A stretch of 64,000 bases of DNA from contig CALURI010000009.1 of the NCBI GenBank assembly GCA_944323135.1, forward strand, positions 1 to 64,000, written 5' to 3'. Numbering within the stretch: the first letter of the stretch is position 1; each line of letters begins with the position of its first letter. Of this stretch, positions 1 to 64,000 are shown one piece after another. The translations under genes and the position numbers were made by a program. The notes beneath the pieces are model-generated. The model made no database searches. It saw nothing but the letters and a program-made list of their open reading frames with translations, and had not been told where the DNA came from. The stretch comes from Candidatus Gastranaerophilales bacterium. GTDB taxonomy: Bacteria; Cyanobacteriota; Vampirovibrionia; Gastranaerophilales; Gastranaerophilaceae.

Positions 1-2
1 AG

Positions 3-1442
3 TCAAATTAATTCTTTATATAAATTCAAATATTTTTGCGAACTTCTACCCCAAGAGAAATCAGCTTCCATTGCAGATTTTCTCATTGCATTAAATGTGT
101 ACTTATCTTGATAAACACCTAATGAGCAATAAATTGCCTGCATCATATCCCAACCAGAATACCCCCAGAATTTGAAACCGTCAGAATCATTTAAAGGATA
201 TCCGGTCACTGTATCTTCAAGCCCGCCTGTTGCTCTTACAATAGGTAATGAGCCATACCTCATTGCGATTAATTGACTTAAACCGCAAGGTTCGAACCTT
301 GAAGGCATTAAATAAAAATCACTTCCTGCATAAATTTGATTAGCTAAATCTCCACGATAACCAATATATGCTCTGATATTTGAAGAATTATTAGATAACC
401 ATATTAAAAGATTTTCATAATCTTTCTCTCCGGTTCCTAAAAAAACAAAATCAGCATTCAAACTCTTTAATTCCGATTCTGCTTGTCTTATTAAATCAAT
501 TCCTTTTTGTCCGACAAGACGAGATATCATTGCATACATAGGTCTATCAGAATTATATTTTAAGCCGAATTCTTCACAAACTTTCTTTTTATTTTCTTCT
601 TTATATTTTAATGATTTTAGATCATAATTTTTTACAATAGATTTATCAGTTTTCGGGTTAAAAACATCATAATCAATTCCGTTTAAAATTCCGACAAGTT
701 TTTGTTGATTCATACGAAGAGTATAATCCATACCCTCACCGTACTCACCTGTCAATATTTCTTTTGCATAAGTCGGAGAAACAGCAATTACTTTATCTGC
801 ATAATTAATAGCACCTTTCATCCAATTAACTTTGCCGTAATGTTCAACTCCCCATTCATTGTATACAATATCTTTTCTCATATTTGCGAAATCAAGAACA
901 TCTTCAAACCAAACACCTTGATATGCAAGATTATGAATTTCAAAAACACATTTAGTATTTTTCCAGTAATCATCAAATCTGTAGTTACTGTGAAGATAAA
1001 CCGGAATCATAGCAGTGTGCCAATCATTAGCATGAATTATGTCAGCTTTAAAATTTAATAATTTAGCATATTCCATAGTCGCAAGAGAAAATGCAATATA
1101 CCTTTCATGTTCATATTTTGTATCAAGCCATTTTGGATAAACTTCTTTAAAACAAGTAAAATACCAATCATTATGAACAAAAAATACATTAATATCAGTC
1201 CCTGGAAGCTTGCACATAAATAGTCTGAATCTGTGCCCCATTCCGTTAAAAGTAAGCCATAATGAAGAATTTTCAATTTCTTTAATTCCCCATTTATTCA
1301 CATCTATACACCCGTGTAATGGCGTAAAAATAGCAATTTGTGCATCTTTTTCTAAAAATTTTGGCAAACTTCCAACAACATCAGCTAACCCGCCAGCCTT
1401 TGAAAAAGGAGCAACTTCAACAGATGCGAATAATATCTTCAT
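3..1442 (-). CDS. glgA: Glycogen synthase (ADP-glucose type)
   Basis: This enzyme transfers glucose from ADP-glucose to the non-reducing end of alpha-1,4-glucan in the cytoplasm, for glycogen storage. The 479-residue length is normal for GT5 bacterial GlgA. The N-terminal KAGGLADV motif (Lys15) that binds the ADP-glucose phosphates is present. The C-terminal Rossmann half carries FEPCGLSQ, with the catalytic-region Glu at about 384, followed by the usual GGLEDTV segment. The stop lies at the window edge, so the gene is complete. A GAGG Shine-Dalgarno precedes the ATG. It starts 13 bases after the stop of the large zinc-ribbon gene, so the two are probably co-transcribed. Family assignment is firm. 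Confidence 0.95.
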   Translation of the reverse strand: MKILFASVEVAPFSKAGGLADVVGSLPKFLEKDAQIAIFTPLHGCIDVNKWGIKEIENSSLWLTFNGMGHRFRLFMCKLPGTDINVFFVHNDWYFTCFKEVYPKWLDTKYEHERYIAFSLATMEYAKLLNFKADIIHANDWHTAMIPVYLHSNYRFDDYWKNTKCVFEIHNLAYQGVWFEDVLDFANMRKDIVYNEWGVEHYGKVNWMKGAINYADKVIAVSPTYAKEILTGEYGEGMDYTLRMNQQKLVGILNGIDYDVFNPKTDKSIVKNYDLKSLKYKEENKKKVCEEFGLKYNSDRPMYAMISRLVGQKGIDLIRQAESELKSLNADFVFLGTGEKDYENLLIWLSNNSSNIRAYIGYRGDLANQIYAGSDFYLMPSRFEPCGLSQLIAMRYGSLPIVRATGGLEDTVTGYPLNDSDGFKFWGYSGWDMMQAIYCSLGVYQDKYTFNAMRKSAMEADFSWGRSSQKYLNLYKELI

Positions 1443-1455
1443 ACTACCTCACTTC

Positions 1456-4400
1456 CTAACCATTATTATCTTGTAATTCAACAGAATCTCCAAATATATT
1501 TGCCGCATCTTCCAAACTAACCTCATCATTTTCATCTTCTTCAATAGCGACATAATGATTTGAATCAGTATCAAATTTAAAATTAATACCGTATTTTTGA
1601 GCAACATAATTAGCTTGAGCAATACAAATATCAGCCTTGTCAAACTGCTTTTTAAACATCATTACTTTATACATATTATACTTAAATAACATAAGGAGAT
1701 ATTCACTTGTTGTATTATTTTTCTCTAACTGAATAAGAGAATTATTAATAATTCCGAATGCAACCTCATACTTGTTCTGCTTCAAATGAAGTAAACTCAT
1801 TACATACCAAGCAACATACAATAATGTTGTCATTCCGTTATTATTCGTTTCTTTAATAATTTTATAAATAATAGAATCAGCTTTCTTAAATGAACCCAAT
1901 TCCATATATGAGTAACCTATCATAAGATCAGCAAATAATTCTAATTGATGAAGTTTACAATATTTTGCAGCGATCTTAGCTTTATAAATATTTTCAGCAA
2001 ATAAATTATAATTACCGTCAAAATTAACAAATGCATTTATCAAGGATAAAATAACATTACCAAAACGATCGTTTTCTGAAATATTGACAGAAAATTTCTT
2101 AACAGCTTGACCATGAATTATATTTTGCAACACAACAAAAAGATTATAAGATTCAGGTACAAAGTCTATTTCTGCGCGCAAAATCTTTAAAAACTCATCA
2201 ACATTACCACATAATAATAAAACATTAGCCAAAGCAACATAACCTGCAGAATCAATTATCAATGAGCGAAAATCATCTTCTGACATATAATCCGGCTTAA
2301 GTATATTTATAGAATCATTATTAATAACATTCAAAACTTTATAACCGATATCCAAACAATCGCCAAGAGCACCTATATTAAACAGGATTTGAATATGAAT
2401 AACAGACATTAAAAAGAAATAACTGTTGAAATTTGGGTCATTTGGATTTAACGAAGACGGAGGAAGCAATGACAAAACCTTATGGGTTAATTCAAGAGCA
2501 TGGTTATAATTGCCCATAAACAAAGCACCGTTTATCATCTTATTGCATAATAAAATAATTTGTTCCGAATCATTTGATTTTTCGAGATTTTCCAAAGCAC
2601 TCAATGCAATAGCGGACGTTTTTACGGGCACATAATCGTATAAATTTTGAGCAATATTTTTATATAAATTTTGTTTGTATTCATCTAATCGCTCCTGCTG
2701 TTCAGGATTAGTATTTTTATCTAGCAGCTCAAGTATTTTATCAGTACAATTTAAATAAGCGCTATAATCTCCAAGAGAAAGATCGATTTCCGCTAACTGT
2801 TCCCACTGAAAACGTTCTTCATCAGTATTCCCCAACAGTCCGTACAAGTAAGCCTTGACAGGGCTTGGCATTGTATCATCAAAGATTTTTTCAAACAAAT
2901 CTTTAGCTACATCAGTTAAATAAATTTTACTTACAGTTGTCAGAAGATTATCTCTCAAAAGATTATAATTCGGGAAATAAATACAATTATTATACTCATA
3001 TATAAATCCCATATTTGAGAGTTTCTCTATAATTTCACTTTGATTTTGATACCCTAAAGCATTAACAGAAGCCATATCAACACGAGTTCCGAGCAGCACA
3101 ATTGAAGTTAAAAACTTCATGGTATCAGAATCATCTTGTAAAAGATTTAATCTTCTTGCAACTAACTTATCCAAATTAGAAGGAATTATAATAGTTTTCG
3201 GATTAACCATTTCAATACTGTCATCATCTGCTGCAAATACACCCGATTCAATCAAATATTGCATTGCTATATCAATAAACAAACTGCTCCCGCAAGCATA
3301 TTTTGCAACTCTTTGAAAATAAAAATTATTTAATATATTTCTATAATAAATTTTATTTTCTTCAATAAGTTTTTCAAAAGGAGTAGGTTTTAAAGTTATT
3401 TCTGTGTAATAAGGTTTAGCAAGTAAAAAATGACAATCCTTATGAAGTGAGAAAGATTTATCATAAGATACTAAAAAGCTGATATCAAGTTGTTCAAAAG
3501 CCTCAAATAAATATTTCAAAATATCATAAGAGCTTGAATCAATTTTATCAAAATCTTCAATAAATATTAAAGTTTTAGGAATTATTTGCAAAAGTGTTAA
3601 AAAAATCTCAAAATAAATATGCCTTGTATCGATATTATCACCATCATTACGCTTTTGCAAAGTAATTAAATCTTTTATAAGTCCGTCAGGATCAACAGAA
3701 GAAAACATTGAAAAATCATTCATAGAAAACAATTTTTGCGAAACTGTATATTCAAAAATTGCAGAAACGAGTTCTCTAAAAAAAGAATACGGAGAATATT
3801 TCATCTCATCATAACAAGTAAGAGAAATAATATTATTAAATTGACCAGTGCTTGCCGCAGTATTTAAAACTTTAATAGTATAAGGCTTATACATCTCAGC
3901 AGTTTTTATTGCAACAATCCCTTTCGGAATATTTTGGAATTTATTTAATATATGATATAACACATCAGTATTTTCAGTTCTGATAAACTCACAATTAATT
4001 TCATCAAAATTTATTGTTTCAATATCATATATTGCATCAGGATCACCCTGAGGGTCCAAATTATTCAAAGCATTTCCATCAATTTTGTCTTGTTCAACAA
4101 GCATATTTTGAACAAAATTCGGGATTTCTATTTCTTGTTCTTCTTCATCTTCAGGATATTCAATCTTAACAAATTCTCTCAAATCAACTTCGTAAAACAT
4201 TGTCATATTATCGCCGACCATAACAGAATTTAAAGGTGAAACCTTATAATCACCGCTGATTGCATCAGTTACATTATCATCAGTCAGCACCTGAAAAGTA
4301 TTTAAAATTTTATCATCTTTTACATTAGTTACTTGATTTAAAAGATTTATATTATATCCTGAATCTAAATTATACGGATCATCATCAATATTACGTTTTA

Positions 4401-4962
4401 AAAGAAACATATTACAACGAACAGTTGCATTTTTTCTGCGGGTTAACTTACAATTCATAGCAGTTATACTATTTAATAAGTCAATTGCAGCCTTTACGGC
4501 AGAAGAAGCTGAACTGTTAAATGTATAATCTTTATCAAATCTAATTACATAAGTTTTTCCGATAATTTGTCTGCGCAAACCGATTGATTTAGTATAGTCA
4601 AAAATAAGTTTATCCAGATTTACCTTAAATTTATTCAAAAGTTTTGCAGAACCAAACACATTTTTTATATCATTAATATTTGGGAAATCAATAGTAAGCA
4701 TTACAAAATCATCTGTGTTAGACTCATTCATAATAACACTTTTTTCATTATCAAATCCGCATTTTTTGCATTTTTTAGTAATAGTCTGATTTATTTTTCC
4801 GCAATTATGACATTTATTAATAATCACGTACCCGCATTTTTTACAGGTATTTGTGGTATTAATAGTTTTACAAATCGGACAGGCAAGTTTAAGCACCTTC
4901 TTACAATTAGGGCACACCATTGCTTTATCATCAATTTCATAACCGCATTTTGGACATTCCAT
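1456..4962 (-). CDS. Large zinc-ribbon protein with degenerate cyclase/ATPase-like core and TPR-like C-terminus
   Basis: The 1168 residues begin with three C4 zinc ribbons (Cys 3/6/17/20, 28/31/40/43, 51/54/65/68). Residues ~85-200 resemble a class III nucleotide cyclase, but the second metal Asp in the usual GDxxMA motif is replaced by a GKTYVI sequence. Residues ~330-560 resemble the ATPase of cyclase-linked AAA/STAND proteins: a Walker-B-like hydrophobic IFIEDFDKID lies near 465, while the expected Walker A near 345 reads KTAEMYKPY and lacks GxxGxGK. The rest (~600-1130) looks like helical repeats of TPR type. Family knowledge suggests a signalling scaffold; loss of both catalytic sites is my inference. 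It has its own promoter with no leader and lies upstream of glgA. The exact function is unknown. Confidence 0.75.
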   Translation of the reverse strand: MECPKCGYEIDDKAMVCPNCKKVLKLACPICKTINTTNTCKKCGYVIINKCHNCGKINQTITKKCKKCGFDNEKSVIMNESNTDDFVMLTIDFPNINDIKNVFGSAKLLNKFKVNLDKLIFDYTKSIGLRRQIIGKTYVIRFDKDYTFNSSASSAVKAAIDLLNSITAMNCKLTRRKNATVRCNMFLLKRNIDDDPYNLDSGYNINLLNQVTNVKDDKILNTFQVLTDDNVTDAISGDYKVSPLNSVMVGDNMTMFYEVDLREFVKIEYPEDEEEQEIEIPNFVQNMLVEQDKIDGNALNNLDPQGDPDAIYDIETINFDEINCEFIRTENTDVLYHILNKFQNIPKGIVAIKTAEMYKPYTIKVLNTAASTGQFNNIISLTCYDEMKYSPYSFFRELVSAIFEYTVSQKLFSMNDFSMFSSVDPDGLIKDLITLQKRNDGDNIDTRHIYFEIFLTLLQIIPKTLIFIEDFDKIDSSSYDILKYLFEAFEQLDISFLVSYDKSFSLHKDCHFLLAKPYYTEITLKPTPFEKLIEENKIYYRNILNNFYFQRVAKYACGSSLFIDIAMQYLIESGVFAADDDSIEMVNPKTIIIPSNLDKLVARRLNLLQDDSDTMKFLTSIVLLGTRVDMASVNALGYQNQSEIIEKLSNMGFIYEYNNCIYFPNYNLLRDNLLTTVSKIYLTDVAKDLFEKIFDDTMPSPVKAYLYGLLGNTDEERFQWEQLAEIDLSLGDYSAYLNCTDKILELLDKNTNPEQQERLDEYKQNLYKNIAQNLYDYVPVKTSAIALSALENLEKSNDSEQIILLCNKMINGALFMGNYNHALELTHKVLSLLPPSSLNPNDPNFNSYFFLMSVIHIQILFNIGALGDCLDIGYKVLNVINNDSINILKPDYMSEDDFRSLIIDSAGYVALANVLLLCGNVDEFLKILRAEIDFVPESYNLFVVLQNIIHGQAVKKFSVNISENDRFGNVILSLINAFVNFDGNYNLFAENIYKAKIAAKYCKLHQLELFADLMIGYSYMELGSFKKADSIIYKIIKETNNNGMTTLLYVAWYVMSLLHLKQNKYEVAFGIINNSLIQLEKNNTTSEYLLMLFKYNMYKVMMFKKQFDKADICIAQANYVAQKYGINFKFDTDSNHYVAIEEDENDEVSLEDAANIFGDSVELQDNNG

Positions 4963-4968
4963 AATAAA

Positions 4969-4997
4969 ATTATACCACTCTGTAAACTATGACACAA
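4969..4997 (-). promoter_or_regulatory. Sigma-70-type promoter, apparently leaderless
   Basis: On the minus strand TTGTGT and TATAAT are separated by exactly 17 bases, with TG one base before the -10 (extended -10). The -10 ends six bases before the ATG at 4962. A transcript starting at the usual distance would begin at the start codon itself. No Shine-Dalgarno is present. Confidence 0.65.
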
Positions 4998-5024
4998 GGT
5001 AATTTATTCCTCTAAAAAGAGTAT

Positions 5025-6194
5025 TTAGCAGTATCTGATACCTGCTTCTTTCATCCTTCTTATGCATTCTTTTATTGTATCAACATCTTTGGTCAGTGCA
5101 ACACGGAAATAACCTTCTCCGTATTTTCCGTATCCGTTTCCTGCAGGTACAACAACATGAGCTTTTTCAAGCATTAATGTAACAAACTCTTCTGATGTCA
5201 TTCCTTTTGGTACAGGAAGCCACAAATAAAAAGTTGCTTTTGCGGGTTTTACATTCCAGCCCAATTCTCTAAAGCCTTCTTCTGCAGCATCTCTGCGTTC
5301 TTGATACATTTTATTTAAATCAGCAATATATTTTGGATCAATATTAAAAGCAACCGCTGCAGCATCTTGAATAGCTTTAAAAGTACCTGAATCAATATTA
5401 TTTTTAATAGTTCCAAGAGCTTTTACAGCATCAGCATTACCGCATACGAAACCTACCCTCCATCCTGTCATATTGTATGATTTTGAATGAGAATAAAATT
5501 CCAAAGCTACATCTTTCGCACCTTCTACCTGCAAAACAGACGGAGCTTTATAACCGTCATAAGTCATTTCAGAATATGCCATATCAGAGCATAATAAAAT
5601 ATCATATTTCTTACAAAAATCAACAGCTTTTTTATAAAAATCCAAATCGGCAACAGCACCTGTCGGATTGTTTGGATAATTTAAAAACATAATTTTAGAT
5701 TTTTTCGCAATATCAGCAGGAATTTTATCAAAATCCGGAAGATATCCGTTTTCTTCCAACAAAGGCATTTCATAAGGAGTTCCGCCTGCAAAAATTGTTG
5801 CATTGTGATAAACCGGATACCCTGGATCAGGAACTAAAGTATAATCGCCTTTATCAACATAAGCTAAAAATACATGCGCAATAGCTTCTTTTGAACCGAT
5901 ATTTGCAAGCATTTCAGTATCAGGATCAAGTTCAACCCCAAAACGTTTTTTCATCCAATCACAAGCACCTTTTCGGAATTTTGCAGTACCATTATAAGGA
6001 GGATAATCATGATTTTTAGGATTGTCAATTGCTCTGTGCATTTCCTCAACAACAGGAGCTAAAGTCGGAGTATCAGGATCACCAATTCCCAAACTTATTA
6101 TATCAATGCCTTTTGCTCTTGCTTCGGCAATTTTTCTGTCTATTTCCGCAAACAAATAAGGCGGGATTAATTCCAAACGTTCTGATACTTTCAT
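5025..6194 (-). CDS. dapL: LL-diaminopimelate aminotransferase
   Basis: DapL converts tetrahydrodipicolinate to LL-diaminopimelate in one PLP-dependent step, bypassing the succinylase/acetylase routes to lysine and peptidoglycan. The 389-residue protein is a fold-type I aminotransferase. It shows NYPNNPTG (Asn175 region), the SHSKSYNMTGWR motif with the PLP lysine at 238, and the ISLGIGDPDTPT N-terminus typical of DapL. A strong AGAAGGAGATATT ribosome site sets the start. DapL is the route used by cyanobacteria, plants and chlamydiae, which fits the lineage. A related aspartate/alanine-type aminotransferase is the alternative, but the N-terminal signature favours DapL. Confidence 0.88.
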   Translation of the reverse strand: MKVSERLELIPPYLFAEIDRKIAEARAKGIDIISLGIGDPDTPTLAPVVEEMHRAIDNPKNHDYPPYNGTAKFRKGACDWMKKRFGVELDPDTEMLANIGSKEAIAHVFLAYVDKGDYTLVPDPGYPVYHNATIFAGGTPYEMPLLEENGYLPDFDKIPADIAKKSKIMFLNYPNNPTGAVADLDFYKKAVDFCKKYDILLCSDMAYSEMTYDGYKAPSVLQVEGAKDVALEFYSHSKSYNMTGWRVGFVCGNADAVKALGTIKNNIDSGTFKAIQDAAAVAFNIDPKYIADLNKMYQERRDAAEEGFRELGWNVKPAKATFYLWLPVPKGMTSEEFVTLMLEKAHVVVPAGNGYGKYGEGYFRVALTKDVDTIKECIRRMKEAGIRYC

Positions 6195-6262
6195 AATATC
6201 TCCTTCTTAATATTCTTTCCTAACATTTAAATTTATGCTATCATAAATATAAAGGAAAAACA

Positions 6263-7339
6263 ATGAGTATAATAGCAGATGACAACGATTTTCAAAATAA
6301 AACAATAACCGAAAAAAAGAAAAATTCGGTTTTAAAATCAGAATGCATTGACAATGATAAAAATTTTGAGAATTGTATTCGTCCAAAAACTTTTGACACA
6401 TATATAGGACAATCTGCCTTAAAAGAAACATTAAAAATTTCTATTGCCGCGGCTAAAAAAAGAGGGCTTCCGCTTGATCATTTACTATTTTACGGCCCAC
6501 CGGGATTAGGTAAAACTACTCTGGCAGGTGTGATTGCAGGGCAAATGGGAGTGGATATAAAAATCACATCAGCACCTGCTTTAGAACGTCCGAGAGATAT
6601 TATCGGGATTTTAATGTCACTAAAAGGCGGAGAAATTCTATTTATTGATGAAATCCACAGACTAAATAAAGTTGCAGAAGAAATTTTGTACCCCGCAATG
6701 GAAGATTTCTTCTTGGACATGACAACAGGCAAATCTCAAACAGTAAAGACATTACGAATACCTCTCCCAAAATTTACATTGATTGGAGCTACTACAAAAG
6801 CCGGAGAGCTTTCAGGTCCATTACGCGATCGTTTTGGGATTATCCACAGACTTGAATTTTACACAGAAGAAGAACTATCGCAAGTTATAAAAAGGACTGC
6901 AGAAATTTTAAATATCGAAATAACAGAAGAAGGAGCACATGCTATTGCAAAAAGATCACGCGGCACTCCTCGTATAGCAAACAGACTTGTCAAAAGAGTT
7001 TCTGACTATGCTTTAGTAAAACACGACGGCAAAATTACGGAAGATGTAGCAAACAAATCTCTCGACATATTAAAAATAGACAATTTCGGGCTTGATAATA
7101 CAGATAGGAGCCTTTTAAGACTAATTATTGAAAAATATGACGGCGGTCCTGTCGGTATAGAAACAATTGCTGCAGCAATAGGAGAAGATGTAAGAACAAT
7201 TGAAGATGTCTGTGAACCCTTCTTGCTTCAGGCAGGCTTGTTGCAACGCACACCTCGCGGAAGAAAAGTTTCCCCTGAGACATATAGACACCTAGGATAC
7301 AAAAACTCAAATAATAATGAACAACAAAGTTTATTCTAA
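6263..7339 (+). CDS. ruvB: Holliday junction branch migration helicase RuvB
   Basis: RuvB is the AAA+ motor that with RuvA drives branch migration of Holliday junctions. The 358-residue protein has Walker A GPPGLGKT at 78-85, Walker B with Asp129-Glu130 in FIDEIHRLN, the sensor segment [12 protein letters not shown], and the C-terminal winged helix with [10 protein letters not shown]. The N-terminal ~35 residues are a poorly conserved Lys/Asn-rich extension longer than in E. coli. An AAAGGA site precedes the ATG. It is divergent from dapL. ruvA is not in the window. Confidence 0.97.
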
Positions 7340-7414
7340 CTGATTAGATATAATTATTTCGGATGTTATATGTATTTTTTTATGGTAAATTTATCTTTGG
7401 TTAGGAGATATTTT

Positions 7415-8554
7415 ATGAAAAAATTAATTATAATTTTTGTTTTAATAATTGGATTTTTTACCCAATGTTATGCAACAGAAGACAATAAAGTTGTTTTACC
7501 TTCTCAAACAGGTGTTGTCGAAAATATCGAATATGAAGACACTGAAGAACTAAATCAAGGTGAAGAAACAACCAAACAACTTGTAACTGTTAAAGTTTTA
7601 ACAGGTGATTTTAAAGGAACAGAAAGAATAATTGATAATATGCTGACAGGAAATCCCGCATACGACATTACCCTTTCAAAGGGAGATAAAGTTGTTTTGC
7701 ATGCAGAACCTGTTTCAGAAACAGTTTCAACACCGGACGATGTAGATTTTTTCATTGCTGATATTAAACGTGATAATCAAATATACATTTTTACAGGTAT
7801 ATTTTTTGCACTTCTTTTGCTTATAGGTAAGAAAAAAGGCTTAACAAGTATTATTTCCATAATTTCAACAGTAACCCTTGTATTTTTCATGCTTATGCCA
7901 ATGATACTAAGCGGATTTTGCCCTATTGCATCAGCAGTTTTAACAGGAATATTATCAACAATAATAACAATTTATCTTGTAGGCGGATTTAATTCCAAAA
8001 GTTCATCAGCGATTATAGGAACTTCAATAAGCCTTGTATTTGCCGGCGGACTTTCAATGCTTGCAATATATTTTGCACACCTTACAGGCTTTGCCGGTGA
8101 AGAAAATCTTTTTTTATACACTGCCAGACCTGATTTAAGTTTTAGAGGAATTCTTGCAGCCTCAATGATTATAGGTGCGCTGGGAGCACTAATGGACACT
8201 GCTGTATCAATTGCAAGTACAGTTAATGAAATTTATGAAACAGATAAAACTCTTTCAATAAAACAGCTTTGTAAATCCGGAATGAATGTAGGACGAGATA
8301 TTATAGGTACAATGTCAAATACACTTATACTGGTTTATCTTGGAAGCGCACTGCCACTAGTACTTTTATCAAATAATATTGACATGAACAAATTTTTTAA
8401 CCTCAATCAAGTTGCAACAGAAATTTTATCCGCAATCACAGGCAGCATTGCAATCCTTATATGCGTTCCTTGTACAGCAATAATTGCAGCTTATTTAATT
8501 AAACGCCGCAAACAAAAAGATGATTTTAATTTAACAAAAATTGATATACATTAA
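7415..8554 (+). CDS. YibE/F-family membrane protein
   Basis: The 379-residue protein begins with a signal peptide (MKKLIIIFVLI..., cleavage near CYA-TE), then has a ~100-residue extracytoplasmic domain and about seven or eight membrane segments. The ATG at 7415 is preferred to the one at 7370 because TTAGGAGA lies just before it and the signal sequence begins there. The soluble region (VTVKVLTGDFKGTERIIDN) and the membrane part (GALGALMDTAVSIAS) match the YibE/F family. Family members are called putative transporters, but no substrate has been established that I know of. It ends three bases before the convergent carbonic anhydrase gene. Confidence 0.85.
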   Translation: MKKLIIIFVLIIGFFTQCYATEDNKVVLPSQTGVVENIEYEDTEELNQGEETTKQLVTVKVLTGDFKGTERIIDNMLTGNPAYDITLSKGDKVVLHAEPVSETVSTPDDVDFFIADIKRDNQIYIFTGIFFALLLLIGKKKGLTSIISIISTVTLVFFMLMPMILSGFCPIASAVLTGILSTIITIYLVGGFNSKSSSAIIGTSISLVFAGGLSMLAIYFAHLTGFAGEENLFLYTARPDLSFRGILAASMIIGALGALMDTAVSIASTVNEIYETDKTLSIKQLCKSGMNVGRDIIGTMSNTLILVYLGSALPLVLLSNNIDMNKFFNLNQVATEILSAITGSIAILICVPCTAIIAAYLIKRRKQKDDFNLTKIDIH

Positions 8555-8557
8555 ATA

Positions 8558-9193
8558 CTAACAAAAGTTAGTCATATAATAATTTGCAGGATATGAATAC
8601 GCTAATTCTTTATTAACTTCAACAACTTCATGATTCATATCTTTATTTACATAATCATCAGTAATTTCGGGTAATTTATCTGCCTGCTCTTGAGTTTTAA
8701 CAACTTCACCTGCAGGAACAAATTTGTTATCAGCAACTTTAACCCCGATTACTTTCGCAGCAGGTTCTATAACAACATTATTGCCGATTTCTGATTTATA
8801 AACAAATGCTTGCATTCCCACAAAAACATTATCCCCGATTTTTGCAGGTCCATGCACTTGAGATTGATGAGCTAAACTTGTATCTTTCCCAATATAAACA
8901 GAATATTCCTGTCCGTCATGTTTTACCCTGCCATTTTTAAGCCCATGAATTACAACCCCATCTTGAATATTTGACTCCTGACCTATATAAATAGGCGTAC
9001 CTTCATCACCTCTGACAGATGCAAAAGGTGCAATATTTACATCTCTGCCGATAATAACATTTCCAATAACACTTGCCTGCGGGTGCACAGCATCTGTAGG
9101 CATCAATAAAGGCATATACCTGTTTGGAGTAAAACTCGTTACAGGATTAGGTATTACATTTTTTTGAGGCATATAAGGTAAAACAGGTAACAT
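8558..9193 (-). CDS. Gamma-class carbonic anhydrase, Cam/CcmM-like
   Basis: The 211-residue protein folds as a left-handed beta-helix of hexapeptide repeats. It keeps the three zinc-ligand histidines of the Cam family: one in VVIHGL and two in LAHQSQVHG. It also keeps the RGDEGTPIYIG and GMQAFVYKSEIGNN segments, so it is closer to Methanosarcina Cam and the N-terminal domain of CcmM than to short CaiE/PaaY-type proteins. It would hydrate CO2 reversibly. The acidic loop of Cam is shortened, as in CcmM. There is no RuBisCO-small-subunit-like domain and no carboxysome gene nearby. AGGAGA seven bases upstream selects the ATG at 9193. The first ~35 residues are Pro/Met-rich and unusual. Confidence 0.87.
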   Translation of the reverse strand: MLPVLPYMPQKNVIPNPVTSFTPNRYMPLLMPTDAVHPQASVIGNVIIGRDVNIAPFASVRGDEGTPIYIGQESNIQDGVVIHGLKNGRVKHDGQEYSVYIGKDTSLAHQSQVHGPAKIGDNVFVGMQAFVYKSEIGNNVVIEPAAKVIGVKVADNKFVPAGEVVKTQEQADKLPEITDDYVNKDMNHEVVEVNKELAYSYPANYYMTNFC

Positions 9194-9239
9194 CAAACTT
9201 TCTCCTAACTTGATATATAAATATTCAAAAAATTTTTCT

Positions 9240-9269
9240 AAAAAACAGGAGAGTTAAAAAACTCTCCTG
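9240..9269 (-). terminator. Rho-independent terminator after metK
   Basis: On the minus strand a perfect 10-bp stem (CAGGAGAGTT with AACTCTCCTG) with a four-T loop is followed directly by six Ts. It sits just after the metK stop. Confidence 0.9.
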
Positions 9270-9276
9270 ACTTAAA

Positions 9277-10551
9277 TTATTTAGAGCAAGAACATCCGCT
9301 GCAAACTTGAGATTTTAAAGCATCAGCCTTATCTGTTCTTTCCCAAGGTACATCAATATCAGTTCTGCCCATATGACCGTAAGCTGCTAATAATTGATAG
9401 AATTTACCGCCATTTTTAGCAGGTAATCCGCGTAAATCAAATTGATTAATAATTGCAGCAGGTCTTAAATCAAAGTTTTTATAAACTAATTTTGAAATTT
9501 CATCATCAGAAATTTTACCTGTTCCGAATGTATCAACCATGATTGAAATAGGTTCTGCAACACCGATTGCATACGCAAGTTCAATTTCGCATTTTTCAGC
9601 TAAACCTGCAGCAACAATATTTTTAGCAACCCAGCGAGATGCATAAGCAGCTGATCTGTCAACTTTTGTAGGATCTTTACCAGAGAAAGCTCCGCCACCA
9701 TGACGAGAATAACCGCCATAAGTATCAACAATAATCTTACGTCCTGTCAAACCGGCATCCCCCTGAGGTCCACCGACAACAAATCTTCCTGAAGGGTTTA
9801 CCAGAATTTTTGTTTCACTGTCTAATTTAATTTCTTCATTTTCAAATATATAGTCTATAACATATTTTTTAATATCGTTTTTTATAATTTCCTGAACTTT
9901 TGAATTATCAGAAATACCGTTAATTTCAGGATCATGTTGAGTTGAAATTAATACTGTATGAATTCTTGAAGGTTTCCCGTCAACGTATTCAACAGTAACC
10001 TGAGATTTGCCATCAGGTCTTAAATATTTAAGAATACCTTGTTTTCTGACTTGAGCTAATCTATGTGATAATTTATGAGCCAAGCTGATAGGCAAAGGCA
10101 TTAATTCAGGAGTTTCGTTACAAGCGTAACCAAACATAATCCCCTGATCTCCTGCACCGATATTTTCAGTTTCAGAAGTTGAAGTATCAGCATTATCAGA
10201 TCTTGTTTCAAAAGCTTTGTTAACACCGCCTGCAATATCGCAAGACTGTTCATCAATACTTGTTAAAACAGCACAAGTGTCAGCATCAAAACCGCCGCCA
10301 GATGCACCTGAATAACCGATATTTTTAATAGTATTTCTTACGACTGACGGAATATCAACATAACAATCAGAAGTAATTTCACCGCAAACAAGAGCCATAC
10401 CAGTTGTAACAGTAGTTTCAGCAGCTACTCTTGATTGAGGGTATTTAGTCAAAAACTCGTCCAAAATAGCATCAGAAATCTGATCACATACTTTGTCGGG
10501 GTGTCCTTCCGTAACTGATTCGGAAGTAAATAAAAAGTTTCTTGGTGTCAT
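9277..10551 (-). CDS. metK: S-adenosylmethionine synthetase
   Basis: MetK makes SAM from methionine and ATP. The 424-residue protein has the N-terminal [16 protein letters not shown] motif, [12 protein letters not shown], and the phosphate-binding [19 protein letters not shown] segment, all diagnostic. It is longer than E. coli MetK (384), within the range seen in other bacteria, and ends in a Cys-rich SGCSCSK tail that may bind metal or be non-functional. TAAGGAG lies ahead of the ATG. The preceding ~75 bases are GC-rich and can form alternative hairpins, so translation is probably regulated through the leader. It is followed by its own terminator. Confidence 0.97.
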
Positions 10552-10552
10552 T

Positions 10553-10654
10553 TCAAATTCTCCTTAATTTGTATTTAGGATCCGGCGAACCTATCACCGT
10601 CAATCCGGCCGGTAAGGTTTTTAATTCCGACCCGGCAACATCATTGAGCACCAT
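10553..10654 (-). CDS. Possible 33-codon upstream reading frame in the metK leader
   Basis: An ATG opens a frame of 33 codons ([18 protein letters not shown]...) that runs through the whole GC-rich leader and stops one base before the metK ATG. No Shine-Dalgarno is seen before it. The peptide has a protein-like composition. The same DNA is better explained as a structured RNA, so translation is doubtful. If it is translated, coupling to metK would be immediate. Confidence 0.25.
10562..10652 (-). promoter_or_regulatory. Structured GC-rich metK leader, candidate riboswitch
   Basis: By hand count, 41 of the 75 bases at 10578-10652 are G or C, in an otherwise AT-rich genome. On the minus strand two exclusive hairpins can form. 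Hairpin A (10588-10619) pairs AACCU with AGGUU and ACCG with CGGU. Hairpin B (10583-10599) pairs CGGUGA with UCGCCG. Hairpin A occupies CCUUA (10613-10617), which is complementary to UAAGG of the metK ribosome site (10562-10566). Hairpin B frees that element to hide the site. I could not match it to a SAM riboswitch class from memory. Confidence 0.5.
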
Positions 10655-10699
10655 TGTACTATCAAAAACATTGAAAAGCAAATATTGTATTAATATTTA

Positions 10700-10861
10700 T
10701 TAATTTATATTATAAGAAACACTAACAATAATATCTTTTTCATTCAAATCAATTATTGCCCACCGAATAATATTTGAATATACAAAAATCAATTGTTTTT
10801 CAATATAATCATTATCAAAATTATCAACTCTTACTATTTTTATTGTATCAGATTTAATCAT
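10700..10861 (-). CDS. Small conserved-looking protein, 53 aa
   Basis: A 53-residue frame (MIKSDTIKIVRVDN...) lies upstream of metK on the same strand. It reads as an alternating beta-strand/helix pattern. The start KIVRVD followed by an I-x-WAIID strand loosely recalls the small DUF4911-like proteins, which I cannot confirm. It is transcribed toward metK, with a 45-base gap before the GC-rich leader. No strong Shine-Dalgarno is visible. The codon composition is like that of its neighbours. It may be a real small gene or a chance frame. Confidence 0.4.
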   Translation of the reverse strand: MIKSDTIKIVRVDNFDNDYIEKQLIFVYSNIIRWAIIDLNEKDIIVSVSYNIN

Positions 10862-10921
10862 ACAACGATTTTACTACAAATAGAATTGATTTTATAAATA
10901 TTATTTGATAACCTAAAAAGT

Positions 10922-11734
10922 ATGAAAGAACGATTAGACAAATACCTCACAGACTTAGGTTATTTTGAAACGAAAAGCAAAGCTGCTGCTGCGATTTTAG
11001 CAGGACATGTAAAAATTAATGATGAATATATCACAAAATCGGGCTTTCAAATTAATCCTGCTAAAGAATATGATATTCAAGTTAAATCAATGCCATTTGT
11101 TTCAAGAGGGGGATTTAAACTGAAAAAAGCCCTAGATACATTTCCTGTAAAAGTTGAGGGAAGAATTTGCTTTGATGCCGGAGCATCAACAGGCGGATTT
11201 ACAGATTGTCTTTTACAAAACGGAGCAAAATATGTGTACGCAGTTGATGTAGGCTACGGTCAATTAGATTGGAAAATTCGTTCAGATAAAAGAGTCAAAA
11301 CAATAGAAAGGACAAATCTCAAAATATGTTCTTTTCAAGATATTTATTCAAAAAATGATCAGATTGCAGATCTTCTGGTAAGTGATTTGTCTTTTATATC
11401 GTTAACTAAGGTTCTTGAGAATTTGAAAAAGCTGCTTAATCCTGAATATCATGAAATGATTTGCCTTATAAAACCGCAATTCGAAGCGGGGAAAGAAAAT
11501 GTTGAAAAAGGCGGAGTCGTTAGAGATAAAAAAGTTCATTTTGAGGTTATCCAAAATGTTATAAATTTTGCAAAAAATCTAAAATATAACATTAAAGGAC
11601 TTACTTTTTCATCAATAAAAGGGCCTTCCGGAAATATTGAATATTTAGTTTGGCTTTCAACTGAAAATTTTGAATCAGAAAATTACAATATTAAAGAAAT
11701 TATTGATTTAGCATTTGATACTCTTAATTCTTAA
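10922..11734 (+). CDS. tlyA: TlyA-family rRNA 2'-O-methyltransferase / hemolysin A homologue
   Basis: The protein (270 aa) has an N-terminal S4 RNA-binding domain (residues 1-60, RLDKYLTDLGYF and GHVKIND), the linker VSRGGFKL, then an FtsJ-type Rossmann methyltransferase with the SAM-binding FDAGASTGGFTDCLL at 84-97. In actinobacteria TlyA 2'-O-methylates cytidines of 16S/23S rRNA. In other phyla the same family is annotated as hemolysin-like, but the methyltransferase role is the likely one. The stop overlaps the convergent gene's stop by the four bases TTAA. Confidence 0.9.
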   Translation: MKERLDKYLTDLGYFETKSKAAAAILAGHVKINDEYITKSGFQINPAKEYDIQVKSMPFVSRGGFKLKKALDTFPVKVEGRICFDAGASTGGFTDCLLQNGAKYVYAVDVGYGQLDWKIRSDKRVKTIERTNLKICSFQDIYSKNDQIADLLVSDLSFISLTKVLENLKKLLNPEYHEMICLIKPQFEAGKENVEKGGVVRDKKVHFEVIQNVINFAKNLKYNIKGLTFSSIKGPSGNIEYLVWLSTENFESENYNIKEIIDLAFDTLNS

Positions 11735-12150
11735 GTTTTCGGTAATTCTACAATCGGAGTTGCACCATATAAATCAATATATCTAAAGAAATTCAACACA
11801 ACACCGGGCTGAAAGAAGTAATTATTATTAACAGGGGTAATTTTTAACATTGAATGAGTACTATCAACTTTAACAACACTTGCAAGATATTGTTTATTTA
11901 CTGCATTAAATAATATATATCCGGTTTTCGACTGAATTTCTTCTACAGTAAACCTATTGGCATTTGCACTTGCAATTGCCATATAAAATAATTTTTCAGG
12001 AGAAAGAGTATACGTTCTTGTACAAATATTAAAATTAATATTTTGCGGTGTAATAAGTGTACTCAGCAACAAATCATCAGCTTGAGCAGCAATCTGCGAA
12101 ATAAATAAAACAAATAAAAAAGTAATAAAAAATTTTATTGTTCTTTCCAT
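11731..12150 (-). CDS. Secreted protein of unknown function
   Basis: The 139-residue protein has a clear signal peptide (MERTIKFFITFLFVLFISQIAA, cleavage near AQA-DD) and a mature ~115-residue domain with predicted alternating strands. No catalytic motif or family is recognised. The ATG overlaps the end of polA by 16 bases (ATGGAAAGAACAATAA), so translation is probably coupled to polA. The product should be periplasmic or exported. Confidence 0.7.
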   Translation of the reverse strand: MERTIKFFITFLFVLFISQIAAQADDLLLSTLITPQNINFNICTRTYTLSPEKLFYMAIASANANRFTVEEIQSKTGYILFNAVNKQYLASVVKVDSTHSMLKITPVNNNYFFQPGVVLNFFRYIDLYGATPIVELPKT

Positions 12151-14993
12151 GATTCACCTACATTAACGTCAACTATAAGAGGAACAGATAAAGGCTGTTT
12201 TAACTCCATAGCTTCTTTAACCAGCTTTGTAACAATTTCAAGTTCAGATTTGTAAACTTCAACAACAAGTTCATCATGAACCTGCATAATCATTTTTGAT
12301 TTCAAATTATTCTCTTTTAATTTCTTTGCGAAATCAATCATTGCTATTTTCATCAAATCAGCAGCAGTACCCTGCATTGGCTGATTAATAGCAGCACGTT
12401 TTGCAAATTCTCTTATCATTCCGTTAGAACTTGAAAGTTCGGTTGATAAATATCTTTTACGTCCAAAAATTGTTTCAACATATCCTCTCTCCTCAGCCTG
12501 ATAAACAGTAGCTTCCATATATGCCTTTACCCGCGGATATGTCGAAAAATACTTATTTATAAAAGTTTCTGCTTCGGCATTTGAGATATTTAAGGCCTTT
12601 GCAAGACCGTATTTACTTTGACCGTAAATAATTCCAAAATTAACAGCCTTTGATTTATAACGCATTTCTTTAGTTACTTGATCAACCGGAACATCAAATA
12701 CTTTTGATGCTGTTAATGTATGAACATCAATACCGCTGTTAAAAGCTTCCAATAAGTGTTTATCCTGAGTTATATGTGCTAAAAGGCGCAGCTCAATTTG
12801 TGAATAATCAGCTGATAACATAAGACCATTTTCTCTATCACCGGCAACAAATGCATTTCTTATCTTGTTACCTTCCTCTGTTCTAATCGGAATATTTTGT
12901 AAATTAGGATTTGAAGAAGATAATCGTCCTGTCGCAGTAACAGTTTGGTTATAGGTTGTGTGAATTCTGTTATCTTTTCTGTCAATTAATGCAGGAAGCG
13001 CCTCTGTATATGTAGATTTTAATTTAGCAAACTTTCTGTAATCCAAAATTAATTGAGCAATCTCATAATCTTCCGCAAGTTCTTCCAATACAGCAGCATT
13101 AGTTGAATAATTTGTTTTACCGCGTTTTTTCTTCGCCTTTAATCCCATTTTCTCAAACAAAACTTCTCCAACCTGACGAGGAGAATTTATATTAAACGGA
13201 ACACCTGCCAATTCAAAGATTTTACCTTCAATCTTAGATAATTGATTATTCATAAATGTTGTCAATTTGTACAAATAACTTTCATCGACAGCGACACCGG
13301 TATATTCCATATCTGCAAGAACAAATGTTAAAGGTACTTCCACATTATAAGTAAGCTCTAATTCTTTGCTATCAAGATTATTAACCCAAAAACGAGTAAG
13401 TTCAAGAATACAAAAGATTTCATCTGATGCAAAATCGAAAACACTATCAAGGTTAGCATCTTTAAAAGAAATCTGCTTTTTCTTATTTTTTTCAAATGGA
13501 GCATAAACAGGCACAGCATGATTGAGCTGTTCCATAACTTGAATATCAAGTTCATGGTTTCGCTGCGGATCCTTGACATAACTTGCTAATACAGTATCAA
13601 AAATTATTCCTTTTACATCAACATCTAAATTCCTTAAAACATTAAATCCTGTTTTTGCATTATGGGTAGTTTTCTTTATATTTTCATTTTCAAATACCGG
13701 TTTCAGCAGGTGAATTACATCAGAAATAAGAAGTTGATTTTCCGCATTAGAATGATTTAACGGAATATAAAAAGTTTTTGTCAAAATATCATTATCTGCT
13801 TTAAATTTTATTTGAGAATCAGCCGAAATATTGGGATTATATGCAAAAGCAATACCTATCAAATCAGAATTAATAGCATTTTTAACATCTGCATAAATAT
13901 TAAACGCGATTAAAGATTGCTGATTTAACTCATCAATCATCTGCGCTAAATCAGTTGAATCAGTAATTAATTTTCTATCAAATTTAAAATCACTTTTTTT
14001 ATTAATTTCTTCATTTACCGCATCTGAAAAAAATCCCAACTGCATTGTTCCGTCATTATTTACCGGTAAAGACTCTTGAATAGTTCTATCTACTTTATCA
14101 AAAGAATATAATATTTCATTTATATTTTTGATAAATGTATAAAATTGCATTTTTTTCAAAAATTCAGTTACAATAGAAACCTCAGGCAAATCAATTTTTG
14201 CTTTGTCAAAATCAAAATCAATATCAAGATCTCGCACAATAGTTGCAAGATATTGACTTAATTTTGCCTGTTCTTTTCCAGCACAAATTTTTTCTCTGAC
14301 AGATTTTTCCGGAATATTTTCACAATCTGAAAGGACATTATCTAAAGTCGAATATTTTGCAAGAAGCTTTTGTGCAGTCTTTTCTCCTATTCCCTTGACT
14401 CCAGGAATACAATCCGACACATCCCCGCGCAAACCTTTATAATCTATTACCTGATTAGGGTAAACACCTAATTTTTCATAAATTTTATCCCAATTATATT
14501 CAATAAGTTCACCTTTTGAAGGCAAAATAACTTTTATACAACCATCTTTATCAACAAGCTGAAAAGCATCTTGATCTCCTGTCAAAATTAAAACCTTGTG
14601 TCCCTGTTCACATGCCTTTTTGGAAATAGTTCCGATAACATCATCAGCCTCAAAACCCTCTTTTGTATAAATAGGAATATTAAAAGACTTTAACCCCTCA
14701 TAAATTAATCCCATTTGCAATTGCATATTATCAGGCATAGCTTCCCGATTACACTTATAATCAGAATAAGTCTCCGTACGAAACGTACGATGACTTACAT
14801 CAAAAGCAACAGCTACAGCATCAGCATTTAATTCACTGTTTTTTAAAAGGTCAAAAATTGCTTTAAAAAATCCATATACAGCCCAAGTTGGCGTACCATC
14901 AGATGTTCTCATGTTACTTCTTTCAAGAGCATAGTATTGTCTGAAAGCTAAAGCATGTCCATCTATTAATATCAAAGTTTTATTTTCTGTCAT
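12135..14993 (-). CDS. polA: DNA polymerase I
   Basis: PolA fills gaps and removes RNA primers. The 952-residue protein has the N-terminal 5'-3' nuclease (ILIDGHALAFRQYYAL; EADDVIGT; GVKGIGEKTA), a middle 3'-5' exonuclease-like domain, and the C-terminal polymerase with motif A DYSQIELRLLAH and motif C QVHDELV (Asp907). In the middle domain the metal-binding DTET motif of E. coli PolA reads FNIYA, and the second motif Asp position reads Gly in HNAKTGFNVL. Proofreading is therefore probably lost, as in Taq polymerase. No Shine-Dalgarno is obvious. Confidence 0.96.
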   Translation of the reverse strand: MTENKTLILIDGHALAFRQYYALERSNMRTSDGTPTWAVYGFFKAIFDLLKNSELNADAVAVAFDVSHRTFRTETYSDYKCNREAMPDNMQLQMGLIYEGLKSFNIPIYTKEGFEADDVIGTISKKACEQGHKVLILTGDQDAFQLVDKDGCIKVILPSKGELIEYNWDKIYEKLGVYPNQVIDYKGLRGDVSDCIPGVKGIGEKTAQKLLAKYSTLDNVLSDCENIPEKSVREKICAGKEQAKLSQYLATIVRDLDIDFDFDKAKIDLPEVSIVTEFLKKMQFYTFIKNINEILYSFDKVDRTIQESLPVNNDGTMQLGFFSDAVNEEINKKSDFKFDRKLITDSTDLAQMIDELNQQSLIAFNIYADVKNAINSDLIGIAFAYNPNISADSQIKFKADNDILTKTFYIPLNHSNAENQLLISDVIHLLKPVFENENIKKTTHNAKTGFNVLRNLDVDVKGIIFDTVLASYVKDPQRNHELDIQVMEQLNHAVPVYAPFEKNKKKQISFKDANLDSVFDFASDEIFCILELTRFWVNNLDSKELELTYNVEVPLTFVLADMEYTGVAVDESYLYKLTTFMNNQLSKIEGKIFELAGVPFNINSPRQVGEVLFEKMGLKAKKKRGKTNYSTNAAVLEELAEDYEIAQLILDYRKFAKLKSTYTEALPALIDRKDNRIHTTYNQTVTATGRLSSSNPNLQNIPIRTEEGNKIRNAFVAGDRENGLMLSADYSQIELRLLAHITQDKHLLEAFNSGIDVHTLTASKVFDVPVDQVTKEMRYKSKAVNFGIIYGQSKYGLAKALNISNAEAETFINKYFSTYPRVKAYMEATVYQAEERGYVETIFGRKRYLSTELSSSNGMIREFAKRAAINQPMQGTAADLMKIAMIDFAKKLKENNLKSKMIMQVHDELVVEVYKSELEIVTKLVKEAMELKQPLSVPLIVDVNVGESWKEQ

Positions 14994-15053
14994 AAATATA
15001 TTTTTTCATAAATCCGCATGTTTTACAAATATGTTAAGACTTAAAATATTTTA

Positions 15054-15536
15054 TTATTTCAACAAATAAATTTTAAAAAAGGATCCAATAAATAAAGCAA
15101 ATACAAGTATATATAAAGAAATTGAAATTTGAAAACTATCTACAATTTGTTTAATTTCAAATTCATCCTCAACTGAATTTAAAAAACTATTTAACTTATT
15201 TGCTTGATTTTCACAAAATCCAGTTCTATAAATGACTTCATTGTTTGAAATATCGCTACCCGTTTCAATATTTAACCAAGTTTCAAAATGTCCTGTCTTA
15301 ATTCCAGGATGATAAATTTTTTGACAAGAAGCAGATTGGATTTTAGACAAATCATAAACTCTATCTTGTTTACTATTTATATAAATACAACTGTCTTTTT
15401 GTCTTGAGCATACAAATCGTTCAGGATTAAACAAAATATTAATAGGTCGAAACAGAGCAAAGAATAAAGAAGCTAAAATTAAGACTAATAATAAGATAAT
15501 AAAACAAAATTCATAAATTTTTTTTATATTAGTCAT
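15054..15536 (-). CDS. Two-pass membrane protein of unknown function
   Basis: The 160-residue protein has a hydrophobic N-terminal segment (~11-32), a ~100-residue outside domain with two or three cysteines (FVCSRQKDSC, FCENQ), and a second membrane segment at the C-terminus (~138-157). No family is recognised. It starts 12 bases after clpX and precedes polA on the same strand, so it probably belongs to that transcript. No Shine-Dalgarno is visible; a TATAAT sits four bases before the ATG. Confidence 0.6.
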   Translation of the reverse strand: MTNIKKIYEFCFIILLLVLILASLFFALFRPINILFNPERFVCSRQKDSCIYINSKQDRVYDLSKIQSASCQKIYHPGIKTGHFETWLNIETGSDISNNEVIYRTGFCENQANKLNSFLNSVEDEFEIKQIVDSFQISISLYILVFALFIGSFFKIYLLK

Positions 15537-15548
15537 GGTAATTATAAC

Positions 15549-16853
15549 TTATGCAGTTATCTCTTTATCCTTTACAGAAGTCGGCAGAGGCACTACCTCA
15601 GCATTTTTTCTGTTCCTTACCATATCAGCCGTGACAACAAATTTGTTCATATCTTTTTTAGTCGGAACATCATACATAACATCAAGCATGATTTCTTCAA
15701 CAATTGAACGTAATGCTCTTGCACCGGTTTTACGTTTAATTGCTTCTTGAGCAATCAAATCAATAGCTTCTTGCTCAAATTCCAAATCAACACCGTCCAT
15801 TTCCAATAAACATTTATATTGTTTTAGTACAGCATTTTTCGGTTCTGTCAAAATCATCTTCAATGTTTTTTCATTTAATTCATCAAGAACTGCATAAATT
15901 GGAACACGGCCTATAAATTCAGGAATTAAACCGAATTTAAGCAAATCTTCTGGCTGCAACTTTTTAAGCATCTTAACAGCTGCAGCATCTTTTTCAGCTT
16001 GAGTCATCGGAGCTTTAGCTCCAAATCCTACAGAAATTCCTTCACCTGCTCTACGCTCAACAATTTTTTCCAAACCTACAAAAGCACCACCAACAATAAA
16101 TAATATATTGCTGGTATCAATTTCTATAAATTCTTGATGAGGGTGTTTTCTTCCGCCCTGAGGTGGTACATGCGCAACAGTACCTTCAATCATTTTTAAC
16201 AATGCCTGCTGAACGCCTTCCCCTGACACATCACGTGTAATAGATGTATTTTCGGATTTTCTTGAAATTTTATCAATTTCATCAATATATATAATTCCTC
16301 GCTCTGCCTTTGAAGAATCAAAATCAGCATTTTGATACAAACGAAGTAATATATTTTCAACATCATCACCGACATATCCTGCTTCTGTTAATGTAGTAGC
16401 GTCTGCTACAGCAAAAGGTACATCTAACATTTTAGCAAGAGTTTGAGCCAATAAAGTCTTACCGGAACCAGTAGGACCTACTAGAAGAATGTTTGACTTT
16501 TGAATTTCTACATTATCCTTTAAATCAGCTTCCTTATTATGTTTTAATCTCTTATAATGATTATAAACAGCGACGGACAAAACTTTTTTAGCATCATCCT
16601 GACCAACAATATATTCATCAAGATAAGCCTTTATTTCATGAGGTTTTGGGATCGGTTTTTCTTCAGCTTTTGAATCCTCATCACCATTTTCCTTATCTTT
16701 GTTTTCAAAGAATTCCTCATCAAGTATCTGATTACAGAGTTCTACACATTCATCGCAAATATAAACTTCAGGACCTGCAATCAATTTTTTTACTTGATCT
16801 TGTGACTTCCCGCAAAATGAACATTTTAATCTACTGTCATCATGTTTTACCAT
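15549..16853 (-). CDS. clpX: ATP-dependent Clp protease ATP-binding subunit ClpX
   Basis: ClpX is the AAA+ unfoldase that feeds tagged proteins into ClpP. The 434-residue protein carries the N-terminal zinc-binding domain (Cys 11/14/33/36), Walker A GPTGSGKT at 126-133, a Walker B in [10 protein letters not shown], the pore loop GYVGDDVE region, and the ClpP-binding IGF-like tip ([11 protein letters not shown] region). It lies 80 bases after clpP, a conserved pairing. No clear Shine-Dalgarno is seen. Confidence 0.97.
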
Positions 16854-16933
16854 TTTTATACCATCGCTTACAACTTAATACCCTAAACTTTAAATCGTGA
16901 GATATTAAAGATAAAAGCCTATCCTTTCTTTAG

Positions 16934-17524
16934 TTACTTAATTACATCTCTTGAAATAACTTTATCAATCATACCGTATTCAAGTGCTTCAGCAGGTGTC
17001 ATAATATAATCACGGTCTGTATCTTTTTCGATTTTCTTAATTGACTGACCTGTATTTGAAGCAAGAATTTCATTTAATGATTTTTTAATTCTTATAATTT
17101 CAGCAGCTTGAATTTCAATATCGGTAGCCTGACCTTGAGCGCCGCCAAGAGGTTGGTGAATAAGTACACGAGAATGAGGCAATGCCATACGTTTACCTTT
17201 TGTACCAGAAGATAAAAGGAATGCTCCCATAGAAGCTGCTTGACCTAAACAAATAGTAGAAACATCAGCTCTGATATGCTGCATTGTATCATAAATTGCA
17301 AATCCTGCAGTTACAGATCCGCCGGGACTGTTTATATAGAGCATAATATCTTTTTCAGGATTTTCACTATCCAACAACAATAATTGTGCAACAATTAAAT
17401 TTGCAACCATATCATCAATAGGAGTTCCCAAGAAAATAATTCTCTCTCTCAACAATCTTGAAAAGATATCGAAGGAACGTTCACCTCTGCTCGACTGTTC
17501 TATTACTACAGGTACAAAACTCAT
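16934..17524 (-). CDS. clpP: ATP-dependent Clp protease proteolytic subunit ClpP
   Basis: ClpP is the serine protease barrel partnered by ClpX. The 196-residue length is standard. The catalytic triad is visible as Ser98 (GQAASMGAF), His123 ([10 protein letters not shown]) and Asp172 (DTDRDYIM). The oligomer-handle and head helices look complete. It follows tig after a terminator-like hairpin and precedes clpX. GAAAGGGAATT ahead of the ATG serves as ribosome site. Confidence 0.97.
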
Positions 17525-17611
17525 GATTAATTCCCTTTCTTTTTATCACGTGCTTGATAATACATTTTACCAAACATATTAATTTTTATTATACAACTTT
17601 TAATAATATTA

Positions 17612-17643
17612 ATCAAAAATGTGCCGTTGTAAATACGGCACAT
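17612..17643 (-). terminator. Terminator between tig and clpP
   Basis: On the minus strand an 8-bp stem, ATGTGCCG with CGGCACAT (17619-17643), is followed by a run of five Ts. It lies 17 bases after the tig stop. It may be partial, giving tig more transcript than clpP-clpX. Confidence 0.8.
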
Positions 17644-17659
17644 ATATTATTTCTTTTTC

Positions 17660-18952
17660 TTACTTTATTTCAACTTTGTTATTTTCATTCAAGAAATCTC
17701 TAACTTTATCGTTTAAAGCCTGCTGTGAAATAGAAGCAAGAACTTGAGGATTTTGACCTAATTGTTTAATTAAATCTTGAGGTTTTAATCCGTAAGCTGC
17801 ACTTAATTGAGAGAATTTTTTCTCTACGTCTTTTTGTTCAAGTTTTATATTTTCTTCTTTTGCAATTTTATCAATTACAAGTGAATTTTTAATTCTTACA
17901 AGTGCATCTTCATTCAAGTTTTTCACTAATTGATCTTCACCTTGAGATTTTACGAGTGCATCCCAATTAATACCTTGAGCTGCAAGTCTTTGTTTATATT
18001 CTTCTTTTAAAGATTCAACTTCTCTGTCAATCATAGATTGAGGAATATCAACTTTTGCCGCATCTACAACAGTTTTGAATACTTCGTTTTCAGAATTCAT
18101 TTTATTTGTTCTTTCACGTTGAGATTCAAGATATTTTTGAATATCAGCTTTTAATTCATCAACTGTTTTGAAAGGTCCTACTTTTTGAGCAAATTCATCA
18201 TTAAGTTCAGGGACTTTTCTTTCTTTAATTTCGTTAATTTTAATTTTAAAAGTAGCCGGCTGACCTTTTAATTTTTCATCATGGTAATCTTCAGGGAAAG
18301 TTACCTTAATATCAAACTCATCATTCAAATTTTTACCGACAATTTGTTCGGCAAATCCCGGAATAAAATTAGAATGACCTAAATCAAGAGGATAATTTTT
18401 TGCATCTCCGCCTTGAATTTTTTCGCCGTTTGCACTTCCTTCAAAATCTATAACTGCGATATCTGTATCTTTTGTAGGTCTGTCAATCACTGTAACTTGT
18501 TCACTATGTTGATTTAAAAGATTATCAATAGACTTTTGCATAGCATCTTCTTCTATCGGAGAATCTTTTATTTCAAGTGTCAAACCTTTATATTTACCCA
18601 AAGTTACTTCAGGTCTTAATTCTGCTTTAGCAGTTACAGTCAAATCTTCGCCTATATTAAAATTATAGCTTGTAATATAAGGTTGAGCTATTAAATCCAA
18701 ATCATTGTCAACAACAGCTTGATTAATAGCTTTTGGCATTAATGTTTCAATAGCTTCTTGCTTAATTCTTTCTGTACCAACATGTCTTTCAACAACTGCG
18801 CGAGGAGCTTTACCTTTTCTGAAACCGTCAATATTTACATATTGAGAAATTTTATGAACTGCTTTATTATAAGCATCAGCAGCATCTTTTGCCGGAATAG
18901 TAATATCTAATTTTACAACATTTTCTTTTTCTTTTTCTAAAGTTACTTTCAT
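17660..18952 (-). CDS. tig: Trigger factor (ribosome-associated chaperone)
   Basis: Trigger factor binds ribosomal protein L23 and shields nascent chains. The 430-residue protein has the N-terminal ribosome-binding domain with the signature GFRKGKAPRAVVE (about 42-54), the FKBP-like peptidyl-prolyl isomerase domain (about 150-245), and a helical C-terminal substrate cradle. AAAGGATG precedes the ATG. It is the first gene of the tig-clpP-clpX set. Confidence 0.96.
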   Translation of the reverse strand: MKVTLEKEKENVVKLDITIPAKDAADAYNKAVHKISQYVNIDGFRKGKAPRAVVERHVGTERIKQEAIETLMPKAINQAVVDNDLDLIAQPYITSYNFNIGEDLTVTAKAELRPEVTLGKYKGLTLEIKDSPIEEDAMQKSIDNLLNQHSEQVTVIDRPTKDTDIAVIDFEGSANGEKIQGGDAKNYPLDLGHSNFIPGFAEQIVGKNLNDEFDIKVTFPEDYHDEKLKGQPATFKIKINEIKERKVPELNDEFAQKVGPFKTVDELKADIQKYLESQRERTNKMNSENEVFKTVVDAAKVDIPQSMIDREVESLKEEYKQRLAAQGINWDALVKSQGEDQLVKNLNEDALVRIKNSLVIDKIAKEENIKLEQKDVEKKFSQLSAAYGLKPQDLIKQLGQNPQVLASISQQALNDKVRDFLNENNKVEIK

Positions 18953-19056
18953 ATTTTCATCCTTTATTTACTTAATACTTATGGAATAATCATACCGCAA
19001 AAAAGAATTTGTGCAAGTTTAGCAAATTATAAATAAAATAACAAAGTCAATTTTAT

Positions 19057-19064
19057 GGTATAAT
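19057..19064 (+). promoter_or_regulatory. Extended -10 promoter, apparently leaderless
   Basis: TGGTATAAT ends six bases before the ATG at 19071. There is no Shine-Dalgarno and no good -35. Transcription starting at the usual distance would begin on the start codon. Confidence 0.5.
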
Positions 19065-19070
19065 TAGAGC

Positions 19071-19757
19071 ATGGTAAGATTGATTAATGACAGTAACCTT
19101 AAGATTATAACAAATGCAGCATATAAAATTTTAAGATTACAAGAAATATTTACGCATATAGAAAATCATAATCATCCGGATAAACCGCCCTGTATATTTG
19201 CCTTATGGCATGCAAATCAATTTCTTGTACATGGGATTAAAGACAGAAAGAATTTAAGTATTCTAATAAGCAACTCAATAGACGGTCATATCGTAGCTAA
19301 TGTCTGTGAAAACTGGGGATTTAAAGTTGTAAGGGGTTCTTCCGGCAAAAAAGGTTCGGTGGAATCTACAATGCAAATGCTTGAAAGATTAAAAAACGGA
19401 GAAAGTGTTGCAATAATGGTTGACGGTCCGCACGGTCCTCTTCATAAAGTTAAAAACGGTGCTGTCAAATTAGCACAATTATCTGGAGCTCCGATAATCC
19501 CTGTTACCTGGTATTCTCCGCAAAAAACATTTATAAGCCTTCCGTCTTGGGATAAGATGAAAACACCTTTTGGTAAATGCAATATTTTAAATATATACGG
19601 ACAGCCAATATATATAAAACCTGATGCATCAGATGAAGAACTTTCAACAATTAAAGAAAAAATTAAAATTGAACTTTTAAATTTAGATGCAAATGCACCT
19701 GAAATATATAACGAGGCTAAAAAACAAAGATTATGGGACAAAAAGAAAAAGAAATAA
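19071..19757 (+). CDS. DUF374-type lysophospholipid acyltransferase family protein
   Basis: The 228-residue protein matches the DUF374 group of the LPLAT superfamily. It shows the ALWHANQF segment, RGSSGKKG (the R-G-S-S signature), the MVDGPHGP motif and VKNGAVKLAQLSGAPIIPV. Such proteins are thought to acylate lipid A precursors or phospholipids at the inner membrane face. There is no N-terminal signal peptide, unlike LpxL. It overlaps the next gene by 25 bases. Confidence 0.82.
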   Translation: MVRLINDSNLKIITNAAYKILRLQEIFTHIENHNHPDKPPCIFALWHANQFLVHGIKDRKNLSILISNSIDGHIVANVCENWGFKVVRGSSGKKGSVESTMQMLERLKNGESVAIMVDGPHGPLHKVKNGAVKLAQLSGAPIIPVTWYSPQKTFISLPSWDKMKTPFGKCNILNIYGQPIYIKPDASDEELSTIKEKIKIELLNLDANAPEIYNEAKKQRLWDKKKKK

Positions 19758-20557
19758 ACATATCTGCAATACAGATGTGTTCAAAGATTGGGGATAAAAA
19801 AGCAAATTTTGATAAAGTATCATCACTTGTTCAAAGAGATATAAAAGAAGGTACAGATATTATTGTTTTACCTGAAGTTTGGACAGTCGGCTGGTCTCCT
19901 AAACATTTTAGAGAAACAGCCGAAGAAATTAACTCAAGCGAAACAATAAAACTTCTTTCAGATATTGCAAAGGATTACAATTCATGGATTGTCGGGGGAA
20001 GCTTCATTTCTAAATCAAATGAGAATTATTACAATACCTGCCCCGTATTAAACAGAAAAGGAGAACTTGTTGCTTTATATTCAAAAAACCACTTATTTTC
20101 ATATTACGGATGTGATGAAGGAAAATTTGTAGAAATAGGTAAAAATCCTGTTATGGTTGATATAGAAGGGACAAAAACAGGGCTTACAATATGTTATGAC
20201 ATAAGATTTCCGGAAATATACAGAGCATATAGGAAAGCCGGAGCTGACCTGTTTATAAATTGTGCTGCCTGGGGTTTAAAAAAACCTATTCCTTGGGAAT
20301 GCATGACTAGATGCAGAGCAGTAGAAAACCAAACATATATGGTAGCACTCACACAATCCGGCTATATAGAAAACGGAGAATGGAATATCGGTCACTCAAG
20401 AATTATTGACTACAAAGGAGAAACAATTTCAGAAATTAAAGATCAAAAAGAAGGCGCTTTTTCAGCAGCCCTTGACTTTGCTCCGATGTACGAATTCCGC
20501 AATAAATGTACTTGTTTAAATGATATAAGAAAATCATATGAGGTTGAAATTAAATGA
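19733..20557 (+). CDS. Carbon-nitrogen hydrolase (nitrilase/omega-amidase family)
   Basis: The 274-residue protein has the nitrilase-superfamily triad Glu48 (VLPEVWTVGW), Lys118 (YSKNHLF) and Cys154 (GLTICYDIRFPE). The YDIRFPEIYR context is typical of omega-amidase/Nit2-like enzymes that hydrolyse alpha-ketoglutaramate or deaminated glutathione. The substrate cannot be fixed from sequence. It starts inside the acyltransferase gene, and its stop overlaps the dacB start by four bases, so the three genes are translationally linked. Confidence 0.87.
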   Translation: MGQKEKEINISAIQMCSKIGDKKANFDKVSSLVQRDIKEGTDIIVLPEVWTVGWSPKHFRETAEEINSSETIKLLSDIAKDYNSWIVGGSFISKSNENYYNTCPVLNRKGELVALYSKNHLFSYYGCDEGKFVEIGKNPVMVDIEGTKTGLTICYDIRFPEIYRAYRKAGADLFINCAAWGLKKPIPWECMTRCRAVENQTYMVALTQSGYIENGEWNIGHSRIIDYKGETISEIKDQKEGAFSAALDFAPMYEFRNKCTCLNDIRKSYEVEIK

Positions 20558-21903
20558 AAAAAATCTTAGTTCTTTTAGTAAGTTTAACGTTAACATTATT
20601 AATACAAACAAAAGCTTTTTCATCAGCAATTGATAAAACTATTGCGGATTCAGGCATAAACAAAGGCAGTGTATCTGTTTCTGTGAAAGAAGTTGAAACA
20701 GGTAAATCTGTTTATAAATTACACGAAAACAAGCCCACCATGCCTGCATCAACCTTGAAATTAATAACACTTACTGCATCAATTAACAAACTTGGAGAAA
20801 ATTATGAATTTTCAACTGAACTATACAAAAATACTAATAACGAACTTATATTAAAACTTGGTGCAGATCCGTTTTTAACATCAGCAGGATTAAACAGTTT
20901 ATTTGAAAAAGCAGTAAAAGAAAAGAAAATAATTTCACCTAAAGCTGTATATATTGATGATTATATTTTTGACAGTACTGAATGGGGAGAAGGCTGGCAA
21001 TGGGATGACGATCTTAACCCGCTTATGCCAAAATTCAGTTCATATAACATTGACGGAAATAAAATCGGAATAACTATTTCACCTACAACATTCGGAGCAC
21101 CGGCATCAATATATACTTCAAAATTTTATCCTACAACATTTATGAATCTTGTAGAAACAGGTAAAGAAAATAATATTGAAATCAGCAGAAACAACAGTAT
21201 TTCCCCTGACATACTTAAAGTTGAGGGGACAATATATAAACAAACTACAAACTATATTCCAATAAATCACCCGAAAAGATATTTTATTCTAAGACTGGAA
21301 GATGCAATACGATCTAGTAAAATGGATTACTACGGAAACTTTGCACAGAAAAAACTTCCATCATCAAATATTTATCTTGTTGCAGAAGTTAAACACCCAA
21401 TAGATAAAGCTATCCGTGAAATCCTCCTAAACAGCAATAATTTTATAGCAGAAACAGTATTCAAACTTGCAGGTGCTAAATTTGTCAACAATACCGGCTC
21501 TTTAGCAAATTCACAAAAAATGCTTAATACATATTTTGATAAACTTTCCCTAAATTATGACGATATAAAAATCGTTGACGGCAGCGGAGTTTCCAAAAAT
21601 AATATAATGACAACTGATTTTATGAGCAATTTTCTAACAAAAAAAGAAGTATACTCCTTCTTGAAAGATAACCTTCCAACAGCAGGAGAAGGAACTCTTA
21701 AAAATAGAATGCTCTACTTCAAAGACAATTTATATGCAAAAACAGGAACTCTATCCGATGTAAGTGCTATTGCAGGCTATATTACATCAAGGAACGGAAA
21801 AACTTACGCTTTTTCTATCATAATTAATGATCCGAAAACAAAACCGCAAACAAAAAAATCTCTTGAAGAATATATAATTAGGGATATTTATACAAATTAT
21901 TAA
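20554..21903 (+). CDS. dacB: D-alanyl-D-alanine carboxypeptidase/endopeptidase (PBP4 type)
   Basis: This periplasmic penicillin-binding protein trims or cleaves peptidoglycan cross-links. The 449-residue protein begins with a signal peptide (MKKILVLLVSLTLTLL, cleavage near AFS-SA). It carries SxxK at Ser66-Lys69 (PASTLKL), a DGSGVSKNN motif, and KTGT at 396-399. The large insert between the first and second motifs is characteristic of class C PBP4/DacB (peptidase S13). Its stop shares TTAA with the convergent gene. Confidence 0.93.
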   Translation: MKKILVLLVSLTLTLLIQTKAFSSAIDKTIADSGINKGSVSVSVKEVETGKSVYKLHENKPTMPASTLKLITLTASINKLGENYEFSTELYKNTNNELILKLGADPFLTSAGLNSLFEKAVKEKKIISPKAVYIDDYIFDSTEWGEGWQWDDDLNPLMPKFSSYNIDGNKIGITISPTTFGAPASIYTSKFYPTTFMNLVETGKENNIEISRNNSISPDILKVEGTIYKQTTNYIPINHPKRYFILRLEDAIRSSKMDYYGNFAQKKLPSSNIYLVAEVKHPIDKAIREILLNSNNFIAETVFKLAGAKFVNNTGSLANSQKMLNTYFDKLSLNYDDIKIVDGSGVSKNNIMTTDFMSNFLTKKEVYSFLKDNLPTAGEGTLKNRMLYFKDNLYAKTGTLSDVSAIAGYITSRNGKTYAFSIIINDPKTKPQTKKSLEEYIIRDIYTNY

Positions 21904-22322
21904 ACATCAGCCTTATCGCCAAATATAATTCGGCCGAGAATTCCTGCAAGCCCGCCAATAACGCCAAAAACAATAGCAGTTTGAACACGCGCTTTCGGGA
22001 GAAAATCTTTGACAGCCCTATAAGCTTTTGAATACTTTGGAGCATTTAAAAGTTCTGCAAGCTTTGCATCCATAGAATTTGTATTACTAGCGCGCTTAAG
22101 AATTTTTCTTCCTTCCAAAATAATATCAAACGCTTTTTTCTGTTCTTTACCTGCATTTTGAATAACCTCTTTAGAAAAAGATTTTTCGAAAACATCAGGT
22201 TTCTGTGTCAAAATTTGTTCAAGATTATATTTTCTCGGGGCAAGAGTATAACCGACACCGGCAGAGATAATTCCGGTCATAATCCCCGTTTCCGCAGGAG
22301 AAACTGAAGTATATTGAGCCAT
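21900..22322 (-). CDS. Small protein with two Gly-rich hydrophobic segments
   Basis: This 140-residue protein has an N-terminal glycine-rich hydrophobic stretch (~12-28, GIMTGIISAGVGYTL), a charged helical middle, and a C-terminal hydrophobic stretch (~112-133, VFGVIGGLAGILGRIIFG). A strong TAGGAGG ribosome site supports translation. No family is recognised. The plan resembles the C-terminus of the gene at 55589. A membrane-inserting or self-assembling role is possible but unproven. Confidence 0.65.
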   Translation of the reverse strand: MAQYTSVSPAETGIMTGIISAGVGYTLAPRKYNLEQILTQKPDVFEKSFSKEVIQNAGKEQKKAFDIILEGRKILKRASNTNSMDAKLAELLNAPKYSKAYRAVKDFLPKARVQTAIVFGVIGGLAGILGRIIFGDKADV

Positions 22323-22486
22323 AATAACCTCCTATACTACTCTTAATAAACACTACTACTTATATTTAAACTCACTTTTAATCTTTTTTGTTGTAATTTT
22401 AATACATAATTTACATCTCGTAACAATTCGTAAAATCAACTGTATTATGTTATTATAGAGAATAAAATTATAAAAAGGAACGGAAT

Positions 22487-23359
22487 ATGGAACCATACGT
22501 AACAATTATCACACCAACACATAATTTACTAGAAAACAATCTTGCCGATGATTTTAATCTTTTAATATCATTACTTGATATGCAAACCTATCCTTATATT
22601 GAGCACATGGTAATTGATAAAGCATCAAATGACGGAACCGTTGAAATGCTTAAAGATTATAAAAACAAAGGTTTTTTCACATTTTTTTCAGAACCTGATA
22701 CCGGTAAATTTGATGCATATAACAAAGGCGTTATGCGCGCCAAAGGTAAATATGTAACATTTTTAAGCTGTGATGATTTTATACATGATATAACTTCAAT
22801 TTACGATATAGTTAATCTTATGGAAGCAAATAATGCAGATTTTACATTTGCACCTGCATATTGCAGACATCCTGAAGGTTTTGTATTCTTATTTGCACCT
22901 TCAATGTATAATGCATTTCAAGCAATGCCGTGCGCAAGACAGGCTATGTTCTTTAAAAAATCAATGATAGAAAAAGAAAATTATTTTGATTTAAAATTCA
23001 AAACAATGTCTGATCTTGACTTTATTATGCGAATAATAATGAAAAAATATACCCCTGTATATTTTGATACAAATTATGTAACATACAAACTCGGGACAAA
23101 ACCTATGGAAGATACCCGCCGTTCAGAAGAAGAAGTAAAAGCAATTTACTATAAAAATTTCAAATCAATTTATCCTATTAACGATGAAATATTAGATAGA
23201 ATGGCAAAATTTTCAGAATTTCCTAAAGGACTCCTTGACAAATTATCACTATATTTTCCGGAAGCTGACAGAGAACTTTTTTATAACAAATGCGAAGAAA
23301 TGCATCAACTAAGACTCTCTGCACTTCAACAACAGCAAAATGCAAATAATAATATGTAA
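22487..23359 (+). CDS. Family 2 glycosyltransferase
   Basis: The 290-residue protein has a GT-A fold N-terminus (VTIITPTHNLL), the donor-site segment VIDKASNDGT, DTGKFDAYNKGVMRAKGKYVTFL, and a DxD-like SCDD at about 98-101. It probably transfers a sugar from a nucleotide donor during surface polysaccharide or lipid synthesis. It is followed after ~100 bases by an oxidoreductase and then a CDP-alcohol enzyme. AAGGAACGG is the ribosome site. The C-terminus is Gln/Asn-rich. Confidence 0.88.
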   Translation: MEPYVTIITPTHNLLENNLADDFNLLISLLDMQTYPYIEHMVIDKASNDGTVEMLKDYKNKGFFTFFSEPDTGKFDAYNKGVMRAKGKYVTFLSCDDFIHDITSIYDIVNLMEANNADFTFAPAYCRHPEGFVFLFAPSMYNAFQAMPCARQAMFFKKSMIEKENYFDLKFKTMSDLDFIMRIIMKKYTPVYFDTNYVTYKLGTKPMEDTRRSEEEVKAIYYKNFKSIYPINDEILDRMAKFSEFPKGLLDKLSLYFPEADRELFYNKCEEMHQLRLSALQQQQNANNNM

Positions 23360-23456
23360 AAAATTTGCAAAAAAATCTTTGAGTAGTATTATATAAAAGA
23401 GAGTGCACTACTTTTGCACAAAATAAATCATTATAACAGAAACTAGGGAATTAAAT

Positions 23457-24455
23457 ATGACAGAACAAAAAGTTGCAGTAATCGGTTGCGGTGTATGGGG
23501 AAGAAATATTGTACGTAATTTTTATAATTTAAACGTACTTGACACCGTTTGCGATATTGATGAAGAGAATTTAAAAAAAGTTACGGAACAATATCCGGGA
23601 GTAAAAGTTACCAGAGATTTCAATGACATTATCAATAATCAATCTATTACTGGAGTATGTGTTGTAACACCAAGCCATACTCATTATAAAATGGTTAAAG
23701 CTATGCTTGAAGCAGGTAAAAATGTTTACGTAGAAAAACCTATTTCAACAGTTGCAGAAGAAGCAAGAGATTTAACAAATCTTGCACATGAAAAAGGGCT
23801 TGTATTAATGGTAGGACATTTATTACTATACCATCCTGCCGTTAATCGTTTGAAAATGCTCATTGAAGAAGGTGCTTTAGGTAAAATTCTTTATGCTCAA
23901 AGTGACAGATTAAACGTTAATTTCTTTAAAAATGACAGAAGCGTAATGTGGGATTTAGCCCCGCATGATGTTTCTTTAATAAGCTATGTAACAGGTAAAA
24001 CTCCTGTACATGTTCTTTCTGCGCTTGGCTGCTCATCAGAGCAAAATGATATTATGGATATTACTCACATCGGTATACAATTTGAAGACGGTGTTATCGG
24101 ACATATTTCAGAAAGCTGGATTACACCGAGAAAACATGTTCAACTTCTGGTCAGAGGGACAAAAGCTACAGCAATTTTAGATGATACTGTTCCTGAAAAC
24201 AAACTTGTGATTTATGACAACTTTGTTAAAGACAGTTCACAAAATATTAAACTTGACTACCTTGAGATTGAGCCTTTGAAACTTGAATGCCAACATTTTA
24301 TAAGCTGCTGTTCTACCGGCAAGAAAGCTCGTTCGGATGGGGACAACGGCTTTATGGTTACACAAATTCTCGAAGAAGCTGAAAAAATTATGCTTGGCGA
24401 CAGAGTAAAAAAACTTGACGAAGTAAATTTTGCTCTTTCAAGAACAAAAAAATAA
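23457..24455 (+). CDS. Gfo/Idh/MocA-family NAD(P)-dependent oxidoreductase
   Basis: The 332-residue protein starts with a Rossmann dinucleotide site (VAVIGCGVWGRNIVRN), has the family's EKPIS motif (VYVEKPIS) and a C-terminal alpha/beta substrate domain. Enzymes of this family act on sugars, inositols or nucleotide sugars. Location next to a glycosyltransferase suggests a sugar substrate, which is inference. ACTAGGGAATT lies before the ATG. Confidence 0.88.
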   Translation: MTEQKVAVIGCGVWGRNIVRNFYNLNVLDTVCDIDEENLKKVTEQYPGVKVTRDFNDIINNQSITGVCVVTPSHTHYKMVKAMLEAGKNVYVEKPISTVAEEARDLTNLAHEKGLVLMVGHLLLYHPAVNRLKMLIEEGALGKILYAQSDRLNVNFFKNDRSVMWDLAPHDVSLISYVTGKTPVHVLSALGCSSEQNDIMDITHIGIQFEDGVIGHISESWITPRKHVQLLVRGTKATAILDDTVPENKLVIYDNFVKDSSQNIKLDYLEIEPLKLECQHFISCCSTGKKARSDGDNGFMVTQILEEAEKIMLGDRVKKLDEVNFALSRTKK

Positions 24456-24496
24456 AACATTTAATAATAAAACACAAAATTGGAGAGACATCTTTT

Positions 24497-25114
24497 ATGA
24501 ATATAAAAAATAATCTTGCAAATATTGTATCCGTATCAAGGGTATTTGTTGCCTATATTGCAATAGCAATACTTTATATGCAAACAACATGGGCATATTT
24601 AATCGCATTTATTTTAACAATAATTGCATTTGCTATGGACGGTCTTGATGGGTATTTGGCAAGAAAACTTAACCAATCCTCAGAATGGGGTTCCGTTCTT
24701 GATATTTTGGGGGACAGAATTGTAGAAGTTTCATATTGGACAGCTTTTGCAGTTTTGGGGTGGATTAATATTTTATTTCCGCTTGTTTGCGTAGCCAGAG
24801 CTTTTACTACAGACGGAATTAGAAGCGTTGCACTATCTCAAGGGATGACAGCATTTGGAGATAAATCAATGCAATCTACAAAATGGGGGAAATTCATTTG
24901 TGCATCAAGATTTATGAGAATAAGTTATGCAGTAGCCAAAGTTCTTGCATTTTTATTGCTAATTGCCGTCAATACTCCCGGTATGGAATTTTGGGAAGGA
25001 ACTCCTATACTACATATAATAACAATGATATTTGTATGGGCAGCTATTATTTTTTGTGTTGTAAGAGCGATACCAGTAATTGTTGAAAGCCCAAAATTAT
25101 TCAATAAGGATTAA
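24497..25114 (+). CDS. CDP-alcohol phosphatidyltransferase
   Basis: This integral membrane enzyme (205 aa, about five or six membrane segments) carries the complete CDP-alcohol motif D48-x2-D51-G-x2-A-R-x8-G-x3-D69-x3-D73. It joins an alcohol such as glycerol phosphate to CDP-diacylglycerol or a related CDP-activated donor. Phosphatidylglycerophosphate synthase (PgsA) is a reasonable guess, but the alcohol cannot be named from sequence. GGAGAGACATC precedes the ATG. Confidence 0.87.
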   Translation: MNIKNNLANIVSVSRVFVAYIAIAILYMQTTWAYLIAFILTIIAFAMDGLDGYLARKLNQSSEWGSVLDILGDRIVEVSYWTAFAVLGWINILFPLVCVARAFTTDGIRSVALSQGMTAFGDKSMQSTKWGKFICASRFMRISYAVAKVLAFLLLIAVNTPGMEFWEGTPILHIITMIFVWAAIIFCVVRAIPVIVESPKLFNKD

Positions 25115-25122
25115 TTAAAAAC

Positions 25123-25572
25123 ATGGCTAAACTTAATATTGTCTTATATGAGCCTGAAATCCCTCAGAACACTGGGAATATTGCGAGGCTTTGCGCTTGC
25201 ACCGGTGCAAGTCTTTATCTGGTGGGGAAATTAGGATTTTCGCTTTCAAGCAAATACACAAAAAGAGCCGGATTAGACTACTGGGACAGTGTTGATATAC
25301 ATAAAATTGATACAATGGATGAATTGCTTGAAGCAAATAAATGTGCTAACTTTTATTACCTGACCACTAAAACTAAAAGATTATATACCGATATAAAATT
25401 TCAGAATGGAGATTTTATAGTATTTGGGCCTGAAACAAGGGGATTGCCTGATATTTATGTGAAAGATAAAAATGCACTAACAATCCCGATGAAAGAAGGA
25501 CAAAGAAGCTTGAATTTATCAAACTCGGTTGCAATAGTTGCTTATGAGGCTATAAGACAAAATGGATTATAA
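25123..25572 (+). CDS. trmL: tRNA (cytidine/uridine-34-2'-O)-methyltransferase
   Basis: This SPOUT methyltransferase methylates the wobble ribose of certain tRNA-Leu species. The 149-residue protein is typical TrmL in length, with YEPEIPQNTGNIARLCACTG at 9-28 region and the knotted SAM site FGPETRGLP with IPMKEGQRSLNLSNSVAI. It starts eight bases after the CDP-alcohol gene and overlaps nnrD by 11 bases. Confidence 0.93.
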   Translation: MAKLNIVLYEPEIPQNTGNIARLCACTGASLYLVGKLGFSLSSKYTKRAGLDYWDSVDIHKIDTMDELLEANKCANFYYLTTKTKRLYTDIKFQNGDFIVFGPETRGLPDIYVKDKNALTIPMKEGQRSLNLSNSVAIVAYEAIRQNGL

Positions 25573-26374
25573 CATACCAAAACTCCCTTATAGAGAAGAG
25601 AACTCAAATAAAGGGACATTCGGCAAAATTTTAAATGTATCAGGTTCAAAATATATGACAGGCGCTGCATATTTATCGTCAATTGCAGCATTAAAAATAG
25701 GTGCCGGTTATGTAGAACTTGCAAGCCACGAAAATGTTTTAAAAGCAACAGCATCACTTGCGCCCGAAATTGTACTTGCACCGATAGAAAAAATTCCAGA
25801 CATAATCAAAACATCTACAGTTTTACTTATAGGCTGCGGACTTTCAACAACTGACGAGGCAACTGCACTTTTCAAAAAAACAATTTCAAAATCCATAGGA
25901 CTTCCAACAGTAATAGATGCAGACGGTCTTAATATACTTGCAGAAAATAAAATTCATTTACCTGAAAATGTTGTACTAACCCCACACCCCAAAGAAGCTT
26001 CTAGGCTTTTACAAACAACTGTTGATAAAGTTCTTCAATCACCAGAAGATTCTGCTCAAGAAATATGTAAGATTTATAATTGCGTAACTATATTAAAACT
26101 ACACAGAACAATAGTAGCATCTCAATACGGCACAATATACCATAATAAAACCGGCAACAGTGCTCTGGCAAAAGCAGGGAGCGGCGATGTACTTGCCGGC
26201 ATGATTGCAGGGCTTCTCGCTCAACACATGAATGTTTTTGATGCATCTGTGCTTGCAGTTTATCTTCACGGGCTTGCCGGGGATTTAGCAAAAAATGACC
26301 TGACTGCTTACGGTGTTTTAGCATCCGACACAATCAGGTACATTCCTTATGCAATAAAAAAATTATATATATAA
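25562..26374 (+). CDS. nnrD: ADP-dependent NAD(P)H-hydrate dehydratase
   Basis: This enzyme repairs hydrated NAD(P)H using ADP. The 270-residue protein is the ribokinase-like domain only, with SGSKYMTGAAYLSSIAAL, TPHPKEASRLL and the phosphate-binding AGSGDVLAGMIAGLLAQ. In many bacteria it is fused to the epimerase NnrE; here NnrE is absent from the protein and from the window. It overlaps trmL and, on the other strand, the 3' end of the small gene at 26363. Confidence 0.92.
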   Translation: MDYNIPKLPYREENSNKGTFGKILNVSGSKYMTGAAYLSSIAALKIGAGYVELASHENVLKATASLAPEIVLAPIEKIPDIIKTSTVLLIGCGLSTTDEATALFKKTISKSIGLPTVIDADGLNILAENKIHLPENVVLTPHPKEASRLLQTTVDKVLQSPEDSAQEICKIYNCVTILKLHRTIVASQYGTIYHNKTGNSALAKAGSGDVLAGMIAGLLAQHMNVFDASVLAVYLHGLAGDLAKNDLTAYGVLASDTIRYIPYAIKKLYI

Positions 26375-26620
26375 ATTAATTCTTTGTGTTGCAGCAGCTT
26401 CATCTGCCAATTCCTTTGCAATAGCATTTCCAGTCGGTGCAAATGGGCTTGTATAAACAGCTTCAACTAAATCATTAGCAGGAGATTTTGCAACATTTAC
26501 TTTTGGCAATGCAGGCAAAACTGATGAAGCGGAAATAAATTCATTAGCTTTGTTTGATGCATTTTTCAATCCATTTGTTAACATTGTTTCTCTGCCTGTG
26601 AACGCAACTTTATTTATCAT
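26363..26620 (-). CDS. Small lineage-type protein, 85 aa
   Basis: The 85-residue protein (MINKVAFTGRETML...) is rich in Ala, Asn and Val, with no signal peptide or membrane segment. A strong AAAGGAGAT ribosome site before the ATG supports it as a real gene. I do not recognise a family. It overlaps the convergent nnrD 3' end by 12 bases. Confidence 0.6.
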   Translation of the reverse strand: MINKVAFTGRETMLTNGLKNASNKANEFISASSVLPALPKVNVAKSPANDLVEAVYTSPFAPTGNAIAKELADEAAATQRINLYI

Positions 26621-26747
26621 TTTTATCTCCTTTTGTTTCTTTTGATAAATTGTACATCTTAAAGAATACTACTGAAGAATCATAATTGCTAAAATTTACA
26701 ATAAGATTTACAATAGTTAATAAACTATAACAAAACAAGCTAAAAAA

Positions 26748-27878
26748 TCAATTAGACACTTTACCTAAAATAACCCTTTTTGAAGCTCCGGTACAAGACG
26801 GAAGGTTATTAGGTATACCATAATATGTACAATATCCTAATAATGCAAATGCCATAACTTCTTTAAAATTATTTGAAATACCATAAGCTTCATGAGTTTT
26901 CAAATCAATATGTTTTGGCAAATAGTGTCTGATATATTTCATTAAAGTCTGATTATAAGCGCCACCTCCGCCAATTATAACTTCTTTTACATCAATATCA
27001 GGATAAATAAATCTTTCATAAGCTGAAGTTATAGTTTTAGCAGTAAGTGCAGTGGCAGTTGCAATAATATCCTCGGGATTTTTAGGACCAAAGCGAAGAG
27101 CATTTTCAATATACTCAACAGAAAAATATTCTCTTCCTGTAGTTTTTGGAGGAATTTTAAAATAGTATTCATCTTGCATAAGACATTCCAGCCAGCTTTG
27201 GGAAACTTTACCGGAATCCGCAATTTTACCATCTTTATCATAAGGTTTTTTAAAATATTTATTAGTACAATAATCAATCATAATGTTTCCGAGTCCAGTA
27301 TCAAAACCAAAAGTCGGAAAATCATTTGAAATAACTGTTACATTTGAAATTCCACCGATATTTTGTACTAAAAGATTTTTCTTCAAAGGTTTAAACCACT
27401 TTTCATCAGCGAAACAAACTAAAGGTGCACCTTCTCCACCTGCAGCAATATCCGCTTCTCTGAAATTTGAAATAGTCAAACATCCTGTTTCCTCTGCAAT
27501 TACAGAGCTTTCTCCGATTTGCAAAGTACTTTTTAGGGGGATTTTATCTAACTTCTCATCTATCGGAAAATGAAAAATCGTTTGTCCATGACTTGCAATA
27601 AAATCAGGTTTTCCGTGTTCTGATATCAAAACTTTGCAAGCCTCGGCAAAACAATGCCCGATAGCAAAATTCATTTGACAAACATCTTTAACAGAAACAT
27701 CTCCGGAAAAAAGCTGAAAAATTTTAGCCCTTATATGTTCCGGATATTTATAATTTATTCCGGAAATTAATTTTACCGATAAATCAGGATGAACTTCACA
27801 CAAACCTGCATCAATGCTATCACATGAAGTACCCGACATTAATCCTATTACAAGTTTAGTTTGCAACTCTTCTGCCAT
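26748..27878 (-). CDS. anmK: Anhydro-N-acetylmuramic acid kinase
   Basis: AnmK phosphorylates and opens 1,6-anhydro-MurNAc, recycling peptidoglycan. The protein (376 aa from the ATG at 27878) has the signature GLMSGTSCDSIDAG, FDTGLGNIMIDYC, and the ATP-site EVIIGGGGAYNQTLM. The start upstream at 27914 would be a TTG inside the terminator hairpin and is rejected. No Shine-Dalgarno is seen; a TATTAT lies seven bases before the ATG, so the mRNA may be leaderless. It fits with dacB as cell-wall turnover. Confidence 0.92.
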   Translation of the reverse strand: MAEELQTKLVIGLMSGTSCDSIDAGLCEVHPDLSVKLISGINYKYPEHIRAKIFQLFSGDVSVKDVCQMNFAIGHCFAEACKVLISEHGKPDFIASHGQTIFHFPIDEKLDKIPLKSTLQIGESSVIAEETGCLTISNFREADIAAGGEGAPLVCFADEKWFKPLKKNLLVQNIGGISNVTVISNDFPTFGFDTGLGNIMIDYCTNKYFKKPYDKDGKIADSGKVSQSWLECLMQDEYYFKIPPKTTGREYFSVEYIENALRFGPKNPEDIIATATALTAKTITSAYERFIYPDIDVKEVIIGGGGAYNQTLMKYIRHYLPKHIDLKTHEAYGISNNFKEVMAFALLGYCTYYGIPNNLPSCTGASKRVILGKVSN

Positions 27879-27889
27879 AACATATATAA

Positions 27890-28167
27890 TATAAAAAAGC
27901 TTACTGTTTAGCAAGCTTTTTTAATTTACAACTATCTTATTCAAATCCCCTAAAATTTTTCTTTACTCCCGTACATAATATAAAGTTAAATAATTAAATA
28001 AAAAAATATATCCCTAATCATTCTCTACACTTCCAAAATTTGTTTTCAAAACATCCACTTTCCTTTCCACAACTATCGGATTTTGCCATCACCTCTCTTT
28101 TTCATTTCCGATTTTTAACTATCCGGCAGCCGTTCCGAATTTTATATTCAGTACCTTGCCCCTCCAC
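27890..28167 (-). ncRNA. Candidate small RNA of about 280 nt
   Basis: This stretch has no plausible reading frame. It is purine-rich on the minus strand and ends in a strong terminator (27893-27922). A promoter-like TTGTCA and TACATT with a 17-base gap lies at 28202-28174, placing a start near 28167. Inside are two hairpins: ATTCGG with CCGGAT around an 8-base loop, and ATCGGA with TCCGAT. I could not match it to tmRNA, RNase P RNA or SRP RNA. A 6S-like regulator or an anmK leader are alternatives. Confidence 0.4.
27893..27922 (-). terminator. Rho-independent terminator upstream of anmK
   Basis: A 12-bp stem (AAAAAAGCTTGC with GTAAGCTTTTTT, one G-U pair) and six-base loop ends in a T run on both strands. 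It sits 14 bases before the anmK start, where no gene ends, so it most likely closes a non-coding transcript or acts as an attenuator. Confidence 0.75.
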
Positions 28168-28173
28168 AATTTA

Positions 28174-28202
28174 AATGTAAATCTAAGTTAAAAGTTTGAC
28201 AA
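28174..28202 (-). promoter_or_regulatory. Possible minus-strand promoter for the small RNA
   Basis: TTGTCA and TACATT are 17 bases apart on the minus strand. The -35 shares its bases with the plus-strand TTGACA, giving back-to-back promoters over one TTGACAA core. Confidence 0.35.
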
Positions 28203-28224
28203 GTAAAGAAAAATAAAATAAAAT
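28196..28224 (+). promoter_or_regulatory. Consensus sigma-70 promoter ahead of the WYL genes
   Basis: A perfect TTGACA is followed after exactly 17 bases by TAAAAT. Transcription would start near 28231 and give the WYL pair a ~190-base leader in which I see no gene. Confidence 0.6.
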
Positions 28225-28420
28225 TTACAATTGACCATGCCCCTATATTTATCAATAAAAAATTCAAGTTCTTAAATCTTAATGAAGAAAATTTAATGAA
28301 ATTAAGTAAAAATAAAATTTTTTTAAGTTGACATTTTATAATCAGCAATAAAACAAATACAAAGCCCATGCCTTTTACATGCAGATTATTTTATAGTAAA
28401 CTATTAACGGGGACAGCAGA

Positions 28421-29365
28421 ATGAAAGAGTTCATCAAAAATCAAAAAGTTACATATAACCTAATGTCATTTACAGGTTTTAAAGCTCTTCTGATTTTTTC
28501 ACTTCTTACGGAAGGACCGAAATCTTATGAAGATATTAGTCAATATCTGCTTAATCATCCGTATTTAAGAGAAAAAATTTCTATTGACACTATGAGAGTA
28601 TACATAAACTCATTAAAAAGACTAGGGTGCGAAGTCAAAAGAATAAAAGGTGAAGACAAGATTTCACGATATTTTATTACAGAGCACCCGTTTGAATTAA
28701 AATTAACCCCTGAACAGATTCAAAGTGTAATCAAAGTATACAAAAGCATAGTCAAAAATATGGGCATAAAAGAAATTATTTCAATGGTTCATCTGTTTGA
28801 AAAAATAGGTAATTTAATTAAAAATCAAGAATTTGTAACAGAAATAAAAAAGTTTTCAATGCTTAAAGACATCAATATTAAGTTATTAGAAGAACTTGTT
28901 GAATGCTGCGATAAAAAAGAACAAATCGTAATTCTATATAATTCTCCAAATTCCGGTGAAAAAAATGTAGAATTAATTGCAGATAAACTGGAAAATTCAA
29001 ATGGTAAAATCTATCTATACGGCACAGGTTTTGAATACATGCAATATGGAAGTTTTCTTGTCAGTAGAATTGTTAAAATTAATGAAATAAAATTAAACTC
29101 TATTATACCTTCAAATATTCAAAGTTTCAAAATCATATATGAACTTAAATGCAACCCCAATAATGTTAAATTAAATGAAAATGAAAAAATTATAGAAAAG
29201 AATAATGATAAAACAATAATAGAAATAAATACATCAAACAAATTTTTAGCCAAACAAAGACTTTTAGAATACGGTCCTGTATGCAAAATACTTGAACCTG
29301 AAGACTTTAAAAAAGAATTTGTTAATCTTCTAAAAGATATGAAAGCGGGGTATTATTGTGGCTAA
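28421..29365 (+). CDS. WYL-type transcriptional regulator, first of a pair
   Basis: The 314-residue protein has an N-terminal winged-helix region (~15-85), a helical middle, a divergent WYL-like beta domain (~165-240) and a C-terminal WCX-like extension ending in RLLEYGPVCKILEPEDFKKEF. Such proteins sense a ligand, in some cases nucleic acid, and control transcription. Its ACGGGGA ribosome site is weak. It overlaps the second copy by eight bases. The tandem layout recalls actinobacterial PafB/PafC. Confidence 0.68.
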   Translation: MKEFIKNQKVTYNLMSFTGFKALLIFSLLTEGPKSYEDISQYLLNHPYLREKISIDTMRVYINSLKRLGCEVKRIKGEDKISRYFITEHPFELKLTPEQIQSVIKVYKSIVKNMGIKEIISMVHLFEKIGNLIKNQEFVTEIKKFSMLKDINIKLLEELVECCDKKEQIVILYNSPNSGEKNVELIADKLENSNGKIYLYGTGFEYMQYGSFLVSRIVKINEIKLNSIIPSNIQSFKIIYELKCNPNNVKLNENEKIIEKNNDKTIIEINTSNKFLAKQRLLEYGPVCKILEPEDFKKEFVNLLKDMKAGYYCG

Positions 29366-30287
29366 AAAATTAACTGAGAAATACAATGATTCCTGCATAA
29401 AATTATTTACCTTCATAAAAATGCTTTATGAAGGAGACGTTGAATTTAAAAAAGTAATTGATCTTTTATCCGACGGGAATTACGACGGAACTTCCAATAC
29501 ACATGTTACTCTTAATAAATATCTCAATGCTATGAAAATATTCGGCATTAAAGTAAAAAAAATTAAGGGTAAATATCACATGTTCAGCTCAATTTACAAA
29601 ATAAGACTTAATCTCGAAGATATAAAAAGCATAAACTTATTAAAAGAAGCCGGTTCAATTTTACCGGACGGAAAAAATAAAACAAATTTTGAAAGTTTCA
29701 TAAGAAATCTGGAAATGCGTTATGATGAGTTCGCTCAAAGTTTAGATCAAATTGCAAACAGCATACAAAATCTTAACCTGTCATTTTACAATTCCGAGAT
29801 GGTTGAACAAGTAAAAAGATGTGAAAAATTTTGCCAAGATAAACAAAAATTAGAAATCATATACACAAATGACAAAGGAGAAGAAATAAACATCTTATGT
29901 TCACCTATTGAACAAGTATACCAAAAAAGAAGAATATGCCTAAAAGTTCTTGGTTCGAACGGAAGTAGAATTTATGAAATTCCGATTGAAAATATAATAT
30001 CCGTCAAGCAATTACCATCAGCGTCTTCCACACAATCAATTCCCACAACTGTTGTCTACAGGATAAAAAACAGACTTGCAAGAAATTATAAATTAAGAGA
30101 TTGGGAAAGACTTGATAAAATAGAATCAGAAGGAAGTCATATAATAGTAAATAAAGATGAAGATTTGCATTCTCTTATAAAAAGGCTTATGAGATACGGA
30201 ACAGAATGCGAGATAATATCACCTAAATTTCTCAAAGAAGAAATGATTGAAAACATTAATAAAACTTTAGCTAATTATGAGCAGTAA
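29358..30287 (+). CDS. WYL-type transcriptional regulator, second of a pair
   Basis: The 309-residue protein repeats the architecture of its neighbour: N-terminal helix-turn-helix (~10-85), a linker, WYL domain around 165-225 (KLEIIYTNDKGEE and KRRICLKVLGSNG), and a C-terminal extension with LIKRLMRYGTECEIISPKFLKEEM. The two share low identity and look like an old duplication that acts as a heterodimer, which is inference. dnaE follows after 88 bases with its own promoter-like sequence. Confidence 0.72.
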   Translation: MAKKLTEKYNDSCIKLFTFIKMLYEGDVEFKKVIDLLSDGNYDGTSNTHVTLNKYLNAMKIFGIKVKKIKGKYHMFSSIYKIRLNLEDIKSINLLKEAGSILPDGKNKTNFESFIRNLEMRYDEFAQSLDQIANSIQNLNLSFYNSEMVEQVKRCEKFCQDKQKLEIIYTNDKGEEINILCSPIEQVYQKRRICLKVLGSNGSRIYEIPIENIISVKQLPSASSTQSIPTTVVYRIKNRLARNYKLRDWERLDKIESEGSHIIVNKDEDLHSLIKRLMRYGTECEIISPKFLKEEMIENINKTLANYEQ

Positions 30288-30375
30288 ACAATTCTAAACT
30301 TATTTATTAACTTAAAAAATTACATTATTTAACATTCAATTCCTTCTGTAATTTAGACATGCTAAAATTTTAAAT

Positions 30376-33300
30376 ATGGATAAGAATACACAATTCGTCC
30401 CCCTACATCTTCACAGTGAATTTTCACTGCTTGACGGGGCAATCAAGCTAAAAGAACTTTGTAATTTTGCAAAAGAAAATAACATGCCTGCCGTTGCAAT
30501 AACAGACCATGGTGTTATGTATGGGGCACTGGATTTATATTTGGAAGCAAAGGAAGCCGGAATTAAACCAATTATCGGTTGTGAGTTCTATGTCCATAAT
30601 GGAGATATAACAGAAAGAGATCCTAATAATAATCCAAGATATCACTTAATACTTTTAGCAAAAAACAATGAAGGCTATATGAACCTGGTAAAGCTGGCAT
30701 CAGATGCTGCTTGCAAAGGTTTTTACATGAAACCTCGTATTAATTTTGAATTACTAAAAGAACATCATGAAGGTGTTATTTGCTGTTCTGCCTGTTTAGG
30801 CGGCGAAGTTTTGCAAAACCTTTTAAAAGGTAATTATGAAGAAGCAAAAGCTGTAGCTAAACGATATAAAGATTTATTCGGAGATGACTATTATATAGAA
30901 CTTCAAGATCATGGACTTGAGGAACAAAAAAGAACAAATCCCGACTTAATTAAACTTGCAAAAGAGCTGGGTATCAAAATGATTATAACAAATGATTCCC
31001 ACTATTTACGAAAGGAAGATGCTGACTGGCATGATACCTTATTATGCATGCAAACGCAGTCAATGAAAGATGAAGAAAATCGTTTTCATTTTCCGAATAA
31101 CGAATTTTACGTAAAAACCGTATCTGAAATGCGTGATGCATTTAAATGGATGGACTCTGATACATTTGATGAATGCATAAAAAATACGGTGGATATAGCT
31201 GAACAATGTCACGTAACAATTAAATGGGAAGCGCCGTTACCTGATTTTCCTGTTCCGCCAAATCATACAACAGATTCATATTTAGAAGAGCTTGTCCAAA
31301 AGGGATTAAAAAAGAAATATAAAGAAGAAGAAATAACGCCGGAATTAAAAGAACGTGTAAAATATGAACTCGGGATTATTGAGAAAATGGGATTTTCAGC
31401 ATATTTCTTAATCACTTGGGATTTTATCCACTATGCTAAAACTCATGATATTCCGGTAGGACCAGGCAGAGGATCCGCAGCCGGCTCAGTTGTTGCATAC
31501 GCTCTTGATATCACTGACTTAGACCCAATCCGGCACCATCTATTGTTCGAAAGATTTTTAAACCCTGAACGTTTTAGTATGCCTGATATTGATACAGACT
31601 TTTGTATTGAAAAACGCGGAGAAGTTATTGATTATGTTGTAAAAAAATACGGTGAAGATAAAGTTTGCCAAATTATTACATTCAATACACTTGCTGCACG
31701 TAACGCTTTTAAAAGTGTTGCAAGAGTATTTGGTATGGAATATGCCAAAAGTAATAAAACAGCCTCTTTAATTGAAGATACAATTGAAGGTTCTATGATT
31801 GAAGGGTCAGAACTAAAAAATCTTTATGATACAGATCCTGAAATTAAAAGAGTAATAGACACAGCAAAATGCGTTGAAGGTATAAAATGCGGATTCGGCA
31901 TGCACGCTGCCGGAGTAATTATCTCATACAAACCTCTTGACCAAATTGTACCTGTTCAACCTTCAAAAGATGGTATAATCACCACACAATATCACAGAGA
32001 AATCCTGGAAAAAATGAAACTTTTAAAAATGGACTTTCTAGGACTTCGAAATCTCACAATGATTCACAAAACTGTTAAACTTGTGAAAAGATGTCAAGGT
32101 ATAGATGTGGATATAAACCATATCCCACTTGATGATAAGCCAACATACGATATGCTTGTACGTGGAGAAACTGTCGGAGTTTTCCAACTTGAATCTTCAG
32201 GGATGACAAATTTGGTAAAAAAATTAAAACCTGACGTTTTTGAAGATTTAGGAGCTTTAGTTGCTCTATTCAGACCTGGTCCGCTAGGTTCAGGAATGGT
32301 TGATGACTTTGTGGAAAGAAAACATGGTCGTCAGGCAATCACATATGCTCACCCAAGACTTGAACCAATTCTAAAAGATACATACGGGACAATGGTTTAC
32401 CAAGAACAGATTATGCAAATCTTTCAGGTTATGGCTGATTACTCTTTAGGTCAAGCAGACCAAGTACGCCGTATGATGGGGCACAAAGATCCAGTTGCTA
32501 TGGCTGCGCAAAAAGGGAAACTTGTTGAAGGCTCTGCAAAATACGGCATGAAAAAAGAAGATGCAGAAGATTTATTTGAAAAAATAGAAAATTTTGCACA
32601 ATACTGTTTTAACAGGGCTCACTCATCCGCATACGCATTTGTAGCTTATCAAACAGCATATCTAAAATGTCATTATCCCGTTGAATATTTATCAGCCCTA
32701 TTATCCAGTGTCGCGGGCGATCAGGATAAAACTCAAGCTTATATTGAAGAAGCACTGAAATACGGAATAAAAGTTTTGCCTCCTGATATTAATAAATCTT
32801 ATCTTGAATATGCTCCTGACGGACATAATATCAGATTTGGACTTGCATCAATTAAACAAGTCGGAGAAGGCGTAATTGAAGAAATTATTAAAGAAAGAGA
32901 AGAAAACGGAGATTATAAATCAATATATGATTACATTAAACGCCTTGATACTAAATGTTCCAACAAAAAAACTCTTGAAGGCTTAATAAAAGCCGGCGCA
33001 TTTTCATCAATCGAAAAAAGTCGAAAACAACTATGGGATAATATCGAATATATAACAGCAACAGCCTCAAAAGAATCAAAAGCAAAAGAATCAGGTCAAG
33101 GCAGTTTATTTGATATGCTTGGAGATACATCCGCAATAGAAGATGCGAAATTTCAACTTTCAGGCTCAGATGAAGAGTATGACGCAAGAACTTTACAGAA
33201 TTTTGAAAAAGAATTTTTGGGCTTTTATGTAACAAGTCACCCTCTATCAACAATTAGAGATAAATTACCATTTTTAATGACTCATAAAATTTCCGAAATA

Positions 33301-33855
33301 CCTGATTTACCAAATGAAAAGATTGTAACAATCTGCGGACTTGTAACTACAATGAGGCAAATACCGACCAAAAAAGATCCTACAAAATTTATACGCTTTT
33401 TAACCATTGAAGATTTATCAGGGAAAATAGAAGTTATTGCATTTAATGGAAAAATTGCAGAATATGGTGATATCCTGCAAAGTGAACAACGTGTAATTAT
33501 TTCAGGGAAAGTTAACAGAAGATCTGATGACGAACCTCCTTCTTTAATTGTAGAAACAGTTAAAACAGTAGACAACTCAAATATTTTTACAATAACACTT
33601 CTTGATGACTTTAAATTTGAAGAAGTTGTACTTTTAAAAAATATTCTCTGTCAACATTCAGGCTCAGATCCTGTAATGTTTAAGCTAAAAGATATAGATA
33701 CAGATGTAAAAATCTTATCAGCATCAATTTTTTGGGTAGAAAGTTCAAATGAATTAGTAAATCAATTAAAAAAACAATTTGGTGAAAGGCTTGAAACCAG
33801 TATAAGTTCTATGGATACAAGTGAAGAACAACAAAAAGAACCAACCGTAGTATAA
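30376..33855 (+). CDS. dnaE: DNA polymerase III alpha subunit
   Basis: This is the replicative polymerase. The 1159-residue protein has the PHP domain (His11/His13 in LHLHSEFSLLDG, ITDHGVMYG), palm with the catalytic pair Asp404/Asp406 (PDIDTDF), thumb/fingers (CFNRAHSSAYAF), helix-hairpin-helix, and C-terminal OB fold (KIVTICGLVTTMRQ). It has the order of E. coli DnaE. No Shine-Dalgarno is present; TGCTAAAAT lies seven bases before the ATG, so a leaderless transcript is possible. Confidence 0.97.
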   Translation: MDKNTQFVPLHLHSEFSLLDGAIKLKELCNFAKENNMPAVAITDHGVMYGALDLYLEAKEAGIKPIIGCEFYVHNGDITERDPNNNPRYHLILLAKNNEGYMNLVKLASDAACKGFYMKPRINFELLKEHHEGVICCSACLGGEVLQNLLKGNYEEAKAVAKRYKDLFGDDYYIELQDHGLEEQKRTNPDLIKLAKELGIKMIITNDSHYLRKEDADWHDTLLCMQTQSMKDEENRFHFPNNEFYVKTVSEMRDAFKWMDSDTFDECIKNTVDIAEQCHVTIKWEAPLPDFPVPPNHTTDSYLEELVQKGLKKKYKEEEITPELKERVKYELGIIEKMGFSAYFLITWDFIHYAKTHDIPVGPGRGSAAGSVVAYALDITDLDPIRHHLLFERFLNPERFSMPDIDTDFCIEKRGEVIDYVVKKYGEDKVCQIITFNTLAARNAFKSVARVFGMEYAKSNKTASLIEDTIEGSMIEGSELKNLYDTDPEIKRVIDTAKCVEGIKCGFGMHAAGVIISYKPLDQIVPVQPSKDGIITTQYHREILEKMKLLKMDFLGLRNLTMIHKTVKLVKRCQGIDVDINHIPLDDKPTYDMLVRGETVGVFQLESSGMTNLVKKLKPDVFEDLGALVALFRPGPLGSGMVDDFVERKHGRQAITYAHPRLEPILKDTYGTMVYQEQIMQIFQVMADYSLGQADQVRRMMGHKDPVAMAAQKGKLVEGSAKYGMKKEDAEDLFEKIENFAQYCFNRAHSSAYAFVAYQTAYLKCHYPVEYLSALLSSVAGDQDKTQAYIEEALKYGIKVLPPDINKSYLEYAPDGHNIRFGLASIKQVGEGVIEEIIKEREENGDYKSIYDYIKRLDTKCSNKKTLEGLIKAGAFSSIEKSRKQLWDNIEYITATASKESKAKESGQGSLFDMLGDTSAIEDAKFQLSGSDEEYDARTLQNFEKEFLGFYVTSHPLSTIRDKLPFLMTHKISEIPDLPNEKIVTICGLVTTMRQIPTKKDPTKFIRFLTIEDLSGKIEVIAFNGKIAEYGDILQSEQRVIISGKVNRRSDDEPPSLIVETVKTVDNSNIFTITLLDDFKFEEVVLLKNILCQHSGSDPVMFKLKDIDTDVKILSASIFWVESSNELVNQLKKQFGERLETSISSMDTSEEQQKEPTVV

Positions 33856-33872
33856 AATAATAAAAAAAAGAC

Positions 33873-33900
33873 TTGCAAAAAAAAAATGTTTATGTAATAC
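33873..33900 (+). promoter_or_regulatory. Promoter for tRNA-Gly(GCC)
   Basis: TTGCAA and TAATAC are 16 bases apart, placed just before the tRNA gene at 33918. Confidence 0.5.
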
Positions 33901-33917
33901 TAAATTAGTAGCCCAAT

Positions 33918-33992
33918 GCGGGGGTAATTCAGTGGTAGAATGCCTCCTTGCCAAGGAGGATGTCGCGAGTTCGAGCCTCGTCTCCCGCTCCA
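33918..33992 (+). tRNA. tRNA-Gly (anticodon GCC)
   Basis: A full cloverleaf is visible: acceptor GCGGGGG with CTCCCGC, anticodon stem CTCC/GGAG around loop TTGCCAA, and T-loop GTTCGAG. CCA is encoded. Confidence 0.95.
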
Positions 33993-33994
33993 TT

Positions 33995-34025
33995 AAAAAG
34001 ACCCAATATAAATTGGGTCTTTTTA
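33995..34025 (+). terminator. Terminator after tRNA-Gly(GCC)
   Basis: A 12-bp stem (AAAAGACCCAAT with ATTGGGTCTTTT) with a four-base loop ends in Ts. Confidence 0.9.
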
Positions 34026-34250
34026 ATTTATTGAGATATTTGCGAGGAGTTGCCAATTGCAAGTTCGACGGATTTGCTGACGGATGGGGCGAACGAAGTG
34101 AAACAAATCAGAATAGCTAACAGATTGAACATACTGTGGCAATGCCACTAATGCAAAATTCTGTGAGCGTGGAGCAAATCAAAAAGAAGCCTCGCCTCCC
34201 GTTTCATAAAAAAATGGCTGAAAATAGGGCTCTTTTTTATTTTCATATAC
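34026..34250 (+). other. Intergenic stretch with a tRNA-Gly 3' relic
   Basis: This 225-base stretch has no convincing gene. At 34188-34207 it carries a decayed copy of the 3' end of tRNA-Gly(GCC), 17 of 20 bases matching 33974-33993. A perfect GTGGC/GCCAC hairpin sits at 34136-34148. The rest looks like tRNA-flanking debris. Confidence 0.5.
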
Positions 34251-34279
34251 TTGCATGATTTTATTAAATTTGCTAAAAT
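34251..34279 (+). promoter_or_regulatory. Promoter for tRNA-Gly(CCC)
   Basis: TTGCAT and TAAAAT are exactly 17 bases apart, 27 bases before the tRNA gene. Confidence 0.6.
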
Positions 34280-34305
34280 AACATCGTTATATAGTTCAAT
34301 ATTAT

Positions 34306-34377
34306 GCGGAAGTAATTCAGTGGTAGAATGCAACCTTCCCAAGGTTGACGTCGCGGGTTCGAGTCCCGTCTTCCGCT
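34306..34377 (+). tRNA. tRNA-Gly (anticodon CCC)
   Basis: Acceptor GCGGAAG pairs with CTTCCGC. Anticodon stem CAACC/GGTTG holds loop TTCCCAA. The T-loop is GTTCGAG. CCA is not encoded. The gene ends 19 bases before the next coding start. Confidence 0.94.
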
Positions 34378-34396
34378 TATTTTAATGAGGGGAAAT

Positions 34397-36007
34397 ATGA
34401 AAAAGAAAGAATATATTATTTTTGGCTTAACAATTCTACTTGCGATTATTTTAAGAATATTATTTATCGATAAACCTGCAGGATTTTGGCACAATGAAAT
34501 GGTTATGTATAATCAAACTATCGCAGGAGGGCCTTTAGACATTATTAAAGCGGCAGTTGATGCTGATGTTCATTTCCCTTTATATCAACTCATGCTTGCA
34601 GTGTGGATGAAAATTTTTGGAAATGGAGATATAACTATAAGATTATTTTCAGTCCTTGCCGGAGTTTTAAATGTAGTTATGGCATTTTTTGTCGGTAAAG
34701 AAATTAAAAATAACAAAACCGGAAACATTTTTGCATTCTTAACAGCTATAAATTCAACTTTAATCTTCTACTCTCAAGAAGTTAAATTTTATATATTTTT
34801 AGCATTATTTGTAACAATATCGCTGTATTTTATAATTAGAATTCTAAAATATAATAAAAATATTGACTACGCGGGCTATATCATATCTAATGCAGCGATA
34901 GTCTACACATTTACTATTGGAGTTTTATATGTTATTGCACAAGGGATTATTGTGCTTGCATATATTTTATGGAAAAACAAAGATATTTTAAAAAGATTTT
35001 TGATATCAAATATTATATTAATTGGTATTATATCTCCTTTTGCAATTTATATATTAACTCACATGGATAAATATGAAGGCGCAAATTGGATATTCACAAG
35101 TAATATTTATACAACATTTGTTTTAATTCAAAATTATTTTTCACCATATTTAATAGGTATTTATAACAATCCAAAAATTTACATTCCTACTTTCGGAATT
35201 CTACAAATAATATTTATTTATATTCCAGTAGGGATTGCAATATTTTCAATGTACAAAGCAATTAAAGCAGACAACAGAAATTATTTAATATTGGCACTAC
35301 CACTTTTGTTCCTCACTTTTGAAATAATTTTATGCATGAATAGCGGTCTTAGAATGCTTACAAGATACACAATTCTGGCAATTTGTCCATTCCTTTTGCT
35401 TGTAAGCTTAGGCTTAAATGAACTAAGTAAAAAAACACTTAAAATATTAATAAGCTATCTTCTGATAATTAATATATTCTATCTTGTCTTATCTCCGATA
35501 AGTGCCGTAAGAGGATACAGGGAATTAGGAGAAAAACCTACAGCAATTGTATTAAATAACAATAAAATAAATGATAATGACACTATAATTCTGGCGCTAA
35601 GAAAAAATGATTTTGATAAATACTTACCAAACTATCAAGGAAGGGAATTCAGTATTCTCCAAGATTTTGTCCATCAACCGTATTCGATGAATTCTCAAGT
35701 TCAAGATAAATATGAGAAATACAAAGATTACGTTTTAAATAAAGAATTAATAAATCAAGACTTTGAAAAAGATTTTGTAAAAAAAGTAATTGAACCTATG
35801 AATAAACAATCCCGAATTTTCTATATATGGGATGAAAATTATAATTCTTACCCGCTAAAAACATTAGAAGAATATAAAGAAATACCTGTAATGACAGGCA
35901 GTATTTCGAGGATGAATGCAGAAGCATTTATGATTTGCCAAAAATATTTAAAAATAAAATCAGCAACAAAACTAAAATATTACAGAATTTTTATTTTTGA
36001 AAAATAA
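34397..36007 (+). CDS. Membrane glycosyltransferase of the GT39/ArnT-like type
   Basis: The 536-residue protein (from the ATG at 34397, chosen because AGGGGA lies just upstream) has about ten to twelve membrane segments in its first 370 residues and a soluble C-terminal part. The first loop has FWHNEM followed by DADVHFPLYQLML, in the place of the acidic catalytic loop of GT-C enzymes such as ArnT and PMT. It probably transfers a sugar from a polyprenyl-phosphate donor to an outer-surface acceptor. The acceptor is unknown. Confidence 0.78.
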   Translation: MKKKEYIIFGLTILLAIILRILFIDKPAGFWHNEMVMYNQTIAGGPLDIIKAAVDADVHFPLYQLMLAVWMKIFGNGDITIRLFSVLAGVLNVVMAFFVGKEIKNNKTGNIFAFLTAINSTLIFYSQEVKFYIFLALFVTISLYFIIRILKYNKNIDYAGYIISNAAIVYTFTIGVLYVIAQGIIVLAYILWKNKDILKRFLISNIILIGIISPFAIYILTHMDKYEGANWIFTSNIYTTFVLIQNYFSPYLIGIYNNPKIYIPTFGILQIIFIYIPVGIAIFSMYKAIKADNRNYLILALPLLFLTFEIILCMNSGLRMLTRYTILAICPFLLLVSLGLNELSKKTLKILISYLLIINIFYLVLSPISAVRGYRELGEKPTAIVLNNNKINDNDTIILALRKNDFDKYLPNYQGREFSILQDFVHQPYSMNSQVQDKYEKYKDYVLNKELINQDFEKDFVKKVIEPMNKQSRIFYIWDENYNSYPLKTLEEYKEIPVMTGSISRMNAEAFMICQKYLKIKSATKLKYYRIFIFEK

Positions 36008-36009
36008 AT

Positions 36010-36351
36010 CTACCATTTTTTAAATATAAAAAATGCGGCAAAAACAATAAAAATAAATCCGACAAGGTAATTCCAGCGAAATTCTTCTTTAAGGTACAGA
36101 ACGGAAAACACACTGAAAACAACAAGTGTTATAATTTCCTGAATAGTTTTTAATTGAGCAGCTGAATACACACTACTTCCGATTCTGTTTGCAGGAACTT
36201 GAAAACAATATTCAAAAAAAGCAATTCCCCAGCTAATAAGAATAACCGCCCAAAGGGCAGCAGATTTGTGTTTTAAATGCCCATACCAGGCAAAAGTCAT
36301 AAATATATTAGAAATTGTTAAAAGCAAAATCGGAGTAAAATACCTTGTCAT
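36010..36351 (-). CDS. DUF486/DMT-family small membrane protein
   Basis: The 113-residue, four-helix membrane protein has the DUF486 signature FFEYCFQVPANRIG in the second helix. These proteins belong to the drug/metabolite transporter superfamily and probably work as dimers; no substrate is established to my knowledge. It is convergent with the glycosyltransferase, two bases apart. Confidence 0.85.
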   Translation of the reverse strand: MTRYFTPILLLTISNIFMTFAWYGHLKHKSAALWAVILISWGIAFFEYCFQVPANRIGSSVYSAAQLKTIQEIITLVVFSVFSVLYLKEEFRWNYLVGFIFIVFAAFFIFKKW

Positions 36352-36406
36352 CTTTAATTACCTTTCAAAATTCAAAATTATTATACATCAAATAAGAAAG
36401 ATAGTA

Positions 36407-36435
36407 TTGACATTTAAATATTTTCTTAATAAAAT
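36407..36435 (+). promoter_or_regulatory. Consensus promoter for the tRNA-Thr/Thr/Tyr cluster
   Basis: A perfect TTGACA and TAAAAT with a 17-base gap lie 14 bases before tRNA-Thr(TGT). Confidence 0.75.
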
Positions 36436-36449
36436 AGTACATGTGACTT

Positions 36450-36521
36450 GCCGACTTGGCTCAATGGTAGAGCAACGGTTTTGTAAACCGTAGGTTGTAG
36501 GTTCGATTCCTATAGTCGGCA
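36450..36521 (+). tRNA. tRNA-Thr (anticodon TGT)
   Basis: Acceptor GCCGACT pairs with AGTCGGC. Anticodon stem ACGGT/ACCGT holds loop TTTGTAA. The T-loop is GTTCGAT. CCA is not encoded. Confidence 0.95.
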
Positions 36522-36552
36522 TTTTTCTTGAAAATCAAATAACATTTAATAT

Positions 36553-36572
36553 ATTTGAGCCTTAGTGGCGAT
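36553..36572 (+). other. Relic of the 5' end of a tRNA-Thr gene
   Basis: ATTTGAGCCTTAGTGGCGAT repeats, with few changes, the flank and first bases of the tRNA-Thr(GGT) gene at 36623. The copy breaks off inside the D arm, leaving a non-functional stub between two working tRNA-Thr genes. Confidence 0.5.
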
Positions 36573-36622
36573 GCTCCACAAGACAAATGTTTGTTAAGTG
36601 GAAACTAAGTTAACTTATTTGA

Positions 36623-36694
36623 GCCTTTGTGGCGCAGGGGTAGCGCACTCCCTTGGTAAGGGAGAGGCCACGGGTTCAAATCCCGTCAAAGGCA
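36623..36694 (+). tRNA. tRNA-Thr (anticodon GGT)
   Basis: Acceptor GCCTTTG pairs with CAAAGGC. Anticodon stem TCCC/GGGA holds loop TTGGTAA. The T-loop is GTTCAAA. CCA is not encoded. Confidence 0.95.
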
Positions 36695-36712
36695 TTTTTG
36701 AAAATTTAATAT

Positions 36713-36798
<86 letters not shown>

Positions 36799-36802
36799 TT
36801 TT

Positions 36803-36831
36803 AAAAGATTTCCGAATAGGGAATCTTTTTT
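36803..36831 (+). terminator. Terminator of the tRNA cluster
   Basis: AAAAGATTTCC pairs with GGGAATCTTTT (one G-U) around a five-base loop, followed by Ts. The next ~140 bases, to the convergent gene at 36972, hold nothing I can identify. Confidence 0.85.
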
Positions 36832-36971
36832 GTTTGCAGAAGTGAGATGAGAAGTACCATCAGTGGTTCAAGCGGGAGCAAGCTGAGGCTGAAATATTTT
36901 GCAAAAGATGTTATCTTGAACTTTCATTTTGTATTCAATAAAATAAGTTTTTACTATATTTCAAAAAATTT

Positions 36972-37361
36972 CTATTTTATTTGCTCCGGAGTAATTATCC
37001 ATAAATCAATATTGTGATAGTTGGCAACTGACCTAACACGATTTATATATTTTTCATCACTTTGACCATTTTCAGATATCAAAACAATTCCTGCTTTTTT
37101 ATGCAACTTTTCTCCATAATACAAAGATTGTCCGATACTTTCTGCCCACTTTTTTGTAAAATCAAATTCAATTGCATGAGTTTGTGTTACACAATCAACC
37201 CTTGTTTTATCAGGCAAAATAACCTCTGTTATACCGTCATTAGTCCTGCACCATGCATTTTGATATTCTTTTTCATAATACTTATGAGTTTTAGGTGTAG
37301 CAGCATACACAGATATTGAAATTATATTCATTATTAAAATCAACAATAAAAATTGCTTCAT
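36972..37361 (-). CDS. Exported protein with a PD-(D/E)XK-nuclease-like motif
   Basis: The 129-residue protein has a signal peptide (MKQFLLLILIMNIISISVYA, cleavage near YAA-TP). The mature part carries RVDCVTQTHAIEFDFTKKWAESIGQ, in which an Asp, then a Glu-x-Asp, then Lys, fit the D-(E)xK pattern of restriction-endonuclease-fold proteins, followed by the typical Gln-Leu-x-Tyr helix. Whether it cleaves DNA is unknown. A TATGAT ends six bases before the ATG and no Shine-Dalgarno is seen, so its mRNA may be leaderless. Confidence 0.6.
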   Translation of the reverse strand: MKQFLLLILIMNIISISVYAATPKTHKYYEKEYQNAWCRTNDGITEVILPDKTRVDCVTQTHAIEFDFTKKWAESIGQSLYYGEKLHKKAGIVLISENGQSDEKYINRVRSVANYHNIDLWIITPEQIK

Positions 37362-37411
37362 GAACTAATCATACATTTTTTTTGATAATTATAAAATTAG
37401 CTGAATGTTTA

Positions 37412-38614
37412 TTAATTTTCAATATTTCCAAAAGAATAAATTATTGTTCTGTTATACTTTTCCCCCTTTTTCAAAACAGGTTTTTCATCGAAAGTGTTAA
37501 TTGAATCTGGAAAAAATTGTGGTTCTACGCACAAAGCAGAATGTTTTTCATATCTTTTACCATCTTTGCCTAACGGTTGAGAATCTTTTCCTAAATTATT
37601 TGCAGTATAAAATTGAAATCCTGGCAAATCAGTTGATACTTTCATATTTATTCCGGATTTTTCAGATTTTATTCTTGCAACTTCGATTAAAGATTTTCCG
37701 TCATAATTATCTACAACAAAATTTTGATCATAACCATTTTTATTCATTTCTGATAATTTTTTAGGACTTCTGAAATCAAAGTCAGTACCTTCTACCAATT
37801 TTATTTCTCCAGTCGGGATTGCAATTTCATTTACTGGAGTGTATTTAGAAGAATTTGGCAGTTGAACTATATGTTCCATTACTGAATTTTCATAAGCATT
37901 TTCTGCTCCGTCAAGATTAAAATAAGAATGATTTGTTAAATTTAAAATAGTATCACTATCAGATTGAGCCTCATATTTTACAGACAAATTATTGTTATTA
38001 TCAAATTTATATGTCACAGATATATTTACATTAGCAGGATAACCGCCTTCCATATCTTTCTTTGTATATGTAAATTTAACCCCGTCTTTTAATACTTCAG
38101 CGTTCCAATTTTTAACATCAAGCCCTTCTTTACCGCCATGAGAGTGTGTTTGCCCGTTATCTTTATTACAATCAAGTTTATATTCTTTTTCTCCCAGCTT
38201 AAAGAGTCCTTTATTAATTTTATTTGCACAAGGGCCTATTGTTCCTCCGGCATGGCCTACCGGAAATTTTTCATAAGGAGTAACAGAATTATATCCTTGA
38301 GTAACATCTATTAATTTTCCATTTTTATTAGGGACTTTTATTGAGGTTATTGTTGCGCCAAAAGATGACAAACTTACACTTGCGCCATTTTTATTTGTAA
38401 TAGTGTACAATTCCGCTTTAGCACCTGTTTTTTCAATTTTACCAAAAGATTTTTTCTCAACTTTAATCCCATCATATAAAGAATTACCATGAACAGTTTT
38501 TGTAAAAGTATCCCCCATCGGCTGATTAACAAAAAAAGTAGAATTTACAATATTTTGCAAAACAGGTCTTTGATTATTAGCAAATAAAATATACGGATTA
38601 AAATCTATTGGCAT
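37412..38614 (-). CDS. galM: Aldose 1-epimerase (mutarotase)
   Basis: GalM interconverts alpha and beta anomers of hexoses. The 400-residue protein has the beta-sandwich motifs with catalytic histidines (GQTHSHGG region, NHSYFNL) and the base Glu in CVEPQFFPDS. It carries ~55 extra N-terminal residues with no signal peptide, before the catalytic domain starts at about YTITNKNGASVSLSSFGATI. AAAGGAGTG precedes the ATG. No other galactose gene is adjacent. Confidence 0.9.
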   Translation of the reverse strand: MPIDFNPYILFANNQRPVLQNIVNSTFFVNQPMGDTFTKTVHGNSLYDGIKVEKKSFGKIEKTGAKAELYTITNKNGASVSLSSFGATITSIKVPNKNGKLIDVTQGYNSVTPYEKFPVGHAGGTIGPCANKINKGLFKLGEKEYKLDCNKDNGQTHSHGGKEGLDVKNWNAEVLKDGVKFTYTKKDMEGGYPANVNISVTYKFDNNNNLSVKYEAQSDSDTILNLTNHSYFNLDGAENAYENSVMEHIVQLPNSSKYTPVNEIAIPTGEIKLVEGTDFDFRSPKKLSEMNKNGYDQNFVVDNYDGKSLIEVARIKSEKSGINMKVSTDLPGFQFYTANNLGKDSQPLGKDGKRYEKHSALCVEPQFFPDSINTFDEKPVLKKGEKYNRTIIYSFGNIEN

Positions 38615-38779
38615 TCACCACACTCCTTTATGATTGAAAAATCATAACATAAATTTATAAAACAGAAAATAACGAAAAATTGCTACATTTTTCAAAAGTA
38701 ACATAACTTTATTAAATATTGCCGTAAGAAGGTTTTACATGTAATATGTTAATGGAATATTTATATAGGAGAGTAAAGT

Positions 38780-39925
38780 ATGAGAAATTTATTCAAACTA
38801 GCGTTATCTGCACTGGTTACATTAGTAATAACCATACCAGCTTTCGCTTACCCTGATGTTAATTCTAATCATTGGGCCGCTAAACAAATAGAAATATTAA
38901 CAGAAAAAGGCGTAATTGTAGGTTATCCTGACGGAACCTTCAAACCTGATGATAACGTAAGCAGAGCAGAGTTTGCATCGATGGCTATTAAGGCACTCGG
39001 ACAAGAACACACTACAGTTGCTCAACCTGTAAAATTTAATGATATTGAACCTGGATTTTGGGCTTATGACGCAATCCAAAAAGCTCTATATTTCGATTTA
39101 ATATCTTGTCCGCCAGAAGGAGAAGCATTTAGACCGGACGACACTGTAACAAGAGCAGAATCAACAACTGTAGCCGTAAATGCTTTAACAACAGAACAAA
39201 TAAGTGATCTTAAAGCAAAAGAAGTTCTTTCAAAAAAATATGCAGATGTAAATGAAGTTCCTGAATCATTTTTAATTCCTGCCGGCAAAGCAGAAATTTT
39301 GAATATGCTTGTAACAATTCCATCAGCTGACAAAGCAAAAATAGAAGCAAACAGACCTGCAACAAGAGCAGAAGTAGCTGCGATTCTTTATGAAATGATG
39401 GAACAGGCAAAACTAAACCCGAATGCAAAACTTGCAGAAGCAATGAGAAAAAAGACAGGTAACGGTTATGTTGTAGAAAGTGCATTCGTACAAGGAAGCA
39501 TAGGAACAATACCTGCAGGTGCAATAGTTCCTGTGAAATTAACAAAATATATAAGTTCTCAAACTTCACAACCTGGTGATATATATTCAGCTTCAGCTCC
39601 AGAAAACTATATAACCAAAGACAAATATATTCTTGTATATAAAGGTTCAGCCTTAAAAGGACAACTTTTAGATGTAAGAAAAGGTAAATGGTTTGTTAGA
39701 AACGGGGTTTTAGTTTTAGACAATTCACTTTTAACAACAAACAATGACCAAACTGTTTCATTTAACGGCGTTGGAGAAGTTACAAAATACAGAAATTGGT
39801 TTATGAAATTTGTCAGAGCAACTCTTAAAGGTGAAAAACTTAATGTTGAACCTGAAGGTGTTGTATATATTAAACTTTTAAAACCTATAAAAGTTGATTT
39901 AACAAACGGTTGGATTTTAGAATAA
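38780..39925 (+). CDS. S-layer homology domain protein
   Basis: The 381-residue protein has a signal peptide (MRNLFKLALSALVTLVITIPAFA-YP). A clear SLH domain follows at ~24-66 (DVNSNHWAAKQIEILTEKGVIVGYPDGTFKPDDNVSRAEFA), a second at ~88-140, and a weaker third at ~155-212. The C-terminal ~150 residues are strand-rich. SLH domains bind cell-wall polymer; in cyanobacteria they anchor the outer membrane to peptidoglycan. The protein is too short for an SLH porin. It has its own terminator. Confidence 0.88.
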   Translation: MRNLFKLALSALVTLVITIPAFAYPDVNSNHWAAKQIEILTEKGVIVGYPDGTFKPDDNVSRAEFASMAIKALGQEHTTVAQPVKFNDIEPGFWAYDAIQKALYFDLISCPPEGEAFRPDDTVTRAESTTVAVNALTTEQISDLKAKEVLSKKYADVNEVPESFLIPAGKAEILNMLVTIPSADKAKIEANRPATRAEVAAILYEMMEQAKLNPNAKLAEAMRKKTGNGYVVESAFVQGSIGTIPAGAIVPVKLTKYISSQTSQPGDIYSASAPENYITKDKYILVYKGSALKGQLLDVRKGKWFVRNGVLVLDNSLLTTNNDQTVSFNGVGEVTKYRNWFMKFVRATLKGEKLNVEPEGVVYIKLLKPIKVDLTNGWILE

Positions 39926-39940
39926 TAACTAAAATTAAAG

Positions 39941-39983
39941 AAAAAAAAACAGTTTCTTTTAAAATAAAGGAGCTGTTTTTTTA
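39941..39983 (+). terminator. Terminator after the SLH gene
   Basis: A stem of about 15 bp with two G-U pairs (AAAAACAGTTTCTTT with AAAGGAGCTGTTTTT) is followed by Ts. Confidence 0.8.
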
Positions 39984-40018
39984 TTTATAAAAATTCTCAA
40001 TAAAACAATAAAAAGAAC

Positions 40019-40046
40019 ACCCGCACCAAGGAGTTAAGATGCGGGT
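40019..40046 (+). other. Isolated GC-rich hairpin
   Basis: ACCCGCA pairs with TGCGGGT around a 14-base loop containing AAGGAGTT. No T run follows, so it is not a standard terminator. It stands alone between the SLH terminator and the TPR gene. Confidence 0.45.
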
Positions 40047-40145
40047 ATTAAATCAGTAAAAGAGACATCAATCACATTATGAAACATTTAAAAATAAAGT
40101 CAAATTTTTGTGGAAAAATTTTTCAATTTATTTTATAATCCTCTT

Positions 40146-40769
40146 ATGAAACGATTTTGCTTAATTTTAACTTTAATAATTTTAAGTGCAAATTGTACAT
40201 TTGCGCTGCCGTTTAATATGAAAAAAGAAGAAAATAAATTTGTACAATCTGACCAATATAAAACAGTAACAGAGCAAGCAAATGTTTATTATGCACAAAA
40301 TGACATAAAAAATGCATTCAATATCCTTTTGACGATCCCGGAAGAAGAGCGTTCCGCACAAAACTGGCTTTTACTCGGAAACATTTTGCAAGATCAAGGC
40401 AAATTTGATGAAGCTGTTTTTATGTACAACAAATCAATTGAAGTGGATAATAAATATTACAAAGCATATTATAATTTAGGTAACGTATACCTTAACGACG
40501 GACGACCTAACATGGCCATAGAACAATATAAAAAAGTTATCGATATTAATCCCGAATACCCTTATGCACATTATAATTTAGCCTGTGCATATATTAAACT
40601 GGGGAAATACACTAAAGCGAAATACGAGCTTTATAATGCAATAGATTTAAAAAATACAATACCTGAATTTCATTACAATTTAGCGTATGTTTTTAAACAA
40701 TTAAAAAAAGAAAAAGATGCAAAAACATATATTGAATACTATAACAAATTAATACAAGATCAAATATAA
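40146..40769 (+). CDS. Exported TPR protein
   Basis: The 207-residue protein (from the ATG at 40146, where the signal peptide MKRFCLILTLIILSANCTFA begins) has about four tetratricopeptide repeats between residues ~45 and ~190 (NWLLLGNILQDQGKFDEA; YYNLGNVYLNDGRPNMA; HYNLACAYIKLGKYTKA). Such proteins scaffold complexes. TATAAT ends six bases before the ATG and there is no Shine-Dalgarno. The HAD gene follows after nine bases. Confidence 0.8.
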   Translation: MKRFCLILTLIILSANCTFALPFNMKKEENKFVQSDQYKTVTEQANVYYAQNDIKNAFNILLTIPEEERSAQNWLLLGNILQDQGKFDEAVFMYNKSIEVDNKYYKAYYNLGNVYLNDGRPNMAIEQYKKVIDINPEYPYAHYNLACAYIKLGKYTKAKYELYNAIDLKNTIPEFHYNLAYVFKQLKKEKDAKTYIEYYNKLIQDQI

Positions 40770-40778
40770 AGAGGCATT

Positions 40779-41465
40779 ATGTATAAAGGAATAATTTTTG
40801 ACTTCAACGGAACATTATTTTGGGATTCTGAAAAGCACCAAGAAGCGTGGAGGGAATTTTCAAAACGTTTAAGAGATCATGCATTTACAGACGAAGAAAT
40901 GCGTGAATATATGTTTGGCAGAACAAATGAAGATATAATTGCATATCTTATAGGGAAAAAACCATCTCCTGATTTGGTTGAAAAGTTTGCAAAAGAAAAA
41001 GAATCTGTCTATAGAGATATGTGCAGAAATGACCAAGAAAACACTGTCCTTGCTCCGGGAGCAATAGATTTTTTAAATTACCTTGTTGAAAACAATATTC
41101 CGCATACAATTGCAACTATGTCAGAAAAAGACAATGTTGAATTTTATATTGAAGAATTTAAACTTGCAAAATGGTTTGATATAGAAAAAATTGTTTACGC
41201 AGACGGAACAATTCCTGGCAAACCTGCACCGGACATTTATATAAAAGCTGCAGAAAAATTAAATTTATCCCCACAAGAATGTATTGTAGTTGAAGATGCA
41301 ATATCAGGGATAGAATCAGCTCAAAAAGCAGGTATCGGGAAAATTATAGCAATAGCATCAATGGAAAGCATTGATTTGTACAAAAATATTCCTGCCGTTT
41401 CACAAATTATCAAAAACTTTGACGAAATCGACAGAAATATTTTAAAAATTCCGAGTTTAAAATAA
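40779..41465 (+). CDS. HAD-superfamily hydrolase, beta-phosphoglucomutase-like
   Basis: The 228-residue protein has a type I HAD cap and motif I as FDFNGTLFWDS. Asp8 is the nucleophile, but the second position is Asn10 instead of the usual acid/base Asp. Motif III Lys lies in PGKPAPDIY, and motif IV in VVEDAISGIES. The cap and GKPxPDIY favour phosphatases or phosphomutases of the PGM-like subgroup. The Asn suggests altered catalysis. AGAGGC precedes the ATG. Confidence 0.85.
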   Translation: MYKGIIFDFNGTLFWDSEKHQEAWREFSKRLRDHAFTDEEMREYMFGRTNEDIIAYLIGKKPSPDLVEKFAKEKESVYRDMCRNDQENTVLAPGAIDFLNYLVENNIPHTIATMSEKDNVEFYIEEFKLAKWFDIEKIVYADGTIPGKPAPDIYIKAAEKLNLSPQECIVVEDAISGIESAQKAGIGKIIAIASMESIDLYKNIPAVSQIIKNFDEIDRNILKIPSLK

Positions 41466-41473
41466 TTAGAATT

Positions 41474-42170
41474 TTAAATTCTTCTGGGATAACTTTTTAA
41501 GATTTTCCAACCATCACGCATTATTAATGCCGTACAGTAATTTTTATTAGTTGATGAGCAATAATTTATAAGTGTTTCTCGACTAATAGTATCAATATTA
41601 TTACCATAAGGCTTTAATCTATTTTGAGGTGTAAAACGAAATGTAAAATATTTTCTGCCGCAACAATCTCTTGAAGCACTACCAGAAGAATTTACCATAC
41701 AATATTCAATATCAGAAACATTTGGGAAAAAATATATATCAAAATTAGTTACAGAAGACTTATCACCAAAACGCATTCCAAATGCACTCCCATCTGACAG
41801 TTTTATATAACGGGTATAAGAATAGTTTGGCAAAACAATAATATCTTTTGATGTAAAAAATTCTGCCAAATATTTATTAAACCAATCAATAGAACCCGAT
41901 GGAGAATCCAAATCAGCATTATCCCAATACTCTACTTCACCATATTTGTTTTCAGCCAAAAGTATTGCTTGATTAAAAGTGGTATAAAATTTCTGTAAAC
42001 GAGTTTCAATAACTTGCTTTCTATGGTTTGAAATTAAAACAGGCAAAGTTAATGCAGCGACTACTCCAATAACACCAATAGTAATTAAAACCTCAGCAAG
42101 CGTAAACCCTTGAGAGAAAGCTCTTAAACGCCCCCCCCCCGACGTTAAAATACTTTTCAATCATCTTCAT
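41474..42170 (-). pseudogene. Type IV prepilin-like protein, out of frame by a G10 tract (probably phase-variable)
   Basis: The ATG at 42170 has a good AAAGGAG ribosome site and encodes MKMIEKYFNV, then meets ten consecutive Gs (42131-42140 as Cs on the plus strand). With ten Gs this frame ends at a TGA 13 codons past the tract. With nine or twelve Gs it would continue into RLRAFSQGFTLAEVLITIGVIG, a textbook class III prepilin leader, and on through a ~230-residue pilin-like protein with C-terminal cysteine pairs. As it stands, only a TTG at 42160 lacking a ribosome site could reach the pilin frame. I read it as an off-phase gene rather than a dead one; a sequencing error in the tract is the alternative. 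Confidence 0.75.
42131..42140. repeat. Homopolymer C10/G10 tract
   Basis: Ten consecutive Cs lie inside the 5' coding region of the prepilin gene. No other run longer than five G/C was noticed in this AT-rich window. Tracts of this length slip readily during replication. Confidence 0.9.
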
Positions 42171-42209
42171 ACTTATTGCTCCTTTTTTAATTAACAATTC
42201 AATTATAAA

Positions 42210-45200
42210 CTATTTAAACAAATTTTTCAAGTTTTTAAGCCCTTCCACAGCATCTTTCATTTGCTGCTGAGCCTCTTGAGCTTGTTCCTTTTGAACCTGT
42301 TTTTTTGCATTATATTCATCAACTTTTTGTTGAACAGCATCTTTAACCGCCTGTTTTGTTTCTTGCACCTGCTCTTTTACAGAAGTTTTTTCTATTGCTG
42401 AAGTATCACAATTTGAAAGCCATTTGAAAGATTTTACAGAACTCTTACTTTCAACACCGCCATTAAAAATAACTTTGAAATCCTTATAATTAGTATTCCC
42501 TGAAGAAAGTGCAGGAATTGATGAAATCTTTTCTTTTTTAGGATCGGAAGTTAAAGCATTTATAAGATTACCAGTCATTGTCCCAAATTTCGGTATATAA
42601 GAAGTCAATTTTGAAACAGACAAATCGCCAAGAGGTCCCAAAAGAGAAACAACTTCCGCTGAAATTCTTCCAAGTATAGTCAAATTAGCTGTTGCATTCA
42701 ACAAATTGTAAGTTCCGGTTATATAATAAGCCATTGAAGGACCTGTTGTTGTAACTGGATTTAAAGTCGCCCAGCCATTATTAAATAACAAATTCCCTTT
42801 TATAGTTTTAAATTCAGCTGTACTTTTAATTGCAGGTAAAGAAGAAACAGAACTTACTGCAGCTTTTATGATGCTGTTTGATTGCAAATTTTGAGCTAAC
42901 AGCATATTTTCAAATCTTCCTATATTTCCAAGAGAACCGCCATTGATATCAAAAGACGCATTTCCTTTAAGATACTTCATCATCTCAATATCATTTGCAC
43001 CATGCGTTTTAATATCAGCATTAAAATTAAGAGTACCGGAAAGCGCATTTTTTAATCCTGCAGAACCTGCAATTGCTTTTTGAGCATCCATACCAGAACC
43101 TTTTAAAGAAACTCCGATATTACCGTTTACAATATTATAAGAGATATTTCCGTTAATCGTACCATTAAAAGCATCTCCTTTTAAATTTTTAAGATAAAAT
43201 ACATTATTCGTTAAGTTAAAATCAGAAACAAGATTTTCCGCAACAATACCGCCTGATACAAATTTTTTAAGATTTCCGCTGCCTTTTAAAATCGTTCCGT
43301 TAAGATTAATATCCATATTATCCATAGTCAAAAGCATATCAGGAATTTTGACAGAAGGGACTGATACACTACCTTTAAGATAAGGCAATAACGCTGTACC
43401 TGTGATATTTATATCTCCTGCTGCCGTAAGTTTTGAATTTTTAAAACCGGGGATTACAAAAGATATTTTATTCGGAGTATTCAAATTCAAATTTAACTTC
43501 TGAGTTTTATATAAATCATTTATATTTCCGCTTAAATATAAAATCCCTGTATTATTTGCATAAATTCCTGCATCTGAGAAAGACAATTTATCATTATCTA
43601 TGAATACATTTCCTTTTATAATAGTATTTTTACCATTTAATTCATCAACATTTAAAACAGAAAGATAAGCAGACGGAGTAGATGCTAAAGAAAAAGCTAT
43701 ACTTTGTTTTTTATCATCCCCTGTCACAGAAACCGAAAGCGGCAAAGCTCCTTTTGCTCCCACATCTTTTCTAAAATCATCAGGCAGCATTGAAAGTAAG
43801 TCTGAAGCTAACAAATTACCTTTTGCACTCAAATTAATATTTAAATTTTTAGACATATAATTATTAACTTGACCATCTATATCAATTCTGGAGTTATTGA
43901 GTAAAATATACGCACTCTCAATATTTATATCTTTTTCTCCCAATTTAATTTTTGCAGAAGGAGCCGAAATATTCAGCATCGGGTTTAAAACTTTTACATT
44001 AGAAATATCAATTCCACCCAACGCCTTTTTTCCGTCTGTTTCTATATTAATAACCGATTTAGGAGCTTTTATAGTTGTATTTGAAGGCAAATTTTTAACA
44101 TCAACATTATCTACACTCACATTTATTTTAGGCATAATTTTATCAAGCCTGCCTTTTAGGATAACATTAGCTGTAATTGTACCGTCATTAACATTATTTT
44201 CTTTCAACAAAGACATTTGTCCTGCCGTTAACAAAAGACTCTTTAACTGCAATTTATTAGCATTTATTGTCAAATCTGCAGATGCATTTTGATCTATTGT
44301 TCCCTTTATTGTTAAGGGATGGTTTAAGACAGACAAACCTGCATTTTTTATATCAACAATATTATTAGATAAATCAATATCGACATTTATTTTATTTATC
44401 ACAATATTATAAAGCTTATATGCAATTGACGCATCAGGAACTTTCAAATAACCGGAAGATTCAACCTTTTTCAAATTTGATTTAACACTAAAATCCGCAT
44501 CAATTCCACCGGTTGCTGTAAGAGTATCAAAATCATAATAGTCAAAAGATTTTGCAATACTGTCTATCATATCAATTATACTTTTAAATTTCGCATTAGA
44601 CTTACAATTCAATTCGATGTTAGGGCTTTTGCCAGTTTTAAAATCGCCTATTATCTCTGTGAGTTCTTTATCCGCAGTATACAATTTCGAATACATATCA
44701 ATATGACTACCGCTAAATTTTAAATCAATATTACTTTGCGGAAGTTTTTTACCGTCAACAGCGACACCAAGATTAGAAACATTTACAGTTCCATCAAGAT
44801 GAATATCTTCAAAAGTACCGCTTGATTTTACATCTGCAACCATATCGGCTGTCAAATTATTATTATGAATAGCTTTAAAAATATCAATAATATTAACAAT
44901 TTGTCCCTGATTCTTTTCAATATTTTCTGATTGAGGAGCTGACAATATATCGTTCAAATCAATATCAGGCATCACTTTGTTTAAGAGCTTCACATTATAA
45001 TTAAATTGAACTCTATCCTGAAGCATTACTTTACCATCAGCAATAAGTTTAACTTTTTTATTTAAAATAAAATCGCTTACAGAAACATTATTCCCGTAAA
45101 TTGAATAAGTCTTGTCAGTCGGAATATCAATAAAAGAAATATTATAATTATTAACATTAATATTTGGCAAATGGTTAGAAAATCTTAATCCAAATGGGAG

Positions 45201-45656
45201 AGTAAATGTCTGTTGTTCCTGCACAGCATCACTGTTTCCTTGATTTTCAGAGGATAAAAAATAATCCTCCAATAAAAATTTCCCATCTTTTTTAACTTTT
45301 AAATTCAAATTAATATTATCAGCACCTACCATATCAATTTCAATTTTACGAATTAAAACAGGTAAAATAGACAATTTACCCTGAACATTATCAGCCGAAA
45401 AAAAAGTATCCCCACTCGGCAAACTAACTTCTATATGACCAACACCAGCTCCCATTGTTAATTTTGGAGTAGTCAATATTTTTATATTTTCAAGCTTTAA
45501 TTTTAAACCGCAAGAATCTTCAACAAGTTTAGAAATTGTTCCGCTATATGAATTTGCAACACCGTTTAAGAAAAACGGAACAATCAAAAACACCATATAT
45601 AAAACAACTAAAATTACAGAAATACTTATCCCCGCATATTTTAAAAATTTTTTCAT
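42210..45656 (-). CDS. AsmA-like large envelope protein
   Basis: The 1148-residue protein has one N-terminal membrane anchor (~10-32), an AsmA-type start (LVEDSCGLKLKLENIKILTTPKLTMGAGVGHIEVSLPSG), then ~1000 residues of repeating amphipathic beta strands, and a C-terminal charged helix likely to form a coiled coil (~1090-1140). AsmA/TamB-like proteins bridge inner and outer membranes and are proposed to move phospholipids. The ATG at 45656 is chosen because AAGGGGT lies upstream; the earlier in-frame GTG lacks a site. It is downstream of miaA. Confidence 0.82.
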   Translation of the reverse strand: MKKFLKYAGISISVILVVLYMVFLIVPFFLNGVANSYSGTISKLVEDSCGLKLKLENIKILTTPKLTMGAGVGHIEVSLPSGDTFFSADNVQGKLSILPVLIRKIEIDMVGADNINLNLKVKKDGKFLLEDYFLSSENQGNSDAVQEQQTFTLPFGLRFSNHLPNINVNNYNISFIDIPTDKTYSIYGNNVSVSDFILNKKVKLIADGKVMLQDRVQFNYNVKLLNKVMPDIDLNDILSAPQSENIEKNQGQIVNIIDIFKAIHNNNLTADMVADVKSSGTFEDIHLDGTVNVSNLGVAVDGKKLPQSNIDLKFSGSHIDMYSKLYTADKELTEIIGDFKTGKSPNIELNCKSNAKFKSIIDMIDSIAKSFDYYDFDTLTATGGIDADFSVKSNLKKVESSGYLKVPDASIAYKLYNIVINKINVDIDLSNNIVDIKNAGLSVLNHPLTIKGTIDQNASADLTINANKLQLKSLLLTAGQMSLLKENNVNDGTITANVILKGRLDKIMPKINVSVDNVDVKNLPSNTTIKAPKSVINIETDGKKALGGIDISNVKVLNPMLNISAPSAKIKLGEKDINIESAYILLNNSRIDIDGQVNNYMSKNLNINLSAKGNLLASDLLSMLPDDFRKDVGAKGALPLSVSVTGDDKKQSIAFSLASTPSAYLSVLNVDELNGKNTIIKGNVFIDNDKLSFSDAGIYANNTGILYLSGNINDLYKTQKLNLNLNTPNKISFVIPGFKNSKLTAAGDINITGTALLPYLKGSVSVPSVKIPDMLLTMDNMDINLNGTILKGSGNLKKFVSGGIVAENLVSDFNLTNNVFYLKNLKGDAFNGTINGNISYNIVNGNIGVSLKGSGMDAQKAIAGSAGLKNALSGTLNFNADIKTHGANDIEMMKYLKGNASFDINGGSLGNIGRFENMLLAQNLQSNSIIKAAVSSVSSLPAIKSTAEFKTIKGNLLFNNGWATLNPVTTTGPSMAYYITGTYNLLNATANLTILGRISAEVVSLLGPLGDLSVSKLTSYIPKFGTMTGNLINALTSDPKKEKISSIPALSSGNTNYKDFKVIFNGGVESKSSVKSFKWLSNCDTSAIEKTSVKEQVQETKQAVKDAVQQKVDEYNAKKQVQKEQAQEAQQQMKDAVEGLKNLKNLFK

Positions 45657-45697
45657 ATAACACACCCCTTATTTTCTGCAATTATAACATAAGTAAT

Positions 45698-46570
45698 TCA
45701 TTTTTTCTTCTTTTCAGGATAACAATTCCACTTTATACTTTCATTTTTTCTAAACCAAGTAAGCTGTCGTTTAGCATAATTTCTGGTATTTTGTTTCAAC
45801 AACTCTTTTGCTCTTTCAAGAGAAGTCTCACCGTCTAAATACGATATAATTTCTCTGTAACCTATTGTATCAACAATATTTGGAATTCGCCCGTATTTTT
45901 TTAAAAGAGCTTTTGTTTCATCAATCAACCCTTCTTCAAGCATCAAATCAACACGTCTGTTTATTCTTTCATATAATTCTTCTCTAGGGAAATTTAATCC
46001 AATCCATTCAATATCAAATTCATTTTCATCATTTTTCCCGCGCGCTTTTGACAAAGGTAAGCCTGTTAATTTTACAATTTCAATATAACGTATTAATTTC
46101 TTTTTATCATTTCGTTCAACAGACTCCGCAGATTCTTTATCAAGCTTATATAAAATATCATATAATTCATCGAAACTTAATTTAGCTAATTTATCTCTTA
46201 ATTCATAATCAGGTTCAACATTTGGTAAATCATAATTTTCAAGCAATACTCTAAGATATAATCCGGTTCCTCCTGCAACTATCGGAGTTTTCCCTCGAGA
46301 AAAAATATCTTGAATATGTTCTTTTGCCTGCTTTGCAAAAAGCCCTGCCGAATAATTAACATCAGGCTCTACAATATCTATCATATAATGCAAAACACCT
46401 TTTCTTTCATCTATAGTAGGTTTTGCAGTTCCGATATCCAAGCCCTTATAAACATACCTTGAATCCGCAGAAATAATTTCACCATCTATTTTTTTTGCAA
46501 GTTCAACCGCGTAAGCAGTTTTTCCGCTTGCAGTAGCTCCGACAATTGCAATAACTTTGTTATTTTTCAT
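45698..46570 (-). CDS. miaA: tRNA dimethylallyltransferase
   Basis: MiaA adds a dimethylallyl group to A37 of tRNAs reading UNN codons. The protein (290 aa from the ATG at 46570) has P-loop GATASGKT near residue 11, the DSRYVYKGLDIGTAKP motif, GGTGLYLRVLL, and the Zn-independent C-terminal helices ending NYAKRQLTWFRK. The ATG overlaps the upstream gene's end by 11 bases (ATGAAAAATAA); an earlier TTG is unlikely. Confidence 0.95.
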   Translation of the reverse strand: MKNNKVIAIVGATASGKTAYAVELAKKIDGEIISADSRYVYKGLDIGTAKPTIDERKGVLHYMIDIVEPDVNYSAGLFAKQAKEHIQDIFSRGKTPIVAGGTGLYLRVLLENYDLPNVEPDYELRDKLAKLSFDELYDILYKLDKESAESVERNDKKKLIRYIEIVKLTGLPLSKARGKNDENEFDIEWIGLNFPREELYERINRRVDLMLEEGLIDETKALLKKYGRIPNIVDTIGYREIISYLDGETSLERAKELLKQNTRNYAKRQLTWFRKNESIKWNCYPEKKKK

Positions 46571-47426
46571 CTTCTGAAGATTCCGTAACAGTATATTTTC
46601 TATCAAAATATAAGAATATTAACACTACAAAATAAACAGAAAAATAGAATAAAACAATACTCATAAGGATATAAGCAAAGGGATTAATAACTGCAAAAGT
46701 ATTTATAAATAAAAGCAGAAACCCAGTAAACCATAAAATTAAAAATAATCTTACTGTAGTGAAAAAATCCTTAAACAATTTCACAAGAGATCTCCACAAA
46801 GCTACTAAAGGATTAATCGTAAAATAAATAATTTCCGGAATCCATAACATCAAAAGATACATAATAATAGATGTTATACAAGTAAATAAAAGACTCCACT
46901 TTCCAAAAAATACGACTTGTTCTAATGAAAGAGAATCTATAAAGGCAGCCATACCATCATTTGAAGAAATAGCATTATCCATAGTCAATTTTTGTAAATG
47001 CTGCATCGACTCAGCATCCAAACCGCCTATTATATTTACCCCAAGTATATAAACAAGAGGGGTTGCAATTGTTTGAATAAGTAAAAAAATTACATACACT
47101 CCGACAAATGATAAAAAGTATTTTCCGACACCTTCAGGAAAAACTTTAAACAAATTTAAAGCAGCTTTTGCCCTGTCATTATCAAGCACAAATACTTTTT
47201 TAGAAAGAGCAATAGCACCTTTAATCATTAAAAACCAACCTGAGCAAAAAATCCCAAACATAAATAATACAGTAACAGATGCTATTAAAAATTTTAATGT
47301 TGAATCAACATTGTATCTTGAATATAAAGAATATAAATCAAGCACCTTAACAAAAATAATCAACGGAATAGTTAATATTATATTATAGTTTGTAATTTTT
47401 ATTGCATCCTTAAATAATTCTCGCAT
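46560..47426 (-). CDS. Multi-pass membrane protein of unknown function
   Basis: The 288-residue protein has about six membrane segments (roughly 15-32, 46-70, 100-125, 175-200, 215-235, 245-270) and a short charged tail. No family signature is recognised; the general plan resembles uncharacterised DUF975/DUF4013-like bacterial membrane proteins. It overlaps miaA at its 3' end, so the two are co-translated. Confidence 0.65.
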   Translation of the reverse strand: MRELFKDAIKITNYNIILTIPLIIFVKVLDLYSLYSRYNVDSTLKFLIASVTVLFMFGIFCSGWFLMIKGAIALSKKVFVLDNDRAKAALNLFKVFPEGVGKYFLSFVGVYVIFLLIQTIATPLVYILGVNIIGGLDAESMQHLQKLTMDNAISSNDGMAAFIDSLSLEQVVFFGKWSLLFTCITSIIMYLLMLWIPEIIYFTINPLVALWRSLVKLFKDFFTTVRLFLILWFTGFLLLFINTFAVINPFAYILMSIVLFYFSVYFVVLIFLYFDRKYTVTESSEDEK

Positions 47427-47468
47427 AATTATATAATACCTTTAATTTTCAAAAATTAAATAACCTGT

Positions 47469-48611
47469 TTACTTAATAACTTCAGCTTGTTTTTCCTGAG
47501 CCTTTGAAAGTTTCCTTTTACGCCTTCTCATAAGGTCAACAAAAGCTTCCAATCTTGTTAAATATCCTGCTTTTCCGGTCTGTTCATCCATAATTAAAGG
47601 CAGAATCGGAATATCACAATTTTCTCGCATTGCAGGGAAAATATTTTGAGACATAATCTCTGGCATACAAGTGAACGGACTAATATGGATTATCCCGTCA
47701 ATACCGCGTTCATCAGCATAAGCTACATCAGATACACACTCAAGAGAATCCCCTCCGATATCGCGCATCAAATAAGGTTTAGCAAGTCTGTTTGCTCTTT
47801 GAAGATGTGTTTCTTCTTTTCTAAATATTTTAGGGATAATTGCGTCTTTTAGAAAACTACTTATAGTCAAACTGCGTCGAGTCTGAACCCCCATTTTCCC
47901 AAGTTCACGCATGATGTTTTGATTAGAAAACTGGTCACAAACAAGATATATTTCCCCTGTTAAATCTACATTCAAAACCTCTTTATTTTTATCAACAGCA
48001 GTTTTTTTCATTTCATCAAAAGCCAGCTTTTTAGCTTTTTTTAAACTGCGCGTATTATTTGCATCTTTAATGTATTGTAATGCTTTATTATAATTTTTTT
48101 CTGCATCCCCAAAATTAATTTCACGAGCTCTATAATATGATAAAGCATTTTCTAAATCATCAAGAACAAACATTTTTCTTATAGCAATATTAATTGCTCT
48201 TATAAAAAGAATAGGATCATTTTTTCCGCTTATTTTTTGCAGAAAATCATACATTCCTTTTAATCCGTCGTATAAAGTCAATTCAATATATTTTGCCTTA
48301 TATCCTAAATCTGTCAATGCATTATAAATACAATTACCATATTCACCAAGTCTGCAACAACCAGGAGACGAAATCATAGCAACATAATCAGTACCGCCTT
48401 CTATTGCTTCAATAAAATTTCCTAAAATAAGTTTATAAGGAAGACAAATTGCTTCAGGGGAATGTTTTGTACCTAATGATAAAGTTTTTTTACTTGTATA
48501 AGGAGGTACAAATGGTTCTACACCGATTTTTTTTAGTGCGGCTGACCACGCTATATATACTGTTCCCATATGGGGAAATGCAACTTTTAACTTTTTCTTA
48601 TCTTTTGTCAT
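47469..48611 (-). CDS. 2-hydroxyacyl-CoA dehydratase activase-related protein (DUF2229/CoA-protein activase type)
   Basis: The 380-residue protein matches the BadF/HgdC-associated DUF2229/HgdB-like family: AFPHMGTVYIAWSAALKKIGVE, the SPEAICLPYKLILGNFIEAI segment, PGCCRLGEYGNC, and a C-terminal HISPFTCMPEIM. The conserved cysteines probably hold an iron-sulfur cluster. The usual activase partner (ASKHA ATPase) is not fused here and not in the window. Its physiological substrate is unknown in such stand-alone copies. It lies between gcvPB and a membrane protein. Confidence 0.75.
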   Translation of the reverse strand: MTKDKKKLKVAFPHMGTVYIAWSAALKKIGVEPFVPPYTSKKTLSLGTKHSPEAICLPYKLILGNFIEAIEGGTDYVAMISSPGCCRLGEYGNCIYNALTDLGYKAKYIELTLYDGLKGMYDFLQKISGKNDPILFIRAINIAIRKMFVLDDLENALSYYRAREINFGDAEKNYNKALQYIKDANNTRSLKKAKKLAFDEMKKTAVDKNKEVLNVDLTGEIYLVCDQFSNQNIMRELGKMGVQTRRSLTISSFLKDAIIPKIFRKEETHLQRANRLAKPYLMRDIGGDSLECVSDVAYADERGIDGIIHISPFTCMPEIMSQNIFPAMRENCDIPILPLIMDEQTGKAGYLTRLEAFVDLMRRRKRKLSKAQEKQAEVIK

Positions 48612-48634
48612 TATTTATTTTCTCATTTTTAGTG

Positions 48635-50059
48635 TTATTGTACAAATTTTAAATCAGGATGACGAGCAGCAAGTGTCTCATCCAATCTTTTAACCGGAGT
48701 TGTATGAGGTGCCGATATCAATTTTTCGGGATTTGACTTTGCTTCATCCGCGATTTTTAACATTACCTCTACAAATCTGTCTAAAACTTCTTTTGTCTCA
48801 GATTCAGTAGGCTCAATCATAATTGCCTCATGAACAATTAAAGGGAAATAAACCGTAGGAGGATGAGTATTTTCATCCATTAATGCCTTTGCAATATTCA
48901 ATGTTGAAACTCCGTTTTCATGTTTTTGTTTTTCACCTGACAAAACAAATTCATGCATACAAAGTTCATCATACGGCAACAAATATGCCCCTTTCAATTT
49001 CTCTTTTAAATAATTTGCATTTAAAACGGCATTTTCACTAGCTTCTTTCAGGTTATCACCCATCATAAGAATATACGCATAAGCTTTTACAAGTACGCCA
49101 AAATTTCCATAAAAACCTTTTACACTGCCTATTGAATGTTTTACATTATAATTTCTGAAATATTTTTCCCCGTCATAATCAATAACAGGTACAGGCAAAA
49201 ATTCTTTTAATTCTTCAACAACACAAACAGGACCTGCTCCTGGGCCACCGCCGCCATGCGGAGTTGAAAAAGTCTTATGTAAATTCAAATGAACCACATC
49301 AAACCCCATTAATTTAGGATTGGTATAACCCATAATTGCATTGAAATTAGCCCCGTCATAATATAAAAGAGAACCGTTATCATGCATTAATTTTGAGATT
49401 TCCAAAACCTGTTCTTCAAATATTCCTAAAGTATTCGGATTTGTCATCATAATAGCGGCGACATCACTATCCAAAAGATTTTTTAGCTCGTCAATGTCAA
49501 CTTGTCCTCTTTCATTTGATTTTACAGGAACAATATCAAACCCGCACAAATGAGCACTTGCAGGGTTTGTACCGTGAGCTGAATCAGGAATTATAACCTT
49601 TTTACGATTATCTCCTTTTGTTTCAAAATACTTTTTAATAACCATCATACCGGTAAGTTCGCCATGTGCTCCTGCTGCTGGCTGTAATGTAACAGCATCC
49701 ATACCTGTAACTTTTTTCAATGCACATTGCAAATTATACATAATTTCCAAAGCACCCTGACAGTCAACATCATCAGATAGAGGATGCAAATTCACAAAAT
49801 TTTCTAAAGATGCCAAAAGCTCATTTACTTTCGGATTATATTTCATTGTACAAGAACCTAAAGGATAAAAGCCCTTTTCTATACAAAAATTACGGTCAGA
49901 AAGCTCTTTATAATGCCTTAAAGCATCTAATTCACTAACATTTGGCAAACCTATTTCACGATTTCTTAACAAATTTTGATTTAAAAAATTCAGGTTTTCT
50001 TTTTCATCAGTCAAAGTTATTCCCTGAACTCCTTTGCTTTTTTCAAAAATAGTTTTCAC
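48635..50059 (-). CDS. gcvPB: Glycine dehydrogenase (decarboxylating) subunit 2
   Basis: This is half of the two-subunit P-protein of the glycine cleavage system. The 474-residue protein carries LGSCTMKYNPKVNE near 70, TLQPAAGAHGE, and the PLP lysine in NLHKTFSTPHGGGGPG. The start is a GTG whose G overlaps the sigma-factor stop (TAGTG), so expression is tied to that gene. gcvPA, gcvT and gcvH are not in the window. Confidence 0.95.
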   Translation of the reverse strand: MKTIFEKSKGVQGITLTDEKENLNFLNQNLLRNREIGLPNVSELDALRHYKELSDRNFCIEKGFYPLGSCTMKYNPKVNELLASLENFVNLHPLSDDVDCQGALEIMYNLQCALKKVTGMDAVTLQPAAGAHGELTGMMVIKKYFETKGDNRKKVIIPDSAHGTNPASAHLCGFDIVPVKSNERGQVDIDELKNLLDSDVAAIMMTNPNTLGIFEEQVLEISKLMHDNGSLLYYDGANFNAIMGYTNPKLMGFDVVHLNLHKTFSTPHGGGGPGAGPVCVVEELKEFLPVPVIDYDGEKYFRNYNVKHSIGSVKGFYGNFGVLVKAYAYILMMGDNLKEASENAVLNANYLKEKLKGAYLLPYDELCMHEFVLSGEKQKHENGVSTLNIAKALMDENTHPPTVYFPLIVHEAIMIEPTESETKEVLDRFVEVMLKIADEAKSNPEKLISAPHTTPVKRLDETLAARHPDLKFVQ

Positions 50060-50676
50060 TAAATAATCCCCTGCCTTTTTAAATCTAATTTAATTTTATC
50101 TAACCCTGATTGTATAATTCGAGAAATCCTAGATTGTGAAATATTAAATTCTTCTGCTATTTCTCTTAATTTCTTTTCTTTAAAAAACTTATATTCAATA
50201 AGTTCTCTTTCTCTGGGCGGAAGTTTTTTCATAGATTCTATAATCTCAGCCTTTAGCTCTGACAACTCAATACTTTCTTCAGGCGTTTTATCCTCAGATT
50301 TTATTTGTACAGGGACTTCTGCGTCCTGCATTTCATCAATTGATAATATTGTTTTATAAACTTCTTCTCTTAAATTACCATTATCTTCTTCCATATTAAG
50401 TTTTTTATTCTTTAAAGAATACCATTTATAACGGCGTCTGACCTCATTTCTGATAGCCCACTTAATTGCAGTTGAGAGATAAGTATTATTAAAATGTTCT
50501 GGAGAATGATTTTTAAATAATATATATAAAGTATGATTGCCGATATTAATAAGTTCAGGTAATTCAATAAGATGTGAAGCTGAAAATTTTTGATATTCAA
50601 CTTTTGCAATAGTTTCTATTAAATCTCTATAATTCCGTAAATTTACCTTTTGTTGAACATTTTGTTTTGCAGTCAT
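50059..50676 (-). CDS. Alternative sigma-70-family sigma factor
   Basis: The 205-residue protein has a compact region 2 (about 45-95; KNHSPEHFNNTYLSTAIKWAIRNEVRRRYKW) and a C-terminal region 4 helix-turn-helix (about 145-200; LPPRERELIEYKFFKEKKLREIAEEFNISQSRISRI). Region 1 is missing and region 3 is short or absent, as in group 3 sigma factors. It is the first gene of the block running to the prepilin. The regulon is unknown. Confidence 0.85.
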   Translation of the reverse strand: MTAKQNVQQKVNLRNYRDLIETIAKVEYQKFSASHLIELPELINIGNHTLYILFKNHSPEHFNNTYLSTAIKWAIRNEVRRRYKWYSLKNKKLNMEEDNGNLREEVYKTILSIDEMQDAEVPVQIKSEDKTPEESIELSELKAEIIESMKKLPPRERELIEYKFFKEKKLREIAEEFNISQSRISRIIQSGLDKIKLDLKRQGII

Positions 50677-50872
50677 GACTATAACATATTCCTATCAAAA
50701 AACATTTCCCTGTATACATAATAGCAGAAAAAAATATAGAATACCAGACAATGTAATTTTCCTTAACATAAATTATATTTACTTATGAATAAGTTGATAT
50801 ATCTTAAAATTTACAGAAAAAATTATTAAGAAAAATTATAATATTTACATTTTAATAAAAGGAGAAAAAGTT

Positions 50873-51736
50873 ATGAAAATATTATTTTGTACTGACGGTT
50901 CAAAAATCAGCTTTAATGCAATACATAACATTTCCAATTGGATTAAAAATGCTGAAGTAGACACTATTTGCGTTATTGATTGGAGTTTTTTGCCTGAAGA
51001 AATTAATATTGAAGATAAAAATTTTACTCACTCTTGTACAAATATGGCAGATACGATACTTAATTATGCAAAAAATGAAATAACAAAGCTTAATATGAAA
51101 AACGGGGAACTTATAAAAAGCTGCGGTTCAGCAATAGAAGGAATAATTGAGCAATCAGACAAAAAAGATTATGATTTAATATTAATGGGCTCACACGGCA
51201 AAAAAGGTATGCAAAAATGGTTAGGTTCTGTATCACAATCTATAATTAATAACAGCGAAATTTCTGATTATATCGCCAAAGAAGAAAATAAAGGAGAAAA
51301 AGTTTTATTAACAACTGACGGAACAATGTGTTCTCTTGAAATAATGAAGAAAATAATCCCTAATATGAACTTTAAAGATAAAGAAATTCACATCTGCATG
51401 GTAAATGAAGACCCTAATTTCCTTTTTCTTGACGGCACATTAGACACAAACTGGTTGCTTGATATACAGAAACAACAACAAATTTATGCAGCAAAAGCGA
51501 TAGAAAATATAAAAAATATACTTTCTAAAGAAAACATAATTGTAAATGAAACATCTATCTTAAGCGGCATACCTGCACAAAAAATAATAGATTATGCAAG
51601 AACAAGAGAAATCGACCTAATAATTATGGGACATAAAAACAAGACTAAACTTGACAGATTTTTAACAGGCTCTGTCAGTAAACGGGTTCTTGAAAATGTA
51701 GTAAGCGATATTTGGCTTGCAAGATGTAAAAATTAA
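50873..51736 (+). CDS. Tandem universal stress protein
   Basis: The 287-residue protein has two UspA domains (~1-130 and ~140-286). The first has the full ATP-binding G-x2-G-x9-G-S motif (GSHGKKGMQKWLGS). The second has GHKNKTKLDRFLTGS, in which the second Gly is Asn, so it may bind nucleotide weakly. AAAGGAG precedes the ATG. Cytoplasmic stress role is by family. The stop overlaps the convergent prepilin stop by TTAA. Confidence 0.87.
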   Translation: MKILFCTDGSKISFNAIHNISNWIKNAEVDTICVIDWSFLPEEINIEDKNFTHSCTNMADTILNYAKNEITKLNMKNGELIKSCGSAIEGIIEQSDKKDYDLILMGSHGKKGMQKWLGSVSQSIINNSEISDYIAKEENKGEKVLLTTDGTMCSLEIMKKIIPNMNFKDKEIHICMVNEDPNFLFLDGTLDTNWLLDIQKQQQIYAAKAIENIKNILSKENIIVNETSILSGIPAQKIIDYARTREIDLIIMGHKNKTKLDRFLTGSVSKRVLENVVSDIWLARCKN

Positions 51737-52431
51737 TAAGGCATTTCCCAATTATTATTTAAGATTAAACCGAAACAGCCTTTTGCATCGGATCTTGTAG
51801 CACAAGAAGCACCAACTGCCGTTCTAACATCTTTGGCATTTGTTTTTCCAGAACCGCATGATGTGCCTGATGTTCTGCATTCCGGCGGAATACCATCTTC
51901 ATCAATTGTACCATCACTATAATAAGTTACAAAATACAAGTCACGACCTGCTACATTAGGGCCTGCTTTACCGTTAATATCAATTGTTATATGCCCACTA
52001 GATGTATGATATTTGGAATGTTCAAAACATAAAGAAGCACCATTTGCAATTACAAAACAAGGGGCATTAGAACTTCCTGCCCAATAACTACCATTAGTCA
52101 ATTCTGTACCGTTCATATTTTTATATTTACCATCATAAAAACAATCAGTAAAATTTGTACAAGATTGAACAACTTTAAAATAAGTATTTACAAAATTTCT
52201 AACTTCTGCAGAAGATGTTAAACCTGCTTCATGGAGATTCAAAGCATTTTTATCATTAGTATATTCTAAAAAAGCTTGTGATAACAGGTTATAAACTTGA
52301 TGAAGCTGAGTAACATAAGTTTTTCTTTGATGATTCTGCATCAAAGTAGGAATAGTCATAGCAGAAACAACCCCAATAATACCTAATGTTACCAAAACTT
52401 CTGCTAAAGTAAAAGCAAATATTTTTTTCAT
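51733..52431 (-). CDS. Type IV prepilin-like protein
   Basis: The 232-residue protein starts MKKIFAFTLAEVLVTLGIIGVVSAMTIPTL, a short class III leader cleaved before Phe and N-methylated by PilD, followed by the hydrophobic assembly helix. The C-terminal domain has several cysteines (ECRTSGTSCGSG; ASCATRSDAKGCFG) that probably form disulfides. It resembles the gene at 41474 but has no G tract and is intact. It should sit in pili or a pseudopilus. Confidence 0.87.
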   Translation of the reverse strand: MKKIFAFTLAEVLVTLGIIGVVSAMTIPTLMQNHQRKTYVTQLHQVYNLLSQAFLEYTNDKNALNLHEAGLTSSAEVRNFVNTYFKVVQSCTNFTDCFYDGKYKNMNGTELTNGSYWAGSSNAPCFVIANGASLCFEHSKYHTSSGHITIDINGKAGPNVAGRDLYFVTYYSDGTIDEDGIPPECRTSGTSCGSGKTNAKDVRTAVGASCATRSDAKGCFGLILNNNWEMPY

Positions 52432-52517
52432 TTTTTAATCTCCAATACCTCAACTAATATAATTATACTCTATTTTTATAATAATTACAATATTTTTTTA
52501 ATAATTTTTTTTTAATC

Positions 52518-52546
52518 TTGACCGAAAAAAAAAATAATGCAATAAT
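52518..52546 (+). promoter_or_regulatory. Promoter of the permease pair, apparently leaderless
   Basis: TTGACC and AATAAT are exactly 17 bases apart with TG one base before the -10. The -10 ends six bases before the ATG at 52553. There is no Shine-Dalgarno. Confidence 0.6.
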
Positions 52547-52552
52547 TAATCT

Positions 52553-53425
52553 ATGTTTAAATATTATGGCAAATATGCATCTTATCTATTTATATTACCG
52601 GCAGCAGTTGTACTTGTCATATTCTTTTTTATACCGTTTTTTCAAACATTTTTGTTAAGCTTTTTAGATTACTCAAACAACATATATCAGGCAAAATTTA
52701 TCGGATTAGAAAATTATATAAATTTATTTCACAACCCTGTTTTTTATAAAGTTATGTGGAATACATTTGTATATCTTTTTGTAGCAGTCCCTATTCTTGC
52801 GATTTTCCCGCTATTTCTTGCAATTTTAATCAACCAAAAAATCAGGGGCGTAACTTTATATAAAATATTAATATACCTTCCTGTAATTGTATCTATAGTT
52901 GTTGCGGCAATAGCATTCAAATGGCTTTATGCTGATCAGGGAATTTTAAACTATCTTGTATCAAGACTTAATCTTGAACCTGTAGGTTGGCTTACGGATC
53001 CAAGTTTTGCCTTATACTCAGTCATAATAGTTACTATCTGGAAAGGGATAGGATATTATATGATAATATATCTTGCAGCCTTAATGAGTGTTCCAAAAGA
53101 GCTTTATGAAGCCTGCGATATTGACGGCGCCAATTTTTTAACAAAACATTTAACAGTTACGATTCCGCATATAATGCCTACTATTGCACTTGTAACAACA
53201 ATTAGCGCTATATCTGCAATGAAAGTTTTTGCAGAAATTTACGTTATGACAAAAGGCGGACCGTTAAATTCTAGCAAAACTATTGTTTACTATATTTATG
53301 AAAGAGCTTTTGAAAACCTTGATTTAGGCTATGCTTCTGCAATGGCTGTTGTATTATTAATTATTGTTATGGTGTTCTCACTTATAAACATATTATGCTT
53401 CGAAAGAAATAAATATCAGATTTAA
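52553..53425 (+). CDS. ABC sugar transporter permease, MalF/UgpA type
   Basis: The 290-residue protein has six membrane segments and the cytoplasmic EAA loop (LYEACDIDGANFLTKHLTVTIPHIMPT) that docks the ATPase. It pairs with the next gene to form the channel of a carbohydrate importer (CUT1 family). No substrate-binding protein or ATPase lies nearby. Confidence 0.9.
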   Translation: MFKYYGKYASYLFILPAAVVLVIFFFIPFFQTFLLSFLDYSNNIYQAKFIGLENYINLFHNPVFYKVMWNTFVYLFVAVPILAIFPLFLAILINQKIRGVTLYKILIYLPVIVSIVVAAIAFKWLYADQGILNYLVSRLNLEPVGWLTDPSFALYSVIIVTIWKGIGYYMIIYLAALMSVPKELYEACDIDGANFLTKHLTVTIPHIMPTIALVTTISAISAMKVFAEIYVMTKGGPLNSSKTIVYYIYERAFENLDLGYASAMAVVLLIIVMVFSLINILCFERNKYQI

Positions 53426-53440
53426 TTGAAAGGAAAAATT

Positions 53441-54286
53441 TTGAAAAGAATAAAATTTAAAAACCTATATGCACATATTATATTAATTGCAGTCTCGCTT
53501 TTATCAATTTTTCCTTTTATATGGCTGATATCAACATCACTAAAAGGAAATAGCGAAAATATTTTTGCTTATCCTCCTCAGATAACCCCTCAAGACTTTA
53601 CTTGGGCAAATTACAGCGGAGTATGGGACAAAGTAGATTTTATCGGATATTTTATAAACAGTATGATTGTTGCCGGCGGAACTGTTATTCTTAATTTAAT
53701 TTTATCTGCAATGGCAGGTTACCCGCTTGCAAGAATGGAATTTAGAGGAAAAAAAATCACATTTTTTGCGGTTCTTGCAACAATTATGATTCCGTTTCAA
53801 GCTATCATGCTTCCGGTATATCTCATCACTCTAAAACTGCATCTGGTAGACAGCGTAAATAATTTTGCAGGATTTGTCGGACTTATAATGCCTTTTGCGG
53901 TTAATGCTTTTGGAATATTTCTTATGCGGCAAGCCTTTTTAGGTGTACCAAAAGAAATGGAAGAAGCTGCAATTGTTGATGGATGTAATGTTTGGCAAGT
54001 TTTTTGGAAAGTTCTGATGCCGATGGTAAAACCTTCGCTTGCTGTTCTTGCAATATTCACATTTATTGGTTCTTGGGGTGAATTTTTATGGCCGAGTATT
54101 GTTTTGACAAAAGAATCTATGTACACATTGCCTGTTGGGGTAAATAATCTTCAGGGAATGTTCAGTTCAAACTGGAGATTTATTGCTGCCGGATCAATTC
54201 TTTCAACTATTCCTATTTTAGTATTCTTCTTATGTATGCAAAGATACTTTATTTCAGGAGAAAATGAGGGAGCTGTCAAAGGATAA
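53441..54286 (+). CDS. ABC sugar transporter permease, MalG/UgpE type
   Basis: This partner permease (281 aa from a TTG at 53441) has six membrane segments and the EAA loop (MEEAAIVDGCNVWQVFWKVLMPMVKPSL). AAAGGA lies seven bases before TTG at 53441, which is preferred to the TTG at 53426 next to the previous stop. The stop codon TAA begins a run of TAA triplets, giving about nine in-frame stops in a row. Confidence 0.9.
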   Translation: MKRIKFKNLYAHIILIAVSLLSIFPFIWLISTSLKGNSENIFAYPPQITPQDFTWANYSGVWDKVDFIGYFINSMIVAGGTVILNLILSAMAGYPLARMEFRGKKITFFAVLATIMIPFQAIMLPVYLITLKLHLVDSVNNFAGFVGLIMPFAVNAFGIFLMRQAFLGVPKEMEEAAIVDGCNVWQVFWKVLMPMVKPSLAVLAIFTFIGSWGEFLWPSIVLTKESMYTLPVGVNNLQGMFSSNWRFIAAGSILSTIPILVFFLCMQRYFISGENEGAVKG

Positions 54287-54310
54287 TAATAATAATAATA
54301 ATAATAATAA
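54283..54310. repeat. (AAT)n microsatellite between convergent genes
   Basis: About nine copies of a three-base unit start at the permease stop codon and end two bases before the TPR gene's stop on the other strand. Confidence 0.9.
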
Positions 54311-54311
54311 A

Positions 54312-55424
54312 TTATTCAACACCGGGAACGTGAACATTATATCTTACATTATCAAATTCACTATATTCATCGTCAAAATCTTCCTGAAAAATTTTCTTTG
54401 CAGAACAAATTTTCAAATTTTTTATAATTGCATTGTCAAGATCTTCCGTCAATACAAGCTTCCCGTTAACATAAGTAAGAGTTGGATTTTCTACTTGCGA
54501 ATCATCTGTAATTTTTTCAACCAAATCACTGTTTGAATTAGCTAAAATAGTTCTTGTAACATCATTCATTACATCAAACACATAACGCTGTCTTGATGCC
54601 ATATTATTACCGCCGTAGTTTGCAATTAATGTAGTAGCTTTTTCCAGCTCATCTAAAGATTCTTTATAATATTTTAAATGTCTTAGTAATATTGCTAAAT
54701 TATAATGCGCTTCATAATTCATAGGATTAAGCTCAATAGCCTTACAATAAGTTAAGCCGGCTTCTTTATAATCACCTAAAAGATGATACGTTAACGCCAG
54801 ATTATAACGCGCATCATAATCTTTTTTCAATATTTTACAAGCCTCTTTATACGCATCCAAAGCCTTTAACAAATATTGACGGCGGAATTCCCATTCATCT
54901 TCAAGATAAACAGACTTTTGTTTATATGCTACACCCTTATTATAATAAGCAAGCCCTTTGTTAACCTTATAACTTTTTCTGTTACTGTACACAAAAGGAA
55001 TAGACAAAAGATGTCTTTTAGTCTTTAAAATTTCATCATACTGATTAATAGCGCCATCAAAATCACCTAATTTCTCTGCGGAAACAATTCCGTAATTCAT
55101 TCTTGCTATAACCATTTTAGGATTATATTCAAAAGCTTTTTCATAAGCATCAACTGCAGAATAGTAATCTTCATACAAAACATAAAGATTACCTAAATTA
55201 TACCAAGCACCATAATGTCCCGGGAAAAGTTGTACAGCCCTTGTATAGTAATTAATGGCTTTTTGAATTTTCATTTTTTTCAAAGCCTTATCACCTTTGT
55301 GAACATAATAAACAGATCTTATTTTATCCAATTGAGTATCAAAAAAAGCGGGATGCAAATATACAAGAGCACCGATTGCAGCGATTACTGATATTGTAAA
55401 TAGTGCTGAAAAAAACTTTTTCAC
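54312..55424 (-). CDS. Membrane-anchored TPR protein
   Basis: The 370-residue protein starts from a GTG with GAGG upstream and has one N-terminal membrane anchor or uncleaved signal (~5-26). About six tetratricopeptide repeats follow from ~40 to ~280 (AINYYTRAVQLFPGHYGAWYNLGNLY; YNLALTYHLLGDYKEAGLTYCKAIELNP). The last ~90 residues are not TPR. It probably scaffolds an envelope complex. It is distinct from the shorter TPR protein at 40146. Confidence 0.83.
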   Translation of the reverse strand: MKKFFSALFTISVIAAIGALVYLHPAFFDTQLDKIRSVYYVHKGDKALKKMKIQKAINYYTRAVQLFPGHYGAWYNLGNLYVLYEDYYSAVDAYEKAFEYNPKMVIARMNYGIVSAEKLGDFDGAINQYDEILKTKRHLLSIPFVYSNRKSYKVNKGLAYYNKGVAYKQKSVYLEDEWEFRRQYLLKALDAYKEACKILKKDYDARYNLALTYHLLGDYKEAGLTYCKAIELNPMNYEAHYNLAILLRHLKYYKESLDELEKATTLIANYGGNNMASRQRYVFDVMNDVTRTILANSNSDLVEKITDDSQVENPTLTYVNGKLVLTEDLDNAIIKNLKICSAKKIFQEDFDDEYSEFDNVRYNVHVPGVE

Positions 55425-55588
55425 CTGCTATACCTCATTATAAAACAATTTTACACTTATTAAATATATTTCGCAATACACTATTGTTACGAAATTGTAA
55501 CAAAAAATAAATGAAAAAAGCAATTTAATTAAGCCAAAAGTTTTTATATAAGTAAGGTAGGTTAATAAATCAATTTGGAGGTTAGGTT

Positions 55589-56413
55589 ATGGCAGACTTC
55601 AACATGGCTGCAAATATGTACGGAATGTTTCCGAATATGTACAATAACCAAATAGCATTAAATGACTTAACAGGTTTAGATATGTACTCTCCGCTCGGGT
55701 TATATACAAATCCGATGATGAGTATGAACGGAAGTATATTCGGTTCGGGAATGGGTATGTATCCGATGATGCCTCCAATGGGAATTGGCTCCGGGAATTA
55801 CGAAGACTATTATAAAAACTATGAAAAATATCAAGATTTTATGATAGGGACCCAAGTAAAACAACAGCAAAAATGGCGTGAAGCAGACTTGGCATTAAAT
55901 TCTCCAATGGAAGGCATTGCAAAACAAGCTTCATATCTTCACGAAAAAATAATGAGAAATGAACAACAACAAATTCAAGCATCATATCAACAATTTAAAA
56001 ACAGTGTAAAAAGTATGTACCCGAATGCAACAGATGAAGAAGTTGCAAACAGAGCATCAACACTGTACAAACAAGTAACTGGAGTATCAATAACTGATGA
56101 CATAAGACAATATGGCAGAGGTTCATTTACACAAGGTTTCTTACAGACTATAACTTTAGGTTTAGCAGATAATAAAACAGCTGAAGAAAATATTGCGGAA
56201 TTAACAGGGCAGCCGGTAGGCAGAAGTGAAAAAGCTAAGAAAATTGCAGGTAATGCCTTAGGTGGTGCAGTATTTGGCGGAGTAGCACTTGTATCAGCAA
56301 AATATCTGTTCAAAGGATTAATAAAAGGATTGAAAAAAGTTCCTCTAGTAATCGGATTAGTCGGCGGCGGTGCAGCCATTGCAACAGCTTTCGGACTTGC
56401 AAAAAGCGAATAA
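55589..56413 (+). CDS. Met/Gly/Tyr-rich protein with hydrophobic Gly-rich C-terminus, unknown function
   Basis: The 274-residue protein has a low-complexity N-terminus rich in Met, Tyr, Asn and Gly (~1-75), a charged helical middle (~80-190) and a Gly/Ala-rich hydrophobic C-terminus (~215-270, two possible membrane segments). TTGGAGGTTAGG is a strong ribosome site, and a terminator follows the stop. No family is recognised. Confidence 0.68.
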   Translation: MADFNMAANMYGMFPNMYNNQIALNDLTGLDMYSPLGLYTNPMMSMNGSIFGSGMGMYPMMPPMGIGSGNYEDYYKNYEKYQDFMIGTQVKQQQKWREADLALNSPMEGIAKQASYLHEKIMRNEQQQIQASYQQFKNSVKSMYPNATDEEVANRASTLYKQVTGVSITDDIRQYGRGSFTQGFLQTITLGLADNKTAEENIAELTGQPVGRSEKAKKIAGNALGGAVFGGVALVSAKYLFKGLIKGLKKVPLVIGLVGGGAAIATAFGLAKSE

Positions 56414-56453
56414 AAAAATTTAAAAAGAAACAAGTGTGTTAAGTGTGTGTGAT

Positions 56454-56481
56454 GAGGTTGATTGTATCAACCTCTTTTTTT
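56454..56481 (+). terminator. Terminator after the Met/Gly-rich gene
   Basis: A perfect 9-bp stem (GAGGTTGAT with ATCAACCTC), three-base loop and seven Ts. Confidence 0.95.
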
Positions 56482-56592
56482 ATTTAAATTCTCTAATATT
56501 TAAAATAACAGATGTTAATAATATTATTTATATTTAACCAAAATACAGTGTTTTTGCTAAAATAAATATATATAAAAAAAAGAGAGGGGATT

Positions 56593-57219
56593 ATGGAATT
56601 TATAAACACAATTTTAAGTCATTTAATCAATTTTATAGAATATATTATTACTGCTATGGGGCCTTTAGGAATAAGCTTATTAATGGCAATTGAATCTTGT
56701 AATATACCTTTACCAAGTGAAGCAATACTGCCTTTTGCCGGATATATAGTAAGTAAGGGCGAAATGAATTTTCATATTGCAGCATTTGCAGGGGCATTTG
56801 GCTGTGTTCTTGGTTCTATTCCATCATACTATCTTGGATATTTCGGCGGAAGAAAATTTGTGGAAAAATACGGGAAATATTTTCTAGTATCCCACAAAGA
56901 TCTTGAAGAAGCTGATAAATGGGTGGAAAAATACGGTGATTGGGCATTTTTCTTATGCCGAATGCTGCCGGTTGTCAGAACATTTATATCTCTGCCTGCG
57001 GGTATTCTAAAAGCGAAAAAAAGAATTTTCTTTACTCTTACGTTTTTAGGTTCACTTGTATGGAGCTATGTCCTTGTATATGTTGGGGTAAAAATGGGAC
57101 AAAATATGGAAGCTTTTAAACATATTTGGCACAAATTCGATATTGCAATAGTGCTGATTTTCGGAATACTGGGAGTATTATACATTTATAAACATGTTAA
57201 ACACTTAAAGGAATCATAA
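56593..57219 (+). CDS. DedA-family membrane protein
   Basis: The 208-residue protein carries the DedA/SNARE-associated signature: AIESCNIPLPSEAILPFAGYIVSKG, a GSIPSYYLGYFGGRKF segment, and the FLCRMLPVVRTFISLPAGILK motif. Several DedA proteins flip undecaprenyl phosphate or phosphatidylethanolamine; which lipid applies here is unknown. AGAGAGGGG precedes the ATG. The repair gene follows after one base. Confidence 0.9.
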   Translation: MEFINTILSHLINFIEYIITAMGPLGISLLMAIESCNIPLPSEAILPFAGYIVSKGEMNFHIAAFAGAFGCVLGSIPSYYLGYFGGRKFVEKYGKYFLVSHKDLEEADKWVEKYGDWAFFLCRMLPVVRTFISLPAGILKAKKRIFFTLTFLGSLVWSYVLVYVGVKMGQNMEAFKHIWHKFDIAIVLIFGILGVLYIYKHVKHLKES

Positions 57220-57220
57220 A

Positions 57221-57667
57221 TTGTTTCAATATTCTTATAATACAGTTATCGGAAAAATATATATAGCTGAAGAAAATAACGAAATAACAAATATTTCTTT
57301 TAAAAAAGTAGCGGCAGATGAAAAAGAAACACCACTTATAAAAAAAGCTTTTAAAGAATTAGAAGAATATTTTGAAAAAAAAAGAAAAACATTTGATTTA
57401 CCAATTGCCCCAAAAGGAACAATTTTTCAACGAAAAGTTTGGGATGAACTTTTAAAAATCCCTTACGGAGAAACTGTAACTTACAAATATATAGCAAGAA
57501 AAATAGGCAATGAAAAAGCATGTCGTGCAGTAGGAATGTCTAATAACAAAAATCCCATAGCAATAATTATTCCATGTCATAGAGTAATTGGGATAAACGG
57601 AAATTTAACAGGATATGCCGGAGGCATTAATTTAAAGAAAAAATTAATTGAATTAGAAAATAATTAA
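57221..57667 (+). CDS. ogt: Methylated-DNA-protein cysteine methyltransferase
   Basis: This suicide repair enzyme removes alkyl groups from O6-alkylguanine. The 148-residue protein has the active-site PCHRVIG (Cys119), the helix-turn-helix YKYIARKIGNEKACRAVG, and the asparagine hinge AVGMSNNKNP. The start is a TTG seven bases after AAAGGA, immediately after the DedA stop. Confidence 0.93.
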   Translation: MFQYSYNTVIGKIYIAEENNEITNISFKKVAADEKETPLIKKAFKELEEYFEKKRKTFDLPIAPKGTIFQRKVWDELLKIPYGETVTYKYIARKIGNEKACRAVGMSNNKNPIAIIIPCHRVIGINGNLTGYAGGINLKKKLIELENN

Positions 57668-57671
57668 ATTT

Positions 57672-58694
57672 CTATTTTCGGCTTAGAGGAAAACTAAAGC
57701 CCAAAATTGTAATTATTTTAGACTTTACACCATTTTCACGCTTATTTTTGAGTGAAAAAATATTTTCTAAAAAAGAACGCTTCCTGTTTAAATTTTTTAT
57801 CATGATTTTTATACTTTTTTCAGACAAATATTGTTTGCACATATCCATATATTTGTCAAAATCTTCAGGCAAAGTCTGCTTACAATGCCATTCAAGAATT
57901 GTTCTTTTATAAACTTCAAATTCATTTTCCAATTGTCCGTATAAGCCATAAGAAACAATTAAATTTTTTATTCCATCTATATTGGCAAAAATCTGAAAAT
58001 TATCTTTTGACTTAGTATTAACAGTTGACGACATTCTTATACGATAATTATAAAAACACTTATTATAATAATAAATTTTATCAGCAGCTAAAATAGCTCC
58101 AATCACAAATAAATGATCCTCTGCACGCCTTGTCATTGCGAACTTTAAATTATATTTTTTGACGAAATCATTTCTATAAAACCTTGTCCATGCACGCAAA
58201 TCTAAATTTTGTAAACATATATCCTTAAAATCTCTCCAATTAAATTCTTTTAGATTTGAAAAATCAGATTTATAAATTTTCTTTAATATATCTGCTAAAT
58301 GAACTTCTTTGGAATCTTTAAAAGTATCATCAAAATTCTTGAAATCAAACTGCACAACATCAGCTTCATTTCGTTCCGCAAAATTATATAAATCTTCTAA
58401 AGCACAATCCTCTAGCCAATCATCAGGATCAACAAAAGCAATATATTTACCTTTCACTATATCTAATGCTCTATTTCTTGCAATTCCCTGCCCGCTATTT
58501 TCCTGATTAAGAATAACAAATCTGTTATCCTTTGCAGCATACTCTTTTAGAATATCCAGAGAATTATCAACAGAGCCATCATTTACACAAATAATTTCTA
58601 TATCTGAAAGGGATTGACTGACAATAGAATTTAAACAATCTTTCAAATAATTTTCTACATTATATACAGGTATTATTACAGAAATTTTTACCAA
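57672..58694 (-). CDS. Family 2 glycosyltransferase
   Basis: The 340-residue protein begins VKISVIIPVYNVENYLKDCLNSI, has NDGSVDNS and the DxD in FVDPDDWLED, typical of GT-A family 2 enzymes that build surface polysaccharides. The start is the TTG at 58694 with AGAGGA upstream; the longer frame runs into the tRNA-His gene and is rejected. It is convergent with ogt. Confidence 0.87.
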   Translation of the reverse strand: MVKISVIIPVYNVENYLKDCLNSIVSQSLSDIEIICVNDGSVDNSLDILKEYAAKDNRFVILNQENSGQGIARNRALDIVKGKYIAFVDPDDWLEDCALEDLYNFAERNEADVVQFDFKNFDDTFKDSKEVHLADILKKIYKSDFSNLKEFNWRDFKDICLQNLDLRAWTRFYRNDFVKKYNLKFAMTRRAEDHLFVIGAILAADKIYYYNKCFYNYRIRMSSTVNTKSKDNFQIFANIDGIKNLIVSYGLYGQLENEFEVYKRTILEWHCKQTLPEDFDKYMDMCKQYLSEKSIKIMIKNLNRKRSFLENIFSLKNKRENGVKSKIITILGFSFPLSRK

Positions 58695-58750
58695 AACATT
58701 TCCTCTTATCAATATCAAAGACAAAACAAAAAAAATACTGTTAATATAAC

Positions 58751-58772
58751 AAAAGAGCTCATTTGGAGCTCT
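58751..58772 (-). terminator. Terminator after tRNA-His
   Basis: AGAGCTC pairs perfectly with GAGCTCT around a five-base loop, followed by Ts on the minus strand. Confidence 0.85.
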
Positions 58773-58784
58773 AATAATATTAAA

Positions 58785-58861
58785 TGGGGCGTCTGATGGG
58801 ATTCGAACCCATGCATATCGGAACCACAATCCGAGGTCTTAACCACTTGACGACAGACGCC
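58785..58861 (-). tRNA. tRNA-His (anticodon GTG)
   Basis: The anticodon stem TCGGA/TCCGA holds loop TTGTGGT. The histidine-specific extra G(-1) is encoded and faces C73; acceptor GCGTCTG pairs with CAGACGC. CCA is encoded. Confidence 0.95.
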
Positions 58862-58941
58862 ACTTGTTACTTTCTTATGATAACATAAAAAGTTTTTTTG
58901 TCCAGAACTTTTTATTAATACTGCACAAATTTAAATAAATA

Positions 58942-58981
58942 AAAAAAAGAATGTCAAAATAAAATCTGACATTCTTTTTTT
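58942..58981 (-). terminator. Terminator after rpaB, bidirectional
   Basis: AAAAAAAGAATGTCA pairs with TGACATTCTTTTTTT, with T runs on both strands. Confidence 0.85.
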
Positions 58982-58997
58982 ATTTATTTTTACACAA

Positions 58998-59747
58998 TTA
59001 ACTAATTCTTTGGAACATATAACCAATACCGCGGGCTGTTAATATTAATTCAGGATTTGCCGGATCTGTCTCCAATTTTGAACGTAATCTTGAAATATGA
59101 ACATCAACAACACGAGTATCAATTCTATGATCAGGAGGATAAGCCCATACATGCTGTAATATTTCATTTCTTGAAAAAGCTTGACCTGAATTATTTACAA
59201 GCAATTCTAAAAGACTGAATTCCATACCTGTCAAACGGATTCTTTCATTTTTTCTGAATACTTGACGACGAGCAGTATCAATTTTTATATTACCTGTTGT
59301 AATAACATTTTTAGTAACTTTACCTGTAGGGGTAACAGTTTCTCTGTTATTAGTTCTTCTCAAAACAGCTTTAACTCTTGCTTCTAATTCTTTAGGGCTG
59401 AAAGGTTTAATAACATAATCATCTGCACCAAGTTCTAGCCCGGTAATTCTTTCAGAAACATCACCCAAAGCTGTAAGAATTATAATAGGTACATCAGAAG
59501 TTCTTCTGATTTCTCTGGTTACACCGTAACCGTCCATCTTAGGCATCATTACATCAAGTACTACCAAATCAGGATTATATTTATTAAATGCATTAACGGC
59601 TTCTTCGCCATCTTGAGCAGTATAAACATCATAACCGGCCATTTTTAATCTTGTTTCTAATATTCTTCTGATACTTGCTTCATCATCAGCCAAAAGTATC
59701 CTTTGACGGTCTTCTGTTTCATTAGGTAATTCTGCATTTTCAGTCAT
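58998..59747 (-). CDS. rpaB: OmpR/PhoB-type response regulator, RpaB orthologue
   Basis: The protein (249 aa from ATG 59747) has a receiver domain and a winged-helix output domain. The acidic pocket (LLADDEAS), phospho-acceptor Asp68 in VVLDVMMPKMDGYG, Thr95 and Lys117 (numbered from the ATG at 59756) are all present. ADDEASIRRILETRL and ITGLELGADDYV match cyanobacterial RpaB, which in phototrophs controls light-responsive genes. AGAGGA is ten bases before 59747 but only one before 59756, favouring 59747. No kinase gene is adjacent. Confidence 0.9.
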   Translation of the reverse strand: MTENAELPNETEDRQRILLADDEASIRRILETRLKMAGYDVYTAQDGEEAVNAFNKYNPDLVVLDVMMPKMDGYGVTREIRRTSDVPIIILTALGDVSERITGLELGADDYVIKPFSPKELEARVKAVLRRTNNRETVTPTGKVTKNVITTGNIKIDTARRQVFRKNERIRLTGMEFSLLELLVNNSGQAFSRNEILQHVWAYPPDHRIDTRVVDVHISRLRSKLETDPANPELILTARGIGYMFQRIS

Positions 59748-59991
59748 AGTCTTCATTTCCTCTGTTAAAATAATCTAACACCTTAAATATAACACAAATA
59801 TAAAATATTACAAAATATTTATTTTTTTAAATTTTTTTTAATATTTGTATATATATATTAATTTACTTTAAAAAAAAAAGCAAGTACTTTTCAAAAATTT
59901 TTGAGTTTTTTCTGCAAAAAAAAAATTATAGACGAAAGTGTGATGTACATCTTCATAGCTTTAATTGTAATATAAAGTTTAAATAGAAATT

Positions 59992-60216
59992 ATGGAAGTA
60001 AAAGAAAATAAATACCATAATATTATTGCGGAAAACATTAAAAAATTAAGACAGAAAGCAAAAATTTCTCAGGAAAAAATGGCTGAAAAATTAAATTGCT
60101 CAAGAGAATTTATAAGCAGAGTTGAAAACTGTAAGGAAAGAATCAGCTTAAACATGCTACTTAAAATATCTGAACTTTTTAAAGTTAATCCAAGCAATTT
60201 ATTTAAAGAGTCTTAG
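59992..60216 (+). CDS. Small XRE-type helix-turn-helix regulator
   Basis: The 74-residue protein is a single HTH domain (LRQKAKISQEKMAEKLNCSREFISRVENCKERISLNMLLKI) that would bind DNA as a dimer. It has no ligand or effector domain. Upstream lies ~230 bases of AT-rich sequence shared with rpaB, where I see no clear promoter. The end overlaps the convergent kdsB by 14 bases. Confidence 0.8.
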   Translation: MEVKENKYHNIIAENIKKLRQKAKISQEKMAEKLNCSREFISRVENCKERISLNMLLKISELFKVNPSNLFKES

Positions 60217-60934
60217 CCACAATATTTTTGAATTTTAAAAGGTCTTCTGCCGTATCTATTCCAACAGGGATAAAATCGACAATAGAAGTTTTTATTCTCA
60301 TTCCGTTTTGTAATGCACGCAATTGCTCAAGGCTTTCCGCTTGTTCATAACTGCTTTGTGGAAGTTCAGTCATCTTGATTAACGCCTCACGTTTATAGCC
60401 ATAAATTCCTAAATGACCATAAAAATTTGCTTTATCTTTATTTCGCTCAAATGGGATTTTTGAGCGGGAGAAATAAAGTGCAAAATCGAAATTATCAATC
60501 ACACATTTTACAAGATTCGGATTTTCAGCTTCTTCAGGGGTTATCTTTCTAATCAATGTTGAAATATCTGCAAATTTATCTTCTCTAACATTTTTTGCAA
60601 CTTCATCAATACTTTCCGGCTTTATTAACGGTTCATCACCTTGTAAATTCACAATATAAGAAATTTCAGGATGACGCATTACAACTTCCTTAATTCTGTC
60701 AGAACCGCATTTATGTTCTGTTGATGTCATTTCAACATTACCGCCAAATGATTTTACAGCATCATAAATTCTTTTATCATCAGTAGCTACAATTATTATA
60801 TCAGCTAATTTAGATTGTTGAGCTTTTTCATAAACCCACTGAATAATAGGTTTACCCTCAACAACTATAAGCGGTTTTCCTTCTAATCTTGATGAACCGT
60901 ATCTTGCAGGAATTATTATTGCTGTTTTACTCAT
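60203..60934 (-). CDS. kdsB: 3-deoxy-manno-octulosonate cytidylyltransferase
   Basis: KdsB makes CMP-Kdo for the inner core of lipopolysaccharide. The protein (243 aa from the ATG at 60934) has the nucleotide-binding IIPARYGSSRLEGKPL, VNLQGDEPLI and HLGIYGYKREAL, all characteristic. It starts four bases after prmA; the longer frame begins with a TTG inside prmA and is not favoured. It shows the organism makes an outer membrane with Kdo. Confidence 0.95.
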   Translation of the reverse strand: MSKTAIIIPARYGSSRLEGKPLIVVEGKPIIQWVYEKAQQSKLADIIIVATDDKRIYDAVKSFGGNVEMTSTEHKCGSDRIKEVVMRHPEISYIVNLQGDEPLIKPESIDEVAKNVREDKFADISTLIRKITPEEAENPNLVKCVIDNFDFALYFSRSKIPFERNKDKANFYGHLGIYGYKREALIKMTELPQSSYEQAESLEQLRALQNGMRIKTSIVDFIPVGIDTAEDLLKFKNIVAKTL

Positions 60935-60938
60935 TTTA

Positions 60939-61835
60939 TTAATCAACCTTTCTGACAATCAAAGCAACCCATTGATCTTGATGAGCTTCTTCAATTAATT
61001 GCAAATTATATTTTTTTATAGCATCTAATACAATAGTTTTTTTCTCATCTAAAATGCCTGATAATACCATTATTGCACTATCCTTCATAATATTTTTCAA
61101 ATCACTCATAATTTCAGCTAAAACATTATGCAGGATATTAGCTAACACAAAATCAAATTTTTCATTAATTTTGTCAGCTGTATTTAATTCAAATACACAT
61201 TCAGCGTTGTTTTTTATTGCATTTTCTTTGGCAACATCAATTACTGTTTCATCATTATCACAGCCATACGCGTAAGACGCACCAAACTTTTTCGCACAAA
61301 TTGCTAATATCCCTGAACCCATACCAATATCAGCGACTTTTGCATTTTTTGGCAAATATTTTTCAATTGCTTTCATACATAATTGTGTAGTTTGGTGAGT
61401 ACCGGTTCCAAAAGCACAGCCCGGCTCCAGCCTAATAACAATTTCACCACTTTTAGGAAAATAATCTAACCAATCAGGAACAATTACAATTTTATCAGTA
61501 ACTCTTGTAATATCCCATTTCTCTTTCCATTTTTTTGACCAATCTTCATTAGGTTTATTTGAAATTACATATTCCCAGCTTCCTAATTCTTCATCAGATA
61601 AACCTCTGGATTTTAAAAGCTCACGTTCTTGCTTTAAAATATCTGATAAATTCTTTGGTTCTTCAATTAAAAAAACTTTCAAAGTTCCTTCTGTTGTAGA
61701 TATCATCTCTAAATCTTTGTATGCTTCTTCAGCCAATACAACACCCTCACAAGGAAGCATCTCAAAACAAAATTCAGATACAATATCTTCAAGTTCCGGA
61801 TTAATTTTTATTTGCAATTCAAAATAATTATTCAT
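60939..61835 (-). CDS. prmA: Ribosomal protein L11 methyltransferase
   Basis: PrmA trimethylates ribosomal protein L11. The 298-residue protein has an N-terminal targeting domain and a C-terminal SAM fold (VADIGMGSGILAICAKKFGA; DFVLANILHNVL). Motif LEPGCAFGTGTHQTT is the family signature. It is 45 bases after accA in the same orientation. Confidence 0.94.
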   Translation of the reverse strand: MNNYFELQIKINPELEDIVSEFCFEMLPCEGVVLAEEAYKDLEMISTTEGTLKVFLIEEPKNLSDILKQERELLKSRGLSDEELGSWEYVISNKPNEDWSKKWKEKWDITRVTDKIVIVPDWLDYFPKSGEIVIRLEPGCAFGTGTHQTTQLCMKAIEKYLPKNAKVADIGMGSGILAICAKKFGASYAYGCDNDETVIDVAKENAIKNNAECVFELNTADKINEKFDFVLANILHNVLAEIMSDLKNIMKDSAIMVLSGILDEKKTIVLDAIKKYNLQLIEEAHQDQWVALIVRKVD

Positions 61836-61880
61836 TTTTCTTCTTATATCCAGTAATAAAATCTGTGTAAATTAAAAATA

Positions 61881-62834
61881 CTACTGCAAAAATACACCCA
61901 TTTTTCTGAATTTTTGATAACGTTGTTCTTTCAAATCTTCAACAGAAAGTTTCGATAATTCATTAAGACTATCAAGAATAGCCTTTTTCATATTTTCAGA
62001 AACTTCTTCATAATTTGTATGAGCACCGCCTGTAGGTTCTTTAATTTCTCCATCCACAATATCAAATTGCATTAAATCCTTAGCTGTAATTTTTAAAGCA
62101 TCAGCTGCTTCTGAAGATTTAGAAGCATCACGCCACAAAATTGATGCACAGCCTTCAGGAGAAATAACCGTATAATAAGCATGCTCCAATAAAAATACTT
62201 TATCTGCTACAGCAAGTCCCAAAGCGCCGCCGGAACAGCCTTCACCTGTAATAATCGCGATAACCGGAACTTTCAATTTTGCCATTTGCATTAAGTTTAC
62301 GGCAATAGCACCACCTTGGTTAGTTTCTTCTGCACTAATTCCCGGATATGCACCCGGAGTATCAATAAGAGTGACAATCGGAATATTAAATTTACTTGCA
62401 TGCTTAAATAAGCGTAAAGCTTTTCTATAACCTTGAGGCTGAGGCATCCCAAAATTATATTCCAAATTTTCTTTGGTAGATTTTCCCTTCATTGTACCGA
62501 TAATCATAACAGGTCTGCCGTCAATTTTAGCGAGTCCGCCTATTATTGCACGATCATCCATACCTTCTCTGTCTCCGTGAAGTTCAACAAAATCTTCACA
62601 AATATGGTTTACATAATCCAGAAAATTAGGTCTTTCAGGGTGTCTTGCTATCTGAAGTTTTTGAGAAGGCTTTAGATTAGAATAAAGTTCTCTTCTATAA
62701 TCTTCTGCTTGTTGTTCAAAAGTTTCAATTTCTTTATTAAGATCCATGCCTGACTCCAAACTTATTTTTTTTAATTCTTCAATTTTTTCCTGAATTTCTA
62801 TAATAGGTTTTTCAAAATCCAAAACTGCTGTCAT
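61881..62834 (-). CDS. accA: Acetyl-CoA carboxylase carboxyltransferase subunit alpha
   Basis: AccA and AccD form the heterotetramer that moves CO2 from biotin carboxyl carrier protein to acetyl-CoA, the first step of fatty acid synthesis. The 317-residue protein has RHPERPNFLDYV, LIDTPGAYPGISAEETNQGGAIA and GEGCSGGALGLAVADKV. It follows accD by 12 bases. Confidence 0.97.
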   Translation of the reverse strand: MTAVLDFEKPIIEIQEKIEELKKISLESGMDLNKEIETFEQQAEDYRRELYSNLKPSQKLQIARHPERPNFLDYVNHICEDFVELHGDREGMDDRAIIGGLAKIDGRPVMIIGTMKGKSTKENLEYNFGMPQPQGYRKALRLFKHASKFNIPIVTLIDTPGAYPGISAEETNQGGAIAVNLMQMAKLKVPVIAIITGEGCSGGALGLAVADKVFLLEHAYYTVISPEGCASILWRDASKSSEAADALKITAKDLMQFDIVDGEIKEPTGGAHTNYEEVSENMKKAILDSLNELSKLSVEDLKEQRYQKFRKMGVFLQ

Positions 62835-62846
62835 TAATTCATCCTC

Positions 62847-63719
62847 TTACTGTACAACTTTATGCATTTCCAAAATCTTAGCCAATGTATCTCTCAATTC
62901 TTTGCGGGGAGATACAACATCGACCTGTCCGTATTTAAGTAAATACTCAGCTGTTTGGAAATCAGACGGTAATTTTTGTCTGATTGTCTGTTCAATAACT
63001 CTACGACCTGCAAAACCGATTCTAGCGCCCTGTTCTGCAATAATAATATCTCCAAGCATACCAAAACTTGCCGTTACACCACCAAAAGTAGGTTCAGTTA
63101 AAAGGTTAATATATAACAACCCTTCGTCATCAAGTTTTGATACAGCACAGGAAGTTTTTGCCATTTGCATAAGGCTCAGAGCACTCTCTTGCATTCTTGC
63201 TCCGCCTGATGAAGTAATTGCAAGAACAGGCAATCTTAGTTCAATTGCTTTCTCAATAATTCTTGTAACTTTTTCGCCTACTACGCTTCCCATTGAACCG
63301 CCCATAAAATCAAAGTCCATAACAGCAGTAGCGACTTTATTTCCTTTTATTTCTGCAATACCTGTTATCACTGCATCATTAAGATTTGTTTTTTTCTGCG
63401 CTTTTGTTAATCGGTCTTTATAACTTTCAGTATCAACAAATTCCAAAGGATCAGCAGGCTTAATTTCTCCAAACAACTCTTCAAACGAATTTTCATCAAA
63501 AAGTTGTTTAATACGAGTTCTTGCATTTATCCTGAAATGGTAGTCACAAACAGGACAAACCATTTCATTTTTTATCAAATCTTCCTTCAAAAGCTGAGCA
63601 TCACAGTGAACACATTTCATCCATAAATCAGGATCCATATCCAATTCAACTCTGCCTTCGAGTTGTCTTCGCTGTAATTGAGCTTGTTTTCTCTTTTCAA
63701 ACCAATCTTGAACTGTCAT
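62847..63719 (-). CDS. accD: Acetyl-CoA carboxylase carboxyltransferase subunit beta
   Basis: The 290-residue protein has the AccD-specific C4 zinc finger (Cys 36/39/55/58) followed by the carboxylase fold with SSGGARMQES and GASFGML-type glycine motifs. It heads the accD-accA-prmA-kdsB set, unlike E. coli where accA and accD are unlinked. Confidence 0.97.
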   Translation of the reverse strand: MTVQDWFEKRKQAQLQRRQLEGRVELDMDPDLWMKCVHCDAQLLKEDLIKNEMVCPVCDYHFRINARTRIKQLFDENSFEELFGEIKPADPLEFVDTESYKDRLTKAQKKTNLNDAVITGIAEIKGNKVATAVMDFDFMGGSMGSVVGEKVTRIIEKAIELRLPVLAITSSGGARMQESALSLMQMAKTSCAVSKLDDEGLLYINLLTEPTFGGVTASFGMLGDIIIAEQGARIGFAGRRVIEQTIRQKLPSDFQTAEYLLKYGQVDVVSPRKELRDTLAKILEMHKVVQ

Positions 63720-63784
63720 ATAATATATCCCTTAAAAAAACATTTAACAAAAGTATTATACACAAAAAAGAAAACAATGCAATT

Positions 63785-64000
63785 TTACTTTTTTTTGTTA
63801 ATAAAAAACTTGCGCATATCCTCTGAAATTTGAACATTTTGCAATGCCATGTGATATTTACGAAGATTTGCAATAGCTTCTTGTTCTTCAAATAAATCAC
63901 GTTTTGGAAGTTTTATTGATGCTTTAACTTTTTCAAATTCCGTAGGGGATTTTTTATCAATAAATTTCGCGATAATTTCATCTAAATTACTGCCGCCAAT
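63785..64000 (-). CDS. C-terminal fragment of a gene that continues past the window
   Basis: A frame open from the window edge gives 71 residues ending in a Lys-rich tail (MRKFFINKKK). The residues start IGGSNLDEIIAKFIDKK and are charged and helical. No family is recognised from this piece. It ends 65 bases before accD on the same strand. Confidence 0.6.
   Translation of the reverse strand: MGGSNLDEIIAKFIDKKSPTEFEKVKASIKLPKRDLFEEQEAIANLRKYHMALQNVQISEDMRKFFINKKK

What the first reader, a model, noticed from the sequence alone, without database searches (positions are those of the whole stretch)
41474..42170. A prepilin gene switched out of frame by a G10 tract: a likely phase-variable locus
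The ATG at 42170 with its AAAGGAG site leads through MKMIEKYFNV into ten Gs. In the present state the frame ends at a TGA 13 codons past the tract; with nine or twelve Gs it would read straight into the FTLAEVLI prepilin leader and the ~230-residue pilin-like protein. Homopolymer G tracts near a 5' end are the classic slipped-strand contingency mechanism (Neisseria, Campylobacter, Helicobacter). I know of no such description for Melainabacteria. An AT-rich genome makes a chance G10 here improbable.
Basis: partly seen in the sequence, partly recalled or inferred. Interest (0 to 1): 0.78.

Follow-up and report, generated by a model that had tools for sequence, protein, structure and literature searches.

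The report
Genome-wide one-base-short G-tract prepilin array
In a gut-dwelling, non-photosynthetic relative of cyanobacteria, about 55 separate pilus-type surface-protein genes each carry a run of about ten Gs or Cs near the start that leaves nearly all of them one base out of frame, so most of the repertoire looks switched off by default and able to be switched on by a one-base slip.

Summary
The window's G10 (42131-42140, minus strand) is one of 59 G/C runs of 8 or more in this 1.95-Mb genome; 50 are exactly 10 long (about 0.1 runs of 10 expected). Fifty-five lie between a start codon and a prepilin FTLAEV motif. Over 8 species of the genus, 139 of 147 open leaders need 11 bases, 125 of these have 10, and only 5 of 147 are in frame. 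The bodies are intact and under purifying selection (median dN/dS 0.21). In a 5.4-kb block shared by two species with 7 substitutions, the only indel is such a tract: C10 (OFF) versus C11 (ON). G lies on the positive-GC-skew replication strand whichever way the gene points. Two species of another genus have length 10 but in frame, which argues against a systematic undercall. Best explanation: replication-slippage phase variation of a large prepilin repertoire whose commonest length is OFF. The one-sided target (+1) is unexplained and keeps programmed -1 frameshifting alive. The window's own gene is atypical: it needs 9 or 12. No reads were available, so switching within a clone is inferred.

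The parts
42179..42185 (-). Ribosome-binding site AAAGGAG
   Evidence: sequence; 8 nt before the ATG
42093..42170 (-). Leader reading frame in the present (G10) state: ATG to TGA, 25 codons (MKMIEKYFNVGGGAFKSFLSRVYAC)
42131..42140 (-). G10 tract flanked by C on both sides (C-G10-C)
   Evidence: same flanks in other lineages
42107..42130 (-). 24-nt spacer between tract and prepilin motif; one base shorter than in a similar leader (L184), so the in-frame length is 9 or 12 instead of 11
41474..42106 (-). Prepilin body FTLAEVLITIGVIGVVAALT..., 210 residues, with stop codon; N_methyl (PF07963) and DUF6613 (PF20318)
   Evidence: predicted long N-terminal helix plus sheet domain
42158..42160 (-). In-frame TTG (possible alternative start for the prepilin frame), without a ribosome site at the usual distance

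Best explanation
This is one member of a genome-wide array of prepilin-like genes controlled by slipped-strand DNA phase variation. Each gene has an added leader (start codon, about 10 codons, G10 or C10, spacer) in front of the prepilin cleavage and methylation motif. Replication slippage changes the run by one base and joins or separates the leader frame and the prepilin frame. The usual length, 10, is OFF in nearly all members and 11 is ON, so a cell would express a small, changing subset of about 55 surface pilins (one relative has about 165 tracts). Shown here: the tracts, their near-constant length, the shared frame offset, intact and conserved bodies, replication-strand polarity, and a one-base tract difference between near-identical alleles. 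Inferred: switching within a clone, export as pili, and a benefit from varying the surface in the gut. The window gene is a variant that needs 9 or 12.
For: 55 of 59 tracts are in prepilin leaders. 54 of 55 leaders are open at some tract length, 49 of them at 11. Pooled over 8 species only 5 of 147 are in frame (P about 2e-19 for random phase). Bodies are intact and under purifying selection, median dN/dS 0.21 over 34 pairs. A 5.4-kb near-identical block has 7 substitutions and one indel, which is the tract: C10 versus C11. Near-identical leaders in one assembly read 11 and 10 (L058, L059) or 10 and 9 (L068, L069). In-frame 11-mers occur in several species. G lies on the positive-skew strand whatever the gene direction, which fits a replication-linked process. 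21 of 55 genes have no start codon at all in the prepilin frame as assembled.
Against: No reads were seen, so length mixtures within a population are not shown. The target is one-sided (11 in 139 of 147) although 9-mers are at least as frequent as 11-mers; plain slippage should accept a target of 9 as well. The length distribution is narrow. Two species in genus g18 have length 10 in frame, so default OFF is not universal.
Confidence: 0.7

Rival explanations
1. Programmed recoding: the run is held at 10 and the ribosome slips back one base on the G or C run (or RNA polymerase adds a base), so a set fraction of full product is made from every gene without a DNA change.
For: The needed shift is always the -1 direction: target 11 with length 10 in 125 of 147, in all six phase classes and through about 50 distinct tract-to-motif spacings. 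G10 and C10 contain slippery heptamers. Type A messages have a weak downstream pairing of the G run (mean z about -1).
Against: Does not explain why G keeps to one replication strand in both gene directions, why 10 is also used in frame in G125 and G072, or the C10/C11 allele pair. A heptamer would suffice, yet the run is 10. Type B has no comparable downstream pairing.
Confidence: 0.2
2. Sequencing or assembly undercall: the true length is 11 everywhere and the genes are simply in frame.
For: Would explain the one-sided target and the narrow length. G runs disturb Illumina reads, and database G-tract lengths can be off (PMC9187656). In G001 the 12- and 13-mers would mostly be rescued by adding 2.
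Against: The same assemblies contain 11- to 15-mers. Identical contexts in one assembly read 11 and 10. G125 and G072 in frame, 9 of 9. The same length recurs in many separately assembled genomes.
Confidence: 0.06
3. Internal or alternative starts make the tract irrelevant: the prepilin is translated from its own start after the tract, or from TTG 42160 in the window gene.
For: 13 of 55 genes keep an in-frame start with a ribosome site after the tract, in several cases after a promoter-like TATAAT. The window gene has an in-frame TTG.
Against: 21 of 55 have no start codon in the prepilin frame and 19 have only starts without a ribosome site. The long leader is kept open in 54 of 55.
Confidence: 0.04

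Closest known systems
G-tract replication-slippage ON/OFF switch of sortase-dependent pili in Bifidobacterium breve (PMC9187656)
   Same: Gut commensal; pilus genes; [quoted passage not shown] two reading frames joined by slippage; annotated length is often OFF
   Different: Two loci and sortase pilins there; here about 55 unlinked prepilin genes, C as well as G sense, uniform length and frame offset, and a replication-strand rule. Switching was measured there and not here
Poly-G/poly-C contingency loci of Campylobacter jejuni (29 tracts of 7 or more in NCTC11168, PMC4965091)
   Same: Many G/C tracts per genome in coding frames, lengths centred near 9-10
   Different: Mostly surface-modification enzymes with varied lengths there; here one protein family, one dominant length, one dominant frame offset
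Phase-variable genes of Neisseria meningitidis (PMC5084427)
   Same: Dozens of repeat-controlled surface genes, G/C tracts most frequent among the strong candidates
   Different: Mixed repeat types and gene families; no shared leader module
Type IV prepilins (PF07963 N_methyl) with DUF6613 bodies (PF20318)
   Same: FTLAEVLI motif after G or A, long N-terminal helix; one prepilin peptidase gene found
   Different: Tract-bearing members have long added leaders (about 18-85 residues); ordinary members here have short ones, about 6-15
Programmed -1 ribosomal frameshift genes
   Same: Slippery run, constant shift direction
   Different: Strand polarity, in-frame use of the same length in another genus, and tract length alleles are not features of that class

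Membership tests
Simple-sequence-repeat (slipped-strand) phase-variable locus | Unstable-length G/C tract within the 5' coding region | tested here: met
   G10 at 42131-42140 and 54 further prepilin loci
Simple-sequence-repeat (slipped-strand) phase-variable locus | One-base changes move the gene between full-length and truncated frames | tested here: met
   54 of 55 leaders open at one length class and truncated at others; window gene open at 9 or 12
Simple-sequence-repeat (slipped-strand) phase-variable locus | Tract length differs between otherwise near-identical alleles | tested here: met
   C10 versus C11 in a 5.4-kb block with 7 substitutions; shown for a sister locus (L048), not for the window locus itself
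Simple-sequence-repeat (slipped-strand) phase-variable locus | Reversible switching within a clone | not testable with these tools
   no reads or cultures
Type IV prepilin family (PF07963) | N-terminal cleavage/methylation motif and hydrophobic helix | tested here: met
   N_methyl 22.5 bits over cut-off 21.2 for the 231-residue G9-frame protein; helix 3-55 in the model
Type IV prepilin family (PF07963) | Prepilin peptidase in the genome | tested here: met
   one PF01478 match above cut-off
Type IV prepilin family (PF07963) | Pilin fold match among solved structures | tested here: inconclusive
   no significant hit; PAK pilin 1oqw at rank 5, E 1.6
Programmed -1 ribosomal frameshifting | Slippery site with a constant -1 direction | tested here: met
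   139 of 147 leaders need +1 base, equal to -1 slippage; the window gene itself does not (it needs 9 or 12)
Programmed -1 ribosomal frameshifting | Stimulatory downstream structure | tested here: inconclusive
   weak signal in type A only
Programmed -1 ribosomal frameshifting | Frameshifted product from an unaltered gene | not testable with these tools
   needs protein data

The most novel reading that the evidence does not exclude
The C-G10-C tract is a DNA element held at length 10 and fixed in orientation to the replication fork. It has spread onto dozens of prepilin genes in both coding directions and sets a shared one-base-short default. Low basal expression by -1 frameshifting and full expression by replication slippage would together make a repertoire-wide, default-off pilin display.
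Probability: 0.22. Interest if true: 0.92.

Novelty: new variant of a known kind. Interest (0 to 1): 0.8.

Why it matters
It suggests that uncultured gut Gastranaerophilales keep a very large, mostly silent set of pilus-type surface proteins that can be sampled by one-base slips; my searches found no report of phase variation in this lineage. One protein family, one length, one frame offset and one replication-strand orientation over scores of loci make a natural experiment on tract equilibrium length and strand-dependent slippage. It also warns that such genes will be annotated as truncated genes or pseudogenes.

Tried and rejected
SD sequestration by the downstream GCTCCT (an early idea): own pairs are no better than shuffled pairs (5.33 versus 5.22), so dropped. 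My first hand count that G10 copies were in frame was wrong; the scripted check shows they need 11. Assembly breaks at tracts as evidence of polymorphism: ambiguous, because G runs also cause read errors, so not used. Ortholog comparison of the window locus: mostly distant relatives at 31-37 percent identity and one partial match at 71 percent (L112, no tract found in that stretch); one distant relative (L111) has a G11 tract that needs 10 or 13, and the others show no tract. G002 is not a close relative overall; the near-identical stretch is a recombined block or a contig binned from another strain. Structure search of the window pilin gave no significant match.

Full report
Observation. The minus-strand sequence is as reported: ribosome site, ATG 42170, ten codons, G10 at 42140-42131, TGA thirteen codons later, and a prepilin frame from 42106 that is reached with 9 or 12 Gs. 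The run is the only G or C run above 5 in a 31.6 percent GC window. A run of 10 is expected 0.003 times in the window and 0.1 times in the genome.

Scale. The genome (1.95 Mb, 34 contigs) has 59 runs of 8 or more, 50 of exactly 10. Fifty-five stand between a start codon and an FTLAEV prepilin motif: 33 with G in the sense strand (type A, leaders such as MERLLNTENSGGGAHLSSYKG|FTLAEVLI when 11 long) and 22 with C (type B, such as MNLKALRVAPPPAKVAWDKGFNG|FTLAEVLI). The genome has 89 hits to the FTLAEV DNA pattern. Prepilins without a tract have short in-frame leaders in the genomes examined, and so has the second prepilin of the window, starting at 52431.

Frame logic. Of 55, 54 give an open leader at some length, and 49 need 11 (or 8). 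Forty-five of those 49 are 10, three are 9, and one, L058, is 11 and in frame. Over eight species of the genus 139 of 147 need 11, 125 of them are 10, and five of the 147 are in frame; the chance of so few at random phase is about 2e-19 (paralogs are not independent, so this is indicative). The target is kept in all six phase classes of both types and through about 50 different tract-to-motif distances. Bodies are full length in G000, and 34 close pairs over several genomes give median dN/dS 0.21, so the genes must be expressed at least sometimes.

DNA-level variation. G002 contig C19 and G000 contig C3 share a block of about 5.4 kb with seven substitutions; the only indel is the C tract, 10 in G000 (OFF) and 11 in G002 (ON). 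Within one assembly, near-identical leaders read 11 and 10 (L058, L059) or 10 and 9 (L068, L069). In-frame 11-mers occur in several other species.

Strand polarity. Within each G000 contig all tracts have G on the same strand although genes point both ways. In G006 the G strand flips where GC skew flips, and in a further sample of other genera 41 of 43 agree with skew. So gene direction decides whether a gene carries G or C, and the tract keeps its direction to the fork. Skew itself favours this, by my estimate to about 88 percent, so part of it may be compositional. The flanks are C-G10-C in nearly all copies of all lineages, and in this genome an [AG]GCT follows on the G strand 7-10 nt after the run in 32 of 33 type A and 18 of 22 type B copies.

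Spread. In 155 genomes of the order, nearly all sampled members of the window's genus have CG10C sites, mostly dozens; elsewhere only a few genera have more than one or two. In G054 (another genus) 26 of 26 need 11: 24 are 10 and OFF, two are 11 and ON. In G125 and G072 nine of nine are 10 and in frame, while G069 of the same genus has eight needing 11 and one needing 10. The length 10 is thus constant while the frame target differs, which argues against a uniform undercall and for control of length at the DNA level. G001 is a different case: 12- and 13-mers, eight of eight OFF, plus tracts on mixed strands in a gene cluster at C4 51-80 kb that I did not annotate.

Origin. Thirteen genes still have an in-frame start with a ribosome site between tract and motif, in several cases after a promoter-like TATAAT; others of the same spacing class have lost it. 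Nearest body relatives often carry the other tract type (33 of 121). I infer that leader-plus-tract modules were placed in front of ordinary prepilin genes and became their start.

Mechanism. I favour replication slippage with length 10 as the usual, OFF state. The unexplained point is direction: under plain slippage a target of 9 should serve as well as 11, yet 11 dominates. Programmed -1 frameshifting would give that direction, but not the strand rule, the in-frame use of 10 in genus g18, or the allele pair. Both may act.

The window gene. Compared with a similar leader (L184 in G006) its tract-to-motif spacer is one base shorter, so it needs 9 or 12; only three other open leaders in this genome (L044, L047, L076) share that target. 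It belongs to the array but is not its best example.

Known work. Searches found no paper on phase variation in Gastranaerophilales or Melainabacteria, within the open-access library only. Partial pilus gene sets have been noted (PMC5877343). The closest system is the Bifidobacterium pilus switch (PMC9187656), then C. jejuni (PMC4965091) and N. meningitidis (PMC5084427).

Noticed in passing
window 51733-52431, minus strand: A second prepilin gene in the window (MKKIFA|FTLAEVLV, 226-residue body) with an ordinary short leader and no tract.
   Followed up: partly
L280 (G002:C19) about 1020-6465 against L281 (G000:C3): A 5.4-kb stretch with only 7 substitutions between two genomes whose flanks are clearly more divergent: a recent recombination or transfer, or a mis-binned contig.
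   Followed up: partly
L230-L240 (G001:C4, about 51-80 kb): G001 has long G runs (9-15) on mixed strands inside a cluster of non-prepilin genes, several directly after ATG; looks like classical contingency loci.
   Followed up: no
L032, L058, L059, L060 between tract and FTLAEV: A promoter-like TATAAT followed by an inverted repeat of the form GTGAT-ATCAC and a ribosome site recurs between tract and prepilin start in many genes, also in type B leaders; a possible operator.
   Followed up: no
G021 (same genus): 125 FTLAEV pattern hits but only 4 G8+ tracts: a large prepilin set that seems to do without the tract, or whose tracts fell into assembly gaps.
   Followed up: partly
type A loci in G000, G003, G006, G054, G069, G125/G072: A pyrimidine stretch such as CTCCT or TCTCC about 10 nt after the G run in several genera, able to pair weakly with it (mean z about -0.6 to -1.2).
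   Followed up: partly
L038, L052, L057, L089 (G000): Four G9-G11 tracts not linked to a prepilin motif within the distance searched.
   Followed up: no
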